A stretch of 36,880 bases of DNA from Bartonella massiliensis (GTDB taxonomy: Bacteria > Pseudomonadota > Alphaproteobacteria > Rhizobiales > Rhizobiaceae), in the NCBI RefSeq assembly GCF_902150025.1, contig NZ_CABFVS010000030.1, positions 1-36,880 of the forward strand, read 5' to 3'. The notes under the pieces are model-generated. The model was not told where the DNA came from and did no database searches. It saw only the letters and a program-made list of their open reading frames with translations. Positions 1 to 36,880 of this stretch are shown here, piece after piece. How positions within the stretch are numbered: position 1 is the stretch's first letter; each line of letters starts with the position of its first letter. The position numbers and the translations under genes are program-made.

Positions 1-170
1 TTACTGGAGGGGATCTCTAAATCATTGCCACTGTCATCAAATTCTGCTTCAAAGCTATCGGCTTCATTACTCGCATTGTCTGTAATGGTTGCCGTTAAAA
101 GACGTTGGTAAAAAACCTCATGAACAAGTTTCTCCCCCACCCTTACCTCAATAAAGGGATATGTGCGCAT
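1..170 (-). CDS. P2 gpD-like phage late control/tail protein, N-terminal part
   Basis: This is the 5' end of a minus-strand gene that runs off the left edge. The visible residues (MRTYPFIEVRVGEKLV, then ITDNASNEADSFEAEFDD) match the start of P2 gpD-type proteins, which open with a short beta strand and a TVTDN..ESD..EIEFDD-like segment. In P2-like phages gpD follows gpX and forms part of the tail hub. The chosen ATG overlaps the stop of the upstream gpX gene as TAATG, a usual sign of translational coupling; an ATG three codons earlier (position 179) is also possible. Only about 56 codons are visible, so whether the gene is intact cannot be judged. Family assignment rests on the short sequence plus its place after gpU and gpX. 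Confidence 0.7.
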   Translation of the reverse strand, partial: MRTYPFIEVRVGEKLVHEVFYQRLLTATITDNASNEADSFEAEFDDSGNDLEIPSS

Positions 171-424
171 TAATCCCATAGCCGTTTGACCACACTGTTC
201 TTTTCGCATGAGACAAATTCAGGCAAAAAGACTTTTAAGCCCCGCGGCAAAAAAGCCCCATACCCCGCAATTTCTGGATTAGCCTCCAGCGTGGCTTCTA
301 AATAACCTTTTAATAAACCCGCTTGCCGCCGGTCTCCTAAAACAGACAAGGCATGGTGATAACAAATCAAGTCTAAACTCATATCCTCTAATTCGATCAC
401 AAACTGCTTTGCGGGGATCTTCAT
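170..424 (-). CDS. Phage tail protein X (P2 gpX-like)
   Basis: An 84-residue protein of the P2 gpX family, a small LysM-like tail protein. Visible family traits are the early segment MSLDLICYHHALSVLGD (P2: DTLDAICVRYYG), the central LEANPEIAGYGAFLPRGLKVFLPE (P2: LAANPGLAELGAVLPHGTAVELPD, here with the same AxxP-G...LP-G spacing), and a C-terminus ending in RLWD where P2 has NLWE. The length is normal and there is no internal stop, so the gene itself looks intact. Its ATG overlaps the stop of the gpU gene as ATGA, and its own stop overlaps the next start, so this was a tightly coupled gpU-gpX-gpD operon. With gpU broken it is probably a relic. Confidence 0.82.
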   Translation of the reverse strand: MKIPAKQFVIELEDMSLDLICYHHALSVLGDRRQAGLLKGYLEATLEANPEIAGYGAFLPRGLKVFLPEFVSCEKNSVVKRLWD

Positions 425-891
425 GGGGTGTCCTCCTCTTGTCCCCCCTGATATTGCCCTATTTGATACTGACCTTGCGGTTTTCCCCCATCAAAAAACG
501 GCAACAGGCTAATGGAATAGCGAATGCGCCCCGATTGACCAGAGCGGTTAATGTAATCATGGTCTTTACGAATATGGGTAATGACCACAGAGCCATGCAT
601 TAAGGCACTGTAGCTATCATCACGCATCCAACGGATCATCTGAACCGGTTTTGCAGCACGAATGGTTCTGGTGATGGCATCAATGGCAACACGGTCTCCA
701 AACTCTTCTGGAAACAATACCCCGTGGAGGGTTTTGGGATCATTGCCATAGCCGGTAAATTGCAAACTAGGGGCCCCACCAAAACGTTCTCAGCAAACCC
801 ACGAGGCAGAAAACTCTTCCTCAAAAGATTGGAAATTTAACCAGTCCACATAAAATTGATGCGGTCCTAACATCAGCAAAGGATCTTGCAT
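421..891 (-). pseudogene. Phage tail protein U (P2 gpU-like), nonsense mutation
   Basis: The reading frame from the ATG at 891 (preceded by an AGGAGAGAGAGC-like purine-rich ribosome site) gives MQDPLLMLGPHQFYVDW and continues through SASWVC, a TGA at 790-792, then ERFGGAPSLQFTG and on to 421. The segments ERFG..PSLQFTG and PKTLHGVLFPEEFGD are characteristic of P2 gpU, where residues of the type RFGRRPALQFTG and SI.L.G.LYP.F.G are conserved. The frame is otherwise open over 156 codons, so only a single in-frame TGA at codon 34 disrupts it. An internal restart further downstream would lose the N-terminus. No upstream tail gene (tape measure or the like) follows at higher coordinates, so the phage segment ends abruptly near 905. 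Confidence 0.82.
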
Positions 892-1253
892 GCTCTCTCT
901 CCTCATTCTGTTTCTTGTATTATTCTGTTCTGCCATTCCTCTCTTGTTTTAATATACCCATGAATATTGGCATCAAAGCACATCTGACCATTAATAAAAT
1001 ATCATGAGGAAATTCTCCATGCCTTATAATATTGCACTAAATACGAAAAAGTATTTTTAACTATACTAAAAAAATACATTATAAATTAAACTTAAATATT
1101 GCGTATTTAACGATAAATTCAACTTTAACTTTGACAGAGAAAAAAAAATAAATTATCAAAGCTATGAGTAATTAATGAAAAGCAATATCTATTTCTGTTC
1201 TTCTTTTGAAGAGTGCGGGGAATAATATTGGGGGCTTTAAAAGGAGAGCATTC
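892..1253. other. Intergenic junction between phage relic and autotransporter array
   Basis: No credible gene. The left part (to about 905) is the ribosome site and upstream sequence of the gpU relic. From about 960 the sequence becomes strongly AT-rich with no coding signature. The right part holds the likely promoter and the ribosome site (AAAAGGAGAG, 1239-1248) of the first autotransporter gene. I see no tRNA, direct repeat or att-like core that would mark a clean phage end. Confidence 0.6.
1131..1159 (+). promoter_or_regulatory. Putative sigma-70-type promoter of autotransporter gene 1
   Basis: A perfect -35 TTGACA (1131-1136) is followed after 17 nt by TATCAA (1154-1159, four of six consensus bases). 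This would start transcription near 1166 and leave a leader of about 85-90 nt before the GTG start at 1254. Prediction from sequence only. Confidence 0.5.
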
Positions 1254-4200
1254 GTGTATAAAAAATCCCTTCTGTCATCTATGGCAACAGCAGCTATTGT
1301 GCTGTTTAATATCCAATTCAATGTTCATGCTGAATCTCTTGAAGTTTCTGGAGAAAAAAAAGAGATCAAAGATGCCACTTATGAGACTCTTCATGCTCTA
1401 AAAAACGGTCAAATTATCGGAACTGATTTGAAGGTAACTGGAAATAAAGACACAAACTCAAACACAAACATTTACGTTATAAGCACTGAAGGTAAAGGCA
1501 GTTCAATTGAATTAAAGGGCGATAACACAACCATTAAAGGAACGGATTCTGACATCCGTTTGGGTCTTGAAGTAAAAAATGACGCGATACTTCAAGTGAC
1601 AGGGGGCACTATTACAGTTTCTGACACTGGCGTTCACTTCTTAAACAGTAATAGCAAAGAAAACAAACTGGAAAATGTGACCATATCGAGTGGTAAAGAT
1701 GATGCACCACTACACGCTGGAATAAAAACTGAAAACAGTACCATCACTTTAGAAAATGTAAAAGTGACACAAACAAATAATGCCGTAGTTGCAAATAATA
1801 ACTCTACAATAACAATCTCTGGAGGATCATTTGAAACGCAAAAGGTAACATTAGGCGCTCTTAATGGCAGTACCATTACTTTAAACACCAACGTTCAAAT
1901 TACATCCGAGAACTCCGGACTTTATGCAAAAGATGGTGGCGCAATCAGCATGACGGGGGGAACCATTAAAACTTCAAAGGTTGGTGCTGGCTTTGAAGGC
2001 AGTAACAACGAAAAAATAAACTGGAAAATGTGACTATATTAAGTAATAAAGACGGTGCACTCCTGAACGTAGGAGTATCTGCAGACAAAAATAGTACAGT
2101 CGCTTTAAAAAATGTAACTGTAAAACAAGTAGAAAGCGCCGTAGTTGCCGATAATGAATCTACAATAACAGTCTCTGGAGGATCATTTGACGCAAAAAAG
2201 GCAACGATATACGCTGGAAAAGGCAGCACTGTTATTTTAACTGACGTTACACAGATTACATCATCTGAGAACGATGGACTTCTTGCCGAAACAGGTGGCG
2301 CGATCAGTATGACGGGAGGAACAATTAAAGCTTTCTATAATGGTGTTGACTTTGAAAGCAGTAACAGCGAAAAAAATAAACTGGAAAATGTGACTATATT
2401 AAGTAATAAAGACGGTGCACTTCTGAACGCAGGAGTATCTGCAGATAAAAGTACAGTCGCTTTAACCAATGTAACTGTCTCTCAAGCAATAAACGCCGTA
2501 GTTGCAGATAATGAGTCTACAATAACAATCTCTGGAGGATCGTTTGATGCAAAACTAGCGACAATAACTGCGAAAAATAATGGTACGATTATTTTAACTG
2601 ACAATGCCGAAATTACATCATCTGAAAACACTGGGCTTTATGCAAAAGATGGTGGCGCGATCAGCATGATGGGGGGAACCATTAAAACTTCAGAGTTTGG
2701 TGCTGGTTTTAAAGGAAGTAACAGCGAAAAAAATAAACTGGAAAATGTGACTATATTAAGTAATAAAGACGGTGCACTTCTGAACGCAGGAGTATCTGCA
2801 GATAAAAGTACAGTCGCTTTAACAAATGTAACTGTCACACAAGCAGAAAACGCCGTAGTTGCCGATAATGAATCCACAATAACAATCTCTGGAGGATCGT
2901 TTGATGCAAAACTAGCGACAATAGCTTCGCAAGGCAATAGTATCGTTACCTTAACCAACAATGCTCAAATTACATCATTTGAGAACGATGGACTTCTTGC
3001 ACAAAATGACGGTGCAATCAGCATGACAGGAGGAATCATTAAAGCTTCAAATGTTGGCGCTCATTTCGAGAACAGTAAGAGAGAAAAAAACAAACTGGAA
3101 AATGTGACAATATCAAGCAGTAAAGACGATGCGCTGCTTCTGAATGGAATATTAGCAGTCCAAAACAGTACAGTCGCTTTAACAAATGTCACCGTGACAA
3201 AAGCAAACAGCGCCATAATTGCAGATGATCAATCAACAATAACGGTTTCTGGAGGGGAATTTGACGCAAAAAAGTAACTATAGGTTCTCAAAGAAACAGT
3301 ATCATTACCTTAACCGACAATGCCCAAATTACATCATCTGAAGACACTGGACTTTATGTAAAAGATGGTGGCGCAATCAGCATGACGGGGGGAATCATTA
3401 AAGCTTTCTATAATGGAGCTAGCTTCGAGAACAGTAAGAGAGAAGAAAACAAACTAGAAAATGTGACCATATCAAGCGTTAAAGATGAAGATGATGCGCT
3501 ATTACACTATGGAATAGAAGCAAATAAAAGTACCCTCATTTTAAACAATGTAACCGTGACAAAAGCAGAAAGTGCCATAATTGCGGATGACCACTCGACA
3601 ATAACAGTCTCGGGAGGATCATTTGAAAGCAAAGGTGATGGCATATATGCAAAACAGGGAAGTTCCATTACTTTAAATAACGCTACGATCACATCATCTT
3701 ATGGAGATAGTGTCTATGCAGACGGTCCAGATTCAAAAATTATAATGGTAGGAGGAAGTGCAACTGCAAAAAGTAACAGTGCAGCATTATTGACAGAAAA
3801 CGAAGGACAGATCGATGCCACAAATGTTACGCTCACAACAGATGGTATAGGAACCGGCGCACTTGCGCTTGGTGAGAGCACAATTCAATTGCATGGCAAA
3901 ACGACAATCAACAATACTTTAGACGGTCTTAGAGCAGCTGATGGTGGTAAAATTACCGGTGAAGATTTAAATATCACCGGTGGAAAAGCTATCAATTCGG
4001 ATCCCGACACAACACGCTCTGGTCTAACGACAGAAGACGCTGGAAGTGAAATTAACTTAACAGGCAAAACAATCATTCAAAATGTTGATGAAGGTCTTTA
4101 TGCAGACGGTGGAAGCAAGATCACCAGTGGTGATCTAGTAATGACCGGTGGTGAGAGCAAAAAAATAACCACTGCTGTAGGCTCTTACGAGCCTGAGAGC

Positions 4201-6363
4201 AAAATTGAATTAAATGGTAACACAACCATTGAAAGCTTTGATCTTGGTCTTGCTGCAGCTGGTGATGCCTCAATTATCATGAAGAATGGCACTAAAAATG
4301 AAATAGACGTCAAAAAAGTTGCACTATTCGCAGCAGCTAGGGGAAAGATTGACCTAGCAAATACTGATGTAAAAGCAGAAAACATAGGTATGCAACTAGT
4401 GGCTTTATCGAAAAACAATACAGATAAATTAGATGATCTACAAATAGATGGAAATAGCGAAATCAATCTGACCAATAGCAATATTCACGTTGATAATGGC
4501 ACTGGAATTCTTGTTGGAGCTTTCTCCGCAAAAAGCATTGAAAATAGCCCTACTCTATCAATCGGTACAATTAATCTTAATAATTCAAAAATCCACGCCG
4601 ATATGTTATTAGATGATAGTATTTTTTGGGACAAAATTTCTGGCAACGATAAAAATTTCTGGAATGATGAAACCATGAAGAAGATCTCCAACGGTAGCTT
4701 CACATTAAATGCAGATCATTCCACTTTAGAGGGCAGAGCCAACATTGCACAAGAGAGAAACGTACACTTTGACCTGAAAAACGGAACACAATGGTTCTTA
4801 AAAAACAGCACACAAGAGAAAGATGCTGAAGGTAATTTGCTTGATATCACTCAAAGGTCACGTTCTGACATTTCTGTTCTCGACCTCAATGACAGCTCTC
4901 TCATTTTTCAAGAGCCAACAGAAGGTCATTACCACACATTGCATATAGGTTCGGGAAAACCAGATACCAAAGCCGTTTATAATGCAACAGGCAACGCAAA
5001 AATTTATTTCAATACAAAATGGACTGATGGCACGCCAATCACAGAGCAAGAAACCGATCATCTTCTCATTCACGGTGATGTTTCAGGCTCCACAACAGTT
5101 TATATCAAAAGCGATTTAGGAGATAAAGAGAGTGTCACAAATGCTTCCGATCCTTCTAATATAGGGGGGCTTTCACTCATTCAAGTCTCTGGAGAGGCAA
5201 AGGAAGATTCCTTCAAATTAGCGCATGGTTATACCACAAGAGGTGGTTTGCCTTATAAATATACGCTAACCGGTTACGGACCAGACTCAAGCCATGGTGT
5301 GGCCGATATTGACCAAAACCTCTTTGATGAAAAGAATGAGAATTTCTGGGATTTCCGCTTACATAAAGGCTTTCTTGCCCCTGATTTAACTACAGAAGAA
5401 CTTGTTCCACAAGCAGCAAGCTATATTGTAATGCCGAATGCTCTCTTTCACGCTGGATTAACCGATATTGCTAAACAAGACGAATTTTTAGCCAGTATGA
5501 GAATGTCAGCCATAGGACAAAGACTGGGACTAGGAATAAAGAACGCATTCTTCTTAAACACCTATGGAAATACAGCAACCTTATCTTCCAAGCGTGGTCC
5601 TCTCAAATACGGTTATGGAGCTGATTTCCGCTATGCCTCTCTCCAAGCCGGTGTTGCATTGGCAACCTTAGAAGGACAAAACACCACAACTCATCTAGGG
5701 CTGGGCGGCACCTATGGACGTCTCTCTTTTACTCCAAAAGATATGGCAGGTGCAGGAAAGAGCACGTTGGATAAATGGGCCGTGACAGCCTATGGGAGCA
5801 TAGAACACAACAGTGGTTTCTATATTGATGCACTTTTATCTTACGGTATCCTTAAAGGGCATATCACCAATGCCATCAGAGGAAATACCGCAAAGTTAAA
5901 AAATGCAAAAACACTGAGTGTTGCCGCCACCATTGGGAAACAATTTGCAACGGGTCTTGAAGGCGTTTCTTTCGAACCACAAGCCCAACTGGTGTATCAA
6001 CGTTTAATGTTTGACACCCTTGTCGATGTCGATAACTTAAAAATTGATATGAAAAATCCTCATCAATGGTTGGCACGAATTGGTGGACGTCTAACAAAAA
6101 CAGTCTCCATTCAAAAGAATCGTCCTCTTTCTTTCTATGGAAAGGTAAACCTTCTCAAAGCCTTTGGGGATGATAGTAAAATACAGATAGGCAAAAACTT
6201 TGATCTTGACGCTACGGGAACTTCTCTTGAAGGGGGTGTTGGCATCAATGCACAACTTTCTCAAAATCTCTCCCTTCACGGTGATGTCAGTTATCAACAA
6301 AAGCTGCAAAAAACCGGTATTTCTGGAGCAAACTTTTCAGGCGGCATACGCTATGAGTTTTAA
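1254..6363 (+). pseudogene. Large repeat-containing autotransporter (gene 1), two 1-nt frameshifts
   Basis: If read through, this encodes a type V autotransporter of about 1703 residues. The start chosen is GTG at 1254, 6 nt after AAAAGGAGAG; it gives a signal peptide (MYKKSLLSSMATAAIVLFN, ending near VHA). The passenger is beta-helix-like with repeated SGGSF, STITIS and AISMTGG strands in units of 118-120 residues. It is followed by a pre-barrel module (LNLNDSSLIF near residue 1209, then GDVSGSTTVYI and LSLIQVSG) and a C-terminal barrel from FWDFRL (about 1364) to YEF. Two breaks occur. Near 2011-2016 a run of six A replaces the seven A in sister repeats, giving a stop at 2033. At 3268-3274 one A or G is missing in AAAAAAG, giving a stop at 3277. 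Frames change by -1 both times. It may be dead, phase-variable, or affected by homopolymer sequencing errors. Bartonella Iba/BafA-type autotransporters have the same architecture, but I do not assign a name. Confidence 0.85.
1671..3815 (+). repeat. Tandem coding repeats of about 357 bp in autotransporter passenger
   Basis: The anchor GAAAATGTGA recurs at 1671, 2024, 2384, 2741, 3098 and 3457 (last with one change upstream, CTAGAAA). Spacings are 353, 360, 357, 357 and 359 nt; adding the two missing bases makes every unit a multiple of three (118, 120, 119, 119, 120 codons). There are thus five full units and a sixth that fades out near 3.8 kb. Units three and four are almost identical for some 80 nt after the anchor, which points to recent duplication or gene conversion. 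Each unit encodes KLENVTI, a STVAL strand, NAVVADNESTITISGGSF and a GLLA..GGAISMTGG strand. Confidence 0.9.
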
Positions 6364-6401
6364 ATAAAAACCGTAATAACAGCCATGCTATTCAATTTAA
6401 C

Positions 6402-6430
6402 AAAAAGGCAGCACAATACGCTGCCTTTTT
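6402..6430 (+). terminator. Rho-independent terminator after autotransporter gene 1
   Basis: AAAAAGGCAGC, loop ACAATAC, GCTGCCTTTTT: an 11-bp stem including the A/T tract, 38 nt after the TAA. The A and T tracts on both sides would let it work in either direction. Closely related hairpins follow genes 2 and 5. Confidence 0.85.
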
Positions 6431-7545
6431 GATTCTAGACACTCTTTCATAAAAAATTGCTCGAATAGCTTTGTTGTTGATCCCCTACAGCACTATCTGC
6501 ATCAAGATTTATTGATTGATAAGGCTCGCTGTTATTTTTTGAAGCATAGAAACATATCAGATTGAATGTGTCCATCTCTCTCAAATAAAATGTCATAAAG
6601 CGCCTTATCTCCAAGTGAAAGCAAAGTCTTCAGAAAAAACACCTAGAAATAACTACACCCACCCCATATTTTATTGATATAATTTCACTTGTTTCATCCC
6701 CCCTTCCCTTTTGAGAGAGAAAAAATGTAAGGTATTTTTATCTAGAATATGTCAAAGTTCAAAATAATAAAAGCGGAGAGCTTTTAATAAAAGTACAATC
6801 TCTCATAAAAGTGCTATTGTATTGGCCACGCACTATTCATTTAAAAGCTTCAACATGAAGCTCTTTATATAACGTTTTTCCACTCAAAATAGGTTTTTCC
6901 TCCTCTTCACACGAGTCTCCCAGCCATATTTTATTCGCGAATTTATCCATAAAGCTTAAGAAAAATACATTTCTAGACAATATACAGACAACCATATTAG
7001 AAAAAGATTATAAAAAGTCCCTGTCTTTGCACCCTTGCTATATTTACCCCCCTATTCTTTCAATTACCGCACTTAACACCCATCTATAAGGCTTCATTGA
7101 CACTTCCCTGTACCACCCTTTTAAGCAAATAGTTTTGAGAAAGTTCATCCCTCTCCTATCAAGCGCATCTCACTGAAAGAAAATAAAACAATGGAAAAAC
7201 GATCAAAATCAGTGGAATAGAGATGAATTTATTAAGCGCAATATGATGCTATCAATCTTAAGGTAATATTGTAAAAGCAGTGCCTATTTTTCCTATTTTA
7301 TAGCTCTTATTATCTAATAAGAGGTAAAGTTGTACAACAACATATTTAATAAAACATTAGTATATTTAAATATTTTTTGTATAAATTTAAGTTATAATAA
7401 AATATACTATTATTTTTTAATAGTTTACATGTAAAATTAATATTATAGATAAATATTTATTTATTAATATAAATAGAAAATAAGAAATATTTATATCTAA
7501 AAAAATATTCTATCGTAAACAGAAATTGTAAAAATTTTACGATTT
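6431..7545. other. AT-rich intergenic region, no gene seen
   Basis: No open frame with a ribosome site or family likeness is visible on either strand. From about 7320 the sequence is extremely AT-rich (long runs of A, T and TATAAA-like words). An inverted repeat ATCGTAAA...TTTACGAT lies near 7511-7543, just before the degraded passenger start. Confidence 0.5.
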
Positions 7546-7549
7546 TCTA

Positions 7550-7745
7550 CCTGTCATGCAGAAACTAAATCCCTCGAAGTTTTTTACGCAAAAAACATAT
7601 TCAACGGAACTTTTGAGATACTTCATACAAAAGCTGATAAAAAATCATCAACGGATATTTAACAATAACAAAAGAATAGAAATACAAATTGCTGGCGCTT
7701 AAACTGTTTCTACGGCTGTAAAAACTGAGGGAAGGAACAGTATAA
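7550..7745 (+). pseudogene. Degraded 5' passenger fragment of a sixth autotransporter
   Basis: The frame starting at CATGCAGAAACT reads HAETKSLEVFYAKNIF then NGTFEILHTKADKKSSTDI before stops. This aligns with the mature N-terminus of gene 1 (HAESLEVSGEKKEIKDATYE, then TLHALKNGQ). Further on, CTGTTTCTACGGCTGTAAAA and GAGGGAAGGAACAGTATAATT correspond to gene 1's NIYVISTEGKGSSIE region. Stops and small indels interrupt it, and the homology ends near 7745, with no barrel behind it. It is therefore a dead duplicate of the start of a gene-1-like gene, not of genes 2 or 3. It sits directly before an integrase relic. Confidence 0.65.
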
Positions 7746-7779
7746 TTATTATAAATATAAGGAATTTCATGGATTTATT

Positions 7780-8160
7780 GTATTGATTTATAAAATGTAT
7801 TCATTATTGTGCTTGTTGAATGAGTGTCTCCAATGCCGTAAAATTTCTCTCGTTCTAAACCTGTTTTATATTGAATCAATTAAAATCATTCGCTTATACA
7901 GCACGAACAAAAAGAGTTATGTGGATAAAACGATACAAGCAAAACCTAAAATGCCTTTTTATGAACGATCTCAAAACCAAGAATTGTATCGCTATATTGG
8001 AGCAGGCCCAAGTATATGATGAGCTTGCTTCTTTCATGAAGGTGTCAACTTACTCCTTCACAAGCATAAGATAACAGGATTCAATCTCAATGGCTTTAGC
8101 GTTATACCGTTCATGGTCGCCATCGCAAAATGCGCTGTATTACCTTCAGTAAAATAAGCT
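7780..8160 (+). pseudogene. Integrase 5'-end relic (plus strand)
   Basis: One of the dispersed copies of a tyrosine-recombinase gene start. Recognisable pieces in order are TATTGATTTATAA (7781-7793), TTGAATGAGTGTCTCCAATGCCGTAAAATT, TATTGAATCAATTAAAATCATT, GTTATGTGGATAAAACG, AAAATGCCTTTTTATGAACG (start of the coding part), and then CTTTAGCGTTATACCGTTCATGGTCGCCATCGCAAAATG, which corresponds to the YRY..H.RRREMG segment of the better copies. No continuous reading frame survives. Confidence 0.6.
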
Positions 8161-8479
8161 TTGCCCCTTTTAAGAAAGGTTTCTTTAAAGAAAAACCGTA
8201 AATATCCTCCTCTTTCTTTTTCTTAGTGCAGATTTTTCTTCTATAGCAGAAAAAATTGATTGAGATTTTCTGAGTGCCTAAAGTGATCCATCTTAACATA
8301 AAGCTTTTATAATGATTGTCCCAAAATCAATAATTTTTTAAATAGCATGCTTCATCGTGTTTTTAGCATAAACTTATCAAGTGAAATCTTATGGAATCCA
8401 TTTTTCCCAATTTTTTTATGATCATACAAAAAGCTTTTCTAAAGCAAAATTTCAAATTATAGAGAACATCACAATATAA
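8161..8479. other. Intergenic, no gene seen
   Basis: AT-rich spacer between the integrase relic and the duplicated leader of autotransporter gene 2. The imperfect inverted repeat AAGAAAGGTTTCTTTAAAGAAAAACC near 8172 is the only structure noticed; no coding signal on either strand. Confidence 0.4.
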
Positions 8480-8591
8480 TTTGTTTTGTTATTTACAATA
8501 AAAACATAATGATATAAAAGCTGGTCGGGTACTTGCGCCATCAGGGGAATGAAGTAAGCATCAAAGCATACCAAATACTAAAGGCATATCT
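8480..8591 (+). promoter_or_regulatory. Duplicated promoter and leader of autotransporter gene 2
   Basis: This 112-nt stretch is nearly identical to 12051-12161 in front of gene 3. It contains TTTACA and TATAAA (8513-8518) separated by about 15 nt, which are candidate promoter boxes. A roughly 70-nt leader follows (GCTGGTCGGGTACTTGCGCC, then ATCAGGGGAATGAAGTAAGC) with the ribosome site AAAGG about 7 nt before the ATG. Retention of the whole leader, unlike the diverged passengers, suggests shared control. Exact promoter boxes are tentative. Confidence 0.55.
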
Positions 8592-11099
8592 ATGTGTAAG
8601 AAATATATTTATAAGAAGAATCTTTTGTTATGTACAATTGCTGGAACTTTGATTTTTTCTCATTTTGGGTCAATTTATGCAAATACATCTGCTCCTGAAA
8701 TTTTGGGGAAGATTGAAGTAAATAAGGGAGAAGAAAAGACTTTTAATAATGTTCTAGTTCGTGATAAAGGTCCTGGAATATTAGCGCATGAGAAAGCAGT
8801 TATCACAATTGCAAAATCAACAATACACACAGAATTGTCTGCACTTTCTGTATCAGAAGGAGGACGTATTCATGCTAGAGAAATTGAAGCCAATACAGTC
8901 TATAAAGGTTTAGAAGCTAAAAACGGTATAATCAATGTTGAAGATTCAACCATAACCGTTCAACGTGCGGGAGGTGGCGGTATTGTTTTTTATGAAACAA
9001 AAGATTACGCTCTAAAGAATGGGGAAAAAGTTATTAACCAGGTTGTTCTTACCAATACCAAACTTCTTGTGGAAAGTGGTACCGGTATTCTTGGTCCCTA
9101 CTGCTCAAGAGCTGTTGCTGAAGTTCAACTTACAAACTCAGAAATTCGAGCTGACGTATTATTGAGAAATAAAACAAAACGTAAATATTATGATGAAGAC
9201 ACTCTTCCTGTAACGCTTGCATTAACCGCTGATAATTCAACAATAGAAGGAAGAGCAAGAACTTTAAAAGTAAATACAACGGTTGTAACTTTAAACAACA
9301 AGAGTAAATGGCACTTAAATACATCTCAAGAGGAAGTTGATACTGACTTTAGTGTATTTGACTATGATCTCAGTGATATTAAACAACGAGCACTTTCTAC
9401 TGTTTCTGTACTAAATCTGAATGATAGCTCTATCATCTTTAAAGCCCCGCAAGGACGGGAAAAAGATCAGTATCACACCTTGTATATAGGGCGAACAGCT
9501 GAGGTTCGTAGACCGCAAGAAAGTAAAATTCCTGATATAGAAAGCACTTACAGGACAATTTACAATGCCACAGGCAATGCAAATATTTATTTTAATATTG
9601 AATGGAGTGATGGTCTTGCAAAAGAGCAGCAAAAAACTGACCGCCTGCTTATCCGTGGTGATGTATCAGGCAGTACAACAGTCCATATCAAGAATCTTGC
9701 AAAAGGTGAAGGGATAAAAACTGAAGATTCTGTTTCCTCTAATATGCGTGGTTTGTCACTCATTCAAGTCTCTGGAAACGCCAATGAAGATTCCTTCAAA
9801 CTTGCACGCGGCTACATCACAATGGGAGGCTTACCTTATAAATATATACTCAATGGCTATGGCCCCACATCCAGCCATGGACAAGCCGATAGGACACAAA
9901 GTCATTTCAGTGGAATATCGCAAGAATCGAAAGAAAACACTCTCAAAGACTACACAATCTATACAATATCAGGAAAAATGATCGAAGGCGTTTCACCAAA
10001 AGAGAAAGATGCAAAAAGTCCCGATGCATTATCCCTTGGAAAAGCAGACGATGTCTCTCCTTCCTTGGAAGAAAAAGAAAATTTCTGGGATTTCCGTTTG
10101 CAAAATGCGACTCTTGATGATGAAGGGAAGATTAAAGCTCTTGTTCCCCAAGTAGCAAGCTATTTGGTCATGCCGAACGCACTATTTTCAGCTGGATTAA
10201 CAGATGTAAACAATCAAAATACTTTATTAAGTACAATGCAAGAAGCCGCCTTTGAAACAAAAAATTATAAAGATAAAGGGATCTTCTTATCTGCTTATGG
10301 CAACAGAGTAACATTATCCTCTCACCATACGCCATTACAATATGGCTATGGTGCTGATGTTCATTATGGTGCCTTACAAGCAGGCATGGCATTAGTCGCT
10401 CTAGAAGATGAAAACATAACCACTAATTTTGGTCTTTTGGGAACATATGGAAAATTAGCCTTTACCCCCAAAGATATGGAAGGGACTGACAAGACTACGC
10501 TCGATAAATGGTCGATTGCTGCATATAGCAGCCTGCGCTATAAGAATAGCACATATATCCATGCACTTTTCTCCTATGGAATGCTCAAAGGAAATATTAC
10601 CTCAGCTCTCGTAGGAAAGACTGCAGAATTAACGAACACTGATACATTCAGTGCATCAGCAACTATTGGACAAAAATTCGAAACCAGCACGAAGGGATTA
10701 GTCTTTGAACCTCAAGCACAAGTTGTTTATCAACGTCTTATGCTCGGCACACTTTCAGATGTTGATGGCTTTGATGTAGATATGGGCAATCCTCATCAAT
10801 GGTTGGTGCGTGTTGGAGGACGCTTAACACAAACAACGCTTTCTAGTCAGCAAGACTCTCTTCTTTCTTTTTATGGTAAATTAAATATTGTTAAGGCTTT
10901 TGCCGATAATAGCACCATACAGATTGGTAAACCTTTCCACCTTGATTCTATGGGAGCCTCTGTTGAAAGTGGACTTGGTGTGCACGCACAATTATCAAAA
11001 AACATTGCCGTGCATGCTGATGTTAATTATCAACAGAAGCTTCAAAAAGCTGGTATATCTGGAGCAAGCTTTTCAGGTGGAATCCGCTACCAATTCTAA
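8592..11099 (+). CDS. Autotransporter outer-membrane protein (gene 2), intact
   Basis: An 835-residue type V autotransporter. The signal peptide MCKKYIYKKNLLLCTIAGTL...YA is followed by a beta-helix passenger rich in short strands (residues about 35-260), then the conserved pre-barrel module (SVLNLNDSSIIFKA near 273, GDVSGSTTVHI near 352, LSLIQVSGNANEDSFKLA near 388, GGLPYKY). A charged linker follows (about 430-495). The C-terminal barrel runs from FWDFRLQNAT (about 497) through LVPQVASYLVMPNALF to the terminal GGIRYQF, ending in aromatic F as outer-membrane beta-barrels do. The barrel inserts in the outer membrane and exports the passenger. The ATG follows AAAGGCATATCT. Gene 3 is its closest partner here. 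Resemblance to Bartonella Iba and BafA-type autotransporters is an inference from architecture; no function of the passenger can be read from sequence. Confidence 0.92.
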   Translation: MCKKYIYKKNLLLCTIAGTLIFSHFGSIYANTSAPEILGKIEVNKGEEKTFNNVLVRDKGPGILAHEKAVITIAKSTIHTELSALSVSEGGRIHAREIEANTVYKGLEAKNGIINVEDSTITVQRAGGGGIVFYETKDYALKNGEKVINQVVLTNTKLLVESGTGILGPYCSRAVAEVQLTNSEIRADVLLRNKTKRKYYDEDTLPVTLALTADNSTIEGRARTLKVNTTVVTLNNKSKWHLNTSQEEVDTDFSVFDYDLSDIKQRALSTVSVLNLNDSSIIFKAPQGREKDQYHTLYIGRTAEVRRPQESKIPDIESTYRTIYNATGNANIYFNIEWSDGLAKEQQKTDRLLIRGDVSGSTTVHIKNLAKGEGIKTEDSVSSNMRGLSLIQVSGNANEDSFKLARGYITMGGLPYKYILNGYGPTSSHGQADRTQSHFSGISQESKENTLKDYTIYTISGKMIEGVSPKEKDAKSPDALSLGKADDVSPSLEEKENFWDFRLQNATLDDEGKIKALVPQVASYLVMPNALFSAGLTDVNNQNTLLSTMQEAAFETKNYKDKGIFLSAYGNRVTLSSHHTPLQYGYGADVHYGALQAGMALVALEDENITTNFGLLGTYGKLAFTPKDMEGTDKTTLDKWSIAAYSSLRYKNSTYIHALFSYGMLKGNITSALVGKTAELTNTDTFSASATIGQKFETSTKGLVFEPQAQVVYQRLMLGTLSDVDGFDVDMGNPHQWLVRVGGRLTQTTLSSQQDSLLSFYGKLNIVKAFADNSTIQIGKPFHLDSMGASVESGLGVHAQLSKNIAVHADVNYQQKLQKAGISGASFSGGIRYQF

Positions 11100-11138
11100 G
11101 AAAAAGCAAAAAACAACTTATAGTCTACCCATTTTAGC

Positions 11139-11167
11139 AAAAGGCAGTACACATGTACTGCCTTTTT
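11139..11167 (+). terminator. Rho-independent terminator after gene 2
   Basis: AAAAGGCAGTACA and TGTACTGCCTTTT form a perfect 13-base inverted repeat with only CA between the arms (so a few inner pairs will open), followed by a T tract. It is 40 nt after the TAA. It keeps the outer GGCAG/CTGCC of the gene 1 terminator but has different, mutually compensating inner pairs. Confidence 0.85.
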
Positions 11168-11379
11168 CAATTTATCGAAAAAAAACATCAATAACTGTGC
11201 TTTTTATACATCTTTCTTGAAAAAAATAATTTCACTCAAACCCAATGTAACAAAATACTCTATCTCTCAATAACGATTGAAACCTCAAGAGAAAGTTGTC
11301 TTTTTGATTGATAAAAATCAAATGGACTCAATGAATTCATATATCGATATAAAAATACAAAACATTTTTTTATAACATA

Positions 11380-11790
11380 AAATACATAGTAAATGCTCCT
11401 ATGTAAAACAGAGCGCCATTGGTTTGCACATTCACGCCTTTTTTTAAGAAACATTTTGCAATGCCCCCAAGCCCATTTCACGACGACGCTCGTGAGTGGT
11501 ATAATGGTAAATCCATTGAGCACCAGCATCTTTACGTTTATGGAGTAACAAGCCGGCACCATTATACACTTTGCCAACCTTTGAGTGTTGCAATAAACCT
11601 TGGCACGTAAAACGGTTTATGAAAAGCCATTTTATGCCTTTCTTATACAAATTTATCCACATACTCATCCCACTTGTGATGTGCAAACAAGTGATTTGGA
11701 TTGATTCAACTAAACAAGTTCGAAATGAGAGAGTCCTACGGTATTCGGGACTCTCATTCAATATACAAAACAATGAATTATCTTTAATTA
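11380..11790 (-). pseudogene. Integrase 5'-end relic (minus strand)
   Basis: Read leftward from about 11790: the promoter-side block (TTCAATTTGAATGAGAG-like, then the T/C-rich TCTCATTTCGAACTTG) is followed by ATGGCTTTTCATAAACC. Coding pieces then read KVGKVYNGAGLLLHKRKD, AGAQWIYHYTTHERRREMG and LGALQNVS. This is the N-terminal domain (DUF4102 type) of a P4-like tyrosine recombinase, the best-preserved short stretch of that domain in the window. Frameshifts separate the start from this block, and the copy stops near 11440 in an A/T run. It sits between autotransporter genes 2 and 3. Confidence 0.75.
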
Positions 11791-12050
11791 AATCAATAGG
11801 TTGTTGTATAAGAAAACCAATTAATCACTTCTTTTAGCACACAACGCTGCTTTTACAAAAAATTGTAAAGTTTCCATAACAACAACTTTAAGCAATAGAC
11901 GATCTTTAAAAGTATTTTGATTCTTCGCGCCTTAAAACAAAATACTTATTAAATTAACTTTTCTGCAATCCACCATTACGAATGTACTTTCTATTTTAAA
12001 AGCTCTGCTAAGGCCAATTTTTTAACGATAAAGAATAAACCATTTAATAT
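11791..12050. other. Intergenic, no gene seen
   Basis: AT-rich spacer between the minus-strand integrase relic and the duplicated leader of gene 3. No reading frame, repeat or hairpin that I can support. Confidence 0.4.
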
Positions 12051-12161
12051 TTCGTTTTGTTGTTTACAATAAAAACATAATGATATAAAAGCTGGTCGGG
12101 TACTTGCGCCATCAGGGGAATGAAGTAAGCATCAAAGCATACCAATATTAAAGGCATATCT
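12051..12161 (+). promoter_or_regulatory. Duplicated promoter and leader of autotransporter gene 3
   Basis: Nearly identical to 8480-8591. Differences are a few substitutions in the T/G-rich start and one missing base near the ribosome site (CCAATATTAAAGG against CCAAATACTAAAGG). The identity continues into the signal-peptide codons to about 12250 and then drops sharply. The same candidate boxes TTTACA and TATAAA are present. Confidence 0.55.
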
Positions 12162-14606
12162 ATGTGTAAGAAATATATTTATAAGAAAAATTTTTTGTTA
12201 TGTACAATTGCTGGAACTTTGATTTTTTCTCATTTCGGGTCAACTTATGCAAATAAATCAGCACCTACAATGACTATGGCTCGTGCGGATAAAGCAGAAG
12301 AAGAAAAAAACTTTAATAACGTTTTTATCCGTGGTAATACTACGTCAGTAGTGGCTGATGACAAAGCCTTTATCATCATTAAAAACTCAACAATGCATGC
12401 AAGTGCGAATATATTTTCCGCGCGTACGGGTGGACGTATTCATGCTAAAAAAGTTGAAGGAAAGTCAAATTCCCGCGGTTTAGAAATTTCAAACGGTATC
12501 ATCCATCTTGAAGATTCGATCGTAACTGTTTCCGGACATCACAAAAGTCGTGGTATCCTTTTTGATTACATCTCGGATTCTCAAGTAAAAGAGGGGGAAA
12601 AAGTTGTCAACAAAGTAATTCTTACGAATACTAAACTTCTTGTTGAAAGTGGTATTGGTATTTCAGGACCAGATTATGCAAAATCTGTTGCCACGGTAGA
12701 ACTTAGAAATTCAGAAATTCACTCTGATATGTTATTAAAAAATAAAGCGCCAGAAAATTCAAAAGATGTCGATCCTCGCACTCTTATATTAACCGCTGAC
12801 AAATCAATTTTAGAGGGAAGAGCAAAAACTTTCCCCCAAAATACAACGATTTTTACTCTCGACAATAACAGCAAGTGGTACTTAAAGGTTAGTCAATTCG
12901 AAGTAGATAAAGAGTTTCACTCTTCTAAAGGGTACGTACTCACTGATATCCAACAACGTTCACAGTCTACTGTTTCAGTATTGAACCTTAATAACAGTTC
13001 TATCATATTTAAAGAACCGCATAAACTCGCAAATGATCAGTATCAAACCTTGCATGTAGGAAGACAGCCAATAGCTAATGTTGCTAAACAAGAGCAAAAC
13101 AGCAGCTCTCATGCAACAACAGCTTACAATGCAACGGGTGACGCACGGATTTACTTGAATACCCAATGGAGTAGTGGTCTTGCAAAAGAACAACAACAAA
13201 CTGATCGTGTTCTCGTTCATGGAGATGTATCAGGTACCACGACGATCTATTTCAACAATCTTTCAATGCACGCAGCCTTCTTCAATCAAGAGGAAGCAAA
13301 AGATTCTATTCCTTTGAATATGCGTGGTCTCTCACTCATTCAAGTCTCTGGAAAAGCAAATGAAGATTCCTTCAAACTGGTACATGGCTACACCACCATG
13401 GGAGGCTTACCTTATAAATATGTACTCAATGCCTATGGACCAACATCTAGCCGTGGGAAAGCGGATAGAACACAAAGTCATTTAAGCAGAATATTACAAG
13501 AATCAAAAGAGAAAGATGCGCAAAATATCAATGAACCATCCCTTGGAAAAGAAAACGATATCCAAGTTCCCTTGGAAGGAAATGAAAATTTCTGGGATTT
13601 CCGTCTACAAAATGCTACTCTCGAATTTATTGAAGAAATTAAAGCTCTAGTTCCTCAAGTGGCAAGCTATTTGGTGATGCCTAACGCAATATTTTCCTCT
13701 GGATTGACTGATGTAAGCAATCAAAATACACTGTTGGATAATATGCACTCAACAGTTTTTGGATTAGAAGGTCATAAAAAGAAAGGTATTTTCTTATCTA
13801 CTTATGGCAACAAGGTAACATTATCCTCTCACCGTAGTCCATTGGAATATGGTTATGGTGCAGATGTGCATTATGCTGCTATACAAGCAGGTATGACATT
13901 GGCAACGTTAGAAAACCAAAACATGACCGCGAATTTTGGTCTTTTAGGCACCTATGGAAAGCTCGCTTTTACACCAAAGGACATGGAAGGCTCTGACAAA
14001 AGTATACTAGATAAATGGCTCTTTACGGCCTATGGGAACTTCCACCATGACAATGGTCTTTATGTTAATGCATTGTTTTCTTACGGTGTTTTAAATGGGC
14101 ATATCACAACAGCCCTTATCGGCAACACCGCAGAATTAAACAATACGGATATATTGAATATATCGGCAACCGTTGGACAAAAATTGGCAACCGGCGTTGA
14201 AGGATTGGCCTTTGAACCACAAGCACAACTTATTTATCAACATATTGCATTTGGTACGCTTTCAGATATTGATGACTTCCAAGTTAATATAAGCACCCCC
14301 CAACAATGGTTGGTCCGTATTGGAGGGCGTTTAACGAAAACAATACTTCCCATTGAAAAAGATCGTGTTTTTTCGTTTTATGGGAAGCTGAACGTTTTCA
14401 GAGCTTTTGGTGAAAAGAGCACGATCGATATTGTTGAGCCTTTCCAGCTTGATACTATGGGATCTTCTTTTGAAGGTGGGCTTGGTATTAACGCGCAACT
14501 TTCCAAAAATATTGCGCTTCATGCTGACGTGAGCTACCAACATAAACTTCAAAAAGCTGGTATTTCTGGCATTAATTTTTCTGGTGGAATGCGTTATCGC
14601 TTTTAG
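12162..14606 (+). CDS. Autotransporter outer-membrane protein (gene 3), intact
   Basis: An 814-residue autotransporter paralogous to gene 2. It shares the signal peptide MCKKYIYKKNFLLCTIAGTL...STYA almost residue for residue. The passenger (about 30-260) is diverged but keeps the same strand layout and landmark KLLVESGIGISGP. The pre-barrel module is present (VSVLNLNNSSIIFKEP near 273, GDVSGTTTIYF, LSLIQVSGKANEDSFKL, GGLPYKYVL). A linker with acidic and Lys-rich residues leads to FWDFRLQNATL (about 476) and a full barrel ending GGMRYRF. The start is supported by AAAGGCATATCT before ATG. It is one gene per transcript by appearance: its own promoter copy lies upstream and a weak hairpin downstream. 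Expected in the outer membrane with the passenger outside; ligand unknown. Confidence 0.92.
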   Translation: MCKKYIYKKNFLLCTIAGTLIFSHFGSTYANKSAPTMTMARADKAEEEKNFNNVFIRGNTTSVVADDKAFIIIKNSTMHASANIFSARTGGRIHAKKVEGKSNSRGLEISNGIIHLEDSIVTVSGHHKSRGILFDYISDSQVKEGEKVVNKVILTNTKLLVESGIGISGPDYAKSVATVELRNSEIHSDMLLKNKAPENSKDVDPRTLILTADKSILEGRAKTFPQNTTIFTLDNNSKWYLKVSQFEVDKEFHSSKGYVLTDIQQRSQSTVSVLNLNNSSIIFKEPHKLANDQYQTLHVGRQPIANVAKQEQNSSSHATTAYNATGDARIYLNTQWSSGLAKEQQQTDRVLVHGDVSGTTTIYFNNLSMHAAFFNQEEAKDSIPLNMRGLSLIQVSGKANEDSFKLVHGYTTMGGLPYKYVLNAYGPTSSRGKADRTQSHLSRILQESKEKDAQNINEPSLGKENDIQVPLEGNENFWDFRLQNATLEFIEEIKALVPQVASYLVMPNAIFSSGLTDVSNQNTLLDNMHSTVFGLEGHKKKGIFLSTYGNKVTLSSHRSPLEYGYGADVHYAAIQAGMTLATLENQNMTANFGLLGTYGKLAFTPKDMEGSDKSILDKWLFTAYGNFHHDNGLYVNALFSYGVLNGHITTALIGNTAELNNTDILNISATVGQKLATGVEGLAFEPQAQLIYQHIAFGTLSDIDDFQVNISTPQQWLVRIGGRLTKTILPIEKDRVFSFYGKLNVFRAFGEKSTIDIVEPFQLDTMGSSFEGGLGINAQLSKNIALHADVSYQHKLQKAGISGINFSGGMRYRF

Positions 14607-14633
14607 AAATTTTAGCCTTCACTTTTGATAAAT

Positions 14634-14670
14634 AAGCAGTGCTGGAATGTAGACAGTACTGCTTAATTTT
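14634..14670 (+). terminator. Weak terminator-like hairpin after gene 3
   Basis: AAGCAGTGCT (14634-14643) pairs with AGTACTGCTT (14655-14664) with one G-T wobble and an 11-nt loop, followed by AATTTT. The stem resembles the other autotransporter terminators (GCAGT core) but lacks GG/CC pairs and a strong T tract, so read-through into gene 4 is plausible. Confidence 0.5.
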
Positions 14671-14752
14671 GCTCATTACCAAAAATCGTAATGTGTCAAA
14701 AAGTAGTTCATTTTTTATCAAAAAAAGAAAAATATCATTAAGGAACATCTTT

Positions 14753-16459
14753 ATGCATAAGAATCTTTTGTTCTGTACAACCGCTTGTGTTTTGTTTTTT
14801 TCTTCTTTTACCTTCATGTCGATAAGTCATGCCTCTAGCTTAAGCCCTCAAACACGCCATGCTCTTGAAGAAATTACTAAATTACCAGAACAATATCGCT
14901 ATGCCATTGATGTAATGGACACCCCAACACAAGCCGAAAAAAATCTTGAGATGATAGCCTCTGGCGTCATGATGAAAAATAATTCGCAAGTACTTCAAGA
15001 AAGCTTAGATGAGACAGACCGTAGAATTAATAGCTACTTCTCAGGGCTTGATCGCTATGGTTCTGGTGCACATACAAATATGTTGCAGAAAGAAAGAGAT
15101 TATATACATGCCCAAGCCATGGCAAACCAATATAATCAAGATATGCAAACTCTTCTCTACTCCAGAACAAGGCAAAGAAGGGCTTATGATAAATTACCAT
15201 CCGTGAATGTTGTTTCACAACATAAGGATAATGCAGCTTTAAAAACAGACCATGGAATTACACAACTTGGGATAAATAAAAATACCCAATCTGATTTTGA
15301 TCCCAAAACGACTCTTAAAACGTCCGCAGAAGATCATGTGAAATTACCCACAAAGATTGGAAACACCCGCACCGCTAAGGCTGAGAGCACCTCTCCACTT
15401 ACAGAAGATAAAACAACCGCAACACCTTCTTCTCTTGATAAAAAAGCAAACAGCAAAACGCTTACGCCACAAATAGAAAACTCTTTAATTATGCCTATTG
15501 CAATGTTTGCTGTTGGCGTTGCTGATGTCAACAATCAAAATATCTTGTTAGACAATATGCAAATAACAATGTTTGAACCTAAAAACTATCAAGAGAAAAG
15601 CATTTTCTTATCCACTTATGGCAATAAAAATACGTTTTTCTCACTGTTTCATTCAGAACAAGAGAACAGTCAAACAGAACAAGAAGGCGTTCAAAAAGAA
15701 CAAGGGAGCATTCATGCCGATATTCGCTATGCTGCATTGCAAGCAGGCGCAACATTAATAACGCGACAAGATCAAAATATCAGCACCAATTTTGGTCTTT
15801 TTGGAACCTATGGGAAATTGTCTTTTACTCCTAAAAAAGCAGAAAGCTTTCATAAGAATATATTTGATAAATGGTCATTTACTGCCTATGGAAACGTTCA
15901 ACATGATAGCGGAATCTATGCAAGTGCATTTCTCTCTTATGGAATTTTTAAAGAAAATATGAGCAAAGATTTCATCAAAGATGCTTCAAAGGTCAATGAT
16001 AAGAAAACGTTAGGGGCTGCTGCAGTTGTTGGTCAAAAACTATCAACCAGTTTTGAAGGTGTCATCCTAGAGCCACAAGCACAACTTGTTTATCAACGTC
16101 TCATGCTTAGTTCTTCCTCAAATGATAATTCTTCTTCAAATGACAGCGCTTCTTTAGATGAGAATAATGCTAAAATAAACATCAGAAATCCTCATCAATG
16201 GTTGCTCCGTATTGGTGGGCGTTTAACGCAAAACAAAGGCCACGCCCTTTCCTTCTACGGCAAACTGAATTTGATCAAAACTTTTAGTCAAAATTTTCAA
16301 CTGGCTGCTATGGGATCTTTAGTCGAAGGTGGTTTTGGTATTCACGCACACTTATCACAAAATATCGAGCTTCATAGTGACTTGAGTTATCAGCATAAAT
16401 TCAAAAAAGTGGGTATCTCTGGCATAAATATTGCCGCTGGAATGCGCTATCACTTCTAA
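14753..16459 (+). CDS. Autotransporter with short helical passenger (gene 4), intact
   Basis: A 568-residue protein, with start ATG at 14753 placed 8 nt after AAGGA; a longer in-frame extension to a GTG at 14639 lacks a signal peptide at its front and is rejected. The signal peptide is MHKNLLFCTTACVLFFSS...SHA. Residues about 30-150 are unlike the other genes: charged, helix-prone sequence (for example LEEITKLPEQYRYAIDVMD and SLDETDRRINSYFSGLDRYG). A Thr/Ser/Lys-rich linker (about 150-240) follows. From SLIMPIAMFAVGVADVNNQN (about 243) to GMRYHF the barrel matches its neighbours, with an extra Glu/Gln-rich loop (EQENSQTEQEGVQKEQGS) and a Ser/Asn-rich loop later on. The beta-helix and the VLNLNDSSIIF pre-barrel module are absent. 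It is probably outer-membrane; the passenger's role is unknown. The short gap to gene 3 may allow co-transcription. Confidence 0.9.
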   Translation: MHKNLLFCTTACVLFFSSFTFMSISHASSLSPQTRHALEEITKLPEQYRYAIDVMDTPTQAEKNLEMIASGVMMKNNSQVLQESLDETDRRINSYFSGLDRYGSGAHTNMLQKERDYIHAQAMANQYNQDMQTLLYSRTRQRRAYDKLPSVNVVSQHKDNAALKTDHGITQLGINKNTQSDFDPKTTLKTSAEDHVKLPTKIGNTRTAKAESTSPLTEDKTTATPSSLDKKANSKTLTPQIENSLIMPIAMFAVGVADVNNQNILLDNMQITMFEPKNYQEKSIFLSTYGNKNTFFSLFHSEQENSQTEQEGVQKEQGSIHADIRYAALQAGATLITRQDQNISTNFGLFGTYGKLSFTPKKAESFHKNIFDKWSFTAYGNVQHDSGIYASAFLSYGIFKENMSKDFIKDASKVNDKKTLGAAAVVGQKLSTSFEGVILEPQAQLVYQRLMLSSSSNDNSSSNDSASLDENNAKINIRNPHQWLLRIGGRLTQNKGHALSFYGKLNLIKTFSQNFQLAAMGSLVEGGFGIHAHLSQNIELHSDLSYQHKFKKVGISGINIAAGMRYHF

Positions 16460-16494
16460 AAAACTTGTATTCCTATCTTGAAATATAAAGCACC

Positions 16495-16538
16495 CTCATT
16501 ATGTTTCGTTTTGTCTCTTACAAAAGAGACATAATGAG
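16495..16538 (+). promoter_or_regulatory. Interrupted inverted repeat before autotransporter gene 5
   Basis: AAGAGACATAATGAG (16524-16538) is the exact complement of CTCATTAT plus GTCTCTT, which lie at 16495-16502 and 16513-16519 with about 10 nt (GTTTCGTTTT) between them. The result is a stem of about 15 pairs with a bulge. The bulge TTTCGTTTTG resembles the start of the leaders of genes 2 and 3 (TTCGTTTTGTTGTTTACAA), and TTACAAAAGAGACATAATGAGAT resembles TTACAATAAAAACATAATGATAT there. So this is a diverged version of the same promoter block that has gained dyad symmetry, or a weak bidirectional terminator of gene 4. Confidence 0.4.
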
Positions 16539-16590
16539 ATCAAAGTTTTATCTTTCATGAAAGAGGGGAAATATTTAGGAATACATCTAT

Positions 16591-19513
16591 ATGAAAAAAA
16601 GTTTCTTACTATACACAGTTTCTGGTGTTCTGTTTTATTCTTCATCAAGCTTGTCTTATGCGCTTCAGAGTGCAACTCCAGCACCAACGATAGATCTCAC
16701 TTCTCCACAATCTGCTCGTGCTGAGAGTTCGGTAGATACAGCCAAAGTTTTTTAATCCATATGGTAATTCATCTGATGGGTTTGGAAACGCTTATCCACC
16801 CTATCCTTTCTCTCTGCGTTCAACATCTAACGCCCCTACCTCCCCTACCCCATCTGAGAAACCAACAAAATCTGAAACGGCTCCAGTAGCAGAAGTAGCA
16901 AAATCGAGAAGACGTTCAGGTGCTTCCGATACTTCCTCTTCGAGTGAATCCAGCGACAAAGCACTTCCGAATTCTGCTTTATCTTCACAGCCAGAATCGA
17001 TACAATCTTCACCCTATTTACGACCAACATCTAACGCTACAGAACCAATACTTAGAAGATCAACAAGAGGAGTATCATCAGAACCAGAACGCACACAACC
17101 AATATCTTTAAGGCCAGCAGGTGAACAAAACGCATCATCGGTACAATCAGCGCAATCTTCATCTACACAAAACGTACCTGAAAAATCAGAGCTTACAAAA
17201 CCAATATCTCCCATACAGCCTAAAAATCCTGCACAAATCGAAGATATAAGTGCTAGAGTTGAGGCTAAGAATGGTAAAACGATCACTCTGCATAACAAAA
17301 AAATTCAAAACAGAGGGTTCACTGTACATGCGGAAGGGAATAATTCAAAAGTCAACATGACAAATGGAATAGTTGATGCGGGTTTTGTTGCATTCAGTGT
17401 ATCAGAGGGTGGAACAATTGATGCCGCAGATATTATGGCAACAGCAGAAACAGCTGGTTTGGTCAACATAGAGGGGACAATCAATCTTAAAGATTCAAGC
17501 ATACATGTCACAGGGGAATTTGAAGCGAATGGTATTATTTTCCGCAGTGATCCATATCGTGCCCCTCAAAAGCGATATACACGCAATGTTGAAAGCAATG
17601 CCAACGCCACTCAAAAACAAGTTATTGCGGGTACAGTAAATCTAGAGGGTACAAAGCTGGTCGCTGAACATGGTTCAGGAATCAGCCTTTATGGAATAAA
17701 CACAAACGGTATCATCAACCTTAAAAATTCAGAAATTTGTGCCGATATTTTAGTAAAAAATACGAAAAACGAAAGCGACTCCACAAACACTCTTACACTG
17801 GTTGCGGATCGCTCTTCTTTAGAAGGTCGAGTCAGAACTTCTAGAGATAATAGGACAATTTTTGATCTAAAAGAAGGGGCGAAATGGTACATAAAGCCCA
17901 ATAAAAATGCTTTAAATAGTGATAATATTTCAGATGATGATACTGTTTTAGATGACTATGTACGGTTTGGTCTTGATGAAAAATCATTCTCTAACCTTTC
18001 TACCTTACAGCTTACAGATAGTGCCATTATATTCGCTAAGCCTATGGAAGGACATTACCAGACTTTGTTTATAGGGTCTCAATTTCCACAAGAAGATGGA
18101 ACTGCGCATACAGCAGCGGTTTATAGTGCAAAAGGTGTTGCAGAGATTTATGTAAACACTCAATGGGACAAACATTCTCCTATCAAAGAACAACAAACCG
18201 ATCGCATTCTAATTAATGGTGATGTATCGGGGCATACTATTGTTCATATCAATCTCCAAGAAATAGATAAAAAAGCAACCGATAATTCTGCTGTCTGGGG
18301 AGACCACATGGCGTCACTTCCTTTAGGAACACATGGGGTTTCAATCATTCAAGTTTCCGGACAAGCAAACGAAAATTCCTTCACGCTCGCCGGAGACTAT
18401 ATGACAATAGGTGGACAGCCTTATAAGTATATCCTTGCAAGCTATAGACCTGGAACATCTCATGAAAGCCAAAATCTTTTGGGTAAGAATAATAATTTCT
18501 GGGATTTCCGCTTACAAAATGCCTACGTTGATAAGGATAAAAAAGTTCGAGCACTTTTACCACAGATGGCAAACTATTTAACTCTGCCGAATGCTTTATT
18601 CTCTTCTGGATTTTCTGATGTAAACAATCAAAACGTGTTGTTAGACGCAATGCGAACAACAGTGTTTGACGCAGAAGACAATAAAAAGAATAGTCTCTTT
18701 TTCTCTTCCTACGGCGAGAAAGTCAGCTTATTTTCCAACCGTGGCCCATTGCGCTATGGTTATGATGCTGATGTAAACTATGGAGCATTACAATTGGGGG
18801 GTATATTAGCCACCTTTGAAGGCAAAAATATAAGCACACATTTTGGTCTTATAGGAACATACGGAAAGCTTGCCTTTACACCAAAAGAAATGCCAGATTC
18901 TGAAAAGACAACACTTGATAAATGGTCACTCACCGCTTATAGCGGCATCCAGCATAGCAATGGTCTCTATGTCAATGCTCTTCTTTCTTACGGAACCTTA
19001 AAAGGAAACATTACCACAGCTCTTGTTGGGAATGCTGCAAAATTAGATGGAACTGAGTTCCTTAATATATCAGCAACCCTTGGTCAAAAATTAGCAACCG
19101 ACACCAAAGGACTGGTCTTTGAACCACAAGTGCAATTGATTTATCAAAATCTCATGTTTGATATTTTTTCAGATGCCAATGGTTTAAAAATAGACATGGG
19201 AAATCCACATCAATGGTTGGTCCGTTTTGGTGGACGTTTAACAAAAACGATCATGGCTACGGAAGAAAACAAGGCTGTTTCCTTCTATGGTAAAATGAAT
19301 GTTATCAGAACTTTTGGTGATGGCAAAACAATAAAAATTGCCGATACCTTTGATCTTGATCCTACAGGCTCTTCAATTGAGGGAGGCATGGGTGTGAATG
19401 CCTATCTTTCTCAAAATATTGTGCTGAATGGCGATATTAGCTATCGACAAAAACTGCAAAAAACTGGTGTATCGGGAGCTAATGTTTCGGGTGGCATACG
19501 GTATCGTTTTTAA
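16591..19513 (+). pseudogene. Autotransporter with Pro/Ser-rich linker (gene 5), one frameshift
   Basis: Start ATG 16591 gives a signal peptide MKKSFLLYTVSGVLFYSSSS...SYA. After 54 codons a TAA appears at GTTTTTTAA (T run 16748-16753). Removing one T restores the frame as AKVFNPYGNSSDGFG and gives an uninterrupted protein of about 973 residues. Residues about 55-210 are a Pro/Ser/Thr-rich stretch with near-repeated LRPTSNA and LRPAGEQNA motifs. A beta-helix passenger then begins (RVEAKNGKTITLHNKKIQ near 221), followed by the pre-barrel module (STLQLTDSAIIFAKP, INGDVSGHTIVHI, VSIIQVSGQANENSF) and FWDFRLQNAYV (about 636) to GGIRYRF. Everything after the slip is intact. It may be phase-variable, a recent pseudogene or an artefact. 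Without the fix only a 54-residue secreted peptide is made, since the next ATG (17357) lacks a signal peptide. Confidence 0.85.
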
Positions 19514-19542
19514 AGCAAAAGAGCTTTTAACTTCAATAAAAT

Positions 19543-19571
19543 AAAAGGGCAGCACAAAGTGCTGCTTTTTT
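19543..19571 (+). terminator. Rho-independent terminator after gene 5
   Basis: AAAAGGGCAGCAC, loop AAA, GTGCTGCTTTTTT: a 7-bp GC-rich core plus A/T flanks and a six-T tail, 30 nt after the stop. It belongs to the same sequence family as the terminators of genes 1 and 2. Confidence 0.85.
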
Positions 19572-20080
19572 ATTTTAATTTATATTTTAAAAACTCTCAA
19601 AAATCATTATTTTATCAAATAAGATATTGATTTATAATATTTTTATCAATTGAAGAAAAACTGTATATCTTAGCATTTTCTCATTCATTTCCAAGCTTTG
19701 CCTCTTCAAGTAATGAAAACGCTCCTTCTGCACATCACAAGTGAAAATATTGATATACGGTAAAAACAATTAAAGAAGGGCATAAAAATACCTCTTATGA
19801 ACCCAAAAGAATATTCAAGATTGGCAAAGTCAATAATCATACCAACTTGTTTCCTTGCACTGCATAAAAATAGCAGCTTTGTACCATTCTTTTGTACCCC
19901 TATAAGAGGCTTGATACACCTTCACAAAGCGCGCCCTTTATATTGTTCATAAACGTCACTCGTGAAATGAATATGAGCATTGAAAAAGTTATCCTTAAAA
20001 CAAGCATATGAATTGGCAAAAACAAATCTATTCTATTTTGGGTATTATGCTGTTCATGAAACGTATTTTCTCATGAAAGA
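19572..20080 (+). pseudogene. Integrase 5'-end relic (plus strand) and AT-rich spacer
   Basis: To about 19690 the DNA is AT-rich spacer (ATTGATTTATAATA at 19627 matches the relic promoter block). From 19690 the order of the relic family is visible: CACATCACAAGTGAAAATATTGATATACGG, TTAAAGAAGGGCATAAAAATACC (start region), GATTGGCAAAGT (the KVGK segment of other copies), ATTGTTCATAAACGTCACTCGTGAAATGAATATGAGC (H.RRREMG region) and CTTAAAACAAGCATATGAATTGGCAA (LKQARELA region). No open frame remains. Confidence 0.55.
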
Positions 20081-20355
20081 CTCACCCCTATCATTATGAT
20101 ATCTCAACTGCAGCAAAAAGATCAAACGAACCATTTTAGTGATTGCTTAAGGGCTCTGTAACACGCCTCATAAAGATTTATTTGAGCTTCACAAGCAAGG
20201 CTTTTCTTTTTAAGAAGCATATTTTTATGAATTGAGTAAGCACGCCTTAAAAAAATTGAACGGCAAACCGCCTTTCATAAAAAAAATCTATCCGTTTCAA
20301 AAAAATGATTTTTATTGCCAAGACCCTAAAATTACTCTACACATTAAAAGATGTT
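20081..20355. other. Intergenic upstream of the structured RNA
   Basis: No gene. A loose promoter candidate for the RNA is TTGCCA (20315-20320) with TACACA 17 nt later; both boxes are weak. An 88-codon open frame from 20232 crosses the structured RNA and is judged fortuitous. Confidence 0.35.
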
Positions 20356-20550
20356 TTGGTCGCATACGCAACGACCAAGTGGGCCTTGAAAACCCTAAAT
20401 CCGAGCGTGAAAATAACCCCACTGTTGTGGGTGTCCCGGAATTCCGGGAGATTTTGTTATGTCCAGGTGCATCTTACGCACTAAAAGCAAAATGCTGACT
20501 CGGATTCAGTGTTTTCAAGCTCCCGGAATACCAATGCGAGGGCGCTCGCA
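20356..20550 (+). ncRNA. Structured leader/small RNA, Brt-like, upstream of XRE gene
   Basis: About 195 nt, distinctly GC-richer than its surroundings, with nested helices that can be read directly. They are: TTGGTCG/CGACCAA (20356-20378); a closing helix CTTGAAAAC (20385-20393) with GTTTTCAAG (20511-20519); a second helix AATCCGAG (20398-20405) with CTCGGATT (20499-20506). Inside these lie hairpins CCCAC-TGTT-GTGGG (20418-20431), CCCGG-AATT-CCGGG (20435-20448) and GTGC...GCAC near 20467. A final hairpin is TGCGAG-GGCG-CTCGCA (20535-20550). It ends directly before the ribosome site of an XRE-type gene. Bartonella henselae has nine Brt RNAs of about 200 nt, each just upstream of a small DNA-binding protein gene (Trp) and involved in badA control; length, order and partner agree. 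Identity with a Brt RNA needs a sequence search. Confidence 0.7.
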
Positions 20551-20564
20551 ACCGGAGGGGGCAA
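20551..20564 (+). promoter_or_regulatory. Strong Shine-Dalgarno of the XRE gene, possibly sequestered
   Basis: ACCGGAGGGGGCAA: GGAGG lies 6 nt before the ATG. GGGGGC (20557-20562) can pair with GCTCCC (20519-20524), allowing one G-U pair. GCTCCC directly adjoins the closing helix of the upstream RNA, whose GGG (20381-20383) can compete for the same CCC. That allows an on/off arrangement; this is inference. Confidence 0.4.
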
Positions 20565-20924
20565 ATGCAAGCTCAAAACCTTAAACTTGATCTTTTTGTT
20601 GGCAAAAAAATTCGCTTGAGACGAAAAATCTTAGGAATGTCTCAAAAAACATTAGGACAACACTTAGGTGTAAGTTTCCAACAAATTCAAAAGTATGAAA
20701 AAGGCTTAAATCGTGTAAGCGCAGGACGTTTAAAGGAAATCTCCGATATTTTGAATGTTCCACTTACCTTTTTTTATGCGGATATCATCACAAACGAAAA
20801 CGCCCCGTACCATCATGATGAAATTGCATCGAGCAAAGAGGAATATCTGCTTTTAAAAAGTTTTAGAATTCTTCCCTCTGTCAAACAGAAAGCCATTTTA
20901 AAATTAATTTCTGATCAAAATTAG
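20565..20924 (+). CDS. XRE-family helix-turn-helix regulator (Trp-like)
   Basis: A 119-residue DNA-binding protein of the Xre/lambda-repressor HTH class. The HTH domain spans about residues 10-65: VGKKIRLRRKILGMSQKTLG, then QHLGVSFQQIQKYEKGLNRV and SAGRLKEISDILNVPLTFFY. The SQ..LG...GVS..QI.KYE pattern is the canonical two-helix motif of this family. The C-terminal half (about 80-119) is short, with KEEYLLLKSFRILPSVKQKAI, typical of rhizobial and Bartonella XRE proteins. The start has a strong GGAGGGGG ribosome site. It is the only regulator in the window and directly follows a structured RNA, as do the trp genes of B. henselae, where Trp1 is reported to act on the badA promoter. The five autotransporter genes upstream are candidate targets by proximity only. 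Confidence 0.9.
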   Translation: MQAQNLKLDLFVGKKIRLRRKILGMSQKTLGQHLGVSFQQIQKYEKGLNRVSAGRLKEISDILNVPLTFFYADIITNENAPYHHDEIASSKEEYLLLKSFRILPSVKQKAILKLISDQN

Positions 20925-21150
20925 AATGCTTTAAATGACCTTTATCCTTTAATCTGCTTTCTATTCTAAGAGCAAAGCGCTGCAATTTATAAAAAACTCA
21001 GCTTCTTAATTTAGCAAGTTCCACTTAGTTGACTTCCTGCGATATAAAGCACGATATTTTCTCTTCCTAAACATTCATGCTCTTTGTCAGCCTTCACAAA
21101 GGAATCTAGAAGTGCACCATAGCGATAGCACTTTTATTTTTCTTTGCATT
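20925..21150. other. Intergenic after the XRE gene
   Basis: TTAGAAT at the stop and ATTCTAAG near 20962 form a weak long-distance inverted repeat; there is no classical terminator. No credible gene on either strand. Confidence 0.35.
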
Positions 21151-21545
21151 TCCTCCCCAAATCTATAAACAATCCACTTTCTCATCGAACCCAATCTTAG
21201 CTTCTGACCACTCACATAAATGCATCTCCTCAATGCCTCTGCACCTATCACCCCCTTAAAAGTAACATATTGATTTATAATCATAAATCATAATTTTAAC
21301 TGTAATACCGAAGAGTGTAGGATTCTCTCATTACCACCCTTCTTCTATTGAGCAATCAATCAAAATCACTTGTTTTCACATCACAAACAAGGGGGAATGT
21401 ATGCGTAAAAAAAGCATAAAAATACCTCAAGAATCTCAAGTGCCAAAAGCTTTCGCAACATTAAAACTGGCAAAGTGTAGAACCTTTCTGATAAATAAGA
21501 AGAAAAGTCTTTGCAATGCAAAACCCAAATTTGCATCAATCATGC
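21151..21545 (+). pseudogene. Micro-ORF repeat relic and integrase 5'-end relic
   Basis: At about 21155-21190 the minus strand reads ESGLFIDLGRKC, a relic of the micro-ORF repeat family. The plus-strand integrase relic begins with CATATTGATTTATAATCAT (21267-21285), then GTAGGATTCTCTCATTACC, GCAATCAATCAAAATCACTTG, CACATCACAAACAAGG, AAAAATACCTCAAGAATCTC (in place of ATGCCTTTTCATAAACC), and GCAACATTAAAACTGGCAAAGTG, where similarity fades. No frame survives. Confidence 0.5.
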
Positions 21546-22490
21546 TGACTTTCTTCCTTTCTTAAAGAACAAAGATCCTCAAGCAAAAACCAATCTATAA
21601 ACAATCCATTTTCTACTAAGTCGCATCAAATGGGTTGATAAAGAATAATTTTCATCTCAAATGCAATACCCCTAATACTTTAGGATTCTCTCATTCCAAA
21701 TCTATTCCATGTTATATCAACAAAAATCATTTGCTTAACATATCACAAGAAAAGATATTAGATAAAAAACATTTAAGAATTGCCTAAATATGCCTCAAGA
21801 ATCTCAAGCATCAAAAGCTATGATGAGCATTAAATGCTGGCAAAGTATATGACAATGCCAATGTGGTCCTTTATTTAAGTATAAAGATAGTTGTACTCTA
21901 TAGATTTTATATTATTTCCATTAGAAGCTTATTATGATCTTCATAAGCACCGTCGCGTCACAAACCGATATTGCGAAATGCGCTCTGTTGCAAAATGAGG
22001 ATGACTTACCTTGAGAAATATTTTTTTAACAAGCACATGAATTGACAATCCAAATACATTCCGTTTGGAGTATTCTATTTTGCGTAAAGGATAGCCCCCA
22101 TTAAAATCGTATTTTACAGTTACTGTTCCAAAATGGGCGCTATTGCGAAATGGATTGTAACAAACCTTGAGAAATATTTCTTAAAAAAACAAGCACGTAC
22201 ATTGGAAGCAATAAGTGTATTTTTTTTGAAAAATTCTGCTTTGCATGAGGGATGTGATCGCCTTTAAAAATGCAATAAACAAAACCATGAAGAAATGTAT
22301 CATCTTCACTCTTTAAAAGGCAATGTATTAAATCTTTTTGAAAATCATAACTTTAAACAGCTTGGTAATTCTCCTCCAATGAAGATTCATCCTCTTTTTA
22401 ATATTAATCCTAATAAAGATACACAGTATGTTCACTCCAATTTTGGATGCTCTTTCCAATCTGGCATACAAAAGCTGCAATGACAGAAAA
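21546..22490 (+). pseudogene. Longer integrase relic with duplicated segment
   Basis: A minus-strand micro-ORF relic (21555-21640, reading DLVENGLFIDWFLLEDL) precedes the integrase promoter block (TTTAGGATTCTCTCATTCCAA, 21680). N-terminal pieces follow (AAAAGCTATGATGAGCATTAAATGCTGGCAAAG), then CTTACCTTGAGAAATATTTTTTTAACAAGCACATGAATTG (about 22007). A second, similar block lies at about 22157-22210 (AACCTTGAGAAATATTTCTTAAAAAAACAAGC). Finally 22295-22483 reads in one frame as HLHSLKGNVLNLFENHNFKQ and PPMKIHPLFN with INPNKDTQYV, which matches the core-binding domain preserved in the minus-strand copy near 30.5 kb (LHYLKDIALDTFESSKAEL, SPLKLHILSK, EIYPNRDTQYA). So this relic once covered at least the first 160 codons and suffered an internal duplication. 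Confidence 0.55.
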
Positions 22491-22572
22491 AAACCTAAAC
22501 CGCCTTAATCTTTGTCTTAAACATGTAGCTTCCAACACCTAACTGCTTTACATTCCCACCCTTAAAAAACTA

Positions 22573-22739
22573 TTTTATAAAACATCACGGGGGAGATCAA
22601 TATTCCCTTAGCCCCTTCCCCGAAGGAAAAAATAAAGCGTCCACTCAACTAACTTTGTAAAATAATGCTCTGTAAATAATCCGTTTTCTCTTAAAGCCAC
22701 TTCCACTTGGGCTTTCCACAGCATGCGTTTTACATCACC
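22573..22739 (-). repeat. Micro-ORF repeat, copy A of a direct pair
   Basis: About 167 bp repeated at 22847-23016 with roughly 80% identity by eye, 274 nt apart. Shared blocks include AAGACATCACGG-like, GCCCCTTCC.CGAAGGAAAAAAT, AAGCGTCCA.TCAACT.ACTTTGTAAA and AATCCG..TTCTCTTAAAG. On the minus strand this copy contains the 51-codon open frame described separately. Confidence 0.7.
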
Positions 22740-22763
22740 ACATTTCCAACAACAGTGCTTCAT
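22608..22763 (-). CDS. Possible 51-residue micro-protein of a repeat family
   Basis: An uninterrupted frame starts at ATG 22763: MKHCCWKCGDVKRMLWKAQV, then EVALRENGLFTEHYFTKLVE and WTLYFFLRGRG to TAA. It has no convincing ribosome site. Support comes from paralogy: the neighbouring repeat reads VTLREGGLFTKHCFTKSVEW then TLHFFLRGRG after a frameshift, with differences that mostly keep the reading frame and residue type. Shorter relics reading LFTE or LFID occur at about 21.16, 21.6, 26.6, 28.8 and 32.5 kb. The CCWKC start could bind metal, but that is speculation. I do not recognise the family. It may be the tail of a larger lost gene that once lay divergent from the integrase. Confidence 0.3.
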   Translation of the reverse strand: MKHCCWKCGDVKRMLWKAQVEVALRENGLFTEHYFTKLVEWTLYFFLRGRG

Positions 22764-22846
22764 AAGGTTTCTAGGCAATATTCATCAAATACTCTAAAAA
22801 GTACTTAATAGGTAAAGATTCACATCATCATACTTTAAAGGAAGCC

Positions 22847-23016
22847 ATTTCATAAGACATCACGGAGTGGTCTTAATATTCTCTTGGCCCCTTCCTCGAA
22901 GGAAAAAATGAAGCGTCCATTCAACTGACTTTGTAAAGCAATGTTTTGTAAACAATCCGCCTTCTCTTAAAGTCACTTTCTCATAACTTTCCACAGTATG
23001 CAGTCTATATCACTTC
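22847..23016 (-). repeat. Micro-ORF repeat, copy B of a direct pair
   Basis: Second copy of the 167-bp repeat. On the minus strand it reads CILWKV, then (frameshift) VTLREGGLFTKHCFTKSVEW and FFLRGRG, so it is a decayed paralogue of the micro-ORF at 22608-22763. Confidence 0.65.
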
Positions 23017-23189
23017 AGTTAAAAGAAAACTGATTTAAAAACACTGTTTTACGACACAACAGAATGATAATATTTTAATACCCAAACGCGCTTAAAACAT
23101 ATACACTCAACGCACATCCTCTTTATGCCATAACTGCTCTACCTCATCATTATAATCACAAAGAACAACCGATATTGATCGGGTTTGGA

Positions 23190-23594
23190 TCATTCCTCTG
23201 TTTCTTTTGCATATTTAGGTATTTGCATAGCTTCGGAAAGATCATTAACGGCACTTAAATGTGCTTGCAGTAATTCACTATTACGTTGTAATTTTTCTTG
23301 TAAATCAGACAACAAACTCTCAACTTCATGCTCAATATCTTGATTCATGTAGCGTTTTACATCGCTCATGGATTTATTAAGATCACGCAAACCACGTATT
23401 TTACATAAATTTATTTCTTCGTAATCTGGAACACCACTGCTCTCTAGCATATTGCTTTCATAATCAACTACTTGGGCCAATCCCTTAACAGCAGCAACAA
23501 ATTTTGTCATCGCCCAATCACGATCAATAAGATTATTATCAAGAACTTTTGCTTTTGCTGCAAAACTATCATCACCATATTGCACTACAGACAT
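23190..23594 (-). CDS. Coiled-coil protein of unknown function
   Basis: A 134-residue, soluble, acidic protein. The ATG at 23594 is chosen because GAAGGGGA lies about 9 nt upstream; the frame stays open another 43 codons to a TTG at 23723 (with an ATG at codon 12, MNSIECISIEKELFNLPHLK) but those starts lack a ribosome site. Residues 1-60 (MSVVQYGDDSFAAKAKVLDN, then RDWAMTKFVAAVKGLAQVVD) look helical. From about residue 75 to the end, heptad-like leucines (IEHEVESLLSDLQEKLQRNS, ELLQAHLSAVNDLSEAMQ) indicate a coiled coil. There is no signal peptide or membrane segment. I do not recognise the family; phage or plasmid origin is possible from context. A small membrane-type ORF lies upstream on the same strand. 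Codon use is unbroken, so it is probably a real gene. Confidence 0.65.
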   Translation of the reverse strand: MSVVQYGDDSFAAKAKVLDNNLIDRDWAMTKFVAAVKGLAQVVDYESNMLESSGVPDYEEINLCKIRGLRDLNKSMSDVKRYMNQDIEHEVESLLSDLQEKLQRNSELLQAHLSAVNDLSEAMQIPKYAKETEE

Positions 23595-23855
23595 TTTTAT
23601 TTCCCCTTCAACACTCTTGTTCAATCTTGCTTTCAAATGAGGGAGATTAAACAGTTCCTTTTCAATGCTGATACACTCAATTGAGTTCATTGTGCGAATA
23701 TTGCTCAGACAACAACACGACAATCCTTAAAAGTGCATACCACTTCGACGTTTAACATATTAAGTTCAACGCATTTTATGAAATATTTTCTGCCTTGCTC
23801 CAAAACCATCATTGCCACCGCAGCAATTCACCAAAACACTATAAACTTGAAGCCT

Positions 23856-24026
23856 CTACACTATCAAAATTTCCACGTTTTCTTTATCTCTTTCGTCTTG
23901 CCGATTTTCTCGTTTATCGATTTTCTCGCCACCAAAATTAACAGAAAACAACACTGCTTTAATGATATATTGGCAACAAAAAATACCTGCCAATAAGACT
24001 TGCAGCATATAAAGACTTAAGCCCAT
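23856..24026 (-). CDS. Possible 56-residue membrane protein, maybe 5'-frameshifted
   Basis: From ATG 24026 the frame reads MGLSLYMLQVLLAGIFCCQY, IIKAVLFSVNFGGEKIDKRE and a charged tail ENRQDERDKENVEILIV. A hydrophobic stretch at residues 3-29 is followed by a very hydrophilic tail, a plausible single-pass layout. The frame extends upstream as VVIGKILKSL without a standard start. A strong ribosome site GGAGGG with ATG sits just before it (near 24055-24065) but in another frame, ending after seven codons. So the gene may have lost its true start by a 1-2 nt change. It lies upstream of the coiled-coil gene on the same strand. Family not recognised. Confidence 0.35.
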   Translation of the reverse strand: MGLSLYMLQVLLAGIFCCQYIIKAVLFSVNFGGEKIDKRENRQDERDKENVEILIV

Positions 24027-24399
24027 TAAAGATTTCAGTATCTTACCGATAACAACATTTCACCCTCCGTAACTTTATGGCCTTTTCTACACCTAAACCC
24101 GTACCTTATCTCACCTCGTAAGGTAACACCCTACAAGATTAGTTGCAGCCATCCAAAAAGATACAGCCTTTCTCTCTTCTTTTTGCATAGACGCAAATTG
24201 CATACACGCGAAACCCCGCATAAAGTACAAAAAGAATGCACTCCTGAACAGATCAGCCATATAGCACTCTCAAAAAAGACATCTTAAAATAGCCAAACAG
24301 CCATCAATCTCTCTTTTTCGATTATCATTCGCTTTTCTTTGCAACGAACAATTATATAAGATTTTTAAAACCTTTTCAAGCGTTTCTTAGTCAATCAGT
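24027..24399. other. Intergenic, no gene seen
   Basis: Apart from the GGAGGG ribosome-site-like element on the minus strand near 24060, no reading frame, hairpin or repeat can be supported. Confidence 0.35.
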
Positions 24400-24790
24400 T
24401 CGCTATACCTTTAATCGTATAGTCACTACGCTTATTTTAAAGAAACATCTCTCACCGCTCGTCCCCCCTATTTCGCACTGGCTCCCATAAATGGTAGAAC
24501 GATAAATCCCCCCATCTTTACGCTTAATAAAAGAACAAGCCATGATATACTTTTCCCTTCTCAATGTTAGATCTTCCTTAGCGCTTTGAGATGGCTCATA
24601 AGAAGCATAGCTTTCTTGTACAGTTTTTACCACGGCCCTCCCCGTTTGTAATGTGCAAAAGACATGGTTTTAGGTATCTTAATATAAAAGGATTAAAAAT
24701 GAGAAAGCTCTACGATATTTAGAACTGCTATTTAAGTTGAATAACGCTAAATTATCCTTATAAGTAAAAATATTATCAATGCATAATACT
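24400..24790 (-). pseudogene. Integrase 5'-end relic (minus strand)
   Basis: Read leftward from about 24790: ATTATCCTTATAAG, TTAGCGTTATTCAACTT, AGCTTTCTCATTTTTAATCC, CTTTTGCACATTACAAACGGGGAGGGCCGTGG, AAAACTGTACAAGAAAGC. Coding pieces then include CSFIKRKDGGIYRSTIYGSQ, which corresponds to LLHKRKDGGAQWIYRYTIHG of better copies, and EIGGTSGERCF for EMGLGALRDVS. An altered 76-codon frame survives by chance; frameshifts separate the blocks. Confidence 0.6.
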
Positions 24791-25120
24791 TTCCCACATT
24801 GATATTTTTAAAATTCCCCCCTCATCTTCCTTTAGATTATTTCACGCCATACCGCGCAGTTTATTCTTCATATCGCTGCTTTACATGCGCTGTTGGTATA
24901 AAAACTACGGCATTAAGAGAAAGCTCTAGATATTCTCTTGACTTCTTTCCCAAACTAAAAAATGAACCGCCTCAAAACCTGACAATAAACAATGCATAAA
25001 AACTAATCATTTTATAATAAAAGCACAATTCTTGCTAAGAACTCTTTCTCATTTTCACCCCTCTCAATGAAGCTCTTCTCTTTCATAATCATACTGAAAT
25101 GTTTATCCTTATAAACTAGG
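24791..25120. other. Intergenic, no gene seen
   Basis: Low-complexity AT-rich sequence. A short plus-strand open frame at 24799 has neither ribosome site nor family likeness. Nothing else supported. Confidence 0.35.
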
Positions 25121-25640
25121 ATATTGATTTAATAATGATATAATCAATATTTTTTGTGCTCAATGAACAACTTACAGAGCTTTAAATTATCGTATTTAAA
25201 TCTGTCCACTCTATTCCGTGTTAAATCAATTAAAATCACTTGGGCTTATACATCACAAACAGAACCTGATGGATTGATAAAAAACACTAAAAGAAAAACA
25301 CCTCTGATGATCCCACTCAAATGCTAAAGATGATCATAAATATTGAAGGAAAGTGTATGATGATGACAACTTTCTCTTTCAACAAACGTAAAAATGGTAA
25401 CGTTCTATAAATTTTTATAATATTAAAATTTTATATCATTTCATTAAAAGCTTTGCTGTTACACTATCCATATTGACCGTTATACCATTCACGAGCGTCG
25501 TCGTGAAATGGGCTTGGGTGCTTTAAGAGATGTTTCTTTAAAACAAGCCCGTGAATTGGCAACTGGATGACGCTCTGTGTTACGTGAAGGTCATGCCCCC
25601 ATTAAGGACAAAGACTTTAACTCAATCTGCTCTTGTAATA
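25121..25640 (+). pseudogene. Integrase 5'-end relic (plus strand), extends to codon ~60
   Basis: The promoter block begins near 25130 (GATATTGATTTAATAATGATA). Then come TCTGTCCACTCTATTCCGTGT, TAAATCAATTAAAATCACTTG, ACATCACAAACAGAACC and GATGGATTGATAAAAAACAC. A well-kept coding stretch at about 25475-25620 reads RYTIHERRREMGLGALRDVS, LKQARELATG, a TGA, then RSVLREGHAPIKDKD. This is the DUF4102 region of a tyrosine recombinase. The middle (about 25300-25470) is scrambled. Confidence 0.75.
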
Positions 25641-25689
25641 AGCAAGACCCCATCATTACATCTTGGAACCTCCACTGTTGTGGGACTGA

Positions 25690-25840
25690 CCTTAGCATTT
25701 GAGACAGTCTATAAAAAGGCATTTCATTATACAGTTTTTACCACACAGCTCTCCCCGCTTGTGACATGCACGCAACTGGGGTTGTTTAATTCAATATGAA
25801 AAATATTGAATTATTATTATAAATCAATATCTTGTATTTC
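25690..25840 (-). pseudogene. Integrase promoter/start relic (minus strand)
   Basis: Read leftward from 25840: TTGATTTATAATAATAATTC, TTCATATTGAATTAAACAACC, TTGCGTGCATGTCACAAGCG, GGGAGAGCTGTGTGGTAAAAACTG and AAATGCCTTTTTATAGAC. This is the promoter and first codons only, facing the plus-strand relic at 25121-25640. Confidence 0.55.
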
Positions 25841-26230
25841 ACAGTTCCATTTTTTTCCAAACAATCTCCCTCTCCAATTTCCCCCTCATGTGATTTACTT
25901 AAATGCAAAGCTCCAAAACACAAGCCTATCAATATTCACTACACACTCAAAAACACTTAAACGTTTCAAAAAAGCTTATATGCCTTATTAATATGCCATA
26001 AATGACAATATTTTAGGACATAATAGGATAAACGAGTTTTCTGCAAACGAACCTCCCTTTCACTTTAAAAGCTTTTCTTTTTTTATGCCTTACAGCACCC
26101 CAACGTCTCAAACCTTTATAAAAAAAGAAAAAATTTTAAGCTTGCCGAATAGCATATATCAACATATATTACAGATTGTAATATATTGTTATGTACAAAA
26201 TCACCTTCCCAAGAATAGCAAGAGGTTCTT
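25841..26230. other. Intergenic, no gene seen
   Basis: AT-rich. Near 26150-26190 there is a run of imperfect dyads (ATATATCAACATATATTACAG, then TTGTAATATATTG) just before the small ORF at 26231, which could be a promoter or operator; not resolvable by eye. Confidence 0.35.
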
Positions 26231-26329
26231 ATGGCTGATCTCGTAAAAACCGCAATGCTTTATTCAACCTTGATTATCAGCATCAATGCTTTTGTTGTTA
26301 TTTTAGCTCTCGTCATAGAGATATACTAA
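26231..26329 (+). CDS. Possible 32-residue single-pass membrane peptide
   Basis: ATG 26231 follows AGAGG by 5 nt and encodes MADLVKTAMLYSTLIISINA then FVVILALVIEIY. Residues 9-30 form one uninterrupted hydrophobic segment with a short polar N-terminus, as in many small inner-membrane proteins and type I toxins. An AT-rich promoter-like stretch with dyad symmetry lies upstream. No family is recognised and a chance ORF cannot be excluded, but a ribosome site with a clean transmembrane stretch in otherwise stop-rich DNA is notable. Confidence 0.4.
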   Translation: MADLVKTAMLYSTLIISINAFVVILALVIEIY

Positions 26330-26689
26330 ACATAATTTTTTCTAATCGGCACAAAGTAATGAGCCTCTTCATTTCCCATAAAATCAAAAACAAAAATTTA
26401 ACTCTATCGATGCCCCCAATTTAAAACGTTACACGCAACTCTTTTAATGTTAACCTTGTTTAATATGAGCCTTAGCGTTTATATACATTTTTAACCGTCA
26501 GTTTCCGTTATTTCATGCTTGCTTAAATCTCGATCTCATCCCCCTTCTTAAAGGACAAAGATTTCTACCAAATCCGATCTATAAATGATTTTTCTTCTTA
26601 TAAAGCGGATTTCACTTGATTTCTCCCTTCAGTGCCTATCACAACCTTAAAGGATACTATTTAATGAAACTTACGTTGCTCATTTACAC
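26330..26689. other. Intergenic with a micro-ORF repeat relic
   Basis: Near 26555-26620 the minus strand reads EEKSFIDRIW and KSLSFKK, corresponding to ENGLFIDWFLLEDLCSLRK of the copy at about 21.6 kb. Otherwise no gene. Confidence 0.4.
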
Positions 26690-27050
26690 GCTTGTTTTAA
26701 AGAGATATCTAAGATCGCAAACACATTGAGCAACGACCCGTGTGAATAAGCATAATGATTTATCCACTCCCCCATCTTTACATTTAGGCAAAAGTAAGCC
26801 AACACCATCACATGTTTTGCCAGCTCCCAATACATACAATCACCTTTTACACTTGATACGATTCATGAAAAGGCATTTATATTTCTTTCTCAATAGTTTT
26901 TATTCACGAGAAAGCGCGCCCGTTTTGAATGTACAAAAGACATGAGGTTTTGATAAACTCAACATAAGAGAGATTTGGAATGAGAAAATCCTACGAGTGC
27001 CAAATACTCATTCAATATGAAATAGTGAACACTCTTTATAAATCAAAGCA
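26690..27050 (-). pseudogene. Integrase 5'-end relic (minus strand)
   Basis: Read leftward from 27050: TTTATAAAGAGTGTTCACTATT, TTCATATTGAATGAG, GGATTTTCTCATTCCAAATC, TTATGTTGAGTTTATCAAAACC, TGTCTTTTGTACATTC, AATGCCTTTTCATGAATCG, then GGCAAAACATGTGATGGTGTTGGCTTACTTTTGCC (the GKY.DG.GLLL segment) and AAAGATGGGGGAGTGGATAAATC. Frames are broken throughout. It is arranged back-to-back with the next relic. Confidence 0.65.
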
Positions 27051-27059
27051 TTTTCAAAC

Positions 27060-27440
27060 AAATTAACATATTGATTTATAATGACAATCTAGCATTATTT
27101 ATACTGAATTAGAACCCCGAATACCGCAAGATTCTCTCATTTCAAATCTATTTCATATTGCATCAATCAAAACCCATATCTCTTGCACGTTACAAGCGAG
27201 GAGAACCGTATGGATAAAAACTGTTAAAGAAAGGACTAAATATGCCTTTTCATAAACCGTCTTACGTGCCAAAGCCTATCGCAACACTCAAAAATTGGTA
27301 CAAGTGTGTGAAAATACCGGCTTGCTTTTTCATAAGCGTAAAGATGGAGGGCTCGATGGATTTACCGTTTACCATTCACAAACCGCTGTCGCGAAATGGG
27401 TGTGGTGCGCGCTTTGAGAGATGTCTCTTTAATTAAATCA
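27060..27440 (+). pseudogene. Integrase 5'-end relic (plus strand), well-kept DNA
   Basis: All blocks are present in order: CATATTGATTTATAATGAC (27067), AACCCCGAATACCGCAAGAT, TCTCTCATTTCAAATC, ATTGCATCAATCAAAACCC, CTTGCACGTTACAAGCGAGG, AGAACCGTATGGATAAAAACTG, TTAAAGAAAGGACTAAATATGCC (27219-27244, ribosome site AAAGGA and start). Coding homology runs to CGCTTTGAGAGATGTCTCTTT (27408-27430). A 64-codon frame from 27242 is open but out of register with the ancestral protein for most of its length (ACFFISVKMEGSMDLPFTIH instead of GLLLHKRKDGG.WIYRYTI), so it is not functional. Confidence 0.7.
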
Positions 27441-27976
27441 CATTAATTAAATCACACACTCGAGAATAAAAATACCCATAAAGTTTATGCATGGGCACCA
27501 CACCACTTATACCACCGCTCCAAACGATCATCATACGACGGCACAATTATGATAAAAAACACCAAAAAAAAGTCATGAAAATTTGGAAGAGAAAGAAATT
27601 GAAAAGGCATGGAAAGCGGTAAACTCCCTACAGATCCGACAGAGCCGTCCTAGTATAACTGGCTCACACCCTACTTAATACGATAGCCTTCTCAAATAAA
27701 AAGTAGTTTAAAAAAAATAGTTTGAGAAAAACATTTAAGTATAAAACGATAATCAATCCATTCAGTATGATTTTTTCTCTCTTAAAAACAGAGAAAATAA
27801 ATTTCAAACAGATATTTTCCTCCCAAGCTTGTCGGAATTAGCTATAAAGATTCAAGCTGTTCCTTAGTGTGATAAAATATTTATTTGTATTAAACGCATA
27901 AACACCCAAAACATAGATTTAATTCCATATTTTATCATACATGCAACCAAAACATTAAAAAGTCAGCGCATAGTTT
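27441..27976. other. Intergenic, no gene seen
   Basis: A short open stretch near 27580-27660 (ERKKLKRHGKR or, in another frame, EKEIEKAWKAVNSLQI) may be a leftover of some gene; nothing identifiable. Otherwise AT-rich. Confidence 0.35.
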
Positions 27977-28011
27977 AAAAAAAAATTAGCAGCTGCATGT
28001 TGTTGCTAATT
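27977..28011 (-). terminator. Rho-independent terminator for leftward transcription
   Basis: On the minus strand AATTAGCAAC, loop AACATGCA, GCTGCTAATT is followed by seven further T. The stem has ten pairs with one mismatch/wobble. It lies about 200 nt beyond the last EexN-type gene and points the right way to end that cluster's transcript. Confidence 0.65.
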
Positions 28012-28209
28012 CCGATACAATAATAGTACCACAATTGAAAACACTTTTAGCTGAACAGATACCCCTATGGCACCTGCTTCCACAAAGAGTGCAAACTATA
28101 CAAGGCTAACTCTTTAAAGCCATCAAAAAGCTCCCCAAAAGTTAGAGACGGAACTCTCAAAAAACGTAATAATATCAATAATGATAAAATCCCTTATTAA
28201 GATAATAAC

Positions 28210-28444
28210 TTATTGCGTTTCATGTTTTTTACGAACACCCCAAAAAAACTCCATATACGCTTGGTGACTATGCAACAATTTTGAGATTTCTCTCTTGAAG
28301 ATGGTTCCATCTTTTCACATTTCATTCCCCATTCTTGCATCAGTTTTTCATTTTTTTAAAATCTTCTACACTATAAGTTTTCTCACAACCAGCAACAGTA
28401 AATCCTGTGCAAAACAATAATGCTGTTATAACGACCTTATTCAT
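28210..28444 (-). pseudogene. EexN-family lipoprotein, frameshifted copy
   Basis: ATG 28444 with GAAGGGGAA upstream starts MNKVVITALLFCTGFTVAGC, EKTYSVEDFKK, then a frameshift at AAAAAAATG (28351-28357 as T on the plus strand); one base is missing relative to its paralogues. In the next frame EKLMQEWGMKCEKME and EKSQNC continue the family, and after a second shift HQAYMEFF.GVRKKHETQ reaches a stop at 28210. The lipobox FTVAGC is intact, but no full-length product can be made. It is the last of four tandem paralogues. Confidence 0.75.
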
Positions 28445-28533
28445 CAATAAAATTCCCCTTCTTTTAAACGGATAAAATTTGGACACTATTTAGGGGTTCA
28501 AAAAAAGTTCTACATATACTTGTCGAAGGTTTT

Positions 28534-28704
28534 TTACAATTTTTGAGAGGATTTGAGCGGTGAATCATCACTCTCACATTTTTTTGCCCATTCCTCATAT
28601 AATTTTTGATTTGTTTTAAATTCTTTTACACTGTAAGTTTTTTCGCAACCAGCAACAGCAAGTCCAGTGCAAAGCAACAATGTTGTGATAACGAATTTAT
28701 TCAT
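28534..28704 (-). CDS. EexN-family lipoprotein, C-terminally short
   Basis: A 56-residue lipoprotein precursor: MNKFVITTLLLCTGLAVAGC (lipobox AVAGC, so acylation at Cys20), then EKTYSVKEFKTNQKLYEEWA and KKCESDDSPLKSSQKL. The start at 28704 is set by GGGGAG 7 nt upstream; an extension to 28749 has no signal at its front. Relatives here are 89-91 residues and carry a second half with NCQNA, which is missing, so this copy is probably truncated by mutation. Family knowledge: EexN/Eex lipoproteins of conjugative plasmids such as pKM101 act in the recipient's envelope to block redundant DNA entry through a type IV secretion system. Confidence 0.65.
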   Translation of the reverse strand: MNKFVITTLLLCTGLAVAGCEKTYSVKEFKTNQKLYEEWAKKCESDDSPLKSSQKL

Positions 28705-29139
28705 CAATAAACTCCCCTTTTCTCTTTCAAGTTTAAAAAGTTTGGACACAATTACCCATTAAAGTTACGGGCTAACCGTGTGTTTTATTGCCCCTCTCCA
28801 TGCTTCACATGACAAAGTTTCTTAACTAAATCCACTCTGTAAACAATTCGGCTACTTGTAAAACGAGCTCCGTTTGGCTTCCCATTGCATATGATTGACT
28901 GACATAAAACACGCCAAAACTAAAAATATTTTCCCTAAAAAATACTGTATCTGTCAAAGAAGCTTACATATCTTATATCGCCACCATATCTTATGTCACC
29001 ACCATAAAAAACAATGTTTATGGTATAATGGAATATTTTTTAAAATGCCCTATAGTATAACCTTTTTGTAAACAACTGTGACAATTCCCGTGTTGAGAAA
29101 ACGTTATCATCAATCTTTCTTGATGATTTAATTGTTATT
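28705..29139. other. Spacer inside the EexN cluster with micro-ORF repeat relic
   Basis: At about 28785-28890 the minus strand reads QTELVLQVAELFTEWI, a relic of the micro-ORF repeat family (WKAQVEVALRENGLFTE at 22.7 kb). Near 28967-29002 an 18-bp unit CATATCTTAT.TC.CCAC occurs twice in tandem. The insertion of this block probably separated an originally contiguous lipoprotein operon. A 67-codon minus-strand frame over 29040-29243 overlaps the next gene in another frame and is not supported. Confidence 0.45.
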
Positions 29140-29418
29140 CTACTGTTTTTCAGTTTTATTCCCATTTTTGCTATTTTCACGAAGTTCCTTTGCAAGATTT
29201 CTATAATGCTCTTGAAAAAGCTCCATATCGGCTTGCATAGCATTTTGACAGTTCTTGGTTGAAAAAGCAGAGACTCCCATTTTTTCGCATTTTTTTCCCC
29301 ATTTTTCCATCAATTTTTTATCTTTCTTAAAATCTTCTACACTGTAAGTTTTCTCACAACCAACGACAGTAAGTCCCGTACACAACAGTAATATTATGAT
29401 AATCGCTTTGTTCATCAT
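29140..29418 (-). CDS. EexN-family lipoprotein (entry-exclusion type), intact
   Basis: A 92-residue lipoprotein precursor. The signal segment MMNKAIIIILLLCTGLTVVG ends in lipobox TVVGC (Cys21). The mature part reads EKTYSVEDFKKDKKLMEKWG, KKCEKMGVSAFSTKNCQNAM and a charged helical tail. Two conserved cysteines (KKC and NCQ) recur in the family. AAGGGG lies 8 nt before the first ATG and is itself part of the last codons of the upstream paralogue, whose TAA is only 2 nt away, so the two genes are translationally linked. Proposed role from family knowledge: envelope-anchored surface exclusion against incoming conjugation. No type IV secretion genes are present in the window. Confidence 0.75.
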   Translation of the reverse strand: MMNKAIIIILLLCTGLTVVGCEKTYSVEDFKKDKKLMEKWGKKCEKMGVSAFSTKNCQNAMQADMELFQEHYRNLAKELRENSKNGNKTEKQ

Positions 29419-29420
29419 GA

Positions 29421-29690
29421 TTAATTCCCCTTGTTTTTCTCTTCAGTTTTTTCCTCATCTTCATGCACAAAACTTGCGCCAGGCCAATCATTTTTATGAA
29501 CTTCACGATAAGCTTTGTCGGCATTTTGACAATTTGTTGAATTAAAATTTCCTGATATCATACATTTTGTTGCCCATTCTTCGAGTAATTTGGGATCCTT
29601 CTTAAAATCTTCTACACTGTAGTTTTTTTCGCAACCAGCAATGATAAGTCCAGTACACAACAATAGTGCTGTTGTGATAGTTTTATGCAT
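29421..29690 (-). CDS. EexN-family lipoprotein (entry-exclusion type), intact
   Basis: An 89-residue precursor and first gene of the cluster. ATG 29690 is chosen because AGAGGG lies upstream and a signal peptide starts there (MHKTITTALLLCTGLIIAGC, lipobox IIAGC); the frame is open further up but without a signal sequence. The mature part reads EKNYSVEDFKKDPKLLEEWA, TKCMISGNFNSTNCQNADKA and an acidic tail ending in EEKNKGN. Cysteine positions match the neighbouring paralogue. The stop is 2 nt before the next gene. An inverted repeat about 180-220 nt upstream could hold its regulatory site. Confidence 0.75.
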   Translation of the reverse strand: MHKTITTALLLCTGLIIAGCEKNYSVEDFKKDPKLLEEWATKCMISGNFNSTNCQNADKAYREVHKNDWPGASFVHEDEEKTEEKNKGN

Positions 29691-29867
29691 GTTTTTCCCT
29701 CTCTTGTTTTTATACTTTAATAACGATATCGTTAATTTCACATCATTCCCGTATCGTGATCTTGCGTCTAATTTTCCTTTGATAAATATGCACATTTTCC
29801 ACGCAAATATGTTGAATTATGAAGGCCGCTTTGATTAATCAGACTTGCATTTGTAACATTATCTGTA

Positions 29868-29906
29868 CTGCTGCTCTTTGTATTTAAACTGTTTAAATTG
29901 CAGCAG
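29868..29906. promoter_or_regulatory. Nested dyad upstream of the EexN cluster
   Basis: CTGCTGC (29868-29874) and GCAGCAG (29900-29906) enclose TTTAAA-CTG-TTTAAA (29883-29897). Such nested symmetry suits a dimeric repressor site, and it lies upstream of the leftward lipoprotein genes. No regulator is known for it; inference only. Confidence 0.35.
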
Positions 29907-30471
29907 AAATTTTGATATAATGCCTCTATCCATTGCAAACTTTCCGCAAACAAAACAATATATCTTTTAATGAATGGATTGCACTCTTATTGATTTCTTT
30001 CACACACCGAAAAAGAAAGAAAACTTTGAAAGCCCCCAGCACTTTTTAAATACCCATAGAACGACTAAAAGCAGTCTTATACATCCCGATAGAAGCAAAA
30101 AGGATACCCCCTCGCTTACTATTACAAGTAGCATTCCAATATCTGAAATGATAAAATCATATAAATACCAGAAATACTTTTTATGCTTAATGGTTCTAGC
30201 ATCATACTCAACGCTTTCTATGGTTATTAAGAAATCTTATAACCCAATCATATAAGTAAATCCTATTGATTTTTCTTCCCCCCTTTATCAACATGAATAT
30301 AATTTAAATAATGAAGTGCTTTGTAGCAGAAAAAAATAACAGACGCTACTCTTAATTTACATTATTGACGCCTGTATTCAGTAAAATAAATGTATTCAGA
30401 ATAAAATAAACAAGAAATAACTTCACATTTAAAATCATAATTAATTTCTATGGAAGAATAAACTGATCTAT
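29907..30471. other. Intergenic, no supported gene
   Basis: A plus-strand frame 29974-30255 (93 codons, with a hydrophobic stretch near its end) has no ribosome site and no family likeness. The rest is AT-rich without recognised structure. Confidence 0.4.
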
Positions 30472-31135
30472 TCAGCTTTTATATGTAAAATAGAGGTAAG
30501 CATACTGCGTATCTCTATTTGGATAAATCTCTGAAACGAGCAGATAAGCTAATTTGGAGAGAATATGAAGTTTTAAAGGCGAAAACCAATTCCCATCTTG
30601 ACCTTCATTCTTTAATTCAGCTTTACTGCTTTCAAAAGTGTCTAAAGCAATATCTTTTAAATAATGGAGATTTACGCTTTCGTTTTTCACGTATCTTTGA
30701 ATGGGGTCACACCCTTCACGTAAAACAGAATGCCCCCCAGTTACATACGCACGAGCTTGTTTTAAAGATACGTTTTTCAAGGCTTGTCACACCCATTTCG
30801 CGTTAGCGCCTGTAAAAGGTATAATGATAAATTCATTGCCCCCACTTTTACGATTATGAAAAAGCATGCCAACACCATCACACGACTTGTGCCAACCCTA
30901 AAATATCGGACAAACCTTGGTACGTAAAACAGTTCATAAAAAGGCATTTTTAATCCTTTCTTTAACAGTTTTGATCCACACAGCTCTCCTCGCTTTTGAT
31001 CTTCAAGAGACATGGGTTTTAATTGATGCAACATGAGAGAGGCTTGAAATGAGAAAAGCTTACGATATTCGGAGCTCTCATTCAAATTGAATAACGCTAA
31101 ATTATCATTATAAATCAATATCTTACTTCTATGAT
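30472..31135 (-). pseudogene. Tyrosine recombinase relic, longest copy (minus strand)
   Basis: Promoter block at about 31135-31050 (TATAATGATAATTTAGCGTT, TTCAATTTGAATGAGAG), ribosome site and start near 30950 (AAAGGATTAAAAATGCC), then broken N-terminal pieces. From about 30780 one frame reads LKNVSLKQARAYVTGGHSVL, REGCDPIQRYVKNESVNLHY, LKDIALDTFESSKAELKNEG, QDGNWFSPLKLHILSKLAYL and LVSEIYPNRDTQYAYL. This is the end of the DUF4102 domain plus the start of the core-binding domain of a P4-type integrase. The catalytic domain (R..H.R..Y) is absent, and the frame ends at 30472. This copy gives the template for reading all the shorter relics. Confidence 0.8.
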
Positions 31136-31377
31136 ATAAGATCACAAGAAGTATGATAATGATCATCTCTATAGGAGAAAAGTTGAAACGAAGAGTTTTT
31201 CATAAGCTCATAGCTTTTTCATAAGATTTATCTCAATGAAAAATAACTTATATGAAGCAACCTTCATGAAAAAAGAGAAGCGCTTTTATCACAATTAACG
31301 CCGCGCAAAAACAAACTGATATCACCTTTTAAAGAAAACACTCAAACCAACATAAATTTATCATCGTATACCATTTT
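31136..31377. other. Intergenic, no gene seen
   Basis: AT-rich spacer downstream of the partition pair; no clear terminator and no reading frame. Confidence 0.35.
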
Positions 31378-31608
31378 TTATACTTTTCCGTATTTTTTTG
31401 AAAGCAATTCGCGGATCTCGTCAGCCATTTTGGTTCCACGACTGGCACAACTGACCTTCATTAACCGATGCAAAGTTTCTGGTATATCAATCGTGAGACG
31501 CTTCACCCCTCCACTCATGCTCCCTTTTTGACTTCCTATCCATGCATCAGCCGTTAAAGGAATGGATTTACTGGTTGGTTTTGTACCAATTTTAATTTTT
31601 TTATTCAT
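31378..31608 (-). CDS. Ribbon-helix-helix partition/antitoxin-like protein
   Basis: A 76-residue protein with a disordered, basic N-terminus (MNKKIKIGTKPTSKSIPLTA) and a C-terminal ribbon-helix-helix domain: VKRLTIDIPETLHRLMKVSC, then ASRGTKMADEIRELLSKKYG. The strand RLTIDIP followed by two helices is the MetJ/Arc/CopG fold. It directly follows parA, its ATG overlapping the parA stop as TGATG, with GGAG 8 nt upstream (a GTG one codon earlier is also possible). Small RHH proteins downstream of a short ParA are centromere-binding partners in type Ib partition systems (ParF/ParG of TP228), so it probably binds parS and represses the operon. No parS-like iteron set was found by eye. Confidence 0.8.
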   Translation of the reverse strand: MNKKIKIGTKPTSKSIPLTADAWIGSQKGSMSGGVKRLTIDIPETLHRLMKVSCASRGTKMADEIRELLSKKYGKV

Positions 31609-32234
31609 CACGCTAACTCCTTGATTTCCGCTGCAACAGCTTCAATCTCTGCTGTTGCTGGTCCTTGCTTATCAACTTCATAAACAGCTTTTCCCTGTGC
31701 TGCAGCTTCTGCAAAAATCACACGTTGTGCAACACTAGAAGAAAGAACAGGGACATGATATATACCAAGAGCTTCATTTACATCACGCCCTATCGCTGTA
31801 TTGACTATTTTACGATTAATAACAAAAGCAGATTTGAGATTTTCTTTATAAACACGTGCTTCATCAATCAACTTTACAATTCCATCAGCAGCCCAAATAT
31901 CATAAGGACTAGGCAAAACCGGTATAAGCACCAAATCTGAAGCCATAAGAGCACTCCGCGCAAGATCAGTTACACGCGGAGGACCATCAATAATAATATG
32001 GTCATAACTATGACCAATCTGCGCAATCTCTTTGTGAACCGTTGCACGCGGTAAACCAATAACCGAAAACAAAGGAGCATCTTCACGCGCAGCAGCCCAG
32101 TCTAATGCGCTCCCCTGAGGATCAACATCAATAAGCAATACCCTTGCACCAGTACGCGCAAAACTGGCCGCAAGATTCACGCTCAACGTGGTTTTTCCAA
32201 CACCCCCTTTTTGATTCAAAAATCCAATGATCAT
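31608..32234 (-). CDS. parA: ParA-family partition ATPase (short, plasmid type)
   Basis: A 208-residue deviant Walker-A ATPase. MIIGFLNQKGGVGKTTLSVN carries the signature KGGVGKT with the lysine typical of ParA/MinD. Walker A' is LLIDVDPQGSALDW, and Walker B-like IIIDGPP lies at about residue 80. There is no N-terminal HTH, which places it with the type Ib/ParF class and not with chromosomal ParA (about 260 residues). It segregates plasmids or integrated elements over the nucleoid together with the RHH protein that follows with overlapping codons. Both genes look intact and GC-richer than their surroundings. With the EexN-type lipoproteins nearby, it suggests a plasmid-derived segment. The upstream 150 nt may hold the operator/parS, but no iterons are evident. 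Confidence 0.92.
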   Translation of the reverse strand: MIIGFLNQKGGVGKTTLSVNLAASFARTGARVLLIDVDPQGSALDWAAAREDAPLFSVIGLPRATVHKEIAQIGHSYDHIIIDGPPRVTDLARSALMASDLVLIPVLPSPYDIWAADGIVKLIDEARVYKENLKSAFVINRKIVNTAIGRDVNEALGIYHVPVLSSSVAQRVIFAEAAAQGKAVYEVDKQGPATAEIEAVAAEIKELA

Positions 32235-32485
32235 TCGTTACGTCTTTCAGCATTATCGTTTTTACGACTATACAGAAAACAATAAAAGAAGCAAGTATCC
32301 AATACGTGTAAAACAACCGCTTTTCTTAATTTTTACGACAAAAAAGACGCCCCTTCATTATATTGTTCTTTTAGCAGAGCAAAAATATTATGCAGATCGT
32401 ATTTTTAAGAATAAAAATTATAAATTTAAACAAGAAATACACTCCCTTCCCCCACCTTAAAATGAAGCTTTTTAAACCCATGATA
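32235..32485. other. parA upstream region, no gene seen
   Basis: Expected site of the parA promoter and any operator. AT-rich, no clear repeats. A short plus-strand frame at 32227-32460 is not supported. Confidence 0.35.
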
Positions 32486-32935
32486 ATTTGTAAACAATGG
32501 TCTAGCAATAATCTATACCTCCCCCTTCCACTTCGTATAATGCATTGATTTATAATAATATCGTATTATTCGATTTGAATGAGAGACCCGAATATCCTAA
32601 AATATTCTCATTCCAAACCTGTTCCATGTCGAATTCATCAAAATCATGTTCCTTGCACGTCAAAAGCAGAATTAACGTGTGGAGAAGTGAAACTGTACAA
32701 GAAAAGACTAAAAATGACTTTTCATAAACAGTCTTACCTGTCAAGCGCTGTTGCAATATTCTAGGACTGGCACAAGTGTGCGATGATGCCGGCTTTCTTC
32801 TTCATAAGCGTAAAAGGTGTTCAATGGATTTATCGTTATACCCTTCACGGATGCCAACGCAAAATGGGTATAACAAACCTTGAAAGACGTATCTTTAAAA
32901 CAAACCTGTGAATACACAACTGAAGGAGCATTTTA
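32486..32935 (+). pseudogene. Integrase 5'-end relic (plus strand), well-kept DNA
   Basis: A micro-ORF repeat remnant (TTTGTAAACAATGGTC, 32487) leads into the promoter block: GCATTGATTTATAATAATATC (32542), GATTTGAATGAGAGACCCGA, ATATCCTAAAATATTCTCAT, TCCAAACCTGTTCCATGTCG, TCCTTGCACGTCAAAAGC, GACTAAAAATGACTTTTCAT (32705-32724). Coding homology continues with GGCACAAGTGTGCGATGATG, CCGGCTTTCTTCTTCATAAGCG, ATGGATTTATCGTTATACCC and ACGTATCTTTAAAACAAACC (LKQ region, about 32905). Frames are broken repeatedly. Confidence 0.65.
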
Positions 32936-33059
32936 TTCTTCATCTCCCCCCTTTCTTCGGCTTCCCCCTTCATAAAGCTCTACCCTTCAATAGATAACAA
33001 ATTATCAGAAAAACTCACTGTTTTGTATGGTGGATAAGAGAACCGAAATCCATACAATC

Positions 33060-33330
33060 CAATCATTTTCTCCTCTCTTATATCTTCAATCAATTAAATA
33101 ACTTACTTACCCATCACCAGCAGAGCTGACATATGAGAATAAACACTCAAAAAGAGGAACAAAAATACCTTTTATGTTAAAGACCAAGAACTGTTACAAT
33201 AGTGGTAGCTTGTGTATAATGGTGCTGGTTTGTCCCTTTTCTTGAACTAAAGCGAGGGTGCACAATAAGTTTTATACTCTTTGCACATAACAAAGTGAAA
33301 TGGAGTTGAGCAAAGTAAGGATATCTCTGC
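33060..33330 (+). pseudogene. Integrase 5'-end relic (plus strand), heavily decayed
   Basis: Weak but ordered similarity: TTCAATCAATTAAATAACTTAC, GCAGAGCTGACATATGAGAA, ACAAAAATACCTTTTATG (start), GTGTATAATGGTGCTGGTTTG (matching the VYNGAGL segment of the 11.4 kb copy) and CATAACAAAGTGAAATGGAG. No frame survives. Confidence 0.45.
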
Positions 33331-33639
33331 CCCTAAACAAACACCCCAATGAAATAGTCTCTACTTCGCAACAACAGTGAATAAAGAGAAAACTTGGAAT
33401 AATCAATAGAGAGAAAACAAGTGTCGTGTCTTAAGGGTAAAAACAACTTCTCATCTCTCCTTAATTCAGCTTTACAACTTTAAAAGATATCTTAAGACAA
33501 TATCTTTTAATAATAAAGATTACTCATTGCCTCACGCTTTTCTTTATCGCTTGTCTTTAAATTAAGAGCACGCCTCTCATATAAAAATGAACGCAGCAAA
33601 CGGAATAGATTTGGAGTACATATTCACAGGATTGTTAAA
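33331..33639. other. Intergenic, no gene seen
   Basis: Near 33430-33540 GTAAAAACAACTTCTCATCTCTCC, TTAATTCAGCTTTAC and TCTTAAGACAATATCTTTTAATAA resemble the core-binding part of the relic at 30.6 kb (GCGAAAACCAATTCCCATCT, TTAATTCAGCTTTACTGC, AAGCAATATCTTTTAAATAATGG). So this is further, minus-strand integrase relic continuing from the next entry. Confidence 0.5.
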
Positions 33640-33930
33640 TAACATCTCTTAAAGTGCGCAAACCTCTTTCACAACGACATCCATGAATGGTACCATGTAA
33701 GTTCCATTAAGCGCCATCATCTTGACGCTTATGACGAAGCAAATCATCCCTATTACACGACTTTAACAGCTCCCAACGATAAATTCTTGACACTTGAAAC
33801 AGTTCACGAAAAGGCATTTTTTGCCCTTCCTTGTACCGTTTCACGCTACATAAGGTTCCCGCGCTTATAACATACAAGCAAATAACGCTAGATTATCATC
33901 TATCATCAATATCTCTAAAAATCCACGCCT
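33640..33930 (-). pseudogene. Integrase 5'-end relic (minus strand)
   Basis: Read leftward from 33930: GATGATAATCTAGCGTTATT, TTGTATGTTATAAGCGCGGG, AACCTTATGTAGCGTGAAACGG, AAGGAAGGGCAAAAAATGCC (start), TTTTCGTGAACTGTTTCAAG, then GGAGCTGTTAAAGTCG, TAAGCGTCAAGATGATGGCG, TTACATGGTACCATTCATGG (Y.IHGR region) and TTAAGAGATGTTATTTAACA. With 33430-33540 it forms a copy that once reached the core-binding domain. Confidence 0.55.
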
Positions 33931-34118
33931 TGTTAATATTAATAACAAACATGTTGCACAGGTGAATATTTTGTACCTTACAATGCATTTTTCCAAGCAA
34001 GTCTTCTCGACAAAAAGAATATTTTTGTTAAGATATCCTTGAAAAATCTTAATCTTCATCATGTCCTTTTAGAGACTTGAGAATGTCATAAAAATCATGC
34101 AATTGGGAATAAACAAAA

Positions 34119-34454
34119 ATGAATTTACAACAAATTGATCCTGATATTTTTATCGGCGCTCAAATTAGCATAGAAAATATCAAAACATTAGCACAAGCTG
34201 GTTTTAAAACAATTATCTGTAACCGCCCCGATCACGAAGAACTTCATCAACCTGATTTTTCCAGTATTAAAACGGTAGCAAATGACTATGGCATAAAAGC
34301 CTATCACATTCCTATCTCTCCTCCAACCATAGAAAAATCAGATGTTGAAACCATGCAAAAAATTTTAAAAACAGCGTCTCTGCCTCTTCTTGCCTATTGC
34401 CATCACGGAACGCGTTCACGACATCTTTATCGTTTAGCACGTCTTGAATCATAA
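34119..34454 (+). CDS. DUF442 (Blh-type) phosphatase-like protein
   Basis: A 111-residue protein of the DUF442/TIGR01244 family, related to the N-terminal domain of the beta-lactamase-hydrolase-like protein Blh and to tyrosine phosphatases. Features seen are QIDPDIFIGAQISIENIKTL (the usual start ending in a strand-helix), FKTIICNRPDHEE (family: G.kTII.NRPD.E), AYHIPIS, and the loop LLAYCHHGTRSRHLY, which carries the C-x2-G-x-R-S signature with the candidate nucleophile Cys near residue 98. Length is typical and there is no break. It stands alone on the plus strand with GGGA about 9 nt upstream and is the first core-type gene right of the accessory region. Its substrate is not known from sequence; homologues are linked to sulfide or biofilm control in some bacteria. 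Confidence 0.85.
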   Translation: MNLQQIDPDIFIGAQISIENIKTLAQAGFKTIICNRPDHEELHQPDFSSIKTVANDYGIKAYHIPISPPTIEKSDVETMQKILKTASLPLLAYCHHGTRSRHLYRLARLES

Positions 34455-34916
34455 GCTTTATGCGCTTGCCATACGTTCTAAAAGATGGAGATTCTTCCAC
34501 CCACACCAATCTGGAAACAATACTTGGTCAATAATCTTTGTCTCGCATCTTCCCCTTGGATTTCTCTCTTTATAGAAACAACTTTATTCATGGGGACCAC
34601 TTCATAAAACTCGATAAACAAATTTTTCTCTTAAATAGACAGCAAAGCCCATCCTCTAAAGCCATAAAAAATGCATGCAAATTAATGAAGCGATCAACTT
34701 TTAAAATAAAAAAGTCATCGATTTTAAATTTTGTGAAATTCCAAGGTTAAAAGCGCAAAAAATTAAAAAACAGCCTTTCCCCCACTTCTCTTCTTGCCAA
34801 ATGCGCTGTGTACTTATTCATTTACTTTTCATCATGAATTTTAACGGATCAGAAAGGAAAAATCAGTAAAGTTTTGATTGATAACAAATGCCATAAAATG
34901 AACTTTGAAAAAGACG
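34455..34916. other. Intergenic, no supported gene
   Basis: A 70-codon plus-strand frame at 34538 is Lys/Phe-rich without ribosome site or family likeness. No terminator hairpin after the DUF442 gene was found by eye. Confidence 0.35.
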
Positions 34917-35078
34917 ATGCCGCAATCAGATCTTCAGATATTCGATTCTCCCTCTCAACAACGGAAAAAGCATATATTCCATGATATTTTGGAATATATC
35001 TTTGTGATGATCATCACTTTAAGTGCTATTTTTACAGCCCTTCTCTCTTTTTCAGATAAACTTAGAGCATATTTTTAA
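34917..35078 (+). CDS. Possible 53-residue single-pass membrane protein
   Basis: ATG 34917 encodes MPQSDLQIFDSPSQQRKKHI, FHDILEYIFVMIITLSAIFT and ALLSFSDKLRAYF. Residues 24-45 form a clear hydrophobic segment, preceded by a basic RKK cluster, which suggests a cytoplasmic N-terminus. The 3' end overlaps the 3' end of ribF on the other strand by 17 nt. The ribosome site is weak (GAAAAAGACG). No family recognised, but composition is protein-like and the frame is open where neighbouring DNA is stop-rich. Confidence 0.4.
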   Translation: MPQSDLQIFDSPSQQRKKHIFHDILEYIFVMIITLSAIFTALLSFSDKLRAYF

Positions 35079-36090
35079 AAGTAAGCAGCTGATCCAATTT
35101 TGATAAGGGTTGGACTGTCTTTAAAATTTCTTTTGCTTTTTTTTCATCACGGTGCATTTGTGCAATCAAAGGTTCAAGTCCATCAAATTTTTCTTGTCCG
35201 CGCAAAAACTGGAAAAAAGAGACGGTACAGCTTTCTCCATAAAGGTCATCGTTAAAGTCAAACAAATAGGTTTCCAAAAGCGGCGCCCCATCTTTAACAA
35301 CAGTTGGACGACACCCAAAGCTTGCAACCCCATCATGCAAAACACCGTTAGCACGACGCAAGCGTACCGCATAAACACCATGTGCCAAACGAACTTGAGG
35401 AGGCAATATCTGATTAGCGGTAGGAAATCCCAAAAGACGTCCAAGTTTATCGCCTTGAATAATAGTGGAGCATACCCGATAGTGATACCCTAACAAATGG
35501 GCTGCTTTATTCACTTCCCCTTGTGAAAGAAGTTGCCGAATAAAACTAGAGGAAATGATCAACGGTTGTGAATCTTGCTGTGAGTCTTGAGAATGAGAAA
35601 CGCATGTATGAGAAACAAAAGGAATCTGCACGACCTGAAATCCCTCTTCTTTTCCTCTTTGGCAAAGAAGATGAACATTTCCACTTTTCTGATGACCAAA
35701 TTGAAAATTTTCGCCTGTCACCACAACAGAAACATCAAAATCGTCCTTTAAAATCGACTTGATAAATTTATCCGCTGAAAGAGCGGCAAATTGAGCATCA
35801 AACGGCTGTTCAATCACGCCATCAAAGCCAAGGATTTTAAAAATTTCAGCTTTTTCAGCCGCCTCTGTCAAACGATAGACAGGCGCTGAACGTTGAAAAA
35901 AGCTTCTTGGATGCGGTTCAAAGGTTAAAACAACAGCGGGTTTCTTTTTTATCCGCGCAAAATCAAGAGCTTTTTGCAACACCACCTGATGTCCACAATG
36001 AACACCATCAAAATTTCCAAGTGCCAACACGGCGCCCCGCCAAGCTGAGGGAAACATATGCGTTCCCTGAAGACGCAAAAAATTCGCCAT
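35062..36090 (-). CDS. ribF: Bifunctional riboflavin kinase/FAD synthetase
   Basis: A 342-residue RibF: ATP + riboflavin to FMN, then FMN + ATP to FAD, in the cytoplasm. The N-terminal FMN adenylyltransferase domain (about 1-180) shows LALGNFDGVHCGHQVVL (HxGH-type nucleotidyltransferase motif), TFEPHPRSFF, VVVTGENFQFGH and ISSSFIRQLL. The C-terminal riboflavin kinase domain (about 185-330) shows GDKLGRLLGFPTAN, HGVYAVRL, SFGCRPTV and ETYLFDFNDDLYG. The start ATG 36090 overlaps the stop of the upstream HAD gene as TAATG; an in-frame extension of five codons upstream is unlikely. A small QDSQQDSQ insertion near residue 175 lies in the loop between the domains. All catalytic motifs are present and the gene looks functional; it is core metabolism and marks the end of the accessory region. 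Confidence 0.95.
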   Translation of the reverse strand: MANFLRLQGTHMFPSAWRGAVLALGNFDGVHCGHQVVLQKALDFARIKKKPAVVLTFEPHPRSFFQRSAPVYRLTEAAEKAEIFKILGFDGVIEQPFDAQFAALSADKFIKSILKDDFDVSVVVTGENFQFGHQKSGNVHLLCQRGKEEGFQVVQIPFVSHTCVSHSQDSQQDSQPLIISSSFIRQLLSQGEVNKAAHLLGYHYRVCSTIIQGDKLGRLLGFPTANQILPPQVRLAHGVYAVRLRRANGVLHDGVASFGCRPTVVKDGAPLLETYLFDFNDDLYGESCTVSFFQFLRGQEKFDGLEPLIAQMHRDEKKAKEILKTVQPLSKLDQLLTFKNML

Positions 36091-36880
36091 TACTGAAGTG
36101 CCCACATAATTGCTTTTGGTTTATAATCATGGCGTTCTAGAAAAGAATGCAAAGCTTGCTGATCCATCACACCATTTTGCATATAATCATAACGATGAAT
36201 CCCCCCCATAATATAAAGGGCATCAAGACCAAAATGAGCCGCCCCCTTAATATCTGTCAAAAGACCATCACCAATCGCTAAAACTTGACTTTTTTCTACT
36301 GTCCCACGAATTTTTTGAAGTTTTTCAAAGGCACACTCATAAATAGGTGCATGAGGTTTTCCAGCAATGCGAACGTCCCCCCCTAATTGCTGATAAAGAC
36401 GCGCCAATGCACCAGCGCACCAAAATTCCTTATTTCCATAATGAACAATCACATCAGGATTAGCACAAATAAAAGGTAAATTGCGTGCTCTTATGCGACG
36501 AAACATTTCCTCATAAGCAGAAGGTTCTTCATCAAAATCTTCAAGAAAACCGCTACAAACGACAACCGAAGCTTCCCATTCTTCAACAAATTCACACGCC
36601 AATCCTTCAAACAGCACCAAATCACGTTGTGGACCAATGAAAAAAACTTTACGCGGCGCAGCACAAATGAGATCCCGCGTAACATCCCCAGAAGTAATAA
36701 TGGCATCATAATAGTCACTGTGAACATTCATGCTTTGTAATTGTTCTGCAACATCTTCCCGTAATCGAGGAGAATTGGTCAATAAAATGACACTTTTTCC
36801 CATTTGTCGAATTTTATACAATGCTTTCAACGCTGGTTCAAATGCCTGTACACCGTTATGTACAACACCCCACACATCAC
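36090..36880 (-). CDS. HAD-superfamily class IIA hydrolase (TIGR01459/NagD-like), partial
   Basis: The gene enters from the right edge; 263 codons are visible and the N-terminus is outside. Motif I is DVWGVVHNG with the nucleophile Asp codon at 36876-36878, and the second Asp of classical HADs replaced by Trp, as in the TIGR01459 subfamily. Motif II is ILLTNSPR. The cap domain spans about residues 70-180. Motif III is AGKPHAPIYECA, and motif IV is AIGDGLLTDIKGA with the metal-binding Asp residues, followed by LDALYIMGGIH. It is probably a small-molecule phosphatase of unknown substrate. It is co-transcribed with ribF (stop and start overlap), a gene order common in Hyphomicrobiales, which suggests a link to flavin metabolism. 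The apparent start at 36875 is only a GTG inside motif I and is not the real one. Confidence 0.92.
   Translation of the reverse strand, partial: DVWGVVHNGVQAFEPALKALYKIRQMGKSVILLTNSPRLREDVAEQLQSMNVHSDYYDAIITSGDVTRDLICAAPRKVFFIGPQRDLVLFEGLACEFVEEWEASVVVCSGFLEDFDEEPSAYEEMFRRIRARNLPFICANPDVIVHYGNKEFWCAGALARLYQQLGGDVRIAGKPHAPIYECAFEKLQKIRGTVEKSQVLAIGDGLLTDIKGAAHFGLDALYIMGGIHRYDYMQNGVMDQQALHSFLERHDYKPKAIMWALQ

Follow-up and report, generated by a model that had tools for sequence, protein, structure and literature searches.

A Brt RNA before a trp regulator gene in Bartonella massiliensis: a putative pseudoknotted leader and strand-exchange switch

We identify an element in the genome of Bartonella massiliensis as a Brt RNA, a new member of a known family, and we propose, with a probability of about 0.6, that Brt is a conserved pseudoknotted leader which stands before an XRE regulator gene (trp) and acts in cis as a strand-exchange switch. 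Because the paired skeleton of the element is found again, in different letters, ahead of unrelated genes of other bacteria, a folding switch that decides whether the downstream gene is made seems likely. In the literature searched, neither the pseudoknot nor the strand exchange nor any relative beyond Bartonella was found described. Brt1 is reported to be one of the RNAs that B. henselae makes most abundantly, and it lies upstream of a regulator of the adhesin BadA (PMC5387305). Hereafter, the window designates the whole stretch of DNA that was analysed, i.e., 36,880 nucleotides of contig NZ_CABFVS010000030.1.

Results

Identity and distribution of the element

According to Tu et al. 2016, Brt RNAs are 194-203 nt long, multicopy, conserved at their 3' end and located 10-18 nt upstream of an XRE gene, and Table 1 of that paper gives 0 to 34 copies by species together with one plasmid copy, in B. 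grahamii as4aup (PMC5387305). The element of the window, whose ends are predicted at 20350 and 20550 with a gap of 14 nt before the XRE (Trp) gene (Table 1), resembles the Brt1-9/Trp system of B. henselae in genus, length, gap before the XRE gene and multiplicity (Tu et al. 2016, PMC5387305). Of the 71 genomes of the genus, a DNA search matches 46 and a covariance model 49, with 0 to 34 matches each, and the only match of the Brt-trp query on plasmid pBGR3 has 73.6% identity over 87% of the query. The copy range and the single match on the B. grahamii plasmid are as in the published table, and the window copy is therefore a Brt RNA. The sequence-only reading had already assigned the element to the Brt/Trp system, and genus, size, position, gap before the XRE gene and the sole pBGR3 match agree with this assignment; absent from that reading were the pseudoknot, the predicted promoter and 24 further Brt places in the genome.

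A DNA search of the element's own genome returned 25 Brt places including the window, some of them partial, and 13 additional short matches to the palindrome on the other strand, while a covariance model of the core gave 25 matches. All 18 sites of the promoter pattern and all 21 distinct H8 sites (at most two mismatches) in this genome coincide with listed Brt places. In Rfam, the window gave no family at the gathering threshold, and 20200-20700 gave none with E up to 5; five loci that hold other copies and four that hold distant relatives lacked any match covering the element, and an existing Rfam family was rejected as its identity. We also discarded a phage or plasmid origin: no phage matched, and the five plasmids that did are all from Bartonella. 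The locus L170 matched nothing in plasmids or phages, L173 nothing in plasmids, and a strict pattern nothing in viral contigs. As to the surroundings, phage tail gene fragments (tail X, P2 GpU) lie at 170-765 of the window and a ParA-like gene at 31608-32234, approximately 11 kb past the Brt-trp pair; the distance from trp to parA is about 0.4 kb on plasmid pBGR3 and about 0.3 kb on pTT0105.

Table 1. Features of the Brt-trp locus in the window (RNA ends and promoter are predictions)
Feature	Position	Strand	Basis or remark
Predicted promoter	20315..20343	+	TTGCCA 20315-20320, N17, TACACA 20338-20343; TTG and TA each conserved in 97 or 98 of 98 aligned copies
Brt RNA, about 200 nt, ends predicted	20350..20550	+	14 nt upstream of ATG 20565; size consistent with the published 194-203 nt
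Helix H1	20356-20362 with 20372-20378	+	99.0% of cells paired in 96 copies; loop has conserved ACGC
Helix H2	20385-20393 with 20511-20519	+	double changes in 8 of 9 pairs; cognate arm test
Helix H3	20398-20405 with 20499-20506	+	double changes in 7 of 8 pairs
Hairpin H4	20418..20431	+	double changes in 5 of 5 pairs
Hairpin H5 (tcccgg aatt ccggga)	20434..20449	+	competitor holding the pseudoknot 5' strand; 89.2% of cells paired in 116 copies
Pseudoknot PK	20441-20450 with 20520-20529	+	98.3% of cells paired in 116 copies; 3' strand complementary to Shine-Dalgarno region
Helix H6	20451-20457 with 20487-20493	+	alignment of 96 copies
Conserved internal loop	20458-20466/20482-20486	+	between H6 and H7; words retained in 12 of 13 distant relatives
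Helix H7	20467-20470 with 20478-20481	+	alignment of 96 copies
Alternative hairpin H9 (CUGA/UCAG)	20495..20509	+	loop contains most of the H3 3' strand; paired in 93 to 96 of 96 copies, almost invariant
H8, near-invariant 3' hairpin TGCGAGGGCGCTCGCA, without U-run	20535..20550	+	alignment of copies
Shine-Dalgarno region CCGGAGGGGG (ribosome site ccggaggggg)	20552..20561	+	sequence; predicted pairing with 20520-20526
trp gene, XRE/HTH_3 regulator, 119 aa, PraR-like	20565..20924	+	Pfam HTH_3

Conserved fold

Transcription would start at about 20350. The GC content reaches 0.485 at 20400-20599 compared with 0.33-0.37 in the nearest non-overlapping stretches, and the window RNA folds with an energy of -78.7 kcal/mol against a mean of -62.7 +/- 4.9 for shuffles (z = -3.29), in keeping with the GC-richer segment of nested helices that had been read from the letters; the small HTH gene with a strong ribosome site directly downstream is likewise confirmed. 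For the comparison of copies, 96 sequences were aligned out of 104 full copies (99 unique) after incomplete, N-bearing and duplicate pieces had been dropped, and a core alignment of 116 joined to the full copies 19 of the 28 partial matches seen. Helices H1-H4, H6, H7 and the pseudoknot PK are shown by this comparison. Taken together, eight helices are paired in 94.2% of cells and have double-sided changes in 26 of 56 pairs (96 copies), values that, pooled, were reached on any measure by 0 of 500 shuffles, which preserve columns and not relatedness.

Helices H2 and H3 are among the most variable and the best supported. They correspond to the two long-range pairings of the sequence-only reading, both of which proved real, with double changes in 15 of 17 pairs among the 96 copies. 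When each 5' arm was paired with its cognate 3' arm, the mean energy was -18.7 kcal/mol versus -11.5 +/- 0.3 for permuted arms, a loss of about 7 kcal/mol; the cognate arm ranked in the best tenth for 80 of the 96 copies, and for 6 it did not surpass the average non-cognate arm. In the 116 copies, PK has double changes in 7 of 10 pairs, some of which stem from two shifted rows of locus L030, and 0 of 500 shuffles reach the observed value. The strand of H2 abuts the PK strand at the next base in 66 of 96 copies and lies within one base of it in 85. Hairpin H8 is near invariant, with zero double changes in the 96 copies. In Bartonella, the 5' strand of H5 repeats the PK 3' strand, and both pair with parts of 20441-20450. 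The Brt1-9 paper presents RNAfold structures and a riboswitch-like 3' end, and what it says of the fold includes no pseudoknot (PMC5387305), whereas one is supported here.

Hardly any variation is seen in the ACGC of the H1 loop and in a large part of the internal loop (AUGUCCAG/UAAAA), for which no partner is known. In one copy (L043:1115-1336), whose trp is broken, the 5' and 3' arms do not fit together and resemble arms from different Brt types, which looks like a recombination between halves. A leader peptide was considered and rejected: 82 of the 96 copies have an AUG at 20459, but the ORFs that start there scatter in length (commonest 7 or 12 codons, the rest from 8 to over 35) and so share no conserved frame.

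Relation to the downstream gene

We counted trp as intact when an ORF of at least 85 codons starts no more than 50 nt from H8; rows that offered little DNA downstream were also taken as intact. Such an ORF follows 72 of 100 full copies with enough downstream DNA. The cognate gain of H2/H3 amounts to 8.2 kcal/mol where trp is intact (70 copies) and to 4.7 where it is broken (26 copies; p = 0.0003), and by columns the pairing is worse with a broken trp for H3 (p = 0.0004), H5 (p = 0.0008), H1 (p = 0.01) and H2 (p = 0.03), these p values being uncorrected for the number of helices and for relatedness, with related copies in arrays. PK is not significantly worse (p = 0.11), nor are H4, H6, H7, H8 and H9 in the 96 copies. 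Partial copies, mostly without H5, are followed by a qualifying ORF in 3 of 21 cases long enough for the check, and one of these three ORFs, of 253 codons, is hardly a trp. The comparison favours a Brt role tied to the downstream gene.

Trp, PraR and the autotransporters

Judged by its sequence, Trp is a regulator of the PraR/PhrR/CdxA kind; its closest relatives among the matches listed come from Bartonella sp. AU16XJBT, B. queenslandensis, B. tribocorum and B. grahamii. The genome holds a further XRE paralogue (G000:C2:142774) between lnt and metK, a position which we take to be the praR locus; it is 42% identical to Trp over 106 residues and has no Brt match in the DNA search of this genome. 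The window trp is a paralogue that lies elsewhere than between lnt and metK, i.e., not where a PraR orthologue would be placed. Residues Q39, Q40, Q42, K43, Y44, E45 and R50, in what is presumably the recognition helix, are invariant in 68 Trp sequences, and for this reason the DNA recognised by the paralogues is probably similar. In Rhizobium, PraR acts as a repressor of adhesin genes (PMC4149787), and the Caulobacter homologues share binding sites and control adhesins (PMC10688885). Trp differs from these regulators in that its genes form a multicopy set of paralogues preceded by Brt. The -35 region of the Brt promoter has TTGYMAA-like words resembling the PraR word TTGCAA, which we regard as a lead only.

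Five autotransporter genes upstream of the element had been noted from the letters, and the PF03797 genes indeed end at 19513, 837 nt before the predicted RNA start. The accompanying idea that Brt/Trp controls these neighbours was not supported: 11 of the 16 autotransporter domains of the genome are on contigs C13, C24 and C35, which have no Brt match, and the contig of the window (C30) is the only one with both autotransporter domains and Brt, in a draft genome of 90 contigs where linkage is visible within contigs only. On this contig evidence we reject a systematic link between Brt and autotransporters. The YadA-anchor genes lie on C3 and C54, neither contig having a Brt match. The motif TTGCAA reported for PraR is absent from the three sites for which Trp binding had been suggested (8480-8591, 12051-12161 and 1100-1170), which says little because only about 0.06 occurrences are expected in 112 nt. 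Distant control of adhesins by Brt/Trp, as reported for badA, is possible.

Distant relatives of the skeleton

Plain DNA similarity to the element was found only in Bartonella. A model (R1) run with stricter filters on 297 genomes of the order gave a single weak match beyond the genus. Within the genus, R1 matched once in each of G058-G060, Bartonella genomes of another lineage that had given nothing by DNA search; in two of these (loci L171 and L173) the element is directly upstream of a different XRE gene, whose product has 47% identity to Trp over 64 residues with a common SFQQIQKYEKGL stretch. A second model (R2), whose training included the G058-G060 matches and the weak outside match, was run on six genomes of f51, another family of the order, and found 11 elements in five of them, one of which was in the training set. 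The family is called genus-specific in the Brt1-9 paper (PMC5387305), whereas the presence of the core in five of the six f51 genomes is at odds with a restriction to Bartonella. Pattern matches outside the genus in G076 and G195 were set aside as chance, being inside ORFs and without a model match; the reversed pattern also matches several genomes.

The f51 elements stand in tandem in three genomes, and what lies downstream is either an ORF of about 90 aa that matches no Pfam family or a CMD (PF02627) gene; 4 of the 11 (L192_1501, L188_1501, L188_2124 and L190_900) are followed by another element instead of a gene. Among the 13 distant elements, the internal-loop words are missing from one only (L188_2610, which lacks one word), and a local hairpin capturing the PK 5' strand is present in all 13. 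As read from the sequences, H9 appears retained or re-paired. Although H2/H3 are absent from the models that found these elements, cognate arms pair at -18.0 kcal/mol versus -11.2 +/- 1.0 for permuted ones (0 of 20,000 permutations), in windows limited to the two strands, a narrowing that followed a wide-window result of 5.5% of permutations, and in both tests with the identical relative L172 dropped and several of the 13 closely related. The hairpin behind the f51 elements is accompanied, within 15 nt, by a run of four or more U in 8 of 11 cases, and in all 11 its stem takes in 4-5 nt of the PK 3' strand. This hairpin is repeated head to tail in L192 (after 1636 and after 2275) and in L188 (after 1642). 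A recurrent ATTGCTTATTTRCAA-like word lies near the presumed -35 of several elements (L174, L188, L190, L192), perhaps an operator.

Discussion

It seems reasonable to picture the strand exchange as follows. Hairpin H5 would form first and hold the PK 5' strand (20441-20450), so that the PK 3' strand (20520-20529) would be left free to pair with the Shine-Dalgarno region; with this region masked, trp would remain untranslated, its mRNA would be lost past H8, and the abundant 200-nt Brt RNA would remain. Formation of the pseudoknot, with H2/H3 alongside PK and around the conserved internal loop, would remove the 3' strand and trp would be made. In f51 the same strand overlaps the terminator-like stem, and the equivalent move would allow read-through. 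The trigger is perhaps a ligand; a review states that low heme raises a downstream gfp (PMC8070961). Predicted pairing of the PK 3' strand with the Shine-Dalgarno region has a mean energy of -9.7 kcal/mol in the 96 copies versus -6.2 for shuffled strands, and reaches -14.3 and -12.9 kcal/mol in one example from each distant lineage.

The same switch might also work with the opposite polarity, the pseudoknot blocking the ribosome and the H5 state being ON, an arrangement we find somewhat unlikely. Nested folding is in its favour and against the polarity proposed above: the Shine-Dalgarno region is more open in the H2/H3 state, without PK, in 80 of 96 copies (0.44 vs 0.25), and the PK 3' strand pairs with it at a mean probability of 0.25 only, in a model where PK and H2/H3 cannot coexist. 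Between the two nested folds the median energy difference is 1.7 kcal/mol, and the pseudoknot fold is the lower in 39 of 96 copies. The distant examples tell against the reversed arrangement: since the PK 3' strand there complements the Shine-Dalgarno region, and is entered by the terminator-like stem in 11 of 11 f51 elements, its capture should free the gene. A classical attenuator, in which H8 would be an intrinsic terminator and the switch would make the antiterminator, is in our opinion an unlikely account of Brt, although short transcripts do stop before trp (PMC5387305), trp1 mRNA goes up once the 3' stem-loop of Brt1 is deleted, which also fits the strand-exchange switch (PMC8070961), and the U-runs of 8 of 11 f51 relatives are of the kind expected. 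In Bartonella, the hairpin followed by a U-run that defines an intrinsic terminator occurs in 0 of 98 copies, TTT within 12 nt after H8 being found in none of them and 49 having no T at all.

That Brt RNAs are mainly trans-acting sRNAs pairing with mRNAs such as badA, their position before trp being incidental or a second role, was proposed for Brt1, and we hold it to be improbable. The high abundance of Brt accords with it, and antisense Brt1 raised badA with no visible longer transcript, from which the authors infer a trans effect (PMC5387305); the predicted targets of Brt1 include a truncated badA copy and other genes (PMC5387305), and unpublished pull-down data are mentioned in its support (PMC8070961). 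Yet full-length badA is predicted to bind Brt1 weakly, at -1.73 kcal/mol (PMC5387305), a broken downstream trp goes with poorer pairing of H2/H3 and H5, and the skeleton keeps its position before a gene in other lineages, though the genes differ. One may finally wonder whether the conserved palindromes (TCCCGGAATTCCGGGA and TGCGAGGGCGCTCGCA) are DNA operators for Trp instead of RNA helices, as might be suggested by the near invariance of H8 without double changes and by the full conservation, in 68 of 68 Trp sequences, of seven residues at or beside the presumed recognition helix. We consider this very unlikely: the 21 H8 sites of the genome are all at listed Brt places, and the double changes of PK and H2/H3 span 80-130 nt, which an operator would not need.

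Riboswitches with exchangeable expression platforms form a general class, and Brt has in common with them a near-invariant internal loop in the core, an exchange between two helices and a Shine-Dalgarno region or terminator as likely output; unlike them, it has about 25 places in one genome, most before one gene family, matches no Rfam family in the loci searched, and its ligand is hypothetical. The conserved core lies upstream of Trp, of a second XRE type, of small ORFs and of CMD, with the Shine-Dalgarno region or a terminator-like hairpin as putative outputs. It is tempting to go a step further than the strand-exchange leader and to suggest, tentatively and at rather less than even odds, that Brt is the Bartonella expansion of an undescribed Hyphomicrobiales riboswitch class, with a strand-exchange pseudoknot, a near-invariant ligand pocket (AUGUNCARG / CYAAAR) and an output swapped between terminator and ribosome site, which would have been copied tens of times in rodent Bartonella, placing a whole set of PraR-like adhesin regulators under one signal.

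The family core extends beyond one genus, and with a defined fold, a conserved internal loop, competing helices and relatives before other genes, the questions of cis or trans action and of sensing are directly testable. If the riboswitch-class reading is true, one signal would gate the whole set of PraR-like adhesin regulators.
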